From positions 1-64,000 of the forward strand of contig JAILZY010000011.1 in assembly GCA_023512255.1 (NCBI GenBank): DNA of 64,000 nucleotides. Direction: 5' to 3'. A program made the position numbers and the translations under genes. Positions 1 through 64,000 of this stretch are shown here, in pieces. Position 1 is the stretch's first letter. The number at the start of each line of letters is the position of its first letter. Under the pieces are notes generated by a model, which saw only the letters and a program-made list of their open reading frames with translations, did not search any database and was not told the DNA's origin. Source of the stretch: a bacterium. Lineage in GTDB: Bacteria > SZUA-182 > DTGQ01.

Positions 1-93
1 TACTATTGTCTTTTACCTCAATACCCTTACCCTGCGGCTTATCTCCTCCTCCTAATTTAAACATGGGGAACATCTGACATCGATCCATTTTTA

Positions 94-121
94 TTGACAT
101 CACTTCATTTTATTGTATTAT
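94..121 (+). promoter_or_regulatory. sigma70-type promoter of the restriction operon
   Basis: A perfect -35 box TTGACA and a -10 like TATTAT are separated by 16 bases in an AT-rich stretch about 90 bases before the first gene of the restriction operon. The rest of bases 1-208 holds no gene that I can support. Confidence 0.5.
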
Positions 122-208
122 ATATCATCTATATATATCATCTATTGGGTCCGCGTGATATGATCTTGTTTAGATCAGGCCCCTATCGGTTCTGAAAGGA
201 GAACAACG

Positions 209-472
209 TTGAATACCCAGGCTGACATATCCCGATTAGTCCGTGAGCTTCGGGAACGAACGATGCTCACCAAGGAAAAATTCGTGGCCAAGCTTGGCGA
301 GACCTACACAACCATCAACCGATGGGAGAATGGCCGCGCCAAACCGTCGCCTCTGGCGCTGAAGCAGATCGAGGATTTGCTCAGGGGCCTGGGCGAACGG
401 GACAAGGACCTCCTGCAGGGATTCTTCCCCGTCTGCGTGCAACGCACAGGCAGGTCTGGAGAGGAGAGCTGA
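209..472 (+). CDS. XRE-family helix-turn-helix regulator of the R-M operon
   Basis: This 87-residue protein has one HTH domain. Residues 20-45 carry the XRE signature of KFVAKLG, then [16 protein letters not shown], then a short helical tail. The start is TTG, chosen because an AAGGAG box lies 7 bases upstream. The stop codon ends one base before the ATG of hsdM, so the two are translationally linked. Small XRE proteins at the head of restriction operons usually act as controllers that delay restriction until methylation is complete; that role is inferred from position. Opposite-strand ORFs here are shadows. Confidence 0.8.
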
Positions 473-473
473 C

Positions 474-2042
474 ATGGCAAAAGAGAGTAACAACGGCGCG
501 AATCTCGGCTTCGAATCCAAGCTCTGGCGCGCCGCCGACGCGCTCCGCTCCAACATAGACGCCGCCGAGTATAAGCACGTCGTGCTTGGTCTGATCTTCC
601 TCAAGTACATCTCCGACGCCTTCGAGGAGCAGCACGCCAAGCTCGTAGCCGAGCAGAACCAGGGAGCCGATCCGGAGGACCCGGACGAGTACCGGGCCGT
701 CAATATCTTCTGGGTGCCCAAGGAAGCCCGCTGGTCGCACCTCAAGGCCAACGCCAAGCAACCCACCATCGGCAAGGTGATCGACGACGCCATGGTCGCC
801 ATCGAGCGCGACAACCCCTCGCTTAAGGGCGTGCTTCCCAAGGACTATGCCCACCCGCGCCTCGACAAGGAGCGGCTCGGCCAGCTCATTGATCTGGTCG
901 GTAACATCGGCTTGGGCGACAAGGAAAACCGCTCCAAGGACATCCTCGGCCGGGTATACGAGTACTTCCTCTCGCAGTTCGCCAGCGCCGAGGGTAAGAA
1001 AGGCGGCCAGTTCTACACGCCCCGCTGCGTGGTCCGGGTGCTGGTCGAGATGTTGGCCCCTTACAAGGGCCGGGTCTATGATCCTTGCTGTGGCTCCGGC
1101 GGCATGTTCGTCCAGTCGGAAAAGTTCGTCGAGGCCCACGGCGGCAGAATTGGCGACATCAGCATCTACGGCCAGGAATCCAACCACACCACCTGGCGGC
1201 TGGCCAAAATGAATCTGGCCATTCGAGGCATAGAAGGCAACCTCGGCAAGGAGCACGCCGACACCTTCCAGCGCGACTTGCACCCTGATCTCAAGGCCGA
1301 CTTTATCCTTGCCAATCCCCCCTTCAATATGTCCAACTGGGGCGGCGAGGGCCTCAAGAACGATAAACGATGGAAATACGGCATCCCTCCCGCCAGCAAC
1401 GCCAACTTCGCCTGGGTTCAACACTTTATTCACCACCTGGCCCCAACCGGCTATGCGGGCTTTGTGCTCGCCAACGGCTCGATGTCCTCCAACCAGTCCG
1501 GCGAGGGCGAAATCCGCAAGAACATAATTGAGGCGGATCTCGTGGACTGCATGGTGGCTCTGCCGGGGCAGCTTTTTTATTCTACCCAAATCCCTGTTTG
1601 CCTGTGGTTCATCGCACGGGACAAAAAGGGTGGGTCGCCAACCCGCCCTTACAGAGACCGGCGCGGCGAGACGCTCTTCATCGACGCCCGCAAGCTGGGA
1701 ACGATGATTGACCGCGTTCACCGCGAGCTGACCGAGGAGGACATCAAAAAAATCGCCAACACCTACCATGCCTGGCGCGGGGATGTAGGGGCGAATCATG
1801 ATTCGCCCTACGAAGACATCCCTGGCTTCTGCAAGAGCGCCACACTGGAGGAGATCCGCAAGCACGGCCACGTGCTCACCCCCGGCCGCTATGTCGGCGC
1901 GGCCGAGGTCGAAGACGACGGCGAGCCCTTCGAGGAGAAGATGCAGCGGCTGGTGGCCCAACTCAGAGAGCAGCAAGCCGAGGCGGCGAAACTAGATGTG
2001 GCTATTGCGAAAAATCTGGAGGAGTTGGGGTATGGCCGCTAA
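474..2042 (+). CDS. hsdM: Type I restriction-modification DNA methyltransferase subunit
   Basis: The 522-residue HsdM is an N6-adenine methyltransferase. It has an N-terminal helical domain (residues about 10-150), then the SAM-binding motif [10 protein letters not shown] (near 200) and the catalytic NPPF motif (near 280), typical of the gamma-class N6_Mtase family. It works as M2S with HsdS and as the full complex with HsdR. Near residue 440 a short palindromic element is embedded in frame and encodes VGANHDSPY where relatives normally carry an unrelated linker. The C-terminal 105 residues are duplicated in the ORF at 3068-3406. The length is normal and the gene looks functional. Confidence 0.93.
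1785..1811. repeat. REP-like palindrome inside hsdM
   Basis: This 27-base near-perfect inverted repeat starts GTAGGGGCGAATC and closes GATTCGCCCTAC. It lies in frame inside hsdM and belongs to the same GTAGGGGC...GCCCCTAC class as the hairpins around the RAYT remnant downstream. An identical copy is at 3149-3175. Confidence 0.75.
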
Positions 2043-3078
2043 ACAAAAAGTCAAGCAACCTGCTACACAATTGCCCAATGGCTATGCAGAACTGCTGGAA
2101 AGTCTCAAAGAGCGCATTCGCCAAGCACAGGTTCACGCCGCCCTTTCGGTAAATCGGGAACTGGTGCTGCTCTACTGGCGCATTGGCAAAGAGATTCTCC
2201 AGAGGCAAGAACAGGAAGGCTGGGGCGCAAAGGTGATTGACCGCCTGGCGCTGGACCTTGGGCGTGAGTTTCCCGAGATGAAAAGCTTTTCGACGCGTAA
2301 TCTCAAATACATGCGGGCGTTTGCCGAAGCTTGGCCCGATGAACCAATTGTGCAACAGCTTGTTGCACAAATTCCCTGGGGGCATAATGTACGCCTGCTT
2401 GACTACGTGAAAGACCCAGCCGAGCGGCTTTGGTACGCACAGCAGACCATTGAACACGGCTGGAGCCGAAATGTGCTGGTGCATCAGATCGAAAGCAAGC
2501 TCTACCAGCGACAGGGTAAGGCTATCACAAACTTTGAGCGCACGCTGCCTGTGCCGCAATCGGATTTGGCGAGGGCACTCATCAAGGACCCCTATGTCTT
2601 CGACTTTCTCACGCTTGGCCCACAGGCACAAGAGCGCGATCTGGAGCGCGCCCTACTGAATCATCTGCGCGACTTTCTCCTGGAGTTAGGCAAAGGATTT
2701 GCCTTTGTTGGCAGTCAGTATCGACTGGAGGTAGGCGGCGAAGAGTTTTACATTGACCTGCTTTTCTACCACCTGCGCTTGCGTTGCTTTGTGGTCATTG
2801 AGCTTAAGATTGGCGAGTTCAAGCCTGAATATGCAGGCAAGATGAACTTCTACCTTTCGGCGGTGGATGAGCTGCTGCGCCATCCCGACGATCGACCCAG
2901 CATCGGGCTGATTCTGTGCAAGAGCCAGAACCGATTGGTGGCAGAGTATGCCTTGCGCGATGTGAGCAAGCCGATGGGCGTAGCGACCTATCGCCTGACA
3001 GGAGCCTTGCCTGCCGATCTACAAGACAGCCTGCCGAGTATTGAAGAACTAAAAAAGGAGCTGGGCTATGGCAGGTGA
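2032..3078 (+). CDS. yhcG: YhcG-type DUF1016 PD-(D/E)XK nuclease
   Basis: The 348-residue protein has the DUF1016 N-terminal domain (about 15-170, with the [13 protein letters not shown] region) and a C-terminal PD-(D/E)XK nuclease fold. The catalytic line FYIDLLFYH followed by CFVVIELK is visible near residues 235-260. The ATG at 2032 overlaps the end of hsdM and is preferred over the upstream in-frame start at 1996, which would run deep into hsdM. Such proteins are often neighbours of Type I systems; their exact role is not settled. It sits between two copies of the HsdM C-terminus, as if inserted as a cassette. Its own end (LGYGR, stop) mimics the HsdM end and overlaps the next ATG. Confidence 0.88.
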
Positions 3079-3406
3079 TGGCTGGAGTAAACTGACCGAC
3101 GAGGATATCCGCAAGATCGCCAACACCTACCATGCCTGGCGCGGGGATGTAGGGGCGAATCATGATTCGCCCTACGAAGACATCCCTGGCTTCTGCAAGA
3201 GCGCCACACTGGAGGAGATCCGCAAGCACGGCCACGTGCTCACCCCCGGCCGCTATGTCGGCGCGGCCGAGGTCGAAGACGACGGCGAGCCCTTCGCGGA
3301 GAAGATGCAGCGGCTGGTGGCGCAGCTTCGCGAGCAGCAGGCCGAGGTGGCGAGACTAGACAAGATCATCTGGGCCAACCTGGAGGACATCGGATATGGC
3401 GGGTGA
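3068..3406 (+). pseudogene. duplicated C-terminal fragment of HsdM
   Basis: The 112-residue frame repeats the last ~105 residues of HsdM (from [16 protein letters not shown] onward) almost residue for residue. The DNA is near identical for about 200 bases and drifts toward the 3' end. It lacks the SAM and NPPF motifs, so it cannot methylate alone. It keeps an intact frame, an ATG overlapping the yhcG stop, and an end overlapping the hsdS ATG, so it may still be translated and keep coupling to hsdS. The coiled tail ([17 protein letters not shown]) normally contacts HsdS, so a dominant effect on complex assembly is conceivable but unproven. Confidence 0.8.
3149..3175. repeat. REP-like palindrome, second copy inside the duplicated HsdM tail
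   Basis: This is identical to the palindrome at 1785-1811 and in the same reading frame. The palindrome therefore entered hsdM before the tail was duplicated. Confidence 0.75.
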
Positions 3407-4682
3407 GTGGCACGAGGTTACCGTAGGCGACTTCGCACCGTTCGCTTACGGTAAAGGATTGCCTGAACACCAGCGCGATCCGTTTGGCGATATTCCCGTC
3501 TTTGGCTCGAACGGCACGGTCGGTGTTCACTCTGAAGCTTTGACCTCTGGACCGACGGTTATCATCGGACGGAAGGGAACTGTCGGCGCTGTGCACTACA
3601 GCGAGAAGCCATGCTGGCCCATTGATACTACTTTCTACGTGACCGATCCCGACACAAATGTGCTTCGCTTCAAGTACTATTTGCTGAAGTCCCTGGGCTT
3701 GGAGCACATGAACGCGGATAGTGCGGTACCGGGTCTTAACCGTGAGGCGGCACATGCACGCAAAGTGCGGATTCCTCCCCTCCCCGAACAACGCGCCATC
3801 GCCCACATTCTCGGCACGCTGGACGACAAGATCGAGTTGAACCGGCGGATGAGCCGGACGCTGGAGGAGATGGCGCGGGCGATCTTCAAGAGCTGGTTTG
3901 TGGACTTCGACCCGGTGCGGGCCAAGGCCGCCGTCCGCCGCGAACACCCCGACTGGCCCAATGCCCAAGTCAGCCGCGCCGCCTGCCCCAACATGAAACC
4001 CGAAATCGCCGAACTCTTCCCCGACCGCCTGGTGGACTCGAAGTTGGGCGAGATCCCGGAGGGGTGGGAGGTGAAGGCCATCGGCGACTTGGCGGAAGTC
4101 GTCGGCGGGAGTACGCCCAAGACGGAGCGCACCGAGTATTGGGCGGAAGGAACCCATCACTGGGTCACGCCGAAAGACTTGTCGGCGCTTTCGATGCCGG
4201 TGCTGCTCGACACAGAGCGAAAGATCACTGACGCCGGACTGGCGCAGATCAGCTCCGGCTTGCTGCCGAAAGGCACGGTCCTTCTTTCTTCTCGAGCGCC
4301 CATCGGTTACCTGGCAATCTCCGAAGTACCCGTGGCCGTCAACCAGGGTTTCATTGCGATGAAGCCGCGTCCCGGCACATCGAACCTCTTCCTGCTGCGA
4401 TGGGCCGGCGCAGCACATGATGAGATCGTAAGTCACGCCAACGGTTCGACGTTCCTGGAAATCAGCAAGTCCAACTTCAGGCCGATTCGTGTCGTCACGC
4501 CGCCGACCACCGTCATGGACGCCTTTGATCGCGTGACGCGCCCGCTCTATCTCAAGGTTGTCGACCACGAGCACGAATCCCGCACCCTTGCCGCGCTGCG
4601 TGATGCGCTGTTGCCGAAATTGATTTCCGGGGAGATCCGGGTGAAGGACGCGGGGCGGTTTTTGAAGGACCGGGGGTTATGA
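3396..4682 (+). CDS. hsdS: Type I restriction-modification specificity subunit
   Basis: The 428-residue HsdS has two target recognition domains. The first spans about residues 1-130. A central conserved helix ([19 protein letters not shown], about 130-175) acts as spacer. The second TRD follows [16 protein letters not shown] (about 220-390), and the C-terminal helix contains [17 protein letters not shown]. It sets the bipartite DNA target for both modification and cleavage. The start ATG overlaps the end of the HsdM-tail ORF. The stop is overlapped by the ATG of the transposase remnant, so the transposase inserted exactly at the 3' end or replaced a few codons. Confidence 0.92.
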
Positions 4683-4711
4683 ACAAGAACCGGGATGGAC
4701 AACATAAAATC

Positions 4712-4739
4712 GTAGGGGCACGTTGCAACGTGCCCCAAC
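4712..4739. repeat. REP-like palindrome at the RAYT 5' end
   Basis: GTAGGGGCACGTTG pairs with CAACGTGCCCCAAC to form a hairpin of about 12 base pairs directly inside the N-terminal codons of the RAYT remnant. Confidence 0.7.
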
Positions 4740-5014
4740 AGGACAACCCGCAACGCTATCATCGCCGTTCCATCCGTTTGTGCGGATACGATTATTCGCA
4801 GGCAGGGGCGTATTTCGTCACCATCTGCACGCAGGATCGCGCCTGTTTGTTCGGAGATTTGGTGGATGGGGAAATGCGGTTGAACGATGCGGGACGGATG
4901 GTCGAACAATGGTGGTGCGAAATCAACAGAAAATTTCCATGGGTTGAAACCGACTAACATATAATCATGCCAAACCATTTTCACGGGATTATCGTCATCA
5001 ATGCCCCCACCCCC

Positions 5015-5043
5015 GTAGGGGCGGACCTGCGTGTCCGCCCCTG
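5015..5043. repeat. REP-like palindrome in the middle of the RAYT remnant
   Basis: GTAGGGGCGGACCTG is followed by its inverted partner TGTCCGCCCCTG. The same core, GTAGGGGCGGACCT...GGTCCGCC, occurs in the family 2 inverted-repeat elements at 19636-19737 and 25609-25731. A related half-site closes the tandem array at 5185-5210. Confidence 0.7.
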
Positions 5044-5054
5044 TGAACCAAACC

Positions 5055-5197
5055 ATTCGGGCGCACACAACGCGTATTCGGGCGCACACAACGCGTATTC
5101 GGGCACACACAACGCGTATTCGGGCGCACACAACGCGTATTCGGGCGCACACAACGCGTATTCGGGCGCACACAACGCGTATTCGGGCGCACACACA
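5055..5197 (+). repeat. 21-bp tandem repeat array (six full units plus a partial one)
   Basis: The unit ATTCGGGCGCACACAACGCGT is repeated at 5055, 5076, 5097, 5118, 5139 and 5160, with a partial seventh from 5181. Unit 3 differs by one base (GGGCAC for GGGCGC). Being a multiple of three, it adds seven residues per unit (SGAHNAY) to the RAYT frame. The array is bounded by REP half-sites, which suggests it grew by slippage from a hairpin arm. Confidence 0.92.
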
Positions 5198-5428
5198 GGT
5201 GCGCCCCTACCGGCCATCATCCAATGGTTTAAAACCATGACAACCAACGAATACATCCGCGGGGTGAAAACATCCGGGTAGCCGCCGTTTGCGGGCAAAT
5301 TGTGGCAACGCAATTATTACGAACACATCATCCGGAACGATGAATCGTTACATCGTATCCGGGAATACATTATTAACAACCCGTTGCAATGGGCATTGGA
5401 TCGGGAAAATCCCGATAGGTCCTTGCAA

Positions 5429-5451
5429 GGGCAACCACATAGGGTTGCCCC
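5429..5451. repeat. REP-like palindrome before hsdR
   Basis: GGGCAACC and GGTTGCCC form a hairpin of eight base pairs around a short loop, 15 bases upstream of the hsdR start. It may affect hsdR translation, which has no strong ribosome binding site here. Confidence 0.55.
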
Positions 5452-5466
5452 GACAGGCGACGAACC

Positions 5467-8627
<3,161 letters not shown>

Positions 8628-8631
<4 letters not shown>

Positions 8632-8828
8632 CCAACGAAGAAATAGCCAAATTCTTCAACACAACGCGGCCACACATCCAGGGCAACCCAAACCTGCGTG
8701 ATCCCCTCAGGGATGGTTCCGCAGGCGCTAGCACTTCCCCAGCAGCGCTGCTCGCAGGTGCGGCAGGTAGCAAGGTGGCTCTGCACGCACCAGCACTTCC
8801 TGTTTTTGGCTCATATAGCCGATGCTAG
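8628..8828 (+). CDS. short ORF after hsdR, probably a truncated gene
   Basis: The ATG overlaps the hsdR stop (ATGA), typical of a coupled operon gene. The first ~30 residues ([20 protein letters not shown]) look like real protein. After that the sequence becomes Ala/Ser/Leu-rich and repetitive and ends at a random stop. I do not recognise a family. It is most likely the stub of a further operon gene destroyed by the rearrangements downstream. Confidence 0.35.
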
Positions 8829-9243
8829 ACTTTACGGTGTTCCGCACGCACCAGCACTTCCTGATCGCGCCAGGGCGTTCAGACGAACCGAAAAAGCTCT
8901 CGAAGCCTTGCTGCAAGGTCGCGGCAGCCAAACAGCACCAAAGACCACCACGGGCGAGTTGAAAAATATCATGCCTGCTCTTATAATCCAGCTGGGGAAG
9001 CTTATGATAAGTAAGCGGAGATATGCCGCAATCCAATTTACCTGTCCGCTAAGTTTGATCGCACTAGGGAGGATCTTGAGGGTAAGCTCTTTGGGACAGA
9101 GCTTAAACGCCAAGTCTGATCGCAAGCGGTAGGATCGCGTTATCAACCTAAGGATGATGGTACTTTTGCGCCAAGTCTGATCGCACGCGGGAGGATCGTT
9201 ATGACCGAGCGAAGCCACCAGGGGACAGGTCTTTAAGGCATGA
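8829..9243. repeat. decayed spacer with two kinds of local repeats
   Basis: No intact gene is seen. A motif close to GCACGCACCAGCACTTCCTG occurs near 8782 and 8846, with a degenerate copy near 8724. A motif AAGTYTGATCGCANNCGGGAGGATC recurs at about 9052, 9113 and 9173, a period of about 60 bases. At 9202-9240 and 9241-9279 a 39-base unit beginning TGACCGAGCGA is repeated in tandem. The region looks like eroded coding DNA expanded by slippage. Confidence 0.6.
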
Positions 9244-9441
9244 CCGAGCGAGGCCACCCGAGAACAGGTTTTCAAGGCATTCCCGGCCATCGCGAACCTG
9301 GCCGACAAATCCGACGGAGGCAAGGTGCGAATCCGCATCGAGGGCTCATCGGCCGCGGGCTTCGATCCTGTCTGGCTGCGCAACGCCGTGGACGAGCCGC
9401 TCGACGAAGCAGACATCGAGCGGAGCAGTGTAGATGGTTAA
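9244..9441 (+). pseudogene. C-terminal fragment resembling a DUF499-type ATPase
   Basis: The frame reads REQVFKAFPAIANLADKSDG, then KVRIRIEGSSAAGFDPVWLR and NAVDEPLDEADIE before the TAA. This resembles the C-terminal end of large DUF499 ATP-binding proteins found in defence islands beside DUF1156 methylases. Nothing of the ATPase core remains; the frame opens at a stop inside the 39-base tandem repeat. It is evidence that a second defence system once lay here. The family match is from memory and moderate. Confidence 0.5.
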
Positions 9442-9506
9442 ATAAATATAAGCGATTTATTTTTAATTATTTTTATATTTTTTTTATTTTTATTATATAA
9501 TATATA

Positions 9507-9618
9507 CGCTCTTATATATCAGACACCATAAACCCTATATCAGAAAACCATAAACTCTCGCAGGGGCTTAGCTCTTATTAGGGTTATGTCTCTCAATGGT
9601 AGCTAATAAATAAGAGCG
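9507..9618 (-). mobile_element. MITE-like element family 1, copy A
   Basis: The 112-base element begins CGCTCTTATATATCAG and ends AATAAATAAGAGCG. It is in inverted orientation relative to copies B (18483) and C (30439), sharing the inner text around GGGTTATGTCTCTC. Flanks AATATATA and ATAATATA are an imperfect 8-base match. The surrounding 9442-9661 is very AT-rich and gene-free. Confidence 0.7.
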
Positions 9619-9661
9619 ATAATATATTAATATCCAGCTCCTATAATATGCAGCTCCAGGA

Positions 9662-11794
9662 TTATAGGCTACAGCCGGGCGACGTGGGACAGCCCCCTGA
9701 GTACTCAGCCTCAGCCGTAGTGTACCAGGCCTCCTCTTCTACCTTTTCCTTATACTGCCCAGGCAGGGAGAGAACCTGATCTGGTTTTGAGCCGTAGCGA
9801 TAGATGGTAATTCCCTTGCAGCCAAGATGATAAGCCTGACGGTAGATCTTTTTTACCTCATCCACTGTAGCTTCAGCAGGCAGATTGATGGTTTTGGACA
9901 CAGAATTATCCGTGTATTTTTGAAAAGCAGCCTGAATCTTAAGGTGCCATTCAGGTGCAATATCAAGCGCGGTAACAAACACTCGGCGGACATCCTCAGG
10001 GAGCTCAAGAAGCTGCTTGATCGACCCTAGTCTGGCGATCTGTCCCATAAGCTCCTGGCTGAAAAAGCCGCGCTCTTTAGCCACTTTTTCAAACACCGGG
10101 TTGACCTCGGTCAGCTTGGTCCCATCCATGATGTTGCGGATAAAGCTCAGGGCAAAGACCGGCTCAATGCCGCTTGAGCAGCCGGCAATAATGCTGATGG
10201 TACCGGTAGGCGCAACTGTGGTTGTGGTGGCATTTCTGACTGCAGCCTCACCCCTTCGGGCATAGACTGAGGCCGGGAAATTAGGAAAGGCTCCTCTTTC
10301 TCTAGCCAGGAGTCGAGACTGATTCCAGGCCTCTTCCTGTATATGCCTCATAATCCGCTCGGCCATCTCAACCGCCTGATCAGAATCATACGGTATCCCA
10401 AGCTCAAACAGAAGGTCAGCAAAGCCCATAACCCCAAGGCCTATCTTGCGGTTTGCTTTGGTGATTTTCTCGATCTCGGGCAGGGGAAAGCGGTTTATCT
10501 CGATGATATCATCGAGAAATCGGACCCCAAGATGAACAATTTTAGTCATCTGTTCCCAATCGATCTCTTTTCCCCTAACCAGGCGGGCCAGGTTAATGGA
10601 GGCTAGGTTGCAGCTTTCGTATGGGAGCAGGGGAAGCTCGCCGCAAGGGTTAGTGGCCTCTATCTGGCCAAGCTCAGGCGTGGGATTGGCCCGGTTTATG
10701 GTATCGAGAAAGATCATGCCCGGATCACCACTCTTCCAGGCCATGTGGGCAATTAGGTCAAAAATCTCCCCAGCCGGAACTCGCCTGACTTCCTGACCAT
10801 TTCTGGGATTAATCAGGGGATAATCCCTCCCCGCCTCAAGGGCCTGCATGTAGTCATCGGACGCGGCTACGGAGAGGTTAAAATTTCGAAACTTTCCCTC
10901 CTCTCCCTTAGCAGTGATAAAGTCAATAATATCAGGATGATCTATCCGCAGGATACCCATATTGGCCCCTCGCCTTCTGCCTCCCTGCTTGACCACCCCA
11001 GTGGCGGTATCGAAAATCTCCATGAAGGAAACAGGACCAGAGGCAATGCCCATCGTGGACATAACCATGTCTCCTCGAGGCCGCAGCCGAGAAAAGGAAA
11101 AGCCTGTTCCCCCGCCGCTCTGGTGGATGAGGGCCATATTTTTTACCGCATCAAATATGCTCTCGATAGAGTCTTCTACCGGAATGACAAAACAGGCAGA
11201 CAACTGTCCCATCTGAGTTCCAGCGTTCATCAGGGTTGGGGAGTTGGGCATAAATAGCCGGCTAGCCATTAGTGTATAAAATTCCTCCTCGAAAAACTTG
11301 ACTCTAGACCCAGAGCCATACTGGCGCTCAGCCTCAGCCACAGCCCTAGCTACCCGGCGAAACATCTGAGCCGGTGACTCAATTATCCTCCCTTGCTCAT
11401 CTTTCCTAAGATACCTTCTCTGCAAAACCCGAACGGCATTGACCGGCAGCTTCAGCTCATCCCGCACCCCCATCCAGCTCTTTATTTCCCTAATTTCCTG
11501 ATGCCGCCTTCGGTATAGAATATAAGCTCTAGCCACCTGAGCAAACCCCTCCTTAATCAGCACCTCTTCAACCACATCCTGAATTTCCTCAACAGAGGGT
11601 ACTTCCCCAAACCGCTCCCTGAGCAGGGGAATGATTCTGTCGGCTAGCTCATTGGCTCTCTGCTCAGACTCTGCTTCATCCCGCAAGACTTCAACAAAGG
11701 CCCGATAAAGCACGGATTGAATCTTTTTTCGATCAAAATGCACTAGCTCACCGCTGCGGCGGCGAACCTGCTTGATAGTGGTCTTTTCTTCCAT
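9662..11794 (-). CDS. nrdJ: adenosylcobalamin-dependent (class II) ribonucleoside reductase
   Basis: The 710-residue enzyme reduces ribonucleotides to deoxyribonucleotides using a B12-generated radical. Residues 5-95 form an ATP-cone. The catalytic barrel shows NSPTLMNAGTQMGQLSACFV, with the first redox Cys, then NPCGELPLLPYESCNLASINL (Asn-Cys-Glu triad) and TVAPTGTISIIAGCSSGIEP. It is read toward lower coordinates and stands alone. The C-terminus ends early, with SGGCPTSPGCSL; the two Cys may act as the redox tail, but the long zinc-ribbon-like end of many NrdJ proteins is absent. Class II enzymes need no oxygen, fitting an anaerobe. Confidence 0.92.
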   Translation of the reverse strand: MEEKTTIKQVRRRSGELVHFDRKKIQSVLYRAFVEVLRDEAESEQRANELADRIIPLLRERFGEVPSVEEIQDVVEEVLIKEGFAQVARAYILYRRRHQEIREIKSWMGVRDELKLPVNAVRVLQRRYLRKDEQGRIIESPAQMFRRVARAVAEAERQYGSGSRVKFFEEEFYTLMASRLFMPNSPTLMNAGTQMGQLSACFVIPVEDSIESIFDAVKNMALIHQSGGGTGFSFSRLRPRGDMVMSTMGIASGPVSFMEIFDTATGVVKQGGRRRGANMGILRIDHPDIIDFITAKGEEGKFRNFNLSVAASDDYMQALEAGRDYPLINPRNGQEVRRVPAGEIFDLIAHMAWKSGDPGMIFLDTINRANPTPELGQIEATNPCGELPLLPYESCNLASINLARLVRGKEIDWEQMTKIVHLGVRFLDDIIEINRFPLPEIEKITKANRKIGLGVMGFADLLFELGIPYDSDQAVEMAERIMRHIQEEAWNQSRLLARERGAFPNFPASVYARRGEAAVRNATTTTVAPTGTISIIAGCSSGIEPVFALSFIRNIMDGTKLTEVNPVFEKVAKERGFFSQELMGQIARLGSIKQLLELPEDVRRVFVTALDIAPEWHLKIQAAFQKYTDNSVSKTINLPAEATVDEVKKIYRQAYHLGCKGITIYRYGSKPDQVLSLPGQYKEKVEEEAWYTTAEAEYSGGCPTSPGCSL

Positions 11795-11949
11795 GTCTGA
11801 GATCTCCCATTACTCCCCTGGCCAGGCCCCAAATCATCCGCTGACTAGGTGCTCTATTCCCTCTTCTTTCTTGTAGGATCTTGCGCCTAGGCTAACAATC
11901 TGCAATTTGGCTAACAATCTGCAATTTCAATCTTAGTGTTATTTATCCT
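11795..11949. other. spacer upstream of nrdJ
   Basis: No gene is seen. A direct repeat (GGCTAACAATCTGCAATTT twice, near 11890-11930) is present. The region probably contains the nrdJ promoter on the minus strand, but I see no convincing boxes and no clear cobalamin riboswitch. Confidence 0.4.
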
Positions 11950-12064
11950 GAATCCAGAGCGAACACCTGAAAAGCTTTATATTCCAGAATGTTAACTAAC
12001 ACATTTTGTGAAAGTTAACTGATTGATTTTAAAATTGCAATCAAGCATTCGCTCTGGCATAAGG
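11950..12064. mobile_element. MITE-like element family 3, copy 1
   Basis: The 115-base element runs from GAATCCAGAGCGAAC to GCATTCGCTCTGGCATAAGG. Its ends carry the inverted repeat CCAGAGCGAA / TTCGCTCTGG. It is flanked by a perfect 8-base direct repeat TTTATCCT (11942-11949 and 12065-12072). The copy at 51636-51749 is almost identical, so transposition was recent. No coding capacity. Confidence 0.82.
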
Positions 12065-12165
12065 TTTATCCTTAGCTTTTATTTTATTACCTTAGGTTTT
12101 TATTAATCTTAGGTCGGCTATGAGCAGGGAAAGATGTGAGAGAAATTTCCCCCAAGAGGATTTAG

Positions 12166-12278
12166 TGGTCCTTTCGCTAACAAAGTGCACAAGCTGGGCG
12201 AACATAAGGTCTGCCCCTACAATTGATAGCATAATTGAGCCGCTGCGCACTTGGGTTACGCACTTAGCAAAAGAACCA
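12166..12278. mobile_element. MITE-like element family 2, copy 1
   Basis: The left end TGGTCCTTTCGCTAA and right end TTAGCAAAAGAACCA are inverted. A 5-base target duplication TTTAG flanks it (12161-12165, 12279-12283). The middle holds a CTGCCCCTACAATTG core shared by all family members. Confidence 0.8.
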
Positions 12279-12331
12279 TTTAGCGAAACTTGCAAAAACG
12301 GCAAAAGCTGGCTAAGCCAAAAGCAACTAGC

Positions 12332-13186
12332 TCAAAATTGGGCAGTCAACCCCAAATAGCCAACTAATACCTGCCCCTCGCCAAAAGTCCCCCTAACCCT
12401 TTGAATAGCCTGCTCTCCCGTGCAGTGGCATGGGATCAGCACCTTAGGCGACAGAAAAGATAGAGCTTCTACAGTGCGCTCAAGGCGCGAGCTATCGGCC
12501 TCAAGTAGATGAAAGCCGCCGATAAGGGCTAAAATCCTGGAATTTGCGCTCAGCCGCCGTATATAGCTCAAGGTATTGATCAGTCCGGCATGACAGCATC
12601 CTACACAGATGACTATACCCTCCTGAGCCTCGATCCAAAGAGCCTGATCATCAGCCAGGCAGTCCCTGCGCTTGCCTTCAGGGTCAAGAAAAAAGTGGCC
12701 CCCTGCTTCATCCTCCTCGAAGGGTATCTGGCGGGGAATCGGCCCGCTGAGGCCAATACGGCTGGTGTAGCTAAGCGGTTGAGTTGCCCAAATCAGCCGC
12801 TGCTCTCTGTCTATCTGCTCCAGGGCAGATCTGCTTTCAGTAGGCATTCCGATTGACCGAGGCGGCCTCCCAGGCTGGAGACTGTAGCGGGATAGCACAG
12901 CATCAGGGTGTAAAACCAGCCGCATCCTGGGTGCAATCCGTACCATATCGGCTAATCCACCCGTGTGGTCATAATGGCCGTGACTTAATACAACCATATC
13001 AGTCTCATCCAGCCGAATCCCAAGCTGATGGGCATTTTCCTGCAGAGCCTTGCCCTGCCCGGTATCAAACAGGATCCTCCTGCCCTCGGCCTCGATCCAA
13101 ACCGATAGCCCGTGCTCGGCAATCAACCCTGCTCGCCCTGGGGTATTATCAACCAGTATGGTGATCTTAATCGACCCGGCGCTCAT
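12332..13186 (-). CDS. metallo-beta-lactamase-fold hydrolase
   Basis: The 284-residue protein is of the MBL fold. The metal-binding motif SHGHYDHTGGL is at about 67-77, followed by ligand regions CVGCCHAG (about 195) and GGFHL (about 224) and a terminal IPCHCTG. This arrangement fits the branch annotated as dihydropteroate-synthase-like or beta-ribofuranosylaminobenzene 5'-phosphate synthase-like hydrolases, often found in anaerobes. The substrate is unknown. The gene stands alone on the minus strand between MITE-like elements, and its last codons lie just outside the family 2 copy. Confidence 0.82.
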   Translation of the reverse strand: MSAGSIKITILVDNTPGRAGLIAEHGLSVWIEAEGRRILFDTGQGKALQENAHQLGIRLDETDMVVLSHGHYDHTGGLADMVRIAPRMRLVLHPDAVLSRYSLQPGRPPRSIGMPTESRSALEQIDREQRLIWATQPLSYTSRIGLSGPIPRQIPFEEDEAGGHFFLDPEGKRRDCLADDQALWIEAQEGIVICVGCCHAGLINTLSYIRRLSANSRILALIGGFHLLEADSSRLERTVEALSFLSPKVLIPCHCTGEQAIQRVRGTFGEGQVLVGYLGLTAQF

Positions 13187-13582
13187 CCTTTTCTCCTAAT
13201 ATGCTTAAGGGGGCCTAGTATTCTTAACGGGTTGAATCACAAATGACAGCTATATTTTATCTCCTTCGTACCGCAAGTCAACAGAAAGCAGTATCGCCTT
13301 GCCTTCTGCCTTTGGGAACCACCAAAGGCACTGGGGCAGGATCGATTCAAGGAGTGAGAGAGCTTTTTGAAGTATTTCAGAAGATAATCAAAACTCTGGA
13401 GGCTATCTTATTGATTCTTATTGATATATTTATTGAAGTGAATGACTTAAAAATTAGTGTCACTTAATTCGCTGTCCGAATTTCCGAGTCCATTATATTT
13501 ACCCAAATAAGCTTAAAGTCTTATGACCTTGAAAAATAAGGTCTTACCCTTATGAAATAAGGGATTCAGAAATCAAAATTAT
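13187..13582. other. spacer without a convincing gene
   Basis: The 74-residue ORF at 13243-13467 has no recognisable motif, no ribosome binding site and a low-complexity Leu/Ile tail, so I do not call it. Around 13500-13565 short duplications such as AAAGTCTTATGACCTTGAAAAATAAGGTCTTACCCTTATGAAATAAGG are visible as two imperfect arms. Nothing else is seen. Confidence 0.4.
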
Positions 13583-13611
13583 TTGACCATGAATATCAAT
13601 TGAGGTACAAT
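13583..13611 (+). promoter_or_regulatory. sigma70-type promoter of the coiled-coil gene
   Basis: TTGACC and TACAAT are separated by 17 bases, about 40 bases before the ATG at 13651. Confidence 0.6.
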
Positions 13612-13650
13612 TATTGTTAATTAAGGTAAAGATTAATTGATGGGGTAACT

Positions 13651-14253
13651 ATGAAACAGCTTGCTAATAAAATAATCAAGAAGATATCACTAGAAATAAT
13701 TTATGAAGCTGTAGAAGAAAAAACGACAGAAATCAGAAGAGATATTGTAGAACTTAAAAATAAACAGGAAGCTGATTTTCGCTATTTAAATACACAAATA
13801 AGCCAAGTCAAAGATGTTCTCGGTCAAAAAATTGATATTCAAATTAATCAATTAAACCAGAAAATTGATAATCAAGCTAATCAATTAAACCAGAAAATTG
13901 ATAGTCAGATTGGACAGCTAAACCAGAAAATCGATAGTCAAATTGGACAGCTAAATAGTCAAATTGGACAGCTAAACCAAAAAATTGATAGTCAGATTGG
14001 ACAGCTAAATAGTCAGATCGGACAGCTAAACCAGAAAATCGATAGTCAGATTGGACAGCTAAATAGTCAAATTGGACAGCTAAACCAGAAAATCGATAGT
14101 CAAACTGGCCAATTGAACCAAAAAATTGATAGTCAAATTGGACAGCTAAACCAAAAAATTGATAATCAAATTGGACAGCTAAACCAAAGACTTGATATTC
14201 TCATTAAAATGTTTATTGAATTTACAAAAAGTGGGAATGAAAATGGGAAATGA
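13651..14253 (+). CDS. repetitive coiled-coil protein
   Basis: The 200-residue protein starts with a charged helix (residues 1-60) and continues with a long run of near-identical repeats. An 11-residue unit NQKIDSQIGQL alternates with a 7-residue unit NSQIGQL up to about residue 190. Ile/Leu spacing fits hendecad and heptad coiled coils. No signal peptide and no enzymatic motif are visible. The DNA repeats are close enough that copy number may vary between strains. The N-terminal part resembles small proteins often annotated as hypothetical or DUF-type coiled coils. It has its own promoter and is followed by tRNA-Val on the opposite strand. Function unknown. Confidence 0.75.
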   Translation: MKQLANKIIKKISLEIIYEAVEEKTTEIRRDIVELKNKQEADFRYLNTQISQVKDVLGQKIDIQINQLNQKIDNQANQLNQKIDSQIGQLNQKIDSQIGQLNSQIGQLNQKIDSQIGQLNSQIGQLNQKIDSQIGQLNSQIGQLNQKIDSQTGQLNQKIDSQIGQLNQKIDNQIGQLNQRLDILIKMFIEFTKSGNENGK

Positions 14254-14346
14254 AAAATTGCGTATTAAATGCTTACAAGTTGAAAATAAAGGCAAAAACC
14301 CTCACTTTTTCTTTTCTTACCTTGAGAGCAATACTGAAAAATCTAA

Positions 14347-14421
14347 TGGTGGGCGATACTGGGATCGAACCAGTGGCCCCTGCCGTGTGAAGACAGTGCT
14401 CTCCCGCTGAGCTAATCGCCC
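14347..14421 (-). tRNA. tRNA-Val (anticodon CAC)
   Basis: Read on the minus strand, GGGCGAT pairs with ATCGCCC in the acceptor stem. The anticodon arm is CTGTC-TTCACAC-GGCAG, giving anticodon CAC. The T arm is CTGG-TTCGATC-CCAG, and the 3' CCA is encoded. All arms fold in the cloverleaf. Confidence 0.92.
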
Positions 14422-14495
14422 TTCATTCACTTTCTGACCTCTATACTTGTATCAAATTTCCCTTATTGTGTCAAGCTGATTAAAAAGACTAGCAG

Positions 14496-14582
14496 ATGTT
14501 CCCCACACCCTTAGATAGAGGTGAGCCACCGGATACCGCACCGATTAGCCGAACGAATGTTCCCCACACCCTTGGATAGAGG
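14496..14582. repeat. 26-base direct repeat pair
   Basis: ATGTTCCCCACACCCTTRGATAGAGG occurs at 14496-14521 and 14557-14582 with one mismatch, 61 bases apart. Thirteen bases (CAGATGTTCCCCA) recur in inverse orientation near the window start at about 64-76, so this may be another dispersed repeat. Confidence 0.6.
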
Positions 14583-15179
14583 AGATTATGGGAGTCTGCA
14601 ATAAAGATGGAAACATCTGGCCCTGACCTATAAGTTCCATTGACAGATAGTTCAGCTTGTGGTAAGAATATAATATATTTTTAAGAGTAGGCATAATTTT
14701 ATATCTTGAGGAGAAGAATAATTATGTATCTGAAAAAGATTCACTTGTATGGATTTGTTGGACAATATTGACCCTGGGGAGCTAACTCTGGCCGGTGGTC
14801 GGGGCAATATGAGGGATGAGACGATGTTTTTATTATCATTTTTTTTAAAACTTCAATCTGTTATCCAAAAAATTAAATCATGCCTTTCAATTAAAGCCGC
14901 GTTTGATTCGGGCACGCAGTCTCAGGTTATCAACTGTGGTCTAAGAGTGCCTCTTTTCTTCTTTTCACCATCCTCCCAGAAAACATCCCCTATTGAAATA
15001 TTCCCTTACCTTATCCGGTCATGGTTTTCTCTTTTTTCAGAAATTACCCGCCCTACAGTGGTAGGAAGTAGGGGTAAATTTTTTCAAAATCAAATCCGAA
15101 TTTCCTGATAAATTTCTTGATAATTTTCATCAGGGAGTCGGAAATTTAAAATTTTTTAAGAATTATTTTGAGAATTATC
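14583..15179. other. gene-poor spacer before selC
   Basis: No gene is supported. A ribosome-binding-like GAGGAG precedes ATG at 14724, giving the 15-residue MYLKKIHLYGFVGQY before a stop. Its start recalls the first strand of SMC-type ATPases, so this could be a remnant. The 119-residue ORF at 14749-15108 has no recognisable motif. Just before selC a small duplication, GAATTATTTTGAGAATTAT, is seen. Confidence 0.35.
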
Positions 15180-15270
15180 GAGGGTAATGGTACTGGTGTG
15201 CCCCACGGACTTCAAATCCGTCGGTCGGCCTGTGCAAGGGCCGTAGGAGGTTCGATTCCCCTTACCCTCT
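15180..15270 (+). tRNA. selC: selenocysteine tRNA (anticodon TCA)
   Basis: The RNA has an 8-bp acceptor stem (GAGGGTAA with TTACCCTC), an extended D arm, and anticodon arm CGGAC-TTCAAAT-CCG with anticodon TCA. It has a long variable arm (around CGGCCTGTGCAAGGGCCG) and a T arm GGAGG-TTCGATT-CCCC. These are the hallmarks of tRNA-Sec. The 3' CCA is not encoded. It stands 330 bases before selB, separated by a family 2 MITE-like element. Its presence shows that UGA can be read as selenocysteine in this organism. Confidence 0.93.
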
Positions 15271-15331
15271 TTAAATTTTATTCAGAAACTTTATCAAGGG
15301 GGCGAAGCAATGACCTTATCAAAAGTCTAAG

Positions 15332-15446
15332 CGGTCTTTTCGCTAATAAAGCGCGCAAGCTGCGGCGGCACAAGGTCCGCCCCGACAATTGATTGGATAA
15401 TTGATCCGCTGTACGCACTTGTGTTACACACTTGGCGAGGAAACCA
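15332..15446. mobile_element. MITE-like element family 2, copy 2 (between selC and selB)
   Basis: The ends are CGGTCTTTTCGCTAATAAAG and TTGGCGAGGAAACCA, flanked by the 5-base duplication CTAAG (15327-15331, 15447-15451). The remaining 15447-15600 is short leader sequence of selB. Confidence 0.78.
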
Positions 15447-15600
15447 CTAAGCAATTACTACACTTTTGCAGAAATTTCTTATCGCCTTGAAATCCTTGAA
15501 AGTTACCTCTAATAGCAAATCCAGTAAAATCAAGGCCTTGGAGAAAAAGTGCAAAAGCATAGCAATTAATAAATTGTAAAAATTCAGGTGATTTATCTCT

Positions 15601-17523
15601 ATGAAAAACGTAGTTATTGGTCTTGCTGGGCATATTGATCATGGCAAGACTGCTCTGGCCAAGGCTCTTACTGGCATAGACACTGATCGGCTGAAAGAGG
15701 AAAAGGAGCGAGGCATATCGATAGAATCAGGCTTCGCACCCTGTCGGCTTCCCAATGGACAGCTGGTGAGTATTGTTGATTGCCCAGGCCATGAAAAGTT
15801 TATCAAGAATATGCTCAGGGGCATCTCTGGGGTCGATGTGGCCATACTGGTTGTCGCCGCCGATGATGGCCCTATGCCTCAGACTAGAGAGCACCTTGAT
15901 ATTCTTGCCCTCCTGGGAATCAGGCGCGGGCTGGTAGTAATCAATAAGATTGATCTTGTGGACAGAGACTGGCTTGAGCTAGTTCATGAGGAAATCATCA
16001 GGCTGATTGAGCCAACTTTCCTTCGACAGGCGCCGATTATCAACTGTTCATGCCGAAGCGGAGAAGGGATTGAACAATTGAAAAAAGCCCTGATGGAAGC
16101 TGTGGACAAGGTTGAGAGAGCTAGCTTAAGGGAGGAATTTAGACTTCCTGTGGATCGGGTTTTTTCAATCCCTGGCTACGGCACAGTGGCTACTGGCACT
16201 TTAGTGGATGGCGAGGTAATGGCTGGATCGACAGCCGTGGTTTATCCTGAAGGTCGCAAAGTCAAAATCCGCGCTCTCCAGGTTCATAATCAGTGGGTAG
16301 AAGAAGCCCAGGCTGGGCAGCGAGTTGGCTTTAACCTGGCCAATATAGGGATATCTGAGCTAAAGAGAGGAGATGTTATCGCCTCACCAGGCTCCCTTCT
16401 GCCTACCACTATCCTGGATGCCAGGCTCCGATATCTGGAATCTAACCTTGCTCCCTTGACCAATAGAACCAGGGTCCGGTTGCATACCGGAACTACTGAA
16501 GTCATAGCTAGAGTGATTTACATGGATAGGGAGAAAATCGAGCCTGGTGAGCAGGCTATTGTTCAGTTCAGGCTGGAAGAGAAGGTTGCACCCGCGGTCT
16601 TTGACCGATATATTATCCGCTCGCTCAGCCCTGCCCATACTATCGGCGGAGGAGTTATCTTGGACGCCTACTCAAGGCGCTATAGTGCCACAGAGGGCAA
16701 CAGCAGAGCGGCTCACCTAAAGCTTCTGGAGGAGGGAAAATTCGAGCAGTTTATCATCGAGACACTTTCACGGTATAAATTTCATCCCTGCACTCGGAGT
16801 GAACTGATTCGCAAGACTGCCCTCTCTCGCAAAGAGCTTGACCAGACCCTGGCCCGGCTACAGGCTGAGGGCGAAATTTGCCCCCTTGATGATGAAGAAT
16901 TTTTGATATCCAGTAGGCAGGCAATCTGTATCAAGGAAAAACTGATCGATACATTGAAAGATTTTCATCGTAAAAATCCTCTTGAAAAAGGGATGGGGAA
17001 AGAGCTCCTCAGGTCAAAGATAGCCGTAGAAATAGATAGCCGGCTTTTCCATCATCTCATCAGGGAGCTTGAGATGAGCCGGACAATCGTCTCTGACGGC
17101 CCAACGATCAGGCTGGCTGACCACAGCCTATCTTTCAGCTCAGGGCAAAAAGAGATTATCAAGACCATGGAACGGGAACTTTTGGCCAGCGGCCTGCGGC
17201 CATTAAAGATAACGCAGCTATATCAGAATATCCCCCATAGGGGAGAGGAGGTGGACAGATTATTAAAGGTGCTCATAGATCAAGGCATTTTCATCCGAAT
17301 TGCTCAAGATACCATTATGCATAGCCAGCCTTTCCATGAGCTCAGAGAGATGATAAAGGCGCATATCAAGGAGCAGGGAAAGCTTACCCTCCATGATTTT
17401 CGGGACCAGATAGCAGATCTTGGTCGAATAAAAACCGTTCAGATTCTGGAATACTTAGATTCTATCGGTTTCACTAGACGAATCGGTGATATTCGAGTGC
17501 TTACAAGATCTGAAAACAAATAA
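15601..17523 (+). CDS. selB: selenocysteine-specific translation elongation factor
   Basis: The 640-residue SelB delivers Sec-tRNA to the ribosome at UGA codons followed by a SECIS element. The GTPase domain shows GHIDHGKTAL (G1), DCPGHEKF (G3) and NKID (G4). Beta-barrel domains II-III follow, then a C-terminal string of winged helices (about 400-640) that bind the SECIS RNA. The length fits bacterial SelB. An AGGTG box precedes the ATG by about 10 bases. It is linked with selC upstream; selA and selD are not in this window. Confidence 0.95.
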   Translation: MKNVVIGLAGHIDHGKTALAKALTGIDTDRLKEEKERGISIESGFAPCRLPNGQLVSIVDCPGHEKFIKNMLRGISGVDVAILVVAADDGPMPQTREHLDILALLGIRRGLVVINKIDLVDRDWLELVHEEIIRLIEPTFLRQAPIINCSCRSGEGIEQLKKALMEAVDKVERASLREEFRLPVDRVFSIPGYGTVATGTLVDGEVMAGSTAVVYPEGRKVKIRALQVHNQWVEEAQAGQRVGFNLANIGISELKRGDVIASPGSLLPTTILDARLRYLESNLAPLTNRTRVRLHTGTTEVIARVIYMDREKIEPGEQAIVQFRLEEKVAPAVFDRYIIRSLSPAHTIGGGVILDAYSRRYSATEGNSRAAHLKLLEEGKFEQFIIETLSRYKFHPCTRSELIRKTALSRKELDQTLARLQAEGEICPLDDEEFLISSRQAICIKEKLIDTLKDFHRKNPLEKGMGKELLRSKIAVEIDSRLFHHLIRELEMSRTIVSDGPTIRLADHSLSFSSGQKEIIKTMERELLASGLRPLKITQLYQNIPHRGEEVDRLLKVLIDQGIFIRIAQDTIMHSQPFHELREMIKAHIKEQGKLTLHDFRDQIADLGRIKTVQILEYLDSIGFTRRIGDIRVLTRSENK

Positions 17524-17561
17524 GGGATAACCATAAGAAATAAACAAGGGAGTGATAACCA

Positions 17562-18335
17562 ATGAACAAGCATAGGATTTCGATACCCTTATTCGCCATG
17601 TTAACAGCTTTTTCAATAAGTTATTTTATCCTCTGCCCAGCCCACCAGATTGCAGCCGCACCCCGTATTCTCTTTCCTGTTTCATCGTTCGATTTTGGGG
17701 AAATTTATCAGAATAAGACGGTTAGTCATATTTTTACCTTCCAGAATACCGGCGATGAGGTGTTGAATATTACCGAGGTAAAGACATCTTGCGGCTGTAC
17801 CGCGGCCGTGCTTTCTCAAAAATCGATCAAGCCGACCGAGACAGGAAAGATCGAGGTTAGCTTCAATTCTGCCTATCGCCGGGGTAAGCAGCACAAGATC
17901 ATCTATGTTCATTCTAATGATCCGGCCAATCCGATTACCCAGTTGACTATCGAGGCCCTGGTCAAGGTCGATCTGGAAGCTACTCCAGCCAATGTTTACT
18001 TTAATCAGATAAAAGCGGATCAGGCAGCTAATCAGGAAGTGGTGCTGAAAAATACCGGCCAGGAGAGCATGTCAATTTTATCGATGCAAACCTCTCCTTC
18101 GGCTGGCATATCAGTAAAAATCGCCTCAGAAAAAGCTGCTTCAGAGCAGATTAACCAGCCGCTCAGTCTCAAACCGAATGAGTCTTTGAAGATCATTGTT
18201 TCGGCAAAACCGATAGACAATAATCCCCGCCTGAGCGGACAGGTAAGGATCAAAACAGACAGTAAAACCACTCCAGAGGTAATTATACCGGTATTTTTAT
18301 CCCTAGACACTACTTCTGCTCCCAACAGGAAATAA
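17562..18335 (+). CDS. secreted DUF1573 protein
   Basis: The 257-residue protein begins with a signal peptide (hydrophobic residues about 8-30, ending near AAA). It has a DUF1573 immunoglobulin-like domain, with FPVSSFDFGEIYQNKTVSHIFTFQNTGDEVL and the conserved TSCGCTA, and a second, weaker beta-sandwich repeat (about 125-250). DUF1573 proteins are exported, and the CGC motif may bind metal or form a disulfide. It lies 38 bases after selB and may be co-transcribed. No selenium role is known. Confidence 0.82.
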   Translation: MNKHRISIPLFAMLTAFSISYFILCPAHQIAAAPRILFPVSSFDFGEIYQNKTVSHIFTFQNTGDEVLNITEVKTSCGCTAAVLSQKSIKPTETGKIEVSFNSAYRRGKQHKIIYVHSNDPANPITQLTIEALVKVDLEATPANVYFNQIKADQAANQEVVLKNTGQESMSILSMQTSPSAGISVKIASEKAASEQINQPLSLKPNESLKIIVSAKPIDNNPRLSGQVRIKTDSKTTPEVIIPVFLSLDTTSAPNRK

Positions 18336-18357
18336 GCTTGGCCATACTATCGACTAT

Positions 18358-18381
18358 ATCTATAACCACTATAGATTTTTT
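18358..18381 (+). terminator. possible intrinsic terminator after the selB/DUF1573 unit
   Basis: ATCTATA and TATAGAT form a 7-bp stem around a 5-base loop, followed by a T run. The stem is AT-rich, so the strength is doubtful. Confidence 0.4.
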
Positions 18382-18392
18382 CGATATTATTC

Positions 18393-18420
18393 TTGACTTT
18401 CTGAAACCAGCAAGTATTAT
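18393..18420 (+). promoter_or_regulatory. possible promoter of the DUF3343-yedF unit
   Basis: TTGACT and TATTAT are spaced by 16 bases. They lie about 210 bases before DUF3343, with a MITE-like element between. Confidence 0.4.
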
Positions 18421-18482
18421 TTACTATAACTAGATTATAATTGCATGAATTGCCTGATGCCGGGGTAATTTTTATCCATAAT

Positions 18483-18572
18483 TGCTCTTATTTATTAGCT
18501 ACTATTGAGAGACATAACCCTAATAAGAGCTAAGCTCCTTTGAGGGGTTATGGTGTCTGATATATAAGAGCG
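18483..18572 (+). mobile_element. MITE-like element family 1, copy B
   Basis: The 90-base element begins TGCTCTTATTTATTAGC and ends ATATAAGAGCG. It is flanked by the perfect 8-base direct repeat TCCATAAT (18475-18482, 18573-18580). It shares its internal sequence with copies A and C. Confidence 0.85.
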
Positions 18573-18631
18573 TCCATAATTTTTATCCGCTACTTTGAGG
18601 CTTATTATTATGACCTTGAGGCTTATATAGT

Positions 18632-18898
18632 ATGGCTGTCTATGCGATCATCACCTTCCACACTACCCACTTTGCCCTGAAGGCCAAAAAAGTGCTTGAA
18701 AAAACTGACCAGGAGATAGAAATGATCCCGGTGCCGAGGGAATTTAGCTCTAACTGCGGCTTTTGCTGCAAGCTGCCTTGGTCGGAGCGGGAGAAAGCCG
18801 AAAGGGTTTTGCTCGATAGCCAGGTGGAGATCGACCAGATTTATCGATGGGAGCGGGATGATGAGGCAGAGAAGAAAAAAAGGTTTAGGTTTATCTAG
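18632..18898 (+). CDS. DUF3343 protein of the selenium trait
   Basis: The 88-residue protein matches the DUF3343 pattern. An N-terminal strand-helix (YAIITFHTTHFALKAKKVL) is followed by IPVPREFSSNCGFCCKLPW with the conserved Cys-rich turn. Such proteins are phylogenetically linked to selenium users, usually beside yedF, as here (60 bases upstream). The function is unknown. Selenium handling through the Cys cluster is an inference. Confidence 0.8.
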   Translation: MAVYAIITFHTTHFALKAKKVLEKTDQEIEMIPVPREFSSNCGFCCKLPWSEREKAERVLLDSQVEIDQIYRWERDDEAEKKKRFRFI

Positions 18899-18958
18899 GT
18901 CAGGCTTATTCAGGTTTATCTAAGTGATAATTTAATTGATTCTTCAAGGAGAGATCGT

Positions 18959-19612
18959 ATGGCGATAACGGTTGATGCTCGGGGGTTGGATTGTCCTAAG
19001 CCGGTAATAAAAACAAAGGAAGCCCTTGAGCAGGCAGCTGGCCAGCCTCTTTTGGTCATGGTCAGCAGCGCGGCTTCGAAGGAGAATGTGATCAGGTTTC
19101 TCAACCGAAACGGGGTAGCGGTTGAGCGGGTAGAAGAACGGGGAGGTGAGTTTCACATCTATACTGCAGGCTGCGAAGGTCTAGGGCAGGATGTTCAGCC
19201 GGTCTCACCCGGCGCAGAGCCCCAGTCCGCGGACTGCTCCTGTAACTCTTCTCAGGCTCCATCTTGGCCTTTGGGTAGAGGCACAGTGCTCTTTATCACT
19301 AGAGATCGGATTGGCTCTGGGAGCGATGAGCTTGGCATGAGCCTTCTTGTGGCTTTTATAGCCACAATTAGGGAACTTTCCGCTCAGCCAAGGACAATCT
19401 GCTTCATGAACAGTGGGGTAAAGCTGACAGTCAATGGAGCCCCGACCCTCTCTTACCTGAAGGAACTTGAGGAAAAGGGAGTCGAGCTTCTGGTCTGTGG
19501 AACCTGTCTGAATTACTTCAACCTTACCCAGGAACTTGGGGTAGGCAAGGTGTCCAATATGTATGACATTTCCGAAACACTGCTTAAGTCAGCTAAAGTA
19601 ATCACCATTTAG
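18959..19612 (+). CDS. yedF: selenium metabolism protein YedF (TusA-DsrE fusion)
   Basis: The 217-residue protein is a fusion. The N-terminal TusA-like domain has DARGLDCPKPVIKTKEAL (Cys at about 11). The C-terminal DsrE-like domain starts near RGTVLFITRDRIGSGSDELG and carries ELLVCGTCLNYF. This architecture defines the sulfurtransferase-like YedF family tied to selenium use, thought to carry persulfide or selenide. The start is chosen by an AAGGAGAG box 6 bases upstream. It follows DUF3343 and precedes the desulfurase. Confidence 0.9.
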   Translation: MAITVDARGLDCPKPVIKTKEALEQAAGQPLLVMVSSAASKENVIRFLNRNGVAVERVEERGGEFHIYTAGCEGLGQDVQPVSPGAEPQSADCSCNSSQAPSWPLGRGTVLFITRDRIGSGSDELGMSLLVAFIATIRELSAQPRTICFMNSGVKLTVNGAPTLSYLKELEEKGVELLVCGTCLNYFNLTQELGVGKVSNMYDISETLLKSAKVITI

Positions 19613-19635
19613 TTATAGTTAACATTTAGTTTTAG

Positions 19636-19737
19636 TGGTTCTTTCGCTAAATGCGAGATCAGATCCAATTACCCAATCAATTGTAGGGGCGGACCTTGGG
19701 TCCGCCCAAATTGCGCACTTTATTAGCGAAAAGACCA
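19636..19737. mobile_element. MITE-like element family 2, copy 3
   Basis: The ends are TGGTTCTTTCGCTAAATGCG and CTTTATTAGCGAAAAGACCA, with 5-base duplication TTTAG (19631-19635, 19738-19742). Its centre is the hairpin GTAGGGGCGGACCTTGGGTC, the same core as the REP-like units of the restriction island. Confidence 0.85.
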
Positions 19738-19834
19738 TTTAGTTAATAAGAGCTGATAGTTAAAAAGGGCTGAACTGTGAGTATTTTAGTATTTTTAGAA
19801 AAACTAGACCGCAAGTTAGCTGGGCAAGCCGCAG

Positions 19835-20983
19835 ATGATCTATTTTGACCATGCAGCCACATCAGGAATTAAGCCTCCCGCAGTGATCGAGGCTATAGTT
19901 GATTGCCTGAAGAACGCCAACGCTAACCCGGGCCGCTCCTCGCATTCGCTGTCGATCAAGGCCGCCGAGATTATCTATCGGACCCGTGAGGTCATCGGTG
20001 AGCTATTCAACTTTCCCGAAACGGAAAATATTATCCTGACCAAAAATGCCACCGAGGCCTTGAATCTGGCTATTTATGGAACGCTGGGATCAGGAGGGGG
20101 AGAAGCAATTACCACCTCGATGGAGCACAATTCTGTCCTAAGGCCGCTCAACCGCCTGAGAGAAAAGGGCTTGATCAGGCTAAAAATAGTTGAGGGAGAC
20201 ACAAATGGCCTGATATCCCCTCAGAAGATCGAGGAGGCCATAAGTGATAATACCCGACTGGTAATCGCTACGGCAGCTTCCAATGTCTGCGGCAGCCGGC
20301 TTGATCTTGAGGGAATCTTGCAGGTCTGCCAGTCCAAGGGAGTGAAGCTTCTGGTCGATGCTGCTCAAGGGGCTGGAGCGATAGAGATTGATTTAACCAA
20401 GACCCCATTTGATTTTTTGGCTATAACCGGACATAAGCATCTTTTCGGACCGCAGGGGACCGGAGCTTTGATTATCAAGGAGCCTGATTCTCTGGAGCCT
20501 TTTATGTGCGGTGGGACGGGCAGCTTATCGGAGAAAACCATCCAGCCTGACTTTCCGCCGGATAAATTCGAGGCTGGGACCCTGAACACGCCAGGGTGTG
20601 CAGGTCTTTGTGCTGGGATCGAATTTATTCTCTCCGAAGGGCTCAATAAAATTATTAGCCGGGAGCAGCATCTAGTGAGCTATCTGCTCGATAAGCTCAG
20701 CGGGATTGAGGAAGCCAAAGTTTATGCAGCCGAGGTCACTGATCGGTTGGCTGTAGTTTCATTCAATTTGGAAGGGGCGATGCCATCAGAGGTTTCTCAC
20801 TATCTTGACCGCAAGTGGCAAATCTATACCCGACCAGGGCTTCACTGTGCCCCCCAGGCTCATCAGACGCTAGGCAGCTTCCCTCAAGGAACGGTTCGTA
20901 TCAGCCTCTCTTACTTTAATACCGAACAGGAGATTGACACAGCCATCGAGGCCCTAAAATCTTATGTATGCACTAGAAGCTAA
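19835..20983 (+). CDS. class V aminotransferase / cysteine desulfurase family, selenium-associated branch
   Basis: The 382-residue PLP enzyme shows the PLP lysine motif ITGHKHLFGPQGTGAL (about 205) and a catalytic Cys in RPGLHCAPQAH (about 345). The N-terminus IYFDHAATSGIKPP is typical of the desulfurase branch represented by the EF2568 family, which occurs with YedF and selenium-dependent hydroxylase genes. It would release S or Se from (seleno)cysteine to feed YedF. A selenocysteine lyase role is inferred from context. The ribosome binding site is weak. Confidence 0.86.
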   Translation: MIYFDHAATSGIKPPAVIEAIVDCLKNANANPGRSSHSLSIKAAEIIYRTREVIGELFNFPETENIILTKNATEALNLAIYGTLGSGGGEAITTSMEHNSVLRPLNRLREKGLIRLKIVEGDTNGLISPQKIEEAISDNTRLVIATAASNVCGSRLDLEGILQVCQSKGVKLLVDAAQGAGAIEIDLTKTPFDFLAITGHKHLFGPQGTGALIIKEPDSLEPFMCGGTGSLSEKTIQPDFPPDKFEAGTLNTPGCAGLCAGIEFILSEGLNKIISREQHLVSYLLDKLSGIEEAKVYAAEVTDRLAVVSFNLEGAMPSEVSHYLDRKWQIYTRPGLHCAPQAHQTLGSFPQGTVRISLSYFNTEQEIDTAIEALKSYVCTRS

Positions 20984-21102
20984 TTGTTATATTGTTATAT
21001 AGTTATCCAGAAACTAATTGTTATATAGTTATTTATTATATAGTTATTTATATAGTTATATACCTTAAATAATCACCATGTTTACAGATAAGGAGAGAGT
21101 GT

Positions 21103-21975
21103 ATGTCAGAGCGTATATCTAAGCGGGTATCTATTATAAAGATGAAAAAAATAACTACCGTATTATTGATTATGGCTTGTTTAATCCTGGGCAGTGCGGG
21201 AGAGGGGGTGCAGGCCGGAGCCCTAGATTCTTTCAAGGATGAGAAGGGAGTATTAAAAATAGCTGGTGGTACAGCCCATATCCCAGTGATGCAAGAGGTG
21301 GCTAAGCGGATTATGGAGATTAATCCAGAGATCCAGATAACCATTGCTGGTGGTGGCTCTGGGGTTGGAATCAAACAGGTAGGGGAAGGGCTGGTTCAGA
21401 TAGGTAATTCTGGACGAAAACCAACTGATGAGGAGATCCAAAAGTATAATCTCAAAATGTTCCAGTGGGCCCTTGATGGCGTAGGTATTATTGTTCATCC
21501 TGATAATAAAGTTAGAAATCTGACCAAAGCCCAGGTTATAGATATCTTCTCAGGCAAGATCGACAATTGGAAACTCGTTGGCGGTCCAGATAAAGGGATC
21601 AATGTCTACACCAGAGATGAGGCCAGCGGCACCCGTGAAGTTTTTTGGGAAAAGGCTTTGGATAAGGGAGCGATTAGTCCAAAAGCTAATTTCGTCGCCT
21701 CAAACGGAGCCATGAAATCAGCCATATCAAAGGATCCTTATGGCATAGGATATGTTTCCGTTGGCCATATTGATGAGACGGTAGCTCCGGTTGCTTTCGA
21801 TGGAGTGTTGCCGACTCTGGATAATGTGAAACAGGGTAAGTATACTATTAGTCGAGGGCTTTATAGTAATACTAAGGGAGAGCCTTCAGGGTTGACTAAA
21901 AAATTTATTGATTATCTTTTTACGCCCGAAGGTCAAAAAATCGTTGAAAGTAATGGCTTTATCTCAATCAAATGA
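21103..21975 (+). CDS. pstS: PstS-like anion-binding protein of an ABC importer
   Basis: The 290-residue protein has a signal peptide (KKITTVLLIMACLILGSAG). The periplasmic fold shows GGTAHIPVMQEVAKR, AGGGSGVGIKQV, and the signature RDEASGTREVFWEKAL. This is the PstS family. The binding-loop sequence differs from classical PstS (IGNSGRKPTDEE for the usual ASR(P/K)). A strong AAGGAGAG box supports the ATG at 21103, though ATG 21142 is also possible. The stop overlaps pstC. Phosphate is the default ligand; a related oxyanion is possible given the selenium context. Confidence 0.85.
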   Translation: MSERISKRVSIIKMKKITTVLLIMACLILGSAGEGVQAGALDSFKDEKGVLKIAGGTAHIPVMQEVAKRIMEINPEIQITIAGGGSGVGIKQVGEGLVQIGNSGRKPTDEEIQKYNLKMFQWALDGVGIIVHPDNKVRNLTKAQVIDIFSGKIDNWKLVGGPDKGINVYTRDEASGTREVFWEKALDKGAISPKANFVASNGAMKSAISKDPYGIGYVSVGHIDETVAPVAFDGVLPTLDNVKQGKYTISRGLYSNTKGEPSGLTKKFIDYLFTPEGQKIVESNGFISIK

Positions 21976-22835
21976 TCAATATCCCCGAAAAGGCGGCTGA
22001 GAAATTATTTCTTCTGCCGACAGTGATTAGTATTGCTATAACTATCGGTATATTTGGATTTATGCTCCTGCTGGGCCTTCCTCTGATCATCAGAGGAGGG
22101 CATTTTTTAAATCTACTGGCTCAGTCGTGGGCGCCAGGTTCTGGTTTATACGGCATTTATCCTATGATCGTGGGGAGTCTGAGCATTGCCAGTTTGAGTC
22201 TTGTCTTTGCCTTTCCGCTGAGTTTGGGATGTTCTGTCCTGATTAGTGTAGTTGGCCATGAGGTCTTCGGTCGCTTCTTGAGAGGAGTAGTTCAGCTCAT
22301 GACCGGCATACCTACGGTTATTTATGGATTTGTGGGTGTTTTTCTGCTGGTTCCCAGAATAAGAGAAATATTTCAACGCGGCTCTGGAATGTGTATTCTG
22401 TCTGCTTCACTGATGCTGGCAGTGCTAATTTCTCCGACCATGATTCTCTTTTTTACCGACAGCTTTGATCATGTCCCCAAATCCTATGGCCAGGCTGCTG
22501 AGGCCTTAGGGGCGAGCAAGGGGCAAAAATTCCTTTACGTCACGCTACCCTGTGCCTGGCGGGGTGTGCTGACCGGGCTCATCCTGGCAGGGGGCAGAGC
22601 CCTTGGAGATACCCTTATCGCCTTGATGCTTGCTGGGAATGCGATTCAGATTCCTGGCTCTGTTTTAGACTCAGCCAGAACATTAACCTCTCACATAGCC
22701 TTAGTGTTTGCTGCCGACTATGAAAGCCTGGAATTTAAATCGATATTTGCCTGTGGAATGTCGCTCTACCTATTGGCGACTTTGCTTGTCTTGGGGGCCA
22801 GGGGCCTATGGCATAGGAATGAAGGAGAAAAATAA
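21972..22835 (+). CDS. pstC: PstC-like permease
   Basis: The 287-residue inner-membrane protein has about six transmembrane segments. The permease loop EALGASKGQKFLYVTLPCAWRGVLTGLILAGGRALGDT lies near residues 175-215. It overlaps the pstS stop by four bases and is followed ten bases later by pstA, so S, C, A and B form one operon. Confidence 0.88.
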   Translation: MINIPEKAAEKLFLLPTVISIAITIGIFGFMLLLGLPLIIRGGHFLNLLAQSWAPGSGLYGIYPMIVGSLSIASLSLVFAFPLSLGCSVLISVVGHEVFGRFLRGVVQLMTGIPTVIYGFVGVFLLVPRIREIFQRGSGMCILSASLMLAVLISPTMILFFTDSFDHVPKSYGQAAEALGASKGQKFLYVTLPCAWRGVLTGLILAGGRALGDTLIALMLAGNAIQIPGSVLDSARTLTSHIALVFAADYESLEFKSIFACGMSLYLLATLLVLGARGLWHRNEGEK

Positions 22836-22844
22836 GGGAGAAAA

Positions 22845-23729
22845 ATGATGAATCGGCTCGGTGAGAAACTGCTTATCGCCTTTTCGTGGATCAGCGGGAT
22901 AACCCTAGTCAGCGTTGTTTTTTTCATAGTTGGCCATTTGATTTTCAAAGGCATAAGAGCCATAAATCTTAAGCTTATCTTTGGTGAAACCAGACCCCTT
23001 GATGCGCTCCTGCTCAGGAAACAGGTCTTTCACGGCCTATTTCCAGCTATGATGGGGACCTTTCTGTTAGTTGTTTTATCGGTCGGTTTGGCAGCTCCAG
23101 TTGGCCTGGCCTCGGGTATTTATCTGGCAGAGTATGCCCAGGGTAAGGTGAGAAAAATAGTTAATTTCTTTTTTGATATTCTGGCCACCATTCCCTCGAT
23201 TGTCATAGGTCTTACTGGATTTTCTGTGGCTGTTTTTCTACACCAGCACTATTCTAAGCAGATCTATCCTTGTCTTTTAATCTCTAGTCTATCACTCTCT
23301 TTTCTAGTTTTACCCTATATTATCCGCAGCACTCAGGTTTCTCTGGAGAGTCTGCCCTTGAATACACGCCTGACAGCCTTGGCGCTTGGGGGCACAAGAG
23401 TGCAAAATATTTTATATGTTCTTGTCCCTCAATCTCTCTCAGGCATTTTAAGTGGTCTTATTCTGGCCATTGGCCGATGCGCTGAAGATACTGCAGTGAT
23501 CATGCTCACTGGTGTAGTGGCCACAGCCGGCTTGCCTAGATCTGTGCTCGCACCATATGAAGCTCTTCCATTTTACATCTACTATATTTCCTCTGAATAT
23601 TCGAGCCCAGAGGAACTTTTGACTGGATACGGCGCCTCGATCATCCTCTTAATTATCTGTATGACATTATTTTTATTTGCTTTTATTGTTAAGCGGCGGA
23701 TAATCTGGCAGACTTTTTATCATCTTTGA
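22845..23729 (+). CDS. pstA: PstA-like permease
   Basis: The 294-residue inner-membrane protein has a typical PstA layout. There is a long periplasmic loop after the first helix, AAPVGLASGIYLAEYAQG, then LALGGTRVQNILYVLVPQSLSGILSGLILAIGRCAEDTAV as the ATPase-coupling loop (described in two parts). It would form a heterodimer with PstC. ATG codons at 22845 and 22848 are both possible starts. Confidence 0.87.
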   Translation: MMNRLGEKLLIAFSWISGITLVSVVFFIVGHLIFKGIRAINLKLIFGETRPLDALLLRKQVFHGLFPAMMGTFLLVVLSVGLAAPVGLASGIYLAEYAQGKVRKIVNFFFDILATIPSIVIGLTGFSVAVFLHQHYSKQIYPCLLISSLSLSFLVLPYIIRSTQVSLESLPLNTRLTALALGGTRVQNILYVLVPQSLSGILSGLILAIGRCAEDTAVIMLTGVVATAGLPRSVLAPYEALPFYIYYISSEYSSPEELLTGYGASIILLIICMTLFLFAFIVKRRIIWQTFYHL

Positions 23730-23744
23730 CAAGAGGTCCTTTTG

Positions 23745-24476
23745 ATGAATAAGCCAGTAAAAATAAGAACTACAAACTTGTGTTTTTCATACTATAATCA
23801 CCCTGTCCTTCAGGATGTTACGCTCCAGTTTTTTGAAAATTCTCTTACTGCTATTGTTGGCCCCTCCGGGGTCGGCAAATCAACTTTTCTGATGACTCTC
23901 AATCGATTATGGGAAGAAATCCCCGGGGCTCGGATGAAAGGTAGGATAGAAATTAAATTCAACGGAAGCTTTCATGATATTTATGCTCGATCTTATTCTC
24001 TGCCGCAATTGCGGCGAGCAGTGGGGATGGTTTTTCAGGTGCCTAATCCCTTACCAATGAGTATTTTTAAAAATATTGCTCTTCCCTTGAAACTGGCTGG
24101 TATAAGAGACCGAAGTCTTATCAGTTATAAAGTGGAGCAAGCTCTCAAGAGAGCCTATCTGTGGGAGGAGGTCAAGGATCGGCTGACCGACAGTGCTCTT
24201 AAGCTATCCGGTGGACAGCAGCAGCGTCTTTGTATTGCCCGAGCCCTGATTTTAGAACCTGAGGTTTTGCTTGTCGATGAGCCTACTTCATCCTTGGACG
24301 GCAAAGCCGCATCTGTGATTGAGGAGTTATTACTCAGCCTGCGAGAGCACTGCACCATCCTAGCAGTTTCCCATTATTGGGACCAGGTGAAGAGGATTGC
24401 TGATGTCGTAGTTGAACTGTCAAATAGTCATCATCAGTCAAATATTTATCATCATCAAAAGCCTCAGCCTGTCTAA
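23745..24476 (+). CDS. pstB: PstB-like ATPase
   Basis: The 243-residue ABC ATPase shows Walker A GPSGVGKST (about 37-45), the Q-loop GMVFQVPNPLPMSIF typical of PstB, signature LSGGQQQRLCIARAL and Walker B VLLVDEPTSSLD. The track start (TTG 23742) is replaced by the ATG at 23745. The C-terminus ends in a His/Gln-rich tail that PstB lacks. No phoU follows, unlike most phosphate operons. Confidence 0.88.
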   Translation: MNKPVKIRTTNLCFSYYNHPVLQDVTLQFFENSLTAIVGPSGVGKSTFLMTLNRLWEEIPGARMKGRIEIKFNGSFHDIYARSYSLPQLRRAVGMVFQVPNPLPMSIFKNIALPLKLAGIRDRSLISYKVEQALKRAYLWEEVKDRLTDSALKLSGGQQQRLCIARALILEPEVLLVDEPTSSLDGKAASVIEELLLSLREHCTILAVSHYWDQVKRIADVVVELSNSHHQSNIYHHQKPQPV

Positions 24477-24539
24477 AGAGCAGGATATTAAGATAATCTG
24501 AAGAGCATGATATTAAAATAAGATTAAGGATTTCCCACT

Positions 24540-25463
24540 ATGAATATCGATCTCCATCACCTTGAGGTTTTCTGCAGGTGCGCTGAGTTAGGCAGCTTCT
24601 CACAGGCCGCGGCCTCACTTGGCATCAGGCAGTCCACAATTAGCGCCCACATCAAAGCGGTTGAATCTGAACTTGGCACTCAGGTTTTTGACCGCCGCAA
24701 AGGCCGTATTCATCTTACTCCAGCCGGCGAAATTCTATACCGGCAGGGATTGAAGGTTATCGCCTGCCGCAAGGAAGCCTTGGGTGAGGTCAGCCGCTTT
24801 TTGGGCAGAATTGAGGGCAAAATCTCCTTGGCCGCGAGTACGATTCCAGCCTCCTACATTTTGCCTGAAATCATTGCTGGTTTTATTAAAATTTACCCAA
24901 AAGTCATGGTACACATGGCTACAGGAAATACGAGCAGTGTTTTCCATGATCTGTCTTTGGGGAAAATAGAGCTTGGCGCAGTAGGTAGCTCGCCTGATGA
25001 GCGGCAATTTGCCTCTTGTATCTTAGGTAATGATGAGCTTGTGCTCGCCTACTCTCCTGTTCATTTTCCACATATACCTAAAGAGCCGACTCTAGCCCAG
25101 GCGATAGAGTTTCCTCTAATTCTGAGGGAGAAGGGATCAGGGACCAGGCGCCTTTTTGAGAACGTATTGTCCCAGATGAATCTTACTCAAGATAGGATTA
25201 AAGTTGTCGCTGAGATGGGCAGCCTCGAGGCGATAAAGCGGGCTGTTATGGCAGGCCTTGGCATCTCATTTATCCCTAAGACTGCTCTTTTATTTGAACT
25301 AGAGGGGAGGAGTATAGGGGCTGCTACACTCTCTGATGTTCAAATTACCCGCAATTTCTATCTGGCTCGCCTCTTGTGGAAAACTCTCTCTCCGCCAGCT
25401 CAGGCTTTTTGGGATCTAGTGAGCAATTCAGCTGATAAGTGCCGATCATTAAAAATTTTATAA
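24540..25463 (+). CDS. LysR-family regulator, probably of selenium or anion metabolism
   Basis: The 307-residue protein has the LysR helix-turn-helix (residues 3-60: LEVFCRCAELGSFSQAAASL, then RQSTISAHIKAVE) and a co-inducer domain (about 90-295) of the CysB/CysL type. It follows the transporter by 64 bases on the same strand, so it may control that operon. A LysR group has been annotated as selenium-metabolism-associated and this protein resembles it; I hold that as probable, not certain. Confidence 0.82.
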   Translation: MNIDLHHLEVFCRCAELGSFSQAAASLGIRQSTISAHIKAVESELGTQVFDRRKGRIHLTPAGEILYRQGLKVIACRKEALGEVSRFLGRIEGKISLAASTIPASYILPEIIAGFIKIYPKVMVHMATGNTSSVFHDLSLGKIELGAVGSSPDERQFASCILGNDELVLAYSPVHFPHIPKEPTLAQAIEFPLILREKGSGTRRLFENVLSQMNLTQDRIKVVAEMGSLEAIKRAVMAGLGISFIPKTALLFELEGRSIGAATLSDVQITRNFYLARLLWKTLSPPAQAFWDLVSNSADKCRSLKIL

Positions 25464-25608
25464 CTTGAAAAATTTTATAACTTGCCATTTTTATTACTCT
25501 AAATTACCTAATCACTCTGAATCATTACCCCATCACTCTGAATCACCTCGAATCATACCTCGAATCATACATGGAAGATTTTAGTAAACTCGCCTCTTTA
25601 AAATTTAG

Positions 25609-25731
25609 TGGTTCTTTCGCTAAGTGCGTAATACAAGTGCGCAGCAGATTAATTACGCTATCAACTGTAGGTGCGACCTTAGGTCCGCCCAGCTTGCGCA
25701 CTTTATTAGCGAAAAGACCTCTTAAAGACCA
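25609..25731. mobile_element. MITE-like element family 2, copy 4
   Basis: The left end is TGGTTCTTTCGCTAAGTGCG and the right end GCGCACTTTATTAGCGAAAAGACC, plus a short extra TCTTAAAGACCA. It is flanked by TTTAG (25604-25608, 25732-25736). The centre contains GTAGGTGCGACCTTAGGTCCGCC. Confidence 0.8.
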
Positions 25732-25736
25732 TTTAG

Positions 25737-26162
25737 TCACTTAAGGGTAAAGATTTTCGCTATTGTGTCGCTATTGTGAATAAAATTTCATTCGTTTTTT
25801 AATTTAACTTATTAATTTAATTAATATTTTAACTCCAGTTGCAAAAATTTTCATAGATAAAATCATTATTTTTATTCTTTTAGTTGCTATTTTTCACTTC
25901 TTTTCTCTTTTTTTCCTTTCTTATCAATTCAAAATTTATTTTTTATGCTAGTTGTCTTCATATTTCAATCAGTAAATTATAAAAATATCTTATTGGTATC
26001 TTATTTGCAAGATATAAATAGGTTATAAAAATTACTCAATATTTAGGTTATATTTTGAAGATAAAAGCTCACAAGTGGCTACCTTAAGATACATTATCTT
26101 ATCGAGATAGCCTAATAAACTTTAGCGGAATAGATACGGGATAGATAACGACATTATAAACT
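25737..26162. other. long AT-rich leader of the polysaccharide operon
   Basis: About 430 bases without a gene, very AT-rich. I see no clear promoter pair and no recognisable riboswitch. Small duplications such as GTGTCGCTATTGTG are present. It likely contains the regulatory region of the export genes. Confidence 0.4.
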
Positions 26163-27128
26163 ATGCTCTTATTGGAAAAAGGTATTGGAGGGAAAAGTCT
26201 GTTAGACATCGTAAAAGTAGTTCATCTGACCAAAGGGATAATTTCTCTTTTTTGGGGGGCTTTCTTATCCATTTTTATACTTTTTTTACCTGGCCGTGTT
26301 TGGGCGATACAGAACTCTTATAAGGTAGGAACAGAAGACGTATTATCCATTACTGTTTGGGGCGAGCCTGAACTGGATAAGACTGTAGTTGTTGCTCAGG
26401 ACGGGACAATCAATTATCCACTGCTAGGAAACATTGCGGTTGCTGGTTATACGGTCAAAGAGATCGATGAGCTGATTACCCGGCTATTGGCTGCGGATTA
26501 TTTGGTAAATCCCCAAGTTGATGTCATGGTTAAGGAATATCGAAGTCAGAAGGTATTAGTTTTGGGAGAGGTTTTACGCCCTGGTCTCTATATCCTTACC
26601 GGGCCGACCTCCCTTCTGGAAATTATCTCCATGGCTGGTGGGGTGAGTGATAAGGTGGGCAATCAGGTAAGTATCCTTCGATCTCCTGTTGAGGATAGGA
26701 AAATCAAAGATAATAAACACGCTTCCAAAGCCATAGAGGAGAAAGAGGCTAAATCTATTTTAATTGACCTTGAAGAATTGCTCAAAGGAAGGGATCTAGC
26801 CAAAAATATTTACCTTGAGCCAGGGGACATCGTTTTTTTAGCTGGCAAAAAGGACACCAATATCTCGGAGCAGCAAGTATATATTTCTGGCCGGGTACAG
26901 AAGCCTGGCGCTTATGAATATCAAAAGGGGCTGACGGCTCTAAATGCCTGCATTATGGCTGGAGGTTTTGATAAGTCCGCAGCCTCGAATCGGACTATTT
27001 TGACCCGCAATTTCGCTGGGCAGCAGCAGATATTTAAAATTAATCTTGACTTAGTCAAAGAAGGAAAGCGCCCGGATATTCAATTGCAGCCTGGAGATCG
27101 TCTATTTGTGCCAGAGAGCTTCTGGTAA
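26163..27128 (+). CDS. outer-membrane polysaccharide export protein (Wza/BexD type, SLBB)
   Basis: The 321-residue protein has an N-terminal hydrophobic export segment (about 25-48). A Poly_export domain follows (YKVGTEDVLSITVWGEPELD, then VVAQDGTINYPLLGNI), with two SLBB domains (VLVLGEVLRPGLYILTGPTS and VYISGRVQKPGAYEYQKGLT). It forms the periplasmic/outer-membrane channel for surface polysaccharide. No lipobox Cys is seen. It is the first gene of the export block, followed by the chain-length regulator. Confidence 0.9.
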   Translation: MLLLEKGIGGKSLLDIVKVVHLTKGIISLFWGAFLSIFILFLPGRVWAIQNSYKVGTEDVLSITVWGEPELDKTVVVAQDGTINYPLLGNIAVAGYTVKEIDELITRLLAADYLVNPQVDVMVKEYRSQKVLVLGEVLRPGLYILTGPTSLLEIISMAGGVSDKVGNQVSILRSPVEDRKIKDNKHASKAIEEKEAKSILIDLEELLKGRDLAKNIYLEPGDIVFLAGKKDTNISEQQVYISGRVQKPGAYEYQKGLTALNACIMAGGFDKSAASNRTILTRNFAGQQQIFKINLDLVKEGKRPDIQLQPGDRLFVPESFW

Positions 27129-27221
27129 GAAGCCTAGGATAAAAATCTAAGAATCAAGAGAAGGTTTTAAGTTCTATAATTTTAAGTTCTATTAAGAAGG
27201 TTATAAGGAAGGTTCTAAATA

Positions 27222-28784
27222 ATGATGGACTTGCATTCAAAAGAGATCCATTTGCTCGACTATCTTTATCTTCTGCGCAAGCGAAAATGGTTCGTTTTGG
27301 CCAGTCTGCTCATAACGGTTACCACAGTTATTATCGGCAACTATGTCACTGCGCCCATTTATGAGGCTCATTCCCAACTGGTGATTGAAAAAGAGAATGC
27401 TAGGTCGGTGGTTAGTGGCCAGGAGCTTGAATATCTGGATTATGAGAGCTATCTGTCTGAGAGTCTGACCTTTAATACCCAGTTTAAAATGGTGGTCAGC
27501 TATCCTGTGCTTGAGCGGGTAGTCAGGAATCTACATCTAAAAGAGCGTGCTCTTGATCAGGAAAAACATCAGGCTGCTCGAGGTGGCCCAGTTTATTTCA
27601 AAAAGTTCATCCATGATAACATCACCAAGCTCCAAGAGCTTTTGAAAAGCTATGTTCCCTTTATAGATGAAAAAACAAAAGAGGCCTTCCCCCTGCCGAA
27701 CATTTCTCCTGAGCAGGCGGAGGAGCTAGAGATGATCGCTCTGGTTAATGACTTGAAGCAAAAAATTACTGCTGAGCAGGTCACAGACACCCGTTTGGTC
27801 AATATAACAGTCAGAGATGAGGACCCTGTCTGGGCGCAGAAGATAGCCAATGGAGTAGTGGATGCCTACATTGAATATGACCTCCATACCCGAGGTAGTG
27901 CCGCTCAGAAGTTTGTGGATTGGATCTTATCGCAAATCAATGACATGAAGCGAAAGTTAACTGAATCAGAGCAGGCTTTTTACCGTTTCAAGACCGAGAA
28001 TAAAATTTTCTCTTTGAGCGGAAAGCAGGGTATTGATACTCAAAAGATTGGCGAGTTAAGCGCCTCGTATATCAAGCTTCGAACAGAGCACATGGAGCTG
28101 AAGGCTAGGCTGGCTGAGCTAGAAAAAATCATGGCCAGGCGAAATGAGAAAATACTGAGTAGCCGACTGTTCGGTGATCCAGTTCTGGTAGATCTGAGCA
28201 AGGAGTTGACCGAGGCTCAGATTGAGTTGTATGACCTAAAAACTCGCTACAAGGACAAGCATCCCAAGGTAGCTAATCTGGCCAGTCGGGTAGAAATTCT
28301 GCGGAATGAATTCAATGATAAGTTGGAAAAAGTATATAAGAATCTTCTGATTGAGGATAGTATCCTTCAGTCTAGGGAGGAAGAGCTGCAGAAGGCCATC
28401 AAAAAGTATGAGGAAGATGCGCTTTTAACTAATCAGAACGAGCTTCGCTATGCGGTTCTGGAAAGGGAGGTTGAAACTAATAAAGGTCTTTATGAAATTA
28501 TGCTGAACAAATTGAAAGAAACCCAGATCAATGAAAGTTCAGGTAAATCAAACATCAGGCTCATTGAACCTGCTGACCTGCCGCGATCTCCTATCAGGCC
28601 TAGAAAGGCGCTAAATATCATCCTGGCAGTAATTGTCGGGCTTGTGTCCGGGGTAGGTTTGGCCTTTTTGATGGAATATATGGAAACTAACATTAAAACA
28701 GAAGAGGATGTGGAAATCTATCTTCGTCTGCCGGTGCTGGGAATCATACCAGAAGTAGAAAGGGTAAAAAATTATCATGAGTGA
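27222..28784 (+). CDS. polysaccharide chain-length regulator (Wzc N-terminal/GNVR type)
   Basis: The 520-residue inner-membrane protein carries the Wzz domain (LHSKEIHLLDYLYLLRKRKW with a TM at about 22-45), a long periplasmic coiled coil (about 250-430), a GNVR-type tail and a second TM (about 470-490, following PADLPRSPIRPRKALNII). It has no kinase domain, which is supplied by the next gene. The last codons overlap that gene by eight bases. Confidence 0.9.
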   Translation: MMDLHSKEIHLLDYLYLLRKRKWFVLASLLITVTTVIIGNYVTAPIYEAHSQLVIEKENARSVVSGQELEYLDYESYLSESLTFNTQFKMVVSYPVLERVVRNLHLKERALDQEKHQAARGGPVYFKKFIHDNITKLQELLKSYVPFIDEKTKEAFPLPNISPEQAEELEMIALVNDLKQKITAEQVTDTRLVNITVRDEDPVWAQKIANGVVDAYIEYDLHTRGSAAQKFVDWILSQINDMKRKLTESEQAFYRFKTENKIFSLSGKQGIDTQKIGELSASYIKLRTEHMELKARLAELEKIMARRNEKILSSRLFGDPVLVDLSKELTEAQIELYDLKTRYKDKHPKVANLASRVEILRNEFNDKLEKVYKNLLIEDSILQSREEELQKAIKKYEEDALLTNQNELRYAVLEREVETNKGLYEIMLNKLKETQINESSGKSNIRLIEPADLPRSPIRPRKALNIILAVIVGLVSGVGLAFLMEYMETNIKTEEDVEIYLRLPVLGIIPEVERVKNYHE

Positions 28785-30063
28785 GTCAGCTCGGGAAGAT
28801 CGTAAGAGAAATACTCATCTAGCCAGACGACCATACCCGTTGGTTTTAGGAAAGGATTTATCCCCTTCTTTTGCCGAATCTTATCGAACGGCCCAGACCA
28901 ATATTCACTATGCTCTAAACGGGAAATTCGGCAAACTCCTCCTGGTAACTAGCAGTCTCCCCCAAGAGGGGAAAACAACTACGGCCGTAAATTTGGCTTT
29001 GACTATGGCTGAGGGTGGACAGAGGGTACTTTTGGTAGACACAGACCTTAGAATCCCCTCGATATATAAAATCTTCGGTCATGATCGAAATCGAGGTTTG
29101 ACCAATATCCTGATGGAGATGTACGGTGCTGATTTGACTGGAGGAGACTTGTCTCAATATGGGCCTGGTGATTTGGTTTCTATCCTGGGAATCCAGGGGA
29201 AAAGCGGTCTTTTGAATATTTCAGCCAACGGGGATATTTACCATCTTATATTTCGGAATGGGAATCTGGTTGATGTTCAGTGGAAAAATCGTCCGGTGGA
29301 AGATCGGCTTGGATCGATACTGGTGGAAAGCGGTCGAATCACGGCAGATCAGCAGGCTCGGGCTCTAAAGAGACAGGTAGGTACGCAAAAAAAACTCGGC
29401 TCGATTCTGCTGAACATGAATCTTATTTCTCCCCAGGAGATCGAAGGGCCGCTGAAGCTACACTTGTCTGAAACCCTACAGCGTGTCTACTCTTTGAAAA
29501 GCGGTGCATTTTATTTTCAAGATAAGAGTCTGCCTGATGATTATCAGATCCTTGATCCTCATCAGGGAGGCAATGGTTTTTCTCTCTTCAACGGTATACG
29601 TGAGGTAGCTGTCGAGAAGAAAAACACTCCCTTTATTGATCAGAGAATATCTATGTATCTGCAGAATAGCCCGGTTGATAATTTGAAGGTTTTAAATTCT
29701 GGTCCGATTCCCTCTAACCCTATGGAGCTACTCGGGTCAAGAAGGCTATCGGAGCTAATCAATATTTTAAAGGAAAAGTTTGAGGTCATCATTTTTGATT
29801 CGCCTCCCCTGAATTCGGTCAGTGATGCTTGTATTCTTTCATCCCGGGTCGATGGAGTGATCCTGGTTGTGCGGGTGGGCCGGACAAATCGCCGTGGGGT
29901 GAAAAAGGCCAAGCAACACCTTGAGAATGCAGGGGCAAAAATTTGTGGAGTAATTCTCAATCGTCTGGATCTCAGAAAGGGCGGTTATTATTATAACTAT
30001 TACTACCGCTATTATTATAGCCATTACCAACAGCCCAAAAATGGCTCACGGGATGGGAAATAA
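28777..30063 (+). CDS. BY-kinase (CpsD type) with an inserted DUF4388 domain
   Basis: The 428-residue protein is a tyrosine autokinase controlling polysaccharide export. Walker A is SSLPQEGKTTTAVNLA (about 59-74), Walker A' VLLVDTDLR (about 84-92) and Walker B FEVIIFDSPP (about 335-344). Between A' and B, residues ~125-295 hold an extra domain reading DLVSILGIQGKSGLLNI and GSILVESGRITADQQ, which resembles DUF4388 (PatA-like). The C-terminus is a Tyr cluster (YYYNYYYRYYYSHY, about 404-417), the autophosphorylation tail. An ordinary CpsD is about 230-250 residues. Confidence 0.9.
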   Translation: MSESAREDRKRNTHLARRPYPLVLGKDLSPSFAESYRTAQTNIHYALNGKFGKLLLVTSSLPQEGKTTTAVNLALTMAEGGQRVLLVDTDLRIPSIYKIFGHDRNRGLTNILMEMYGADLTGGDLSQYGPGDLVSILGIQGKSGLLNISANGDIYHLIFRNGNLVDVQWKNRPVEDRLGSILVESGRITADQQARALKRQVGTQKKLGSILLNMNLISPQEIEGPLKLHLSETLQRVYSLKSGAFYFQDKSLPDDYQILDPHQGGNGFSLFNGIREVAVEKKNTPFIDQRISMYLQNSPVDNLKVLNSGPIPSNPMELLGSRRLSELINILKEKFEVIIFDSPPLNSVSDACILSSRVDGVILVVRVGRTNRRGVKKAKQHLENAGAKICGVILNRLDLRKGGYYYNYYYRYYYSHYQQPKNGSRDGK

Positions 30064-30121
30064 GAGCCCTTTTTTAAGCTGAAAAGAGCTGTTGTTTTTT
30101 GATTCGGCAAGAGAGCAAAAG

Positions 30122-30161
30122 GAGCCCAAGGGAGGCATCTTTTTCCTTATCTTTTGGGCTC
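30122..30161 (+). terminator. possible terminator after the kinase gene
   Basis: GAGCCCAA and TTGGGCTC pair across a 24-base loop, then GATAGAATTTTT follows. The large loop makes this uncertain. Confidence 0.35.
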
Positions 30162-30317
30162 GATAGAATTTTTGTCTCAAATTAATAAATTGACAATCAT
30201 TGATTATCAGAATCCTCAAAATCTGAAAGTAGGCACCTTAATCTTGGTACTGAGAGGGCGAAGCTATACTCATAATTTTCTTATTCATAATTTTTTGAGG
30301 CATAGTTATAGTTTTAG

Positions 30318-30420
30318 TGGCCCTTTGGCTAACAAAGCGCGCAATTTTGGCGACCACAGGGGGCCGTTCCTGTGATTGATTGGGTAATTTGATCTGCTAT
30401 CGCACTTGGTGAGAAAACTA
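30318..30420. mobile_element. MITE-like element family 2, degenerate copy 5
   Basis: The left end TGGCCCTTTGGCTAACAAAG follows TTTAG; the right end GGTGAGAAAACTA is worn and the target duplication is not intact. This is the oldest-looking member. Confidence 0.6.
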
Positions 30421-30438
30421 CTTCGGTACTTTTTTGAT

Positions 30439-30544
30439 CGCTCTTATTTATTAGCTACCATTAAGAGACATAACCCTAATAAGCCTCTTCGAGGGTTTAT
30501 GGTTGTTCTGATATAGGGTTTATGGTGTCTGATATATAATAGCG
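30439..30544 (+). mobile_element. MITE-like element family 1, copy C
   Basis: The 106-base element begins CGCTCTTATTTATTAGC and ends GATATATAATAGCG. It is flanked by the perfect 8-base duplication TTTTTGAT (30431-30438, 30545-30552). An internal part (CTGATATAGGGTTTATGG) is duplicated relative to copy B. Confidence 0.87.
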
Positions 30545-30600
30545 TTTTTGATTTGGTCGCGCTAGGTAAGGTGTGGTGAATGATTTTGGCATACGGGGCC

Positions 30601-30660
30601 AAGTGTCCTCGTAGAGCGTACCAGGCGCACAAGTGCTCTCGTTGAGCGTACCAGGCGCAA
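30601..30660. repeat. 30-base tandem duplication
   Basis: Two adjacent 30-base units beginning AAGTGYYCTCGTWGAGCGTA differ at three positions. The whole 30064-30927 stretch has no supported gene and consists of this repeat, three MITE-like elements and AT-rich filler. Confidence 0.75.
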
Positions 30661-30775
30661 GCAGTTTGGGGCGAATAGGGAGAAATTTGAAAAAATCTGC
30701 TGATATCCTTATGGAAAAATGCCCTTTAACTGTGGTATGTTATCTTTCTCAGACAACAGCCAATCTTAGGCTTAA

Positions 30776-30877
30776 TGGTCTTTTCGCTAATAAAGTGCGC
30801 AAGCTGCGGCGGGCACAAGATCTGCACCTACAATTGATCAGCTGCGTATTTGTGTTACGCACTTAGCCAAAGAACCA
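30776..30877. mobile_element. MITE-like element family 2, copy 6
   Basis: The ends are TGGTCTTTTCGCTAATAAAG and CTTAGCCAAAGAACCA, with 5-base duplication CTTAA (30771-30775, 30878-30882). Confidence 0.82.
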
Positions 30878-30927
30878 CTTAATTCTTAAGGAGTAAGGCT
30901 AATCCAGGGAAAGGAGACATACCATCA

Positions 30928-31866
30928 ATGGCACTTTTTTTAATTACCGGAGGAGGAGGATTTATAGGTTCAAATCTGGTCAAGGCTCTCATCTCTCAGG
31001 GAGAGAAGGTACGGGTATTGGATAATTTTTCCACTGGTAAGAGGGAAAATATCGCTGAGGTTCTTGACCAGATCGAATTAATCGAAGGGGATATTCGAGA
31101 TTTCGAAATAGTCAAACGCTCAGCTCAGGGAGTAGATTATATTCTACATCAGGCGGCCTTGCCTTCTGTGCCTCGCTCGATTGCCGATCCGATCTCTTCC
31201 ACCTCGGTCAATATTGATGGGACGGTAAATCTTTTAGTGGCCGCCAAAGACTGTGGCGTGAAAAAATTTGTCATGGCCTCTTCTTCTTCGGTTTATGGAG
31301 ACAGTCCGACGCTTCCCAAACATGAAGAGCTTCCCCCTCGGCCCCTCTCCCCCTATGCCTTGACTAAACTGGCTGGGGAGCAGTATTGCCAGATATTTTC
31401 GCGCCTTTATGGGCTCAAGACTGTCTGCTTGAGATACTTTAATGTATTTGGCCCAGGGCAGGATCCCAACTCGCAGTATGCGGCGGTGATACCAAAGTTT
31501 ATAATTTCTCTCCTGCGAAACACTCCTCCCACAGTATTTGGTGATGGAGAGCAATCACGAGACTTTACCTTTGTTGAAAATGTGATTCAGGCTAATCTCC
31601 TTGCCGTCCGAAGTGAGGTAAGTGATGGGAGCCCAATAAATATTGCCTGCGGGCAGAGAATCTCACTTAATGAGCTGTTGAGAGAGCTAGGGGCCATTTT
31701 GTCAAAAAAGATTGAGCCTATCTATCAACCACCCCGGCCCGGTGATGTCAAGCATTCGCTGGCGGCTATTGAGCGAGCCAGAATTTATTTGGGTTTCAAG
31801 CCAGTGGTAAATACCCAAGATGGGCTTAGGAAAACTGTTGACTGGTTCTCTCGCACCCTATGCTGA
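30928..31866 (+). CDS. NAD-dependent sugar-nucleotide epimerase
   Basis: The 312-residue SDR-extended enzyme has the Rossmann motif GGGGFIGSNLV (about 7-17), active-site Ser and YxxxK as YALTKLAGEQY (about 147), and a C-terminal substrate-binding lobe with FNVFGPGQDPNSQYAAVIP. It fits UDP-GlcNAc/UDP-glucose 4-epimerases (WbpP/GalE-like); the exact sugar cannot be read. It precedes the B12-radical SAM gene. Confidence 0.87.
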   Translation: MALFLITGGGGFIGSNLVKALISQGEKVRVLDNFSTGKRENIAEVLDQIELIEGDIRDFEIVKRSAQGVDYILHQAALPSVPRSIADPISSTSVNIDGTVNLLVAAKDCGVKKFVMASSSSVYGDSPTLPKHEELPPRPLSPYALTKLAGEQYCQIFSRLYGLKTVCLRYFNVFGPGQDPNSQYAAVIPKFIISLLRNTPPTVFGDGEQSRDFTFVENVIQANLLAVRSEVSDGSPINIACGQRISLNELLRELGAILSKKIEPIYQPPRPGDVKHSLAAIERARIYLGFKPVVNTQDGLRKTVDWFSRTLC

Positions 31867-31968
31867 AAAAATGACGTTGCTGAAAAATAATGGCTAAAAA
31901 GAGCTAGAAAACCAATAAGAGGCAAGGGCTTGAAGCAAGCTAGGCATTATTTAGACTTAGGCATTATT

Positions 31969-33276
31969 ATGAAAATACTTTTGATTTTCCCCTCCCGAAG
32001 TCGAAAAAGGACATATTCAAGTGCTAATCCGCGGCTTCAGGAGTTTTTCGATACTAATCGGTATCTTCCGACATTTTTCCTCCCTAGCCTTGCTCTTTTG
32101 ACCATTGCTGCCTGTACGCCGCAGGAAATTGAGGTGAAACTGATTGATGAGCGGATCAGTCCGATCGATTTTGAAGAGCAGGCTGATCTTGTCGGCATCA
32201 GTATCATGACCGAGCAGGCCCTTCGGGGATATGAGATTGCCAGGGAGTTCAAAAGAAGAGGAGTTTTTACCGTAATTGGTGGCATCCATGCAAGTGTTCT
32301 CCCTGAGGAGGCGGCAAGCCATTGTGATTGTGTGGTTATTGGTGAAGGAGAGACGCTCTGGCCAAAGCTTTTGGAAGATTTCAAAAAGGGGGAGGTAAAG
32401 AGATTTTACCTGAATGACGGTCAAGTCGATCTTTTACACTCTCCTATTCCACGCTATGATCTTTTGGATAGGGACGTATATAATCTTATCCCTATCCAGA
32501 CTAGCCGAGGCTGTCCCAGGGATTGCTCTTTTTGTACTGCTACCAAGGTATACGGACCTCGGTTTAGAACTAAAACTGTGGGGCAGGTAATTAATGAAAT
32601 CGAGGCCATCGAGGAGGTATTAAAAAATCACAGGATCGTGTTCAATGACGATAATATGTTTTTTGACCGCCAAAGGTCATATCAACTCCTCTCAGCACTT
32701 ATTCCATTAAGAATAAGGTACTTTGCTGAGTCGGATGTCTCCATAGCTGAAGATGAAAAACTGCTTGATTTGATGCAAAAAAGCGGCTGTGTTACTGTAT
32801 TCATCGGTTTTGAGAGTCTGGTGGCTGAAAATTTGACTTCTCTTCACCATAGCCAGTGGAAGTGCAAACGGGTGGCAGGGTATGCCGAAAGCTGCCGAAA
32901 GATTCAAAGCCACGGCATTCAGGTGTTGGGATCCTTCATTGTCGGGTTTGATCATGATGATAAAAGCGTTTTTCAACAGCTTATTGACTTTGTCCTTGAA
33001 AATAAAATCTTGGCCCAGTTTCATTTTTTAACCCCTTTCCCTGGTAGCCAGCTGAGGGCATCCCTTATCAGGGAAGGTAGGCTCAGGCAGGATGATAGCC
33101 ACTGGGATGCCTATAGCTGTTTTGACGTTGTCTTTGCTCCCCTCAGGATGTCGTCCCAGGAGCTTGAGGAGGGGCTTCTTTCTGTCTACCAGGCAGTGTA
33201 TAGTCAAGGGGCTCATCTTTCAAGATCTCGCCATATGATCAATATTTTTAGGCATCTTAGGCAGCAGCAGGATTGA
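31969..33276 (+). CDS. B12-binding-domain radical SAM protein
   Basis: The 435-residue protein combines an N-terminal cobalamin-binding fold (about 1-145, including GIHASVLPEEAA) with a radical SAM core. The cluster motif is SRGCPRDCSFCTATKVYG (about 175). This class (BchE/HpnJ-like) performs methylations or rearrangements on unactivated carbons. The TTG start at 31930 in the track is less likely than ATG 31969, where the family N-terminus KILLIFPS begins. It sits before an ACP and an acyl ligase, suggesting it modifies a lipid or sugar substituent; the target is unknown. Confidence 0.85.
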   Translation: MKILLIFPSRSRKRTYSSANPRLQEFFDTNRYLPTFFLPSLALLTIAACTPQEIEVKLIDERISPIDFEEQADLVGISIMTEQALRGYEIAREFKRRGVFTVIGGIHASVLPEEAASHCDCVVIGEGETLWPKLLEDFKKGEVKRFYLNDGQVDLLHSPIPRYDLLDRDVYNLIPIQTSRGCPRDCSFCTATKVYGPRFRTKTVGQVINEIEAIEEVLKNHRIVFNDDNMFFDRQRSYQLLSALIPLRIRYFAESDVSIAEDEKLLDLMQKSGCVTVFIGFESLVAENLTSLHHSQWKCKRVAGYAESCRKIQSHGIQVLGSFIVGFDHDDKSVFQQLIDFVLENKILAQFHFLTPFPGSQLRASLIREGRLRQDDSHWDAYSCFDVVFAPLRMSSQELEEGLLSVYQAVYSQGAHLSRSRHMINIFRHLRQQQD

Positions 33277-33340
33277 AGTCTCTCATCTTGAATTAGATCT
33301 TATCTCTTATCTCTTATAAAACTTGGGATATCGTTTATTC

Positions 33341-33370
33341 TTGTAAATTATCTGTGATAATGGTTAAAAT
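33341..33370 (+). promoter_or_regulatory. possible promoter of the ACP-ligase unit
   Basis: TTGTAA and TAAAAT are spaced by 18 bases in a very AT-rich leader, about 60 bases before the ACP gene. Confidence 0.35.
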
Positions 33371-33426
33371 AATATAATATATAAAAAATAATTTAAGTTT
33401 TTAATATAATAATTTTAATAAGGATA

Positions 33427-33702
33427 ATGATTATGAAAGAAATTGAAAAACAAATTAAAGATTTCATTTTTGAAAATTTTCTTATTGGCCAAAGCACTCG
33501 TGATTTAAAGAACGATGTTTCTTTCCTTGATGAAGGGATTATCGATTCTACCGGTATGCTGGAATTAGTGGCTTTTATTGAAAATACCTATGGGATTGTG
33601 GTCGAAGATGAGGAGCTAATACCTGAGAATCTAGACTCTATCAACCGAATCATAGCCTATCTTGAGAGGAAGGGATGCCTTTTTGCAAAACTCAGAGGCT
33701 GA
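33427..33702 (+). CDS. acyl carrier protein
   Basis: The 91-residue ACP has the four-helix layout and the phosphopantetheine serine in GIIDSTGMLELVAF (about 39-52). It would carry an activated acyl or amino-acyl group as a thioester. The neighbour three bases downstream is an adenylating ligase that probably loads it. This is a dedicated ACP, separate from fatty acid synthesis, as the context is a polysaccharide cluster. Confidence 0.88.
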   Translation: MIMKEIEKQIKDFIFENFLIGQSTRDLKNDVSFLDEGIIDSTGMLELVAFIENTYGIVVEDEELIPENLDSINRIIAYLERKGCLFAKLRG

Positions 33703-33705
33703 AAA

Positions 33706-35274
33706 ATGCTACTGCAAGATTTTCTCACCGAGAGCACTGAAAGATTTCCTGACAAAGTGGCCGTTATCTTCAGAGGACAGCGGTTTACCTACGGGGAATT
33801 AGAACGTCAGGCTAACAGGTTAGCTTGGGCCTTGCTCGACCTTGGGGTTAAACGAGGCGAGCGGGTGGCAGTATTTCTCGATAACTCTCTGGAATCGGTA
33901 ATTGCCCTGTTTGGAATTTTAAAGGCCGGAGCTGTCTTTGTCATCCTGAGTGCGGCCGCAAAAGCTGCCAAAGTTGAATATATCTTAAGCCACTGTGGAG
34001 CCAGGGTATTGATAAGTCATGGCAATAAACATGAGGTCTTGCGGGATCTAAAGTTGCCTGGGTTGGTTAAAATTATGATTGGAGAAGATGAAGCTGGGCA
34101 AAGTCCACCAGATGTTTCATGGTCTCAGGTTATGACTGCTGGTGAGGCTGATCATTGTCCGCCGAGGAGAAATATTGATCTTGATCTAGCTGCTCTTATC
34201 TACACCTCAGGCTCGACTGCGGATCCAAAAGGGGTTATGTTGACTCATCTCAATATGGTTTCAGCGGCCACTTCCATTATCAGCTATCTGAAAAACACAC
34301 CAGATGACATTATCATGAATGTTTTGCCTCTATCCTTTGATTATGGTCTCTACCAGGTGCTTATGGCCGTTAAGTTCGGAGGGACGGTTGTGTTGGAAAA
34401 GTCGTTTGTCTATCCCTACGCGGTAATTGACAAAATGATTAGGGAGAGGGTATCAGGTTTTCCCCTGGTTCCGACCATTGCGGCTATCCTATTGCAGCTT
34501 GAGAGCTTGAAAAATTATACCTTTTCTTCACTAAGATACATCACCAATACGGGAGCCGCCCTTCCTGAAAGTCATATAAGGAAGTTGCGCGACCTGTTTC
34601 CCCAGGTAGCTATTTATTCTATGTATGGGCTGACTGAGTGTAAGCGGGTATCTTATCTTCCACCTGAGGAATTGGACCGAAGGCCGAATTCTGTGGGCAA
34701 ACCGATGCCGAATGTGGAGGCGTTCATCGTTGATGAGCAGGGAAATGAAATTGATGAGCCTGGCAGGATTGGTGAGCTGGTGGTCAGGGGGAGCAATGTC
34801 ATGCGAGGCTACTGGCAAGATCCTGAAGAGACAGCCAGGGTTCTGAGACCTGGTCGGTATCCTGGGGAGGTGGTTCTTTATACTGGTGACTATTTTAAAA
34901 TGGATGAGGAAGGCTATCTTTTCTTTGTGGGCAGAAAGGACGATCTTATTAAAACGCGGGGTGAGAGGGTATCTCCGCGGGAGGTGGAAAATGTTCTTCA
35001 CCAGATAGATGGGGTTTTGGAGGCTGTAGTCATTGGAGTTCCTGATGATCTTTTAGGCCAGGCGGTCAAGGCCTTCATTATGCTTCAGGAAGGTAAGATC
35101 TTGAGTGAAAAAGAGATTATTGCCTATTGTATGGATAAATTAGAATTTTTTATGGTACCAAAATTTGTAGAGTTTTTGACTGAATTTCCTAAAACTGCTA
35201 CTGGAAAGATTGATCGCAGAGCAATGGCCATGAGAGAGGAGAGACTAAATGGTCTTTTTGCTAATAAAGTGTAA
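33706..35274 (+). CDS. AMP-dependent acyl/aminoacyl ligase (ANL superfamily)
   Basis: The 522-residue enzyme shows the P-loop YTSGSTADPKGVMLTHLNM (about 165), the adenine motif YGLTECKR, YTGDYFKMDEEGYLFFVGRKDDLIKTRGE (given in outline) and the C-terminal catalytic Lys in KTATGKIDRR. It activates a carboxylate with ATP and likely transfers it to the ACP upstream. The last nine codons (NGLFANKV) and the stop codon come from an inserted family 2 MITE-like element; the original end is lost. Confidence 0.9.
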   Translation: MLLQDFLTESTERFPDKVAVIFRGQRFTYGELERQANRLAWALLDLGVKRGERVAVFLDNSLESVIALFGILKAGAVFVILSAAAKAAKVEYILSHCGARVLISHGNKHEVLRDLKLPGLVKIMIGEDEAGQSPPDVSWSQVMTAGEADHCPPRRNIDLDLAALIYTSGSTADPKGVMLTHLNMVSAATSIISYLKNTPDDIIMNVLPLSFDYGLYQVLMAVKFGGTVVLEKSFVYPYAVIDKMIRERVSGFPLVPTIAAILLQLESLKNYTFSSLRYITNTGAALPESHIRKLRDLFPQVAIYSMYGLTECKRVSYLPPEELDRRPNSVGKPMPNVEAFIVDEQGNEIDEPGRIGELVVRGSNVMRGYWQDPEETARVLRPGRYPGEVVLYTGDYFKMDEEGYLFFVGRKDDLIKTRGERVSPREVENVLHQIDGVLEAVVIGVPDDLLGQAVKAFIMLQEGKILSEKEIIAYCMDKLEFFMVPKFVEFLTEFPKTATGKIDRRAMAMREERLNGLFANKV

Positions 35275-35369
35275 AGTGCGCAAGCTGCGGCGGCAAAAGG
35301 TCCGCATCTACAATTGATAGCAGAATTGATTCGCGGCGCACTTGTGTTACGCACTTAGCGAAAGAACCT
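35250..35369. mobile_element. MITE-like element family 2, copy 7, ending the ligase gene
   Basis: It starts TGGTCTTTTTGCTAATAAAG inside the ligase reading frame and ends TTAGCGAAAGAACCT. It is flanked by CTAAA (35245-35249, 35370-35374). The element supplies the TAA stop of the ligase. A small internal duplication (AAAGTGTAAAGTGCGC) is present. Confidence 0.85.
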
Positions 35370-35418
35370 CTAAATCGCTACGAAAGAAGAGAGATACTTA
35401 TGAAAGAAGGGATAACTA

Positions 35419-36453
35419 ATGAACAGCTCTTTGATGTCGAAAAGTGTTGAGCAGCAAGCAAAGGGAGATGGATATTCACCGCAAGAGGTGCTTCGCATTG
35501 ACCCAGAGAGTGAGTGTGCTCGCATTTGCGCCTTTATTCGGGAGCAAGTGGTGGCTAGGTTTAAACGCCAGGGGGTGGTTATTGGCCTCTCAGGGGGTAT
35601 AGATTCAGCCCTGGTCTCAGAACTATTGGTTCGGGCACTTGGCCGAGAACGGGTGCTAGGGTTGATTTTGCCAGAGCGCGAGTCAAATCCCGTAAGTGAG
35701 ATCTATGCCAAAAAGCAGGCCGCAAAATTGGGTATCAGGGTTGAGATGGTGGATATTAGCGGTCAACTTGAGGCTTTTGGGGTTTATGAGCGCAGAAACG
35801 AGGTTATCAAGTCTATTTTCCCAGATTTTGATGACTCGTATGTTTTCAATATTTCACTTCCCCAGAATATCCTTGAGAAAGACAGGCTTAATTACCGGTT
35901 CATAACTGTGGTGGATAAACACCAAAACAGGAAAACTGCTCGGCTATCCTATCAGCAGTGGCTAGTCATCTCTGCCTGTCAGAATATCAAGCAGCGGGTC
36001 AGAATGATAAATCTTTATTTTTGGGCTGAGCGCAGCAACTACCTGGTGTGTGGAACAACTAACAAATCTGAGGCAGAGGCAGGCTTTTTCGTCAAGTTCG
36101 GCGACGGCGGTGTCGATATTGAGCCAATAGCTCATCTCTATAAAACGCAGGTCTTCCAACTGGCCAGATATCTTGGGGTGATTGATGAGATTATCAATCG
36201 GACACCAAGCCCTGACACCTACAGTCTGCCGGTGAGCGATCAGGAATTCTACTTCTGTCTCCCCTATTCTATGCTTGATCTGGCCCTTTATGCTCGTGAA
36301 CATGGGGTTTCGATCGAGCAGGCGGCTGAGCTATTATCCATTTCCAAAGAGCAGCTTTCCCGAATTTACAAGGACCTTGAGGCTAAAGTGCGAGCCACCT
36401 GGCACCTTCGTTCCCTTCCCCCCTCAGTTGAGCAGGAGAAAGCCTGCCTGTGA
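35419..36453 (+). CDS. NAD synthetase-like ATP pyrophosphatase
   Basis: The 344-residue protein has the PP-loop VIGLSGGIDSALVSELLVRA (about 53-73) and the C-terminal half of NadE, with GTTNKSEAEAGFFVKFGDGG. It lacks a glutaminase domain. An insert of roughly 50 residues follows the second strand (about 135-185). Its position beside another PP-loop enzyme within a sugar cluster suggests amidation of a sugar-linked carboxylate instead of NAD synthesis, but plain NadE activity cannot be excluded. Confidence 0.8.
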   Translation: MNSSLMSKSVEQQAKGDGYSPQEVLRIDPESECARICAFIREQVVARFKRQGVVIGLSGGIDSALVSELLVRALGRERVLGLILPERESNPVSEIYAKKQAAKLGIRVEMVDISGQLEAFGVYERRNEVIKSIFPDFDDSYVFNISLPQNILEKDRLNYRFITVVDKHQNRKTARLSYQQWLVISACQNIKQRVRMINLYFWAERSNYLVCGTTNKSEAEAGFFVKFGDGGVDIEPIAHLYKTQVFQLARYLGVIDEIINRTPSPDTYSLPVSDQEFYFCLPYSMLDLALYAREHGVSIEQAAELLSISKEQLSRIYKDLEAKVRATWHLRSLPPSVEQEKACL

Positions 36454-36485
36454 GGCACAAGGGAGGGCGAGAAAGACCCACGCCT

Positions 36486-37490
36486 ATGCGATACTGTAGC
36501 CGTTGTACACTTCCCGCGACCTTTCCTGGTGTTACCTTCGATGCTCAGGGTATTTGCCAATATTGTCTAAGATTTCAGCCATCCTTAATAAGGCAACAGA
36601 TGAATAGGTATCAGTTAAAATTTGCTGCCTTAATTAAAAAATATCGGGGTCGAAGTGAATATGACATCCTGGTTAGCTATAGCGGCGGCAAGGACAGCAG
36701 CTTTATCCTTGATCTTTTGAAGAATGAGTTTGGTCTTAAGGTCCTGGCTTTCACTTTTGATAATGGATTTATATCGAGCGCGGCGCAAGAAAATATCCAC
36801 CGGGTGGTGGAAAAACTGGGTGTTGACCACATCCTGGTTAAGCCACGGTTTGACGTGCTTAAGAAGATATTTGCCACTGCCGCCTCATCTGATGAGCTTT
36901 ATAGTCGAAAGAGCCTTGAGCGGGCAAGTCCGATCTGCACTGCCTGTATCAGCTTGGTCAAATCTATCGGCTTGCGAATGGCTATTGAGAAACGGATTCC
37001 TCTCTTAGGATTTGGCTGGTCTCCTGGTCAGGCTCCTATTCAATCATCGGTGATGCGGCTAAACCCTAGTTTTGTTAATCTTAGCCAAAAAAAACTTCTG
37101 GCTCCCTTGTGCACTATTCTCAGCAAGGAAGAGCTTGGACCATACTTTTTAACTGATACCAATCTTGCTCTTGGAGCTCAGCATTTTCCCTGGAACGTCC
37201 ATCCCTTGGCCTTTCTTGAATACAGCCAGGAGAGGATTTTTCAGCGAATTGAGGCTCTTGGCTGGCAAAGGCCGGCTGATACTGGAGTGCACTCCACCAA
37301 TTGCCTGCTCAATTCCCTGGCTATTGAGAACCATAAGGCCAGGTATCATTTTCACCCCTATGCCTGGGAAATAGCCAATCTTGTCCGCTCTGGCAGGATG
37401 TCGAGGGCGGAGGGGCTTGAGAGAATAAGGGCAACTGAGCCCTCTTCGATAGTTGATTATGCCAGAGAGCGGCTAGGGTTAGTATCGTAA
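36486..37490 (+). CDS. WbpG/PseA-like N-acetyl-sugar amidotransferase (PP-loop)
   Basis: The 334-residue protein begins with the zinc-like CSRCTLPATFPGVTFD, then CQYC, and the PP-loop DILVSYSGGKDSSFILDLL (about 60-80), the layout of WbpG/PseA sugar amidotransferases. These convert an N-acetyl to an acetamidino group on surface sugars. The track start GTG 36450 overlaps the NadE-like stop; the ATG at 36486 fits the family N-terminus. A WbpH/HisF-type ammonia partner is not obvious here. Confidence 0.82.
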   Translation: MRYCSRCTLPATFPGVTFDAQGICQYCLRFQPSLIRQQMNRYQLKFAALIKKYRGRSEYDILVSYSGGKDSSFILDLLKNEFGLKVLAFTFDNGFISSAAQENIHRVVEKLGVDHILVKPRFDVLKKIFATAASSDELYSRKSLERASPICTACISLVKSIGLRMAIEKRIPLLGFGWSPGQAPIQSSVMRLNPSFVNLSQKKLLAPLCTILSKEELGPYFLTDTNLALGAQHFPWNVHPLAFLEYSQERIFQRIEALGWQRPADTGVHSTNCLLNSLAIENHKARYHFHPYAWEIANLVRSGRMSRAEGLERIRATEPSSIVDYARERLGLVS

Positions 37491-37496
37491 TTTAAT

Positions 37497-37636
37497 CGCT
37501 CTTATTTAATTAGACGCCATGCATTATATGACGTGCTCACCAGAATAACAATATAAAGAAACTCTTATGAAGTCAGAAGCTCTAGACATCTTTCTAGACG
37601 GGGTTTCCCCTCATCTAGTATTTGCTTATAAGAGCG
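37497..37636 (+). mobile_element. MITE-like element family 1, variant copy D
   Basis: The 140-base element has ends CGCTCTTAT and ATAAGAGCG and the perfect 8-base duplication AATTTAAT (37489-37496, 37637-37644). Its interior differs from copies A-C, so several internal sequences share one set of ends. That is typical of non-autonomous elements mobilised by a transposase located elsewhere. Confidence 0.87.
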
Positions 37637-37709
37637 AATTTAATTATTTATTCAATGACTTTGGTACATTAGGTTTCACAGTAGGCATTAATACAGGAGG
37701 CATTAAATA

Positions 37710-38756
37710 ATGAAAAAAGCAGATGCCGCAGGAAGCGATAATTCATCAATGAGTCTTAGGAAATATGAACAGAGCGACATACTCAGCTATCCACACTTTT
37801 TTATTGTTGGAACTCAGCGATCTGGAACAACCCTGCTCAGGCTTATTCTCAACAGTCACTCATCAATAGCCATCCCAGAGGAAGCCGCTTTTTTCATGCC
37901 TTTTCTCACTCGAAAAAAGCTCTTAGATCCAAAGCCTCTTCCTCTTTCTGTCAGAAAGAATCTGGTAAATTATTTAATCAATAATTATCAATTTAAGAAA
38001 TGGAAATTAGATGAATCCAAGCTGCTTCCGATCCTTGAAAACAGCTTCTCTTATCATCAGGTGATAGGATTTCTATATAAAACCTTTGCCCAAAAGTATG
38101 GCAAATCAATATGTGGTGATAAATCTCCGGCATTTATTCGTAAACTTAACCTTCTTTTGGAAGCATATCCAAAGGCTAAAATTATCCATATTATTCGAGA
38201 TGGGAGAGATGTTTATCTAAGTTTTAAGAAAAAGAACCATCCCGCTGCCTCAAGCATTGCTGGGGCGGCACTTGAGTGGAGAATTAAACTTTTCTTGATT
38301 TCTCGGGCTATAAAAACCAGGCAAGGCTCGGTGATCGAAGTTAAATATGAGGACTTACTACAGCATCCTGTATCGGTAATAGAAAAAATATGCGCATTTT
38401 TGGGTATTGCGTTTGAAAACGAGATGCTGGAATTCTGGAAACAGAGCAGTGAGTTTATCGATCAACAGCATTCAGATCTCATATTTAAACCGATTCAGAC
38501 ATCTAACATTAATAAGTGGGAAACTCTCATGAGTTCTGCTGAGTTAGCTCAATATGAGTTTTTTGCCCAAAAAGGGCTTAAAGAGTATGGATATCCCATC
38601 TCGCAAGGAAATCCAAATTTTATAAAAAAGCTAATTTTTATCAGCAACATACTCTCATTCTTACCCAAGAGAATATGCAAAATTATGCAGATTGCCTTGC
38701 GCATGCGAATCGCCAGTATGTATGGGCTGGAGGTTTCTTCTCAATATTATGAATAA
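37710..38756 (+). CDS. PAPS-dependent sulfotransferase
   Basis: The 348-residue protein has the 5'-phosphosulfate motif FFIVGTQRSGTTLLRLIL (about 30-47) and the 3'-phosphate region KIIHIIRDGRDVYLSFKKK (about 160). It transfers sulfate from PAPS to a glycan or similar acceptor, here probably the surface polysaccharide. The hydrophobic C-terminal segment (about 305-325) could be a membrane anchor. The end overlaps the start of the flippase by eight bases. Confidence 0.87.
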   Translation: MKKADAAGSDNSSMSLRKYEQSDILSYPHFFIVGTQRSGTTLLRLILNSHSSIAIPEEAAFFMPFLTRKKLLDPKPLPLSVRKNLVNYLINNYQFKKWKLDESKLLPILENSFSYHQVIGFLYKTFAQKYGKSICGDKSPAFIRKLNLLLEAYPKAKIIHIIRDGRDVYLSFKKKNHPAASSIAGAALEWRIKLFLISRAIKTRQGSVIEVKYEDLLQHPVSVIEKICAFLGIAFENEMLEFWKQSSEFIDQQHSDLIFKPIQTSNINKWETLMSSAELAQYEFFAQKGLKEYGYPISQGNPNFIKKLIFISNILSFLPKRICKIMQIALRMRIASMYGLEVSSQYYE

Positions 38757-40389
38757 AGATAGCTACTACTGCTGCAAGCATCAGGAAATTTCTCGGCCAG
38801 AACTTCATACAAATACAAATAATAGCCAAAATAGCCAAAAGAGGGTAAATAGCCAAAATCAGGCTGAAGAAGCCTGTTTTTCTGAATTGCCCAAAATCGT
38901 TAAAGGAGGAGGCATTAGTTTAGTGGGTTCTGTAGGGGCCAAGGGGATGCTTTTTCTTCTGGCTCTCTTCATCGCTAAGGCATTAGGTCCTAGTGATGTT
39001 GGCATCTATTTTTTAGCCATAACTATTTGCGAACTGCTCACGCTTTTATCCCTTCTTGGGCTTCCAAATGGAGTAACAAGATATGTGGCTGTTTATAGGG
39101 AAAGAAACGATGTCCAAAGAATGAAAGGCACGGTTTTAGGGGCAGCTTTTTTAAGTCTCCTCATAAGTTTGCTGAGTGCGGCTTTGCTATTTCTCTTGGC
39201 TGGTCCTATCTCTTCTCTTCTCCATAAACCGAGTTTGGCTCTCGTGCTAAAACTTTTTGCCATATCAATTCCTTTTGAGTGTCTGATGAAAATTTTTACT
39301 GCCTCAACCCGGGGGCTGAAGATCATGGAGCACACAGCCTATATCGAGCAAATCTCCTGGATTGGCTTGAGACTTGGCTTGGCCCTCTTCTTTGTATCCG
39401 TGATGAAAAGCGGGCTTGCTGGAGTTATCCTGGCCTATGTTGGAGCATCTTTTATTTCTGCGGTCTTGGCTTTCTCCTATGCCAGTAAGTGGATGCCATT
39501 GGTCGATAAGCGAATATACCCTATTTTTGAAATCAGAGAGCTGTTCAGGTTTTCCTTTCCGATGCTGCTGTCAACATTAATCCATGACATAATGATGAAG
39601 GAAGATATTGTGATGTTGGGCTATTTTGTCAGTGCAGCCGAAGTAGGAATTTACAGTGTGGCGGTAAAGGTTCTCAATCTAGCTGAGGTTATTTTTCAAA
39701 CCTTCAGACCAATATTCAATCCTTTGGTTGCCGAGCTGCATGAAAGAAAAGAATTTAGTAGGCTGGGTCATCTCCTCAAGCTAATCACCCGGTGGGATAT
39801 TATGGCAGCTTGCCCGATTTTTCTATGTCTCTTCCTATTTCCTGGGTTTTTCCTTAGCATTTTTGGTAAAAAGTTTGCTGCTGGCTCTTCCTGTCTGCGA
39901 ATTCTCATTTTCAGCAGTGTAGTAAATGCCTTATCGATCTATCCAGACTCGATCATTTATATGTCTGGTAGGTCCGAGATAACTATGATGAATGGTTTTT
40001 TGGCTCTAATTGTCAATTTTATTGGCAATTGTCTGCTCATCCCATCCCAAGGAATACTAGGAGCAGCCCTGGCCACTGTGGCCGCTTTATTAGTGGCAGC
40101 GTTATTGAGGATATCAATTCTATTTTGGATGATGAATATTCACCCTTTAAGCAAAGCTCTCTGGAAGCCATTGACTGCGGGATTCATCTCTCTTTTTCTT
40201 ACTTTTACCATAAGCAAAATTATTCCAGGCAGTATCCATCCAGAAAGTCATAGTCTGACCATAGTATTCCTCATATCTATTTTCATGATGTCTTACTCAC
40301 TTATCATATATCTTTTAAAATTTAACCAGGAAGAGTTGTATCTAAAAGATAGAATAAAAGAAAAAATTATGGCAGCCATCAAACACTGA
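38749..40389 (+). CDS. wzx: polysaccharide flippase (Wzx/MOP superfamily)
   Basis: The 546-residue protein has about 12-14 transmembrane segments after a hydrophilic N-terminal stretch (about 1-50). The GSVGAKGMLFLLALFIAKAL start of the MOP fold is seen near 60. The ATG at 38749 overlaps the sulfotransferase stop and is preferred over the track start (38692). It would move lipid-linked repeat units across the inner membrane. The long polar N-terminus is unusual for Wzx. Confidence 0.88.
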   Translation: MNKDSYYCCKHQEISRPELHTNTNNSQNSQKRVNSQNQAEEACFSELPKIVKGGGISLVGSVGAKGMLFLLALFIAKALGPSDVGIYFLAITICELLTLLSLLGLPNGVTRYVAVYRERNDVQRMKGTVLGAAFLSLLISLLSAALLFLLAGPISSLLHKPSLALVLKLFAISIPFECLMKIFTASTRGLKIMEHTAYIEQISWIGLRLGLALFFVSVMKSGLAGVILAYVGASFISAVLAFSYASKWMPLVDKRIYPIFEIRELFRFSFPMLLSTLIHDIMMKEDIVMLGYFVSAAEVGIYSVAVKVLNLAEVIFQTFRPIFNPLVAELHERKEFSRLGHLLKLITRWDIMAACPIFLCLFLFPGFFLSIFGKKFAAGSSCLRILIFSSVVNALSIYPDSIIYMSGRSEITMMNGFLALIVNFIGNCLLIPSQGILGAALATVAALLVAALLRISILFWMMNIHPLSKALWKPLTAGFISLFLTFTISKIIPGSIHPESHSLTIVFLISIFMMSYSLIIYLLKFNQEELYLKDRIKEKIMAAIKH

Positions 40390-40554
40390 CTAGATAAAAA
40401 TCTTTCTGTAATTTCTAAGTTCGTACAATAAAGCGAAGAGAGGATGGCTGTAATTTTTTGATCAAAAATATAGGGGAAAGCCTAAATAGTCTTATGCTCT
40501 ATTTCATCATTTAAAGCTCGTTATGTTTAACCAAACCTTTTGTGGGAGCATGTT

Positions 40555-41754
40555 ATGCCTAGGTTAGCACTACCGCAAAATTACATAAAAAATCAAGGAA
40601 GTTTGATTGAGGATTTTGAAACACTTAGTGAATGGAGCACAACAGGGGCTGTGGCTATATCTGCCGATACAGAGAATTTTAAATGCGGCACTAAATCAAT
40701 TCGCTTTACTCATACTTCAGCCTCTTGGGGAGCAATGACAAAAACTATCAATCGGTCATTTTGGGGGACAAGATTTTTCCATGTGTGGGTATATATTCCC
40801 ACAACTCAAGATCGAGATGGAATCGTACAGGTAGTTTTGCGCCTGTCCTCCGTATCTAATTTTTCAAAATATATGCAGATGGCCTGGTTTGGATTGAGTA
40901 ATTTATCTGTAGGCTGGAATTGTTTGGGCTGTCATCGGGATAATTTTACCAGCACTGGCGGAGAATCTTGGGCTAATACCATGATCAGAATGCGATTTGA
41001 ACTTAATCGCACAACTGGAGCCGCACCACAACTATCATTCGATAGCTTCTATGTAGATATGGAATCCCTGCCGCGCTGTATTATTATGTTCGATGACGGA
41101 TATGCTTCTACCTACAGTGTGGCTTATGATTATATGCAGCCGCGGGGCTTGAAGGGCACGGTATATATGATCTCTAACGTAATTGGGACATCAGGGTGGC
41201 TCACGCAAGAAGATTTAACCACTATGTATAATGCAGGATGGGCAATAGCAAATCATACATCGGATCATTCTAATCTTTCTTTATTAACCCAAGAGCAAGC
41301 ACAAGAGAAGCTTATTGCCTGTCGCAATGTTTTAAATGTTTTAGGATTTACCAGATCAAGTCGGCATGTAGCTTATCCCTATGGAACATACAGCAGTGAG
41401 ACGCTTTTGGCCATGTCAGCCTGTGGGATGTTGACTGGCAGGGATACGGCTTCAACATATAATTTCCCGCCGGTTGAAGATTTGCGCTTGTTACATGTTA
41501 AATCATGTCAGGCTTCTATTCCGCTATCCACTGCTAAAGGGTGGATAGATTATACCATTAAATCAGGAGCAACTCTTTGTTTATTATTCCATGATTTAGT
41601 TGAATCCCCTACTGGTGTGAGTTGGGCAATTTCAGATTTCCAAGCCTTAATGGATTATATTGTAGCACGAAGGCTTCAGTGTGTAACCATAGATGAATGG
41701 TATGAGGGGTTAACTAATCCAAGGTATCGTTCTGTGCCACTTGACAGAGGATAA
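40555..41754 (+). CDS. polysaccharide deacetylase-like protein with N-terminal beta-sandwich
   Basis: The 399-residue protein has an N-terminal carbohydrate-binding-like domain (about 1-175, IEDFETLSEWSTTGAVAISAD) and a NodB-type deacetylase domain (about 178-390). The latter carries IIMFDDGYAST (metal Asp), ANHTSDHSNL (two His) and YPYGTYS. No signal peptide is visible. The ATG at 40555 has a GGGAG box in place; the track start is TTG. This architecture is also found in phage tail proteins. It may trim acetyl groups from the polysaccharide, or be a phage-derived protein. Confidence 0.8.
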   Translation: MPRLALPQNYIKNQGSLIEDFETLSEWSTTGAVAISADTENFKCGTKSIRFTHTSASWGAMTKTINRSFWGTRFFHVWVYIPTTQDRDGIVQVVLRLSSVSNFSKYMQMAWFGLSNLSVGWNCLGCHRDNFTSTGGESWANTMIRMRFELNRTTGAAPQLSFDSFYVDMESLPRCIIMFDDGYASTYSVAYDYMQPRGLKGTVYMISNVIGTSGWLTQEDLTTMYNAGWAIANHTSDHSNLSLLTQEQAQEKLIACRNVLNVLGFTRSSRHVAYPYGTYSSETLLAMSACGMLTGRDTASTYNFPPVEDLRLLHVKSCQASIPLSTAKGWIDYTIKSGATLCLLFHDLVESPTGVSWAISDFQALMDYIVARRLQCVTIDEWYEGLTNPRYRSVPLDRG

Positions 41755-41760
41755 GCAGGG

Positions 41761-43233
41761 ATGGAAAGATATAGGGCATTGTCTATCAACTTAAAAGATG
41801 CTCTCATAGCCTTTGGTGTCAGCCTGCTCTGCGGAATTTTAATTGTTAGGTATAATCTATTAATAATACCTGCTATCGCCGGAATTATACTTTTTCTTCT
41901 ATCACTTTGTAAATATGAATTTATCTTTTACTTTGGTATATCTTCTTGTGTTTTTTATAATCTTGCCATAATACATTTTGGTTCATTTGATGGGAAGCCT
42001 TACCAGATTATATGGAGTATGGTATTTATCGCCTATATCCTAAAATCGCTTTACCATCGAGAACAGATTTTAAAATTCGACAAAATTGATATTCCACTCT
42101 TTACTCTTCTGGCTGCCTATATGTTATCCCTGATTAACTCGATCAATTCAGGAATAACTATCAAAGAGACCATACAGCTTTTTTATTTCATTCTTACTTT
42201 TAAGATTATCTGTACATCAATAAAAAATAAGAAAGAAATGATTAGGGTTTTTCACCTTGTGATTATATTTGGGCTAATATTTATCGGCATAGGGCTGTTA
42301 ACAGTTTTTATTGGCCGGGCTCCTTTCCCTCAGCTTTTGATCGACGTATCTAGAAAAAAGATAAGCTTGAATACTCATGGAATACTTTTCCAGGAAGCCA
42401 TGAGGTCCGCAGGACGAGCAATTTTCACTAGGGTAAGCAGTTGCTTTCTCGGCTATGTTGAAACTGCTAATATTTCATGCCAGATGCTGATTATCCTCCT
42501 TGTACTTATTGGCGGCAAGCACCTTGGGGTACAAAAAAAAGTTCTTCTTTCCCTTGCCTTCCTTTTAGGAGGAATATTATTGATTTTTACCTTTTCAAGA
42601 GCTGGGATAACTGTTTTTACCTTTTCTGCCATGCTAGTCATGTATTTCAGAAGGCAATTTAAAAGTATCCTCATTTTCTTGCTTATTCTGGTATGCGTTA
42701 TTACCTGTTACCAGCCCTTCAAGGCAAGAATGAAAGAGGCTAGTACCCTGGAGCAGCACTCTACTAAAGGTCATCTGGCATTGTATTGGGGAGCATGGAA
42801 TATATTCCTGAAGTCGCCACTGTATGGAATAGGAGCTGGCACATTTAAAGAGTTAGATAAATTTGATTTAGTAAGAGATATTAAAAAAAAATTTAATATC
42901 TGGGGCTGGCCCGATGCCCATAATATGCTTCTCCAATGTGCGGCTGAAACAGGTATTCTGGGGTTAATAAGTCTTATTTCGATCATAGGAATATATTTCC
43001 ATTCGCTCATAAAAGCTATCCGTATTCAAGAGGATAGTTACTATCGGGACCTTCTCATTGGTCTGACACTTGCGAATTTATGCGCCTTCCTTATGAATCT
43101 TACCATGAATGCTTTTGGTGTGGATACATTTTGGATAATAGCTGGCGTAGGCTATGCTGCAGCATCTCTTGTCAGTGCTAGACCTGTAGACGTAATATTC
43201 AGCAATAATGAAAATTATCCTGGTCAACACTAA
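41761..43233 (+). CDS. O-antigen ligase/polymerase family membrane protein
   Basis: The 490-residue protein has about ten transmembrane segments and the Wzy_C motif region with a large periplasmic loop (about 340-400, containing SPLYGIGAGTFKEL and GWPDAHNMLLQCAAETG). It is the intact polymerase candidate of this cluster. Its end overlaps the following glycosyltransferase gene by 26 bases, so translation is coupled. Confidence 0.87.
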   Translation: MERYRALSINLKDALIAFGVSLLCGILIVRYNLLIIPAIAGIILFLLSLCKYEFIFYFGISSCVFYNLAIIHFGSFDGKPYQIIWSMVFIAYILKSLYHREQILKFDKIDIPLFTLLAAYMLSLINSINSGITIKETIQLFYFILTFKIICTSIKNKKEMIRVFHLVIIFGLIFIGIGLLTVFIGRAPFPQLLIDVSRKKISLNTHGILFQEAMRSAGRAIFTRVSSCFLGYVETANISCQMLIILLVLIGGKHLGVQKKVLLSLAFLLGGILLIFTFSRAGITVFTFSAMLVMYFRRQFKSILIFLLILVCVITCYQPFKARMKEASTLEQHSTKGHLALYWGAWNIFLKSPLYGIGAGTFKELDKFDLVRDIKKKFNIWGWPDAHNMLLQCAAETGILGLISLISIIGIYFHSLIKAIRIQEDSYYRDLLIGLTLANLCAFLMNLTMNAFGVDTFWIIAGVGYAAASLVSARPVDVIFSNNENYPGQH

Positions 43234-44440
43234 GCACTTCCCAGGCGGGGGAGACAGCACTTACACCTTTAACCTCGCTCGGCTGCTCAGGGAAAAGGGT
43301 CATGAGGTGGCCCATTTTGCCATGCAGGATCCAAAAAATATCCCTGATGTTAATAGCGATCTTTTCGTCAGCTACATTGACTTCAAGGAGCTGAATCGCC
43401 GGAAAAACCTCTCAAGCGGCCTCAAAACGTTAGGCCGAGCCATTTATTCTCGTGAGGCTAGGAGAAATTTCGGCCATCTTCTCGACCGTATCCAGCCGGA
43501 TATTGTGCACCTGCAAGGGATTCATGCTCATATTACCCCATCGGTTATTTTTGAGACTAAAAGCCGCGGACTGCCCGTAGTCTGGACTCTTCATGACTAT
43601 AAGCTGATTTGCCCCAATACCCACTTTCTGATAGATGGTAGCGGTAAGATCTGCGAATCTTGCGGGAGGTGGTCTTTTTGGCCTGCGATAGTGAAAAGAT
43701 GCAAAAAAAATTCTCTTTTGGCAAGTAGTATGGCTGTTTTAGAGACCTACATTCACCGGCTGATAGGAGTATGGAATAGGGTTGATTTTTTTCTCTCACC
43801 AAGCGCTTTTTTGAAGGATAAATTAGTGCGCCGTGGCCTGCCAGCATCGCGGATAGAACATCTGCCGCTCTTTTTACCAGATGAGTTATTTCTTGATGAG
43901 CGGGGCGATGAGGGATATCTCCTTTTTATGGGCAGACTCGATCCGATAAAGGGGATTTATCCCTTGCTTAAGGCTGCGCATCTTGCGACCAAGACCCGCC
44001 TTGTTCTGGCAGGCAGAGCGGAAGGATCGGTGGCCGATCAGCTCACTGGACTTCTGCCGCCAAATGCTCAGTATGTGGGTATGAAACAGGGAGTAGAGCT
44101 TAGACGACTTCTCAGCAGGGCAAGGGCAGTAGTGCTTCCATCTTTATGGTATGAGAATCAGCCCTTTAGCCTCACCGAAGCCTTTGCGGCGGCAAAGCCG
44201 GCCATTGTCTCTGATCTTGGGGGAATGACTGAGCTGGTTACCAAAAGCCAAGGCGGTATTTTGGTTCCGCCTGGTGATGTTGATGCCTTGGCCAAGGCTA
44301 TGGACTGGATGAGCCTGCATCCTGATGATGCGCGTGAGATGGGGCAAAAAGCTCAAAAATATGCTCTTTGTGTTCATTCCGCGAATGTACATTATCGAAA
44401 ACTTATGGAAATCTATCAACTTTCAATTAAGGGAAAATAA
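43208..44440 (+). CDS. glycosyltransferase family 4
   Basis: The 410-residue GT-B enzyme has an N-terminal acceptor domain (NTKHFPGGGDSTYTFNLARL) and a C-terminal nucleotide-sugar domain with LFMGRLDPIKGIYPLLKAA and the EX7E region in SLTEAFAAAKPAIVSDLGG. A Cys-rich insert (CPNTHFLIDGSGKICESCGRW, described in outline) may bind zinc, as in several GT4 members. It adds a sugar to the repeat unit. Confidence 0.87.
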   Translation: MKIILVNTKHFPGGGDSTYTFNLARLLREKGHEVAHFAMQDPKNIPDVNSDLFVSYIDFKELNRRKNLSSGLKTLGRAIYSREARRNFGHLLDRIQPDIVHLQGIHAHITPSVIFETKSRGLPVVWTLHDYKLICPNTHFLIDGSGKICESCGRWSFWPAIVKRCKKNSLLASSMAVLETYIHRLIGVWNRVDFFLSPSAFLKDKLVRRGLPASRIEHLPLFLPDELFLDERGDEGYLLFMGRLDPIKGIYPLLKAAHLATKTRLVLAGRAEGSVADQLTGLLPPNAQYVGMKQGVELRRLLSRARAVVLPSLWYENQPFSLTEAFAAAKPAIVSDLGGMTELVTKSQGGILVPPGDVDALAKAMDWMSLHPDDAREMGQKAQKYALCVHSANVHYRKLMEIYQLSIKGK

Positions 44441-44455
44441 GTAAAGGAGAAAGAG

Positions 44456-45028
44456 ATGTCATCAATAAGTGCTCAAATCATAGGGATTAATGCTGGGGCG
44501 TCTGACGATATTGGCGCTAAATGTGTAGATGCGGTATGCGATCCAAATGCGGAGGCTAGTATTATTGCCTTGCTCAAGGGGCTACTCAAACAGCTTCAGG
44601 GCGATGGCTCAGGATCTGCACCGGTAAACCTTGCGGGATGCTTGTCGCACGAATATGACACCATTGATGTGGCTAAGCAGAGCAAGGGGGGGGTAACAGT
44701 AGCCCATAACGCTATTACTGCTACTGCCACCAGCGATGAGATTGACTGCCGGGGCTATAATGCCATTTCGGTTGAGTGTGAGGTATCGAATATTACCTCC
44801 GGTAATTGGGTAGTAGAGATTTTGGGAAGTGCCATATCTGGGGGAACATTCGGCAACTGTTACCAACCCAAGGATGATGGTGATTTTGCTCAGCAGAAGA
44901 CCCCCACGCTAGATGCTAATGGCAATAAAACCTTTTATTTTCGCGGCGTTCCAAATTTCGTCAAGATTCGGGCTACCCGCACAACCGACGGTACCCTAAC
45001 CTGCCGAGTGACCCCGATGAATCTGTAG
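44456..45028 (+). CDS. phage-virion-like protein of unknown function
   Basis: The 190-residue protein has no signal peptide. It contains an ASIIALLKGLLKQLQGDGSG-like segment (about 34-53) and a beta-rich C-terminal domain (about 85-190). The LLALLKGLLKQLQG pattern is known from phage structural proteins near tail-fibre genes. Why it lies inside a polysaccharide cluster is unclear. With the deacetylase-like protein at 40555 it may be phage-derived cargo. I do not assign a function. Confidence 0.6.
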   Translation: MSSISAQIIGINAGASDDIGAKCVDAVCDPNAEASIIALLKGLLKQLQGDGSGSAPVNLAGCLSHEYDTIDVAKQSKGGVTVAHNAITATATSDEIDCRGYNAISVECEVSNITSGNWVVEILGSAISGGTFGNCYQPKDDGDFAQQKTPTLDANGNKTFYFRGVPNFVKIRATRTTDGTLTCRVTPMNL

Positions 45029-45148
45029 ATGAATCTGTACTACGACAAGACATACACTACAACAAGGCTGTGGCTAGTTTTTACCCACGGCTAGAGTAAG
45101 TTATAGATTACAGTAGGTTATAGTATAGAGTAAGAGGTTATTGACAGG

Positions 45149-46147
45149 ATGGAATGCGCGGTTATTACTACATATCGCTGTAATGCTCGATGCCAGATGT
45201 GCAATACTTGGCAGGCACCTACCTCAAAGAGCGAAGAGTTTAATCCAGCCATTTTGGAGAAAATCCCTGGCGGCATGATTCGACTCAACATTACCGGTGG
45301 TGAGCCGATGCTGAGGGATGACATCATGGATATCGTAAGCATTCTGGATAAAAAGACCAAAAGGCTAGAAATCAGCACCAATGGCTATTTCACTGACCGG
45401 ATCATCAAGGTGTGCGAGCGGTTTCCTAATATCACCATTCGGGTAAGTGTCGAGGGGCTGCCAAAGCTCAATGATGAGCTTCGGGGAATCAAGAACGGCT
45501 TTGACCATGCTCTGCGGACTATTTTAAAACTCAAAGCTATGGGCATAAGAGACATTGGCTTTGGCATTGTGATCTCGGATCGCAACTGCTCTGATCTTTT
45601 GGAATTATACACGCTCTGCTCCAGTATGGGGATAGAATTCGGGAATGCCACGATGCATAACTCATTCTATTTCCATAAACTTGACAACAAGATAGAGGAT
45701 GTGGATAAGGCTGTCGGCCAGATGAAGCGCTTCATCCAAGCTCTTCTCCAAAGCCACAGGAGCAGCTTGCGGATGCGGCTTAAAGATTGGGCCCGAGCAT
45801 ACTTGAATCTTGGAACCCTTGGTTATATTCAAGGCAAAGCCAGGCCGCTTGGCTGTGGTGCAGCTACGGATACCTTTTTCATTGATCCCTGGGGTAGGGT
45901 TATGGCCTGCAATGGCTCGGCTGAGCCCTGGATCATGGGGGATCTGAAAACCCAATCATTTGATGATATATGGTATGGCCCACAAGCAGAAGCAGTGCGG
46001 CAGAAGGTGCGAGAGTGCCGGCGCAACTGCTGGATGACCGGCACTGCCGTGCCAGCTATGCGAAAGAATATCTGGGTGCCGCTTATCTGGATCATCAAAA
46101 GTAAACTTAATCTTGCTCTCGGCAAGGAGGTTGTGCCCGAATGTTAA
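45149..46147 (+). CDS. radical SAM/SPASM protein
   Basis: The 332-residue enzyme has the cluster motif TYRCNARCQMCNTW (Cys at about 10, 14, 17), a barrel with NITGGEPMLRDD, and a SPASM C-terminus with GCGAATDTFFIDPWGRVMACNG and further Cys near 290-296. It lies between two glycosyltransferase genes; the stop overlaps the next ATG. A modification of a surface sugar or a peptide is possible. Confidence 0.85.
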   Translation: MECAVITTYRCNARCQMCNTWQAPTSKSEEFNPAILEKIPGGMIRLNITGGEPMLRDDIMDIVSILDKKTKRLEISTNGYFTDRIIKVCERFPNITIRVSVEGLPKLNDELRGIKNGFDHALRTILKLKAMGIRDIGFGIVISDRNCSDLLELYTLCSSMGIEFGNATMHNSFYFHKLDNKIEDVDKAVGQMKRFIQALLQSHRSSLRMRLKDWARAYLNLGTLGYIQGKARPLGCGAATDTFFIDPWGRVMACNGSAEPWIMGDLKTQSFDDIWYGPQAEAVRQKVRECRRNCWMTGTAVPAMRKNIWVPLIWIIKSKLNLALGKEVVPEC

Positions 46148-47250
46148 AGATCGCTTATCTTGGGATCAAGGGACTGCCCTCAAAGGGCGGGGCTGAGCGG
46201 GTGGTTGAGCCGATTGTCCATGCACTTTCAAGCAGGCAAAAGTTGACTGTTTACTGCAATAGCCGCTATACCCCGCAGGGTACAAAGATAGGGAGAGTAA
46301 GGCTGGTTCGCATTCCGACCTTGCCGGGCAAATATCTTCAGCCGGTGTCATTTTTTATCCTGTCCGCGCTTCATGCCCTATTTAAGGGGAATTATGATCT
46401 TATACATGTCCATAACGTTGAGGCCTGCTTTATTTTGCCCCTTTTGCGAATTAGGTATCGGGTAATTGCAACCTCCCACGGAAGCCCAATCAGGGCTGCT
46501 CGAAGCAAGTGGGGTCCCTTGGCCCGCACTCTAATGGGATTGACCGAATACCCATACCTGCTGCTGTCAAATTGTGCGACCAGTGTCTCACGGGCTGATG
46601 CTGAGTATTTTAAACAGGTGCGGGGGCGCAAGGTAGTTTATCTGCCTAATGGGATAAGAGAATACCCAGTTGATCATAAGCTGGCCAGGCAAAACTTGAA
46701 AGAAATGGGGTTATCCCCTAGTAGGTATATTCTTTTTGCTGCTGGCCGTATCGATCCTACCAAGGGATGTCATCTGGTTCTTGAAGCCTTTAATAAGCTC
46801 AATCTAAATCTACCGTTGGTTATTGTCGGTGATCTGGCCCAGGTGCCGCATTATGCTCAAGGTCTTCGGCAGATGGCTGATGAGCGAGTGGTGTTTATTC
46901 CCCACATTGCGGACAAAGAAAAGCTGTTTGGCCTTGTCCGCAACTGCCGCTTATTTATCTTCCCCTCGCTGGTTGAAGCCATGTCAATGATGTTATTAGA
47001 GGTAGCGGTCATGGGGGTTCCCTTGATCTGTAGTGATATTCCCGAAAATAAAGATATTTTGGATAAGCATGCTGTTTACTTTCAATCTGGAAATGCCGAG
47101 GACCTGGCCCGAAAAATGCGCTGGGCTTTAGACCACCCTGACCTTATGAACAGCTATGCTAAAGGAGCCCAAGCATGGGTCAAAAGCCACTACTCTTGGG
47201 AAAGAATGGTCAAAGGATATGAAACACTCTATGAGAAAATAGCCGGGTAA
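46141..47250 (+). CDS. glycosyltransferase family 4
   Basis: The 369-residue GT-B enzyme has an N-terminal GIKGLPSKGGAERVVEPIVH glycine-rich loop and a C-terminal FAAGRIDPTKGCHLVLEAF. The EX7E-like acidic region lies in SLVEAMSMMLLEVAVMGVP. It overlaps the radical SAM gene by seven bases. It resembles mannosyl/galactosyltransferases of capsule clusters; the substrate is not known. Confidence 0.87.
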   Translation: MLKIAYLGIKGLPSKGGAERVVEPIVHALSSRQKLTVYCNSRYTPQGTKIGRVRLVRIPTLPGKYLQPVSFFILSALHALFKGNYDLIHVHNVEACFILPLLRIRYRVIATSHGSPIRAARSKWGPLARTLMGLTEYPYLLLSNCATSVSRADAEYFKQVRGRKVVYLPNGIREYPVDHKLARQNLKEMGLSPSRYILFAAGRIDPTKGCHLVLEAFNKLNLNLPLVIVGDLAQVPHYAQGLRQMADERVVFIPHIADKEKLFGLVRNCRLFIFPSLVEAMSMMLLEVAVMGVPLICSDIPENKDILDKHAVYFQSGNAEDLARKMRWALDHPDLMNSYAKGAQAWVKSHYSWERMVKGYETLYEKIAG

Positions 47251-47351
47251 GACAAAGTACGGGTAAGACACAGTATAAAGACAAGAAAATAAAGACAAGA
47301 ACAGCGGGTTAAGAGACAGAGAGTGAAGTAAAAGACAAAGAGTGAGGTATT

Positions 47352-48944
47352 ATGATGCTTTCTAAACATAAAATCTGCATGGCCATATTAGATGTTTTGC
47401 TCATCTTTGCTGGCTTCCATAGCGCTTTTTGGTTTGTTTTTGCCTCAGGGCTATACAATGGCGGTGGCGGCGTGCCGCAGCAGCGGTTTCCGACCTATTA
47501 TGCCCCTTCCATAGTGCTGATCACTGTTATCTTCCTCATTGTATTCCAGCTTGAGGGCTTATATAAGTATCAGGCAATCACCAATCCTATTCATCAGCTT
47601 CAGTCGCTTTTGAAATGCTATCTCAGGTGTCTGGCTGCCTTTATGGTAATCGTTTTCTTTCTTAAAACAGAATACATTGCCACAAGCCGACTAACGATAG
47701 GGCTTGGTTTTTTGATCAGTTTTATGCTCATGGTTCTAGCCAGGACCCTGATTGTACCCAAGTTGTTCTACTTTCTGGTCAGGACAGGTAGGGTAAGAAA
47801 ACGAACCCTAATCATAGGAGCTGGACGGCACGGGAGCAAGATCTGTAGCTATCTTGAGCATAATCCCAAAAGTTATTTTGAGGTGGTTGGCTTTGTCGAT
47901 GATTTTAAGAAAGCAGGCACTGTGGTGTGTGGTCATGAGGTTTTGGGGAATAGCTATGAGCTAGAGCATATCATTTTAAAACATAAAATAAAAGAAATCA
48001 TTTTGGCTATCAATAACATCGGCAAAGGAGCATTGATCGCGCTGATTGATCGGTGCAAAGGGGCAGGGGTGGTAATTCATGTGGTTTCAGACCTATTCTC
48101 CAAGGTAGTTGAGAAAATGGAAGCTGAGGAGTTTAGCGGGTTAGTTACTTACCGAATAGTGCCCCGGCAGATGGGAATTATTCAGCGGACAGTCAAACGA
48201 GCGGTTGACCTGCTAGGGTCGGCTATTTTGCTTACCCTTTTTTCTCCATTTTTTTTGATCATTGCCCTGGCTATAAAGTGGGATTCAGAAGGTCCGGTTT
48301 TTTACAAAAGCCAGGTAGTTGGCCAAGGAGGCAAACCTTTTGTGGCTTATAAATTTCGGAGTATGCTCAATCATCAGTCAGCCAATGAAGAAGAGAGGCA
48401 AAAATATGAAGCTGGCAAAAAGCGCCATCTTCAATTTATGGAGAGCTTTATTCAGGGACGAATCAGCGGAAAATATTTTGTTAAGGATGAATCTCGGGTT
48501 ACCAGGGTAGGCCGCTTTTTACGCAAGCACTCCCTGGATGAGCTTCCGCAGTTAATCAATGTCTTTCGGGGAGAGATGAGCCTGGTAGGACCGCGGTTTT
48601 GCTCGATTGAGGAATATCAATTTTATAAGCCTTGGCATAAGCGGCGGCTTCAGGTAAAGCCTGGGATTAGTGGGCTGTGGCAGGTTAGAGCTCGAAGTGA
48701 GGTCAGCTATGATGATATGGTTATCCTCGATCTTTACTATATAGAAAATTACTCTCTTTTGTTTGATCTTGAGATTTTATTGAGAACGGTATCAGTTGTT
48801 ATTACTGGTAAGGGAAGCAGAATAAACAGAATATCAGGAGGAGATTTTGAACAAGGGGAAAGGGATGAACAAGTATCTATGCAAGTAGATATGAATAAAT
48901 CAATGGTTGCAAGTTTAAGCTTTAAGGGAGTTGATAACCGATGA
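47352..48944 (+). CDS. polyprenyl glycosylphosphotransferase (initiating enzyme)
   Basis: The 530-residue protein has four N-terminal transmembrane segments, a CoA-binding-like Rossmann part (TLIIGAGRHGSKICSYLEH, about 155-175), a further TM and the cytoplasmic transferase core with KRAVDLLGSAILLTL, KFRSM, and KHSLDELPQLINVFRGEMSLVGPR. It starts the repeat unit by moving a sugar-1-phosphate to undecaprenyl phosphate (WcaJ/WbaP family). A short C-terminal tail extends past the usual end. An ATGA overlap links it to the next gene. Confidence 0.92.
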   Translation: MMLSKHKICMAILDVLLIFAGFHSAFWFVFASGLYNGGGGVPQQRFPTYYAPSIVLITVIFLIVFQLEGLYKYQAITNPIHQLQSLLKCYLRCLAAFMVIVFFLKTEYIATSRLTIGLGFLISFMLMVLARTLIVPKLFYFLVRTGRVRKRTLIIGAGRHGSKICSYLEHNPKSYFEVVGFVDDFKKAGTVVCGHEVLGNSYELEHIILKHKIKEIILAINNIGKGALIALIDRCKGAGVVIHVVSDLFSKVVEKMEAEEFSGLVTYRIVPRQMGIIQRTVKRAVDLLGSAILLTLFSPFFLIIALAIKWDSEGPVFYKSQVVGQGGKPFVAYKFRSMLNHQSANEEERQKYEAGKKRHLQFMESFIQGRISGKYFVKDESRVTRVGRFLRKHSLDELPQLINVFRGEMSLVGPRFCSIEEYQFYKPWHKRRLQVKPGISGLWQVRARSEVSYDDMVILDLYYIENYSLLFDLEILLRTVSVVITGKGSRINRISGGDFEQGERDEQVSMQVDMNKSMVASLSFKGVDNR

Positions 48945-50071
48945 TTGTGCCTTTTGTGGATTTGAAGACTCAGTATCAAAACATCAAGCCTGAAATTGAT
49001 CTTGCCATTCAGGAGGTTTTAGACAGTGCCGCCTTTATCATGGGGCCGAAGGTAAAAGAGTTTGAGGAGGGTTTTGCCAGGCTTCATGAGGCAGCATACT
49101 GCATTGGGACCAGCTCAGGGACAGACTCACTGCACCTGGCTCTTTGGGCTGCCGGCATTCAGCCTGGCGATAAGGTGATTGTTCCGGTCAATACCTTTAT
49201 TGCTACTGCCGAGGCGGTGAGCCTGTGCGGTGCAGAGCCTGTTTTTATCGACTGTGATGACTACTATAACCTTGATGTTTCAAAGCTTCGGCAAAAGCTG
49301 TCAGCAATGAGTGCAAAGGAGCGGACTAGACTGCGGGGAATCATCCCGGTTCATCTCTATGGCCAGCCAGCAGATATGGATGAAATTATGGCCCTGGCCA
49401 AAGAGTATAACCTTTTGCTGGTCGAAGATTGTGCTCAGGCCCATTGCGCTCGATTTAACGGCCAGCCGGTCGGAACGCTCGGCCTGGTCGGCTGCTTTTC
49501 CTTCTATCCTGGCAAAAACCTTGGAGCCTATGGAGAAGCAGGAGCGGTGATTACCAATGACCGTAGGCTCTATGAAGCCATGAGGCTGATCCATGATCAT
49601 GGTGCGCCGGTGCGCTACCAGCACGATGTGGTTGGCCATAACTACCGGATGGAGGGGATTCAGGGAGCGGTCCTGGCAGTTAAGCTGAATTATATCAGCG
49701 CCTGGACAAGGATGCGGCAGGAAAATGCAAATCTCTATAGCCAATGGTTACAGGATGTGACCGAAGTGACTGTGCCTCGGATAAAATCAGGCCGCACGCA
49801 CTCCTTTCACCTTTATGTAATCAGGGTCAAGGAGCGGGATGCCTTAATGAAATATCTGGCAGATCATGGGATCAGCACCGGGCTCCATTATCCTGTTCCT
49901 CTTCATCTTCAAAAAGCTTACGCTCATCTTGGGTATCAGCGGGGAGACTTTCCAGTAGCCGAGAAGATGGCCAAAGAGATCCTTTCCCTGCCGATGTATC
50001 CAGAATTGACCGAAGAGCAGATTCGTTTTGTGGTCGATCAAATCAAGAACTTTTTTGCCAGCAGAAGATGA
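48941..50071 (+). CDS. DegT/DnrJ/EryC1/StrS sugar aminotransferase
   Basis: The 376-residue PLP enzyme shows FVDLKTQYQNIKPEID at the N-terminus, the cofactor Lys in FSFYPGKNLGAYGEAG (about 186-201) and GTSSGTDSLHLAL for PLP phosphate binding. It aminates a keto-sugar nucleotide. With the following Gfo/Idh oxidoreductase and hexapeptide acyltransferase it mirrors the WbpE-WbpB-WbpD arrangement for N-acetylated amino sugars. Confidence 0.9.
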   Translation: MIVPFVDLKTQYQNIKPEIDLAIQEVLDSAAFIMGPKVKEFEEGFARLHEAAYCIGTSSGTDSLHLALWAAGIQPGDKVIVPVNTFIATAEAVSLCGAEPVFIDCDDYYNLDVSKLRQKLSAMSAKERTRLRGIIPVHLYGQPADMDEIMALAKEYNLLLVEDCAQAHCARFNGQPVGTLGLVGCFSFYPGKNLGAYGEAGAVITNDRRLYEAMRLIHDHGAPVRYQHDVVGHNYRMEGIQGAVLAVKLNYISAWTRMRQENANLYSQWLQDVTEVTVPRIKSGRTHSFHLYVIRVKERDALMKYLADHGISTGLHYPVPLHLQKAYAHLGYQRGDFPVAEKMAKEILSLPMYPELTEEQIRFVVDQIKNFFASRR

Positions 50072-50081
50072 GGACAAATCC

Positions 50082-51044
50082 ATGTTGAAAATAGCAGTCT
50101 TGGGCTTGGGATGGTGGGGATCAAAGCTGTTTCGGAATGCGTTTCGACATCCAGCGGCTGAGCAGGTGATAGGGGTTGATCCTTCAGCGGCTCGTCGTCA
50201 GGAGTTGGCCGCAAGCCTCGAAACTTCGGTGCTGGCTGATCCTGAGGAGGTGTTGGCTGATCCTACGGTTCAGGCCGTTATCATCGCTACTCCGCCAAAA
50301 ACGCATTTCAATCTGGCTCAACAGGCACTGAGAGCTGGAAAGGATGTCCTAATAACCAAACCGCCGACCAAAACTATTGAAGAGCTGGAATGTCTTACCG
50401 CTTTGGCTAAAGCCAATCGGTGCATCTTTATGATGGATTCTACCTTTGTCTACAGCGAGCCGGTTAGGAAAATAAAAGAGCTATTTGATCAACATCTTTT
50501 TTCAGAGATCTTATTCATACAATCCCTACGGTATGGTAACGACCTTCGGCTGCACCATGTAAGCCGGCTGCGGCAAACCATGCTGGCCAATGGGATCAAT
50601 GTAGTCGAAGACCTTGTGTTTCATGATCTGGCTATGCTCAATTATCTACTGCCGGAGGAGAATTTTCGACCCAAAGCAGGCCATAGGGTAAACCTCCTGT
50701 CGGATGAGCTTTGCGATACGGCCTTTATTCGCCTGGAAACCGATACCTTCCCTGTCCATATTGGATTGAGTTGGACTTTGCCCGAGCGCCGGCGTGAGCT
50801 ACTGGTCTGTGATCGAGACAAGCAATTAATTTTTGATGATCTGGCAGCAGAGCATAAGCTCAAACTCTTTTGGATCGAAGACAAGCGGGAAGAGTTGATT
50901 GAGCATGGACATGAGGAGCCGCTTTTTCGGGTCATCAATCACTTTTTCCATTGTATTGAAACCAGACAGACCCCATTTACTGATGGAGCTTATATGTTAA
51001 AACTTATGAAAATTTTTCAATCAGTGCTGGAGCTTTTCCCATGA
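50082..51044 (+). CDS. Gfo/Idh/MocA-family sugar oxidoreductase
   Basis: The 320-residue NAD(P)-dependent enzyme has the Rossmann motif AVLGLGWWGSKLFRNAF (about 5-21) and the cluster around KDVLITKPPTKTIEELE with the conserved Lys-Pro. The ATG at 50082 has been preferred over the track start (50028), which lies inside the aminotransferase. WbpB-like enzymes oxidise C3 of UDP sugars before amination. Confidence 0.87.
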   Translation: MLKIAVLGLGWWGSKLFRNAFRHPAAEQVIGVDPSAARRQELAASLETSVLADPEEVLADPTVQAVIIATPPKTHFNLAQQALRAGKDVLITKPPTKTIEELECLTALAKANRCIFMMDSTFVYSEPVRKIKELFDQHLFSEILFIQSLRYGNDLRLHHVSRLRQTMLANGINVVEDLVFHDLAMLNYLLPEENFRPKAGHRVNLLSDELCDTAFIRLETDTFPVHIGLSWTLPERRRELLVCDRDKQLIFDDLAAEHKLKLFWIEDKREELIEHGHEEPLFRVINHFFHCIETRQTPFTDGAYMLKLMKIFQSVLELFP

Positions 51045-51631
51045 GCAGCCAATCTGCCACTTTACCTTTACCCTTCATTCACCCCTTAGCCATCGTTGAA
51101 ACAAAAAATATTGGTTATGGCACTCGCATCTGGGCCTGGACCCATATTCAGGAGGAGGTTATGGTCGGAGCCTATTGCAATATCGGAGAGCACTGTTTTT
51201 TGGAAAACGGTGTTTCGATAGGCAATCGGGTAGTGATCAAAAATGGTAACTCCCTATGGCAGGGAGTTACGGTTGCTGATCAGGCTTTCATCGGGCCACA
51301 GGTTATTTTTACCAATGAGCGGTTTCCCCGATCAGGGTTTCGCAAGCCCTTTGAGGCAATTACTATCGGCCGGGGAGCAAGTATTGGCGCCGGCGCGGTT
51401 ATTGTTCCTGGGGTCAGAATAGGCTGCTACGCAACCATAGGGGCAGGCTCAGTGGTTACCCGCTCGGTAGCTGACCATGCCTTGGTGTTTGGAAATCCGG
51501 CCAGGTTTCAGGGCTGGATGTGCGTATGTGGTTTGAGACTTAAGATGAGCAACTCGACGGACTTGGCAAAGTGTGAATGCGGAAGAAGGTATGAGATATT
51601 GCCAGATATATGTCGACTGGCTATTGATTGA
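51041..51631 (+). CDS. left-handed beta-helix acetyltransferase (WbpD-like)
   Basis: The 196-residue protein is a hexapeptide-repeat enzyme: HPLAIVETKNIGYGTRIWAW and further repeats up to ARFQGWMCVCGLRLKM. It likely N-acetylates the amino sugar made by the two preceding genes. A Cys-rich C-terminus (CVCG, CECG) could bind zinc, as in some LbH acyltransferases. The ATGA overlap confirms operon linkage. Confidence 0.9.
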   Translation: MSSQSATLPLPFIHPLAIVETKNIGYGTRIWAWTHIQEEVMVGAYCNIGEHCFLENGVSIGNRVVIKNGNSLWQGVTVADQAFIGPQVIFTNERFPRSGFRKPFEAITIGRGASIGAGAVIVPGVRIGCYATIGAGSVVTRSVADHALVFGNPARFQGWMCVCGLRLKMSNSTDLAKCECGRRYEILPDICRLAID

Positions 51632-51635
51632 ACAT

Positions 51636-51749
51636 GAATCCAGAGCGAACACCTGAAAAGCTTTATATTCCAGAATGTTAACTCACACATTTTGTGAAAG
51701 TTAACTGATTGATTTTAAAATGCAATCTGGCATTCGCTCTGGCATAAGG
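51636..51749. mobile_element. MITE-like element family 3, copy 2
   Basis: The 114-base copy runs from GAATCCAGAGCGAAC to CTCTGGCATAAGG and is nearly identical to 11950-12064. Flanks do not form a perfect target duplication. Confidence 0.78.
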
Positions 51750-51818
51750 TCGAAATAATTTCATAGCTTTTTTCATAACGCTTTTTTCTTCATAGTTTTT
51801 CCAAGGAGAGTTAAAGAG

Positions 51819-52886
51819 ATGATCATTACCAGAACACCATTTAGAATAACTCTGGGGGGAGGAGGAACCGATTTACCATCATACTACACTCAATACGGAG
51901 GATTTGTTTTTAGCGCGGCCATCAACAAGTATATGTTCATTAACTTGAATCGACCAGTGGTCGACGATCTGGTCAGGGTAAAATACACCAAATCTGAAAC
52001 CGTCAAACACCGGGATGATCTACAGCATGAAATTGCCAAGGGGGCCCTGAGGATGTTGGGCATTGAAAGGGCTATCGAGATTATCTCCTCAGCCGACATT
52101 CCAGACGGGACAGGGCTCGGTTCATCAAGCTGTTATGCCGTTGGGCTGCTGAACGCCATTCATGCGCTAAAGCGCGATTATATCAGCCTTCCTGAGTTGG
52201 CTGAGGAAGCTTGCTATCTTGAGATTGAGTTATTGAAAAAACCGATTGGCAAGCAAGATCAATACATTGCTACCTTTGGTGGATTGACTGCCTTTGAGAT
52301 CGCTAAGGATGGCCGGGTTACTGTGATCAGGGCTGATGTCTCATCGAGTGTGTTAGATGATTTGAAGCGAAATTTGCTGATTTTCTACACCGGAGTATCG
52401 CGTCAGAGTATGGATATCTTGAGTGAGCAGAACAAGGGCGCTCAGACTAATAAGAAAACGGTTTTAGAAAGTCTCCATTATATTAAAGAGAGCGGCTATC
52501 GGATTAAGGAGCTGATCGAAAGTGGCAACTTGACCGATTTTGGCCTGATGATGGATAAGCACTGGGAGTATAAGAAAAAGATGTCTTCTAAGATCTCTAA
52601 TCCGGAATTTGATCGGATTTATGAAGTGGCTAAAGAGTGCGGTGTTCTCGGCGGCAAGATTACCGGTGCCGGTGGAGGAGGATTTTTCCTGTTTTACATC
52701 GAGAAAGGGCATGAGCGGCTGCGAACAGCAATGCATATGATGGGGCTTCGGGAAATGAGATTTAACTTTGAATTTGAAGGCTCAAAGGTTTTGGTCAACC
52801 TGATGAATAGCGAAGATGAAGGTCAGAGTCGCTATGTATGGACTCCTTCGCGGCTAGAGAGAATGGCGGTAATTCATGCGGTATAG
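51819..52886 (+). CDS. hddA: D-glycero-D-manno-heptose 7-phosphate kinase
   Basis: The 355-residue GHMP kinase shows RTPFRITLGGGGTDLPSYY at the N-terminus, the ATP loop PDGTGLGSSSCYAVGLLNA (about 95-113) and the C-terminal GGKITGAGGGGFFLFY. This fits HddA, which phosphorylates heptose-7-phosphate at C1. GmhA, GmhB and HddC candidates follow in the cluster. Confidence 0.88.
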   Translation: MIITRTPFRITLGGGGTDLPSYYTQYGGFVFSAAINKYMFINLNRPVVDDLVRVKYTKSETVKHRDDLQHEIAKGALRMLGIERAIEIISSADIPDGTGLGSSSCYAVGLLNAIHALKRDYISLPELAEEACYLEIELLKKPIGKQDQYIATFGGLTAFEIAKDGRVTVIRADVSSSVLDDLKRNLLIFYTGVSRQSMDILSEQNKGAQTNKKTVLESLHYIKESGYRIKELIESGNLTDFGLMMDKHWEYKKKMSSKISNPEFDRIYEVAKECGVLGGKITGAGGGGFFLFYIEKGHERLRTAMHMMGLREMRFNFEFEGSKVLVNLMNSEDEGQSRYVWTPSRLERMAVIHAV

Positions 52887-52962
52887 GTATAGTTCTTGGG
52901 TATGGGTATATTATGGGTATAGAGATTATGGGTATAGAGAAAGAACCATTTAGAGCAAGGCT

Positions 52963-53796
52963 ATGAAACTTAAGGGTAAAATTGCCATTATTACTGGCGG
53001 CAGCCGGGGGATAGGGAAAGCCATAGCCAGGGCATTTTTGGCTGAGAGCGCCTCGGTAGCCATTGCTGGTCGGAATCAGGATGAGCTGACCAAGACTAGC
53101 CAAGAGTTGTCAAGGTTTGGAGTTATTCGCAGCTTTCGGGCTGATATCTCGGAGGAAAAGGACATACAGAAGCTTGTGGCCGAGGTTTTGGATACTTTTG
53201 GCACCATTGATGTGCTGGTGAACAATGCAGCTGTGCAGGGACCGATCGGGAAATTTTGGGAAGTAGGCTTTGATGATTGGGTTAACAATATCAATATTAA
53301 TCTGCTGGGTACTGCCCGATGTATCCGTGAGGTATTGCCTATTATGATAGCCAAAAAGGCAGGTAAAATCATCAACCTGTCAGGTGGTGGAGCCACTGCC
53401 CCAAGAGCCTACTTTTCAGCCTATGCCGCGGGGAAGGCGGCTGTTGTTCGGTTCACAGAAACTCTGGCCGAAGAGCTTAGAGAGTATCATATCGATGTCA
53501 ATGCTATAGCTCCGGGGGCGGTAAATACAAGGATGCTGGATGAGGTATTGGCTGCAGAAGATAGAGCTGGGGATAAAGAGCTGCGGGAGGCTAAGAAGAG
53601 AAAAGAAAAAGGGGGTACCCCACCTGAGCTAGCAGCCGCTTTGGCGGTATTTTTAGCCTCCTCGGCCTCTGACGGTCTGAGCGGGCGTCTTATCAGTGCG
53701 GTTTGGGATGATTGGATGCGGTTTGGACCGGATCGGATTCAAGAGGTTATGTCGGGAGATTTATATACCCTGAGAAGGGTTAGCCAAAAGGGATAG
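52963..53796 (+). CDS. SDR-family oxidoreductase
   Basis: The 277-residue enzyme has the cofactor motif TGGSRGIGKAIA (about 10-21), NNAAVQGP, and the active-site Ser and YxxxK as YAAGKAA (about 153). It is a classical short-chain dehydrogenase, probably acting on the heptose or a related sugar nucleotide. The substrate is not known. Confidence 0.85.
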   Translation: MKLKGKIAIITGGSRGIGKAIARAFLAESASVAIAGRNQDELTKTSQELSRFGVIRSFRADISEEKDIQKLVAEVLDTFGTIDVLVNNAAVQGPIGKFWEVGFDDWVNNININLLGTARCIREVLPIMIAKKAGKIINLSGGGATAPRAYFSAYAAGKAAVVRFTETLAEELREYHIDVNAIAPGAVNTRMLDEVLAAEDRAGDKELREAKKRKEKGGTPPELAAALAVFLASSASDGLSGRLISAVWDDWMRFGPDRIQEVMSGDLYTLRRVSQKG

Positions 53797-53845
53797 TAAT
53801 CGGGTCTTGTGGAGTTGATGAGATGATGAGGGAGAAGATCAAGAT

Positions 53846-54850
53846 ATGCAAGTAGCCATCATAGGAGCAGGTTTAATCGGGAATAAGAGAGCTGCGGCCA
53901 TAAGGAAGTTGCCAGAGTGCAAACTGGTGGCGGTTTGTGACCTCAATCTTGAACGGGCCAAGAAATTGGCTCAAGAGTTTGGTGCAGAGGCCTATCAGAG
54001 TTGGGAAGAGATGGGGACACGGCGAGACGATATCGAGTTAGTAATCGTGGCTACCATAAACAAGTTTTTAGCTCCTATCACTCTATTCTTTCTAGAGCGG
54101 GGAAAGCATGTTTTGTGTGAAAAGCCTCTGGGGAGAAATGCCTCAGAATCCAAGCTCATGGTAGAGGCGGCCAGAGAGAGAGGAGTAAAGCTTAAAACCG
54201 GCTTTAACCACCGCCATCATCCAGGCATAGCCAGGGCGCGGCAGCTGGTGGCTGAGGGTCAGATTGGTAAAATTAGCTTTTTGCGCTGTAGGTATGGTCA
54301 CGGAGGTAGGCCAGGATATGAGCATGAGTGGCGGGCGGATAAGGACCTTTGCGGCGGGGGTGAACTCCTGGATCAGGGAGTGCATGTGGTAGACCTCTTC
54401 CGCTGGTTTGTCGGGGAATTCCATGAGGCTTTTGGCTATCTTTCAACCTATTTTTGGAAGATGGAGGTTGAGGATAACGCCTTTGCTTTGTTTAAGACTA
54501 AGGCTGGACAAATTGCCTTTATGCATACTAGCTGGACTCAGTGGAAAAACCTGTTCTCTTTTGAGGTTTTTGGCTCTGAGGGGTATGTGGTTGTGGAAGG
54601 GTTGGGCGGAAGCTACGGCCCACAGAGGCTAAGAATAGGCAGAAGGAGACCAGAGGGCTGGGTGCCGGAAGAGGAGTTTATCGATTTTCCCGGTGAGGAT
54701 ATTTCCTGGGAAGAGGAGTGCAAGGAACTGGTGCAGGCCATTAAGGAAAATCGTGAGCCCCTGGGAAGCGGCTGGGACGGGTATCAGGCTAATCGAATGC
54801 TTGGAGCGGTGTACGAGTCAGTCCGGCTTGGCAGGCCAGTAAATTTATAG
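53846..54850 (+). CDS. Gfo/Idh/MocA-family oxidoreductase
   Basis: The 334-residue enzyme has Rossmann motif AIIGAGLIGNKRAAAI (about 4-19), the EKPLGRNASE catalytic Lys (about 93) and the substrate-domain GGGELLDQGVHVVDL. It is the second Gfo/Idh enzyme in this cluster. A role in modifying the heptose or another sugar is inferred. Confidence 0.87.
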   Translation: MQVAIIGAGLIGNKRAAAIRKLPECKLVAVCDLNLERAKKLAQEFGAEAYQSWEEMGTRRDDIELVIVATINKFLAPITLFFLERGKHVLCEKPLGRNASESKLMVEAARERGVKLKTGFNHRHHPGIARARQLVAEGQIGKISFLRCRYGHGGRPGYEHEWRADKDLCGGGELLDQGVHVVDLFRWFVGEFHEAFGYLSTYFWKMEVEDNAFALFKTKAGQIAFMHTSWTQWKNLFSFEVFGSEGYVVVEGLGGSYGPQRLRIGRRRPEGWVPEEEFIDFPGEDISWEEECKELVQAIKENREPLGSGWDGYQANRMLGAVYESVRLGRPVNL

Positions 54851-54872
54851 GCCTTTTACCTTCAAAATAAAG

Positions 54873-55521
54873 ATGATTTTCTTCTGGCTATTGATTTTTA
54901 CTCCTCTACCCAAAGGAACAATAACCTTTTGGCCTTCTGCTACAGTTCACCACCTTGTCTGCCTCGGGCTATTGATCAGTCTTCTGGTTGAGATGAGATG
55001 GAGGATGGGTAAATCAAACGGAGGCTGGCAAAAGGCGCGAACCTGTTTGGATCTGCCCATCCTGATCTTTTTCCTCCTCCTTACCCTGTCGGCTGTATTC
55101 TCGATTGATCGCAAGCACAGTCTTTTTTGAATTATTGAAGTTTATTGATTGTGTAATTATTTACTACACGGTAGTATTTCGGTGTGATAACCAAAGAGAT
55201 ATAAATTTATGCCTCTATCTCATCATGGGCGTAGGATTTTTCTTCTCTGTCCGGGGCATTATTCAATACCTCGGAGGAGCAGACCGCTCTTTTTGGCTCC
55301 TCGCCAACGAGCTTTCAGGGCCGTTTGATAATTCTGATGTTTTCGCTGGCTATCTGATTATGGTCATATTGCCTGGGCTTGGGGTAATGACTGCTCCCTT
55401 GCTCCATTTTATGTCAAATACTATCCTTCTGGCTACCTTAAGCGGCCTGGCTATGAGCAGATATTTTCAAGAGAAAAGCCGGCTGAAGGAGCCTTCCTAT
55501 ATCAGAGATAGCAGTTTTTGA
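54873..55521 (+). pseudogene. frameshifted and truncated O-antigen ligase-like gene
   Basis: The first frame (54873-55130) ends at TGA right after SAVFSIDRKHSLF, at a run of six T. The second frame (55105-55521) continues as FELLKFIDCVIIYYTVVFR, the usual next part of O-antigen ligase-type proteins. Removing one T restores continuity. The joined product would be only ~210 residues with about five transmembrane segments, whereas the family is about 400-700, so the C-terminal half is also lost. An intact family member is at 41761. Confidence 0.75.
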
Positions 55522-55611
55522 AAAAATCTTAGGTCTCTCTTTTGAGCAATAGCCACATTTTGATAACCACCCCCTTTTTGATAACAACACCATTTGCGAG
55601 GACCAATCAAG

Positions 55612-56553
55612 ATGAACAAAAAAACCATTCTGGTTACTGGCTGTGCAGGCTTTATCGGCAGCAACCTGTGTAGATGGCTCTGCGATGAAGGGTATATGGT
55701 AGTGGGGATTGATAACCTCTCTTACGGTACCCTTGAGAATATTGATCCACGGGTGATCTTTCACCGGAAAGATATTCGGGATCCGGAGATTTATCCCTTA
55801 TTTGAAGGGGTAGATACCGTGTTTCATCTGGCGGCTAAAAATTGCCTGATCGATTGCCTGCGAAATCCTCTTGAAACGAGCGAAATTAATGTCTATGGAA
55901 CAGTCAATGTTCTTGAAGGAGCACGAAGAGCCGGGGTGAGAAAATTTATCTACGCCGATACCTCGGCTGAATATGAAGGGATCATGGATTTTCCCTCTAG
56001 GGTAGACAGGGTGTGTCCTATAAGCACCTATGCTGTGAGCAAGAGGGGGGCGGCTCTCTTTTGTGAGAGCTACCGCAAGCTTTTTGGCATGCGCATTACG
56101 GTCTTGAGATATTTTAATGTCTATGGTCCGGCTCAGGATTGGCGCCGAGTGGTGCCTCCAGTAATGAGCTCTTTCATTATGAAAATGCTCAAAAGGGAAA
56201 GGCCGGTGATTTATGGAAATGGAGAAAAGAGACGTGATTTTATCTATGTGGATGATGTCAACCGGTTTCATCTTATGGCCATGAATGATGAGCGGCTAGA
56301 TGGCGGTACATTTAATGTGGGCAGCGGGATAAATTACTCGATTAATGATATCTTTTCAGCCATCGAAAATATTCTGCGCACTGGGCTGACTCCAATCTAC
56401 CGAGAGGACCTGCCCGGGGAGGCACAAATCACCTTGGCGGATATCTCCCGGGAGAGAACCCTCGGGTGGGAACCAAAGGTAAGCCTGGAAGAAGGGTTGA
56501 AAAGGTCAATAGAGTATATTCAAAGCAAAGTGCTTGGGATGAGTCTGCTATGA
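55612..56553 (+). CDS. NAD-dependent epimerase/dehydratase
   Basis: The 313-residue SDR-extended enzyme has TGCAGFIGSNLCRWL (about 7-21), active-site motif YAVSKRGAALF (about 140), and FNVYGPAQDWRRVVPP. The ATG at 55612 fits the family start better than 55594. It lies between the other heptose genes, and overlaps the next gene as ATGA. It may epimerise or reduce the GDP-heptose. Confidence 0.87.
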   Translation: MNKKTILVTGCAGFIGSNLCRWLCDEGYMVVGIDNLSYGTLENIDPRVIFHRKDIRDPEIYPLFEGVDTVFHLAAKNCLIDCLRNPLETSEINVYGTVNVLEGARRAGVRKFIYADTSAEYEGIMDFPSRVDRVCPISTYAVSKRGAALFCESYRKLFGMRITVLRYFNVYGPAQDWRRVVPPVMSSFIMKMLKRERPVIYGNGEKRRDFIYVDDVNRFHLMAMNDERLDGGTFNVGSGINYSINDIFSAIENILRTGLTPIYREDLPGEAQITLADISRERTLGWEPKVSLEEGLKRSIEYIQSKVLGMSLL

Positions 56554-57263
56554 AGGGGATCATTTTGTCTGCTGGCAAAGGAACAAGGCTTGGCTCATAT
56601 ACCCGAAACATACCTAAGGTGATGATGGAAGTTGGAGGAAAGCCGGTTCTGGAATATGGAATTCTTCTCTTCAAACAGCATGGGATTGAGGAGATTTTTA
56701 TCAATCTTCACCACTGCCCGCAGGTGATTCAGAACTACTTCGGGGATGGTCGAGCGTGGGGGGTGAAGATTCGGTATCATTTTGAAGAGGAGCTTCTCGG
56801 CACAGCCGGAGCGGTAAAGGCTTTTGAGGATTGGATAGGAGCGGATGATGAAGTTTTTGTTTTATATGGAGATAATTTGACTAATGCTGATCTGGCTGCT
56901 ATGAGACGTTTTCATCAGGAAAAGAGAGGAGTGCTGACTGTAGCCTTTATTGAGGAAGAGGATGTACTGAAAAGCGGCATTATTGCCTTTGATGATCATT
57001 ACCGGATAGTGAAAATGCTCGAAAAACCAAAGCCGGATGAGGTTTTCAGCCATTTTGTGAATGCAGGGCTGCTCTTGATGGAGCCTGCAGTGCTTGACCT
57101 GATTCCAAAGGGTGTATTCTATGATTTCGGCTATCATCTTCTTCCAAGAATGATTCTGGAAGGAATGGAAGTCTATGCTTATCCACTCGATGGATACGTA
57201 ATTTCTATTGATACACCGGAATATTATCTTCAGGCTAAGGAAAAATTTAGACTTAAGGGTTGA
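56550..57263 (+). CDS. hddC: sugar-1-phosphate nucleotidyltransferase, HddC-like
   Basis: The 237-residue protein starts KGIILSAGKGTRLGSYT, the nucleotide-binding signature, and has LYGDNLTNADLAAM for metal binding. This fits heptose-1-phosphate guanylyltransferase HddC, the last step to GDP-heptose. The track start 56466 lies inside the epimerase and is dropped. Whether GTP or another NTP is used cannot be read directly. Confidence 0.84.
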   Translation: MKGIILSAGKGTRLGSYTRNIPKVMMEVGGKPVLEYGILLFKQHGIEEIFINLHHCPQVIQNYFGDGRAWGVKIRYHFEEELLGTAGAVKAFEDWIGADDEVFVLYGDNLTNADLAAMRRFHQEKRGVLTVAFIEEEDVLKSGIIAFDDHYRIVKMLEKPKPDEVFSHFVNAGLLLMEPAVLDLIPKGVFYDFGYHLLPRMILEGMEVYAYPLDGYVISIDTPEYYLQAKEKFRLKG

Positions 57264-57321
57264 AAGATTAGAGGTCAACAATAATCATCACACCGTCAGA
57301 AAAGGGGATATATAAGGTAAC

Positions 57322-58050
57322 ATGGAAGAAATAAGAAGAGCAGTATTTTTAGATCGGGATGGGGTGATCAACGAGATTATCTACCATCAAGATATCGGGG
57401 TGATTGATAGTCCCTTTACACCTGAGCAGTTTCACCTGATGGATGGAGCGGCGTGGGCTATACAAGAGATCAATAGAATAGGCTTGCTGGCTATTGTGGT
57501 TACCAATCAGCCTGGGATTGCTAAGGGACATTTGAGTAAGCGGGTTTTAGACTTGATCACAGAGAAAATGATTAAAGAGCTGGCTCTTGGTGGGGCCTGT
57601 CTGGATGATATCTACATGTGTCTTCACCACCCGAAGGGGAGCGGCAACGGGAGCGGAGATCAGCGCTACGTGATGGACTGTAGCTGCCGAAAGCCAAAAC
57701 CTGGTTTGCTCATCGAGGCTGCCAAGAAGCATCAGATAAATCTGGCTGCCTCCTACATGATCGGCGACAGCATTACGGATATCCAGGCCGGGGCTTCTGT
57801 CGGATGCACTACTTTTTTGATCGGCCATCCAAAGTGTGATTTGTGCCGGATTATGGAAAAAAGCGGAGTGAGGCCAGACTTTATTGTACCAAGTCTTCTG
57901 GAAGCAGTAAAGGTTATCAAGTACCAGGAAAATTTAAAAAACAGTTTCCAAGGCTCATCTTCTGAGCAGTTATGTTTGAGTGAAATATTTATTGATGACA
58001 ACTTTTACGCTCATGAGAATCCCTTGTCAATTGAGAGAAAATTTTGTTAA
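57322..58050 (+). CDS. gmhB: HAD-family heptose-1,7-bisphosphate phosphatase
   Basis: The 242-residue protein has the HAD motif VFLDRDGVINEI (about 8-19), VTNQPGIAKG, zinc-binding Cys/His loop CLHHPKGS...CSCRKPKPGLL and GDSITDIQAG. This is the histidinol-phosphatase/GmhB type. It removes the C7 phosphate of heptose-1,7-bisphosphate. A C-terminal extension of ~50 residues beyond GmhB is present. Confidence 0.87.
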   Translation: MEEIRRAVFLDRDGVINEIIYHQDIGVIDSPFTPEQFHLMDGAAWAIQEINRIGLLAIVVTNQPGIAKGHLSKRVLDLITEKMIKELALGGACLDDIYMCLHHPKGSGNGSGDQRYVMDCSCRKPKPGLLIEAAKKHQINLAASYMIGDSITDIQAGASVGCTTFLIGHPKCDLCRIMEKSGVRPDFIVPSLLEAVKVIKYQENLKNSFQGSSSEQLCLSEIFIDDNFYAHENPLSIERKFC

Positions 58051-58214
58051 CCTAATATTTTCGCTTTTTCTCTAAGTCTTTGATTTTACTAAGGTTTGGT
58101 ATGAAAGATAACTTCAAAAGAATTTCAAGGTATGGAGAGATTTTCCGCAAAAGTGTAGACTTAACCCAGGTTATAAGAAAAAATTTTAAGGAAAGTTAAG
58201 GAGAGAACAACAGC

Positions 58215-58811
58215 ATGGCTTACACAACTGATTACTTTTTGGAGATACAGGAAATTATACGGCGGATCAATCTTTCAGACATAGACAAAATGATAGACCT
58301 TTTAGCTGAAATAAAAACAAGAGGCGGAAGACTTTTCTTCCTAGGCGTTGGCGGTGGGGCAGGAAATGCCTCTCATGCAGTGAATGATTTTCGCAAAATT
58401 GCCGGCTTTGAAGCCTATAGCCCAACGGATAACGCTTCTGAGCTTACTGCTCGCGTCAATGACGATGGTTGGGAGACGGTATTTGTAAACTGGCTTAAAG
58501 GAAGCAGGCTTAGGGCTTGGGATGGGCTATTTATCTTTTCGGTCGGCGGTGGAAATCTGGAAAAGAAGATCAGCGCCAATCTGGTATCTGCTATTCAATA
58601 TGCCCGTGAGACTGGAGCCAAAATCCTTGGCATTGTGGGCCGTGATGGCGGCTATACAGCTCAGGCCGCAGATGCCTGTGTGATTATTCCTACCATTAAC
58701 CCCCAAACAGTTACTCCGCATACCGAATCATTCCAAGGAGTAATCTGGCATTTGATCGTCTCTCATCCCAAAATGAAGGTCTCGGAAATGAAATGGGAAT
58801 CGGTCAAATAA
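58215..58811 (+). CDS. gmhA: SIS-domain phosphoheptose isomerase
   Basis: The 198-residue SIS protein shows RLFFLGVGGGAGNASHAVND (about 39-58) and SVGGGNLEKKISANL, and belongs to the GmhA-like group. It would convert sedoheptulose-7-phosphate to heptose-7-phosphate, the first committed step. The glycine-rich loop differs from textbook GmhA (GNGGSA), so an allied SIS sugar isomerase cannot be excluded. Confidence 0.8.
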   Translation: MAYTTDYFLEIQEIIRRINLSDIDKMIDLLAEIKTRGGRLFFLGVGGGAGNASHAVNDFRKIAGFEAYSPTDNASELTARVNDDGWETVFVNWLKGSRLRAWDGLFIFSVGGGNLEKKISANLVSAIQYARETGAKILGIVGRDGGYTAQAADACVIIPTINPQTVTPHTESFQGVIWHLIVSHPKMKVSEMKWESVK

Positions 58812-58935
58812 GGATACCTAATAACGCAAAGACTAACCATTTGCGCCCCTTGACCTGTTTGCCGGCATTATAAAAACCTATCGCACCTATCGCAGTAGAA
58901 TACCTATACGCAAGGATTAACCATAACTTAAATAG

Positions 58936-59070
58936 CGGTCTTTTCGCTAATAAAGTACGCAAGCGGCGACGGCACAAGGTCCGCACCTACAATTAGCTTA
59001 TCCGCCCCTACAATTGATAGCGTAATTAATTCGCTGTGCAACTTGTGTTACGTACTTAGCGAAAGAACCA
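58936..59070. mobile_element. MITE-like element family 2, copy 8
   Basis: The ends are CGGTCTTTTCGCTAATAAAG and TTAGCGAAAGAACCA. The middle has two CAATT/TCCGC(C)CC blocks, making it 135 bases long. No clean target duplication is seen. The preceding 58812-58935 is a spacer with an imperfect duplication (ACGCAAAGACTAACCAT and ACGCAAGGATTAACCAT). Confidence 0.72.
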
Positions 59071-59117
59071 CTTATAGGAAGATCAGCATAGTAACCACAA
59101 CTTTAGGGAGATCAGCG

Positions 59118-59789
59118 ATGAAGATTTTTATTGATTCAGCTAACTTGAAAGATATCGAAGAGGCCTTGAAAAGAGGATTCGCCAGTGGGATTACCACTAA
59201 TCCCTCGATTTTAGCCAAAGAGAAAAAATGTGATTTTAAGGAGCATATTCATAAAATTATCAGCCTAGTCAGGGAGTTTGGCTTGCGGGATATCCCTCTC
59301 AGTGTGGAGGTTTTCTCCACCGAGCCTGACGAGATGGTCAGGCAGGCTGAGCAGTTTGTTAAGGAATTTCGCTATGAGGGGCTTAACATTAAAATTCCCA
59401 TCGGTTGGGATGAATTATCTGTAATCAAGAGATTGAAGGATAAAGGTATCAAGGTGAACTGCACCTGCTGTATGTCCTATAATCAGGCTATCATGGCAGC
59501 AGATGCCGGCTCTGACTTTGTAAGCCTCTTCAGCGGTCGAATCAGAGACATCGGCTACAATTCCACAGCGGTTATCAGCGCCGTAAAACGAACCCTGGCC
59601 GACTGGGAATGTCCATCAAAGATCATTGTCGGCAGCATTCGTCATATAGCTGATATTAATGAGGCCCTGCAGGCTGGAGCAGATATTGTGACTGTTCCGC
59701 CCAAATTCTTCACCCAGATGTGTTCCCATCCCAAAACTACCGAGGTGGTCAATCAATTTATCACTGATTTCAGGGAGTGGCTAGAGTAA
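59118..59789 (+). CDS. transaldolase-like protein
   Basis: The 223-residue protein is a short transaldolase/fructose-6-phosphate aldolase-type barrel: KIFIDSANLKDIEEAL, the Asn-Pro-Ser in TTNPSIL, catalytic Lys in LNIKIPIG (about 93), and GSIRHIADI. The ATG at 59118 is preferred over 59043. In this place it may make sedoheptulose-7-phosphate for the heptose pathway, an inference from context. Confidence 0.86.
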   Translation: MKIFIDSANLKDIEEALKRGFASGITTNPSILAKEKKCDFKEHIHKIISLVREFGLRDIPLSVEVFSTEPDEMVRQAEQFVKEFRYEGLNIKIPIGWDELSVIKRLKDKGIKVNCTCCMSYNQAIMAADAGSDFVSLFSGRIRDIGYNSTAVISAVKRTLADWECPSKIIVGSIRHIADINEALQAGADIVTVPPKFFTQMCSHPKTTEVVNQFITDFREWLE

Positions 59790-59833
59790 GAAGTGAGGCT
59801 TGATCAGGTTTTCAGTTAGGATACAAAAGAGAG

Positions 59834-61036
59834 ATGGCTGAAGAAGAAAAATTATTCCTGGCTTGTTTGCGCTTTTTTTTCAGGAAAATGGATTCAGTAG
59901 CTGAAATCCGAGCTTGCCTTGGGAAAGAGATAGACTGGGATCTTATTCTTTCCTGGGCGCAATGGCATGGGGTAAGTCCTCTGCTGTATCACATCCTGAA
60001 AGAAATAGGCTGGTCAGGGATACCAAAGCAGGTCAGGGAGAGATTAGAGCATAGTTTTCGGCTGAATATGGCCAGAAACCTTTTCCTGTGGGCAGAAACA
60101 AGCAAGGTTTTGACTGCCCTAGAAAAGCAGAGAATAATCAGCCTTCCACTAAAGGGTATTTTTTTGTCGGAGGAAGTCTATCCAGACATATCATTTCGGG
60201 TGGTAACTGATATTGATCTGCTGATTCGGCAAGAGGATCTGGCCGCAGCCGAAGCCTCACTGATAGAGCTGGGGTATTGCCGCGACCCTTTTATCAGAAA
60301 GGGGCTTCTACCAGATAACTGTTATACACTACATATGGAGAAGGGAGAAAGAGTCGGGCAGAGACTATGTGTTGAGTTGCACTGGGGGCTAGCTAACCCT
60401 CGGGATTATGCCCTGCCAGTGAAAAGCTGGTGGGAGGAAATCTTTCATAACAGTCGCAGCGCCTATTCTTGGAACGGAATAAGCTGTTTGCGGATGGGAC
60501 CTGAGATAACCCTACTCTATCTGACTATCAATGCCCATATGTCCCGCTATTCATTCCTCAAGCAGTTGATTGATATCGGCCAGGTTATCAACCATTATGA
60601 GCATGAGATGGATTGGAAAAAAGTAGCTGGCATGGCTAGTGAGCTTGGCCTTCTCGATAATCTGGTTTTTGCCTTGGGACTGGTTCAGCGAATGTTTGAC
60701 CTGCGGATAGGAAGCGAATTGATTAATTGGCCACTCTCATGGAAGCAGAGGATGCTTCGGTCGATCTTTAGGGAACACAGGCTTGTGCAGGGCTTGATAG
60801 GCCAAGATTTGAGACAATTTCTTCTGCTGTTTTTACTCGATGAGAAGATGATCATCAGCTCGATCTTTAAGGTGTTATTCTCCTCACGACAGACCATTGC
60901 TTACCGCTATGGTCTGCCTCCTCAGTCATGGAGTAATTACTTCTATCTTATTCTCAATCCCTTGCTTTCTATCTATCGTTTGTTTCGAGGGGCAGTTGTG
61001 GATTGCTGGTCAGGTAAGGGGGTGGGTAAAACATAA
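59834..61036 (+). CDS. nucleotidyltransferase-fold protein of a RiPP locus
   Basis: The 400-residue protein has the LPLKGIFLSEEVYPD start and the Asp pair in VVTDIDLLIR (about 128-137), matching the NTP_transf_5 family of minimal nucleotidyltransferases. Such genes often accompany PqqD and radical SAM enzymes in peptide loci, as here. The function is unknown. Confidence 0.75.
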   Translation: MAEEEKLFLACLRFFFRKMDSVAEIRACLGKEIDWDLILSWAQWHGVSPLLYHILKEIGWSGIPKQVRERLEHSFRLNMARNLFLWAETSKVLTALEKQRIISLPLKGIFLSEEVYPDISFRVVTDIDLLIRQEDLAAAEASLIELGYCRDPFIRKGLLPDNCYTLHMEKGERVGQRLCVELHWGLANPRDYALPVKSWWEEIFHNSRSAYSWNGISCLRMGPEITLLYLTINAHMSRYSFLKQLIDIGQVINHYEHEMDWKKVAGMASELGLLDNLVFALGLVQRMFDLRIGSELINWPLSWKQRMLRSIFREHRLVQGLIGQDLRQFLLLFLLDEKMIISSIFKVLFSSRQTIAYRYGLPPQSWSNYFYLILNPLLSIYRLFRGAVVDCWSGKGVGKT

Positions 61037-61142
61037 GAGATGTTTGCATCCGATGTATTTTAATAATTAATTATAAAAAATATTTTTTACCTTATTGTTT
61101 AAATTAAAATTATCAGTAATAAATTTTATTTTATGTTTTATA

Positions 61143-61171
61143 TTGAAATTCGATTTAATCTTGGATATAAT
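61143..61171 (+). promoter_or_regulatory. strong sigma70-type promoter of the peptide locus
   Basis: TTGAAA and a perfect TATAAT are separated by 17 bases, about 60 bases before the PqqD-like gene. The spacing is ideal. Confidence 0.65.
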
Positions 61172-61233
61172 AGGAAGGAAAGTAGAAATTTTCATATTAC
61201 CAGATTATCAAGCATACTATCAGGGAGATTTAT

Positions 61234-61530
61234 ATGCTCGCAAAATATATCGCCAGAAATGAAAATACAGCTTCAAGGATAATTGATGGGCAAGCCGTAA
61301 TCATGACCCTGACAGACAATACCTTACACACGTTGAATGCAGTAGGCTCAAGAATATGGGAATTATGTACTGGCCAAAAAACCATGGAAGAAATTATTCA
61401 GATAATCCAGGAAGAATATATATCCTCAAGACCCGATGAGATCAGATCAGATTGTGAGATTTTCTTTAAGGATTTGTACAGTAAGGGGATGGTGGTTATA
61501 TTGGATGAGAAGGCCCAAGGGAATAATTAG
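61234..61530 (+). CDS. PqqD-family peptide recognition protein
   Basis: The 98-residue protein has the RiPP recognition element fold: IIDGQAVIMTLTDNTLHTLNAVGSRIWELC (described in outline), followed by helices with EEIIQIIQEEY. It binds a precursor peptide leader and hands it to the radical SAM enzyme encoded nine bases downstream. Confidence 0.87.
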   Translation: MLAKYIARNENTASRIIDGQAVIMTLTDNTLHTLNAVGSRIWELCTGQKTMEEIIQIIQEEYISSRPDEIRSDCEIFFKDLYSKGMVVILDEKAQGNN

Positions 61531-61539
61531 GTACCGATC

Positions 61540-62661
61540 ATGAAAGATATTATATCCTACGTCCAGGAGAAGAAGATCCCCCTTGCAGTACACATTAATT
61601 TAACTAGGCGATGTAATCTCCACTGCCTTCACTGCTGTGTGGGGAAGGGAAGAAAGACCGCATCTGGCCAAGCAGGAACGACTGAGGCTGGTTTTGAGCT
61701 AGGGCTGATGCACATTCAGCGAGTCTTTGAGGAGCTGGCTCAAGTTGGCTGTCTTCTTCTCACCCTTTCAGGCGGGGAAGTTTTGCTTCGAGATGATCTG
61801 CTTGAGATTATAAGCCGGGCGAGGGAGTTGGATTTTGCGGTTAAGATTTTTACTAACGGAACCTTAGTTGGTAGAAAGGAGGCCCAAGCATTTCATAGAC
61901 TACGTATTCAGGAAGTGCATGTCAGCCTATATGGGGCAGATGCAAAGATACATGATCTGATCACCGGTGTTTCCGGCTCCTGGACGAAGAGCATGGAAGG
62001 GATTCGGTGGCTGAGGGAGGAAGGCGTAGCGGTTAAGGTAAAGTGCCCCATAATGAAGCAAAACCTGGCCGAGTATCGTAAGGTATATGAGCTGGCGGTG
62101 AGTCTTGGAGCTGATTATGCTTTTGACCCGATGATTACCGTCCGGGATGATGGGAACCGAGATCCGCTCAACTACCGAATAAGTCAAGAAGATTTGCAGA
62201 TGGTCCTAGCTGATCCTATTTTTCAGACTAAGCGCAAAAGCTATAGGGAAAGAGAGGAGAGTTTTGCCTGCTCAGCCAGTATGATGAGTGAAATAAGTGA
62301 AGAGGTCCTCTGCAGTGCCGGTCATTATATCTGCTTCATTTCTCCAGAGGGTGATATTAACCCTTGTGTTCAGTTGCCTATTTTCTGTGGCAATGTCCTA
62401 GAGCATGATTTTCAATGGATTTGGTATCATTCACCGCAGATGCTTAGAATTCGGAATCTGCGGATGAAAGATGTTCGGAGCTGCAATAACTGTAGGTACC
62501 TCCCCTGGTGTGCCAGATGTCCTGGCTTAGCCTATCTTGAAGATGGCGATCTCCTTGGTCCTTCCAGTGCTGCCTGTTGGATGGTGCAAGCAAAAGAGGG
62601 AGACAGACAGTTTAATAATCAGATACAAGCCAATAATCAAATACAACCTATTGTAACTTAA
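61540..62661 (+). CDS. radical SAM/SPASM peptide-modifying enzyme
   Basis: The 373-residue enzyme has the cluster motif RRCNLHCLHCCVGKG (Cys at about 25, 29, 32), TLSGGEVLLRDD, and a SPASM domain with Cys in NPCVQLPIFCGNV, and CNNCRYLPWCARCPG. This is the layout of PqqE/anSME-type maturases. Its substrate is most likely the small Cys-containing peptide encoded 53 bases downstream. Confidence 0.9.
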   Translation: MKDIISYVQEKKIPLAVHINLTRRCNLHCLHCCVGKGRKTASGQAGTTEAGFELGLMHIQRVFEELAQVGCLLLTLSGGEVLLRDDLLEIISRARELDFAVKIFTNGTLVGRKEAQAFHRLRIQEVHVSLYGADAKIHDLITGVSGSWTKSMEGIRWLREEGVAVKVKCPIMKQNLAEYRKVYELAVSLGADYAFDPMITVRDDGNRDPLNYRISQEDLQMVLADPIFQTKRKSYREREESFACSASMMSEISEEVLCSAGHYICFISPEGDINPCVQLPIFCGNVLEHDFQWIWYHSPQMLRIRNLRMKDVRSCNNCRYLPWCARCPGLAYLEDGDLLGPSSAACWMVQAKEGDRQFNNQIQANNQIQPIVT

Positions 62662-62714
62662 GTTATTTTTGTAAACTAGGTTAACGTTCATCTATAAGTT
62701 AAGGAGGTAGAATC

Positions 62715-62879
62715 ATGGAAGAAAAAAAGACAACAGTCGCAAAACCAGCAGTCAAAAAGGTTTATGAAAAACCCCAGATAGTTTCCGAAGAAGTATTTGA
62801 GACCTTGGCTCTTGCCTGCTGCAAGAGTAATAACTGTAAGAATTACGGCCTTCCGAAGGGGATGCACGCTGTAAGTTAA
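62715..62879 (+). CDS. RiPP precursor peptide (54 residues)
   Basis: This frame is too short for the ORF track. A perfect AAGGAGGT box lies 7 bases before the ATG. The leader has VYEKPQIVSEEVFETLALA, a pattern seen in precursors of PqqD/radical SAM loci. The C-terminal core begins near Cys-35 and holds Cys 35, 36 and 41 (CCKSNNC), ending GLPKGMHAVS. The position just after the maturase, the leader pattern and the Cys core support a modified peptide. The modification could be a thioether or C-C link, which the sequence cannot decide. Confidence 0.82.
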   Translation: MEEKKTTVAKPAVKKVYEKPQIVSEEVFETLALACCKSNNCKNYGLPKGMHAVS

Positions 62880-63200
62880 TAGATCAAGGTTCCAGCCTGC
62901 TGACCCTTTGTTCAGTGTAAAAATTCTCGATTGAGTTATAATTTTTAATATTTTTTACAAAATTCAGCACTTCATATAGCATAAGATGCAGGCTCATCCT
63001 CCAGGATGAGCACTAATCACACACGTCTCTTCTTTGGGGGGAGGAAGAGTGGTGATTTTTCCCTAAAAGTGCCACTTTGGCTCTTCATTCATCTTTTGGC
63101 CTAAGGCTAGCTCTGATGGGACAAGGGGACAGTAGCGCGGCTTTTATAAACATGGAGACCTAACTTTTCCTAAATCTGCCTTTAATGAGGAAAAAGAAAA
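62880..63200. other. spacer with a hairpin after the precursor gene
   Basis: GCTCATCC and GGATGAGC pair at 62992-63011 with a short loop, without a following T run, so the role as terminator is uncertain. The remainder is not coding. GGCCTAAGGCTAGC...GGACAGTAGC near 63100-63140 looked riboswitch-like but fits no class I can confirm. Confidence 0.4.
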
Positions 63201-64000
63201 ATGAAACGAAAGTCTTTTACGATCCTGACATCATTATTGTTTGGATTTATACTCAGTTTATGCCTATTTTTTTGGCATACGCCGCCTGCCTATTCCCAGG
63301 ATAAGGCAGCGGAGAGTACTACTTTGAGTCCGTCGCCCAGAAAAACTTCTGGCGCCTACGTTATCGAAGATATAGCCTATGATCCTGAAACCCAAATTTA
63401 TACCTATACATATGTATTGCATAATCTGGGAAAACAGCAAGTTTGGTGGTGGGGTATATGGTATGAGGAAGATCCTCAAGCTATACTTGATGACTCTTCG
63501 GTAGATGAAAATGGCTTTGCCCCTACTGACTTGACTGACTGCTCGCCTGGATGGAAAAATTCTGCCCCTGAGAGACGGATGGGGTTTTATTTATACAGTG
63601 GTCCTAATGGGGAGCTAGGTTTTTATTCCACCTATGCCAGCGACTCTCGGTCGGGAAATAGCCCGATCGTTCCTGATTCTATCAATGTTCCCCGACTTGG
63701 AGGCCAGTGGGGATGGAATGGGCCAGGAGCGAATATTATCACCGCCTATGGAATCCAAAAAGGACAAACAGGCTATTATGTGATTCGGTCTAAAAAGTAT
63801 TTTCCAGATAATAAGATGTTTTTCTACAATACCAAGGATTACTGGAATTCCTACTTCGATCCTCAGACCGGGCAACTTGTCATCAGGGGGTTGGAATTTG
63901 TCTCTATAACTCAGCGGTCCTATTCGATATCAATGTCTCTGACCCGGGGGTATAATCTTATTTCGCAACCCCTTGAGGAGCTGATAACCTCAGACAATCT
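63201..64000 (+). CDS. secreted protein, partial at window end
   Basis: The frame is open from ATG 63201 to the window edge (266 codons seen). A signal peptide (FTILTSLLFGFILSLCLFFW, cleavage near YSQ) is followed by a beta-rich region with many Trp/Tyr. Near residue 255 it reads SLTRGYNLISQPLEE, recalling the strand pattern GWNLISLPL common in large secreted repeat proteins. The upstream GAGGAAAAAG is a fair ribosome binding site. Not in the ORF track because it has no stop inside the window. Confidence 0.75.
   Translation, partial: MKRKSFTILTSLLFGFILSLCLFFWHTPPAYSQDKAAESTTLSPSPRKTSGAYVIEDIAYDPETQIYTYTYVLHNLGKQQVWWWGIWYEEDPQAILDDSSVDENGFAPTDLTDCSPGWKNSAPERRMGFYLYSGPNGELGFYSTYASDSRSGNSPIVPDSINVPRLGGQWGWNGPGANIITAYGIQKGQTGYYVIRSKKYFPDNKMFFYNTKDYWNSYFDPQTGQLVIRGLEFVSITQRSYSISMSLTRGYNLISQPLEELITSDN

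Follow-up and report, generated by a model that had tools for sequence, protein, structure and literature searches.

The locus lies in the last quarter of a 64,000-nucleotide stretch of bacterial DNA (hereafter, the window), where four genes follow one another in the order NTP_transf_5, PqqD family, radical SAM/SPASM and a short peptide gene (Table 1). The original prediction had proposed a 54-residue open reading frame (ORF) with an ideal ribosome binding site, placed directly after a SPASM maturase and beside a PqqD protein. This was borne out: the ORF at exactly 62715-62879 (+) translates as MEEKKTTVAKPAVKKVYEKPQIVSEEVFETLALACCKSNNCKNYGLPKGMHAVS, a perfect AAGGAGGT ends 6 nt ahead of its ATG, the ribosome binding site and the synteny are both kept in a sister species of the same genus (G002), and Pfam matches confirmed the identity of the two neighbors. 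The peptide gene starts 53 nt past the stop codon of the radical SAM/SPASM gene. Since a promoter-like site precedes the PqqD gene, with both hexamers and their spacing kept in G002, the PqqD, radical SAM and peptide genes probably form a single transcription unit. The fourth enzyme, a kinase, is encoded about 4 kb downstream of the peptide, and the 3.4-kb gene of a large secreted protein fills the space between the two. A hairpin, GCTCATCC-TCCA-GGATGAGC (62990-63013 of the window; z -3.4), separates the peptide gene from the secreted-protein gene and was not seen in G002.

Table 1. Features of the locus, in window coordinates unless stated otherwise
Feature	Position	Strand	Evidence or remark
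NTP_transf_5 protein, 400 aa	59834..61036	+	PF14907, 177.6 bits, 4.4e-52
Promoter-like site TTGAAA-17-TATAAT, ahead of the PqqD gene	61143..61171	+	11/12 matches
PqqD-family RiPP recognition element (RRE), 98 aa	61234..61530	+	PF05402, 57.0 bits (cut-off 23.4), 2.4e-15
Radical SAM/SPASM maturase, 373 aa	61540..62661	+	Radical_SAM PF04055, 2.1e-21; SPASM PF13186, 3.9e-07; both over cut-off
Ribosome binding site of the peptide gene, AAGGAGGT	62701..62708	+	Sequence; kept in G002
Precursor peptide gene, 54 aa	62715..62879	+	ORF sequence, homologue alignment, coding constraint
Predicted core region, CCKSNNCKNYGLPKGMHAVS	62817..62876	+	Ends with the codon (62874-62876) of the family-wide C-terminal Ser
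Large secreted protein, 1149 aa, CHB_HEX_C_1 and Fn3-associated domains	63201..64000 (gene to ~66651 of the contig)	+	Kept in G002
HPr-kinase/PEPCK-type kinase	66860-67717 of the same contig (C90), beyond the window end		Sub-threshold ScmC/HprK matches; Walker A

The leader of the peptide covers approximately residues 1 to 34 and contains Y17xxP20 and the stretch SEEVFETLAL, while the core runs from C35 C36 K S N N C41 up to S54. Searches of NCBIfam and Pfam returned no family covering the 54-residue peptide, and an NCBIfam scan of ten diverse relatives and neighbors gave no match for nine and only a sub-threshold one for the tenth.

We compared nine genomes of the same candidate phylum, four of which carry the peptide (our own, G000, and G001, G002 and G003). 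Five homologues, 57 to 72% identical, were found in the three other species. Three of them lie directly 3' of an orthologous radical SAM/SPASM gene (in G002, G001 and G003), two of these being also accompanied by PqqD and NTP_transf_5 genes; G003 harbors three copies, two of which have no adjacent cognate radical SAM gene. In G002, the block talC-NTP_transf_5-PqqD-radical SAM-peptide-secreted protein is syntenic, and the gene order matches our genome from an epimerase gene to the secreted-protein gene. The alignment reads KKxYxxPxIVSEEVFETLALACCKSNxCxxYGFPRGLHGVS-stop. Within the phylum the core is nearly invariant, including YGFPRGLHGVS, and the YGFPRGLHG stretch is absent from relatives beyond it. 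From KKxY onward, synonymous sites are near-saturated and amino acid changes few: among the six members, pS ranges from 0.57 to 0.97 against a pN of 0.06 to 0.18 for all pairs except the closest (G000/G002), for which the values are 0.29 and 0.13. The ORF is short and belongs to no database family, as a chance ORF or a non-coding overlap would, but homologues in four species, the constraint on a conserved protein, the ribosome binding site and the synteny refute that reading, to which we attach next to no probability. We conclude that 62715-62879 is a real gene. The original prediction also turned on homologous loci having a related small ORF; they do, with strict conservation of both the leader and the Cys core beside orthologous radical SAM and PqqD genes, making it very likely that the peptide is the substrate of the PqqD-radical SAM pair.

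Among solved structures, the profile of the PqqD-like protein best matched the lasso-type RRE TbiB1 (6e-14), and the protein scored 34.9 bits against NF033536. Recognition of YxxP motifs by RREs is established (PMC12710340). Taken together, the TbiB1-type match and this motif make capture of the leader by the PqqD-like protein the likeliest first step. The maturase carries a CxxxCxxC motif (C25/C29/C32) and SPASM cysteines at C258, C276, C315, C318, C324, C327 and C346; the three radical SAM cysteines are kept in 17/17 cassette radical SAM proteins and the SPASM cysteines in 16 to 17 of the 17. Its nearest solved structures are PqqE and SkfB, and it matches the PqqE and mycofactocin models at approximately 107 to 109 bits, far below the curated cut-offs. 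The Cys-containing core of the peptide fits thioether formation by such an enzyme. Judged by its RRE, precursor and maturase genes, the system is probably an RRE-dependent RiPP with a radical SAM/SPASM maturase. The same genome encodes a second YxxP-type candidate precursor, MKAEEQRKQSDIQNQPLSGYEPPRMISYSEEELIEEMEGMAIQACSGFQGAVMSCSG (L022, 9803-9976, minus strand; approximately 44802-44975 of its contig C8), adjoining a radical SAM-PqqD fusion and another PqqD gene; this would be a different radical SAM RiPP.

The kinase measures 280 to 340 aa across the cassettes (G001, G003, G093 and others). In NCBIfam it comes closest to ScmC and to the HprK-related kinases A and B, without reaching any of the curated cut-offs, and its Walker A motif, GxSGAGKST, has an invariant lysine and glycine. 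The kinase gene lies at most 320 nt from the peptide in G001, G003 and G093 and is distant in G000 and G002. In the NTP_transf_5 protein, the nucleotidyltransferase-type residues K107, D126 and D128 are invariant, and the predicted fold gives weak nucleotidyltransferase matches (best E 1.5e-3; model pLDDT 62.6). Sub-threshold matches to MdcG, an enzyme that attaches a nucleotide-containing moiety to a serine of a protein, were obtained for two relatives. Given these weak fold and MdcG matches, direct nucleotidylation is a possible alternative activity. In G102 and G370, NTP_transf_5 is fused to an S24-like peptidase domain, recalling the lasso loci in which a nucleotidyltransferase is fused to the B2 protein (PMC8498205); the fused proteins (L084, 4237-5895; L085, 219-1862) are candidate leader peptidases. 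At three other NTP_transf_5 loci of our genome (C153, C32 and C88), no sibling peptide was found.

Beyond the candidate phylum, a leader of the form YxxPxIxSExxFExxALxC was found in Myxococcota and several other lineages; within the Myxococcales, the search by leader brought up peptides from Kofleriaceae and from one more MAG. The first Cys lies 18 residues from the leader Tyr in 35 of the 39 distinct peptides, and in three more the spacing is 19. All 39 cores contain at least two Cys and vary strongly in length and sequence. The C-terminal residue is Ser in 37/39 and Thr in 2/39; as a background, Ser ends 4.3% of 516 large ORFs from the same loci. The profile behind part of this set extended over the terminal Ser of the six close homologues, but the majority of the distant matches align over the leader only. 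When the phylum of G093, distinct from ours, was searched with the leader alone, five new peptides came up, each with a terminal Ser. One weaker leader match, L145 (E 1.9e-4), has Asp as its last residue. Chance-level matches in G384, G096 and G342 lacked the leader and were dropped on inspection, and the plasmid collection searched contained no match to the peptide. A contig search with the radical SAM protein confirmed nothing, probably because its seeds came from a single sequence; the search with the peptide alignment succeeded.

Two groups of peptides within this family may be singled out. In G112 (L160-L168), some ten copies occur in tandem or scattered, mostly without an adjacent cassette, and most have three Cys in the core (C..YxYY..YEGC..GRGK..C) and a Ser or Thr at the end. 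A long-core version of approximately 60 residues, with SHTPGT-like stretches and a terminal Ser, is found in one family of genomes (L076-L080, L153, L158 and L159); some of these peptides adjoin a radical SAM gene and several are orphans.

The enzyme genes recur together with the peptide. Within 8 kb of the 25 loci found by peptide sequence, a radical SAM gene of the same kind was present at 16, the kinase at 11 and all four genes at 8, counts that express consistency rather than an independent census, as the component profiles were seeded from the same loci and iterated and detection is therefore partly circular. The five loci from the leader-only search all have PqqD, radical SAM and kinase genes (5/5); NTP_transf_5 is clear in two of them, the remaining three being truncated at contig ends. 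Pfam independently confirmed NTP_transf_5 in G093, G102, G370 and G445. Near the family peptides of G157, G295a, G112 and G159 there is no full cassette; the phylum searches around G159, G157 and G112 covered one to three genomes each. The cassette is widespread, recurring in distant bacteria of several lineages. The suggestion in the original prediction that the NTP_transf_5 gene might add a nucleotidyl step not found in standard loci holds by half: the enzyme recurs in the cassette, and lasso loci are known to encode a nucleotidyltransferase that works with an HPr-type kinase on a C-terminal Ser. The original prediction included neither the kinase, whose gene lies outside the window, nor the C-terminal Ser of the family.

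The cassette genes are embedded in or flanked by polysaccharide genes in three of the four species of the candidate phylum, the G001 contig being too short to tell. In our genome the neighbors include sugar transferase, aminotransferase, GHMP kinase and SIS genes, as they do by synteny in G002, while in G003 they are an O-antigen ligase, glycosyltransferases and a UDP-sugar dehydrogenase. Large secreted or repeat proteins (CHB_HEX_C/Fn3, DUF7948/SBBP, FG-GAP) are also encoded near the cassette, both in our genome and in other lineages. These surroundings hint at a role at the cell surface. Farther upstream, at 51819-58811 of the window, GHMP kinase, epimerase, nucleotidyltransferase, HAD-type phosphatase and SIS genes stand in a row that resembles a pathway for a sugar of the GDP-heptose type, Pfam confirming the GHMP kinase and SIS genes only. 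The window also encodes a SelB elongation factor (15601-17523), so that the genome may use selenocysteine.

Several known systems share parts of this arrangement. The paeninodin and pseudomycoidin lasso peptides (PadeK/PsmK, PsmN) have a separate PqqD-like RRE with a YxxP leader, an HprK-type kinase, an annotated nucleotidyltransferase and a C-terminal Ser. In contrast to them, our peptide has a Cys-containing core, no lasso protease was detected in the genome and no cyclase was seen among the neighboring genes, a radical SAM/SPASM enzyme standing in their place. The sactipeptides, ranthipeptides and other SPASM RiPPs (e.g., SkfB) likewise combine a SPASM radical SAM enzyme with a Cys-containing precursor but differ from our system, which pairs a YxxP leader of the lasso type with a separate RRE and has a kinase, an NTP_transf_5 protein and a C-terminal Ser. 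GeoRSP (TIGR04302/TIGR04303) pairs a PqqD-family with a SPASM protein; membership was rejected at 95.1 versus 400 bits (TIGR04303) and 30.4 versus 100 bits (TIGR04302), as was membership in PQQ biosynthesis (PqqD, 28.7 versus 46 bits; PqqE, 107.2 versus 381 bits).

SynChlorMet (TIGR04248-TIGR04251, ScmC/D/E/F) has the kinase-like ScmC, the PqqD-like ScmD and SPASM proteins, and an NTP_transf_5 gene lies nearby in the single complete case found (L119). Scores far under the NCBIfam cut-offs exclude our cassette from it (ScmC, 38.9 versus 125 bits; ScmD, 25.9 versus 100; ScmE, 121.8 versus 400; ScmF, 85.2 versus 400), and SynChlorMet has two radical SAM proteins where our cassette has one. To our knowledge, no precursor peptide has been named for SynChlorMet-type cassettes. 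Candidates with a YEKP leader are present in SynChlorMet-type or related cassettes (L119, 10159-10326, minus strand; L126, 45-269 and 4302-4532, plus strand); these Gly/Cys-rich peptides end in Gly, unlike the Ser of our family. The canonical SynChlorMet-type cassette has the kinase and NTP_transf_5, and its candidate peptide ends in GG. For the enzyme combination described here, we found no name or description in the literature searched, subscription papers lying mostly outside its reach.

The reading we favor, with a probability of roughly 0.6, is that of a four-enzyme RiPP cassette in which the radical SAM enzyme cross-links the Cys core and the kinase and NTP_transf_5 modify the C-terminal Ser. 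We infer the following steps. The PqqD-like RRE would bind the leader via Y17xxP20 and present the precursor to the radical SAM/SPASM enzyme for oxidative cross-linking of the core. As every core of the family keeps at least two Cys, the likely product has one or more thioether bonds from Cys35, Cys36 or Cys41. The HprK/PEPCK-type kinase would then phosphorylate Ser54, and NTP_transf_5 would add a sugar or a nucleotide to the phosphoserine. The last two steps are modeled on the lasso peptides, in which a kinase and a nucleotidyltransferase acting on a C-terminal Ser are experimentally known (PMC9266682, PMC8498205): in pseudomycoidin, PsmK phosphorylates the C-terminal Ser, and the resulting phosphoserine is extended by one or two hexoses through PsmN, which carries a nucleotidyltransferase annotation (PMC9266682). 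Kinase, nucleotidyltransferase and C-terminal Ser form the same trio here, the likeness to PsmN being one of annotation (PF14907 is named "Uncharacterised nucleotidyltransferase"). Several observations speak against this reading: the 3.4-kb gene between peptide and kinase in our genome, the family peptides with no full cassette nearby, the two G003 copies away from a cognate radical SAM gene, the Asp end of L145, the GG end in the canonical SynChlorMet-type cassette and the weak fold match of NTP_transf_5. What the sequences show is the gene, the constraint upon it, the joint occurrence of the cassette genes and the rule of a terminal Ser; the chemistry, the sequence of its steps and the biological role are inferred.

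The peptide might, however, be the substrate of the PqqD-radical SAM pair while the kinase and NTP_transf_5 act elsewhere, for example on the secreted protein or on a polysaccharide, the Ser being kept for recognition by, e.g., the radical SAM enzyme or an exporter. The distance between kinase and peptide genes in G000 and G002, the location in polysaccharide clusters and the GG ends of peptides in some kinase-bearing cassettes would agree with this. We consider it rather unlikely, because the kinase gene adjoins the peptide gene in G001, G003 and G093, because a Ser or Thr terminus is found in all 39 distinct peptides from several lineages with otherwise unrelated cores, and because the lasso peptides offer a precedent for the enzyme pair.

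We are equally doubtful that the radical SAM/SPASM enzyme makes something other than thioethers, be it a C-C or C-O cross-link, an epimerization or a small cofactor of the PqqA/mycofactocin kind, with the Cys binding metal or forming disulfides. A near-invariant YGFPRGLHGVS core suggests a conserved functional molecule and not a variable bacteriocin, which, with the PqqE and mycofactocin matches, favors such a product; the low level of those matches, the confinement of YGFPRGLHG to the phylum and the thioether RiPP-like Cys-pair core with variable spacing across lineages all argue against it. A lasso peptide locus with an accessory radical SAM enzyme could account for the lasso-like matches of the PqqD protein to TbiB1 and NF033536 and for the kinase/nucleotidyltransferase set. 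It is highly improbable, and we rejected lasso membership, since no B2-type leader peptidase (Transglut_core3, PF13471) was detected in the whole genome; moreover, no asparagine-synthase-like cyclase is present among the neighboring genes scanned, and there is no lasso-type Thr near the leader end.

As its genes lie inside polysaccharide clusters, the product of the favored cassette may act at the cell surface. More tentatively, we can envisage a phylum-spanning RiPP family in which a radical SAM-cross-linked peptide bears a sugar or nucleotide on its C-terminal Ser via phosphate and, attached to the polysaccharide of the surrounding cluster, possibly serves as a primer or surface anchor. The cassette would link radical SAM maturation with a lasso-type tailoring of a C-terminal Ser by kinase and nucleotidyltransferase in several bacterial lineages. 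It would provide PF14907 proteins and HprK-like kinases of unknown target with a short, testable candidate substrate, and candidate precursors are indicated for SynChlorMet-type cassettes as well.
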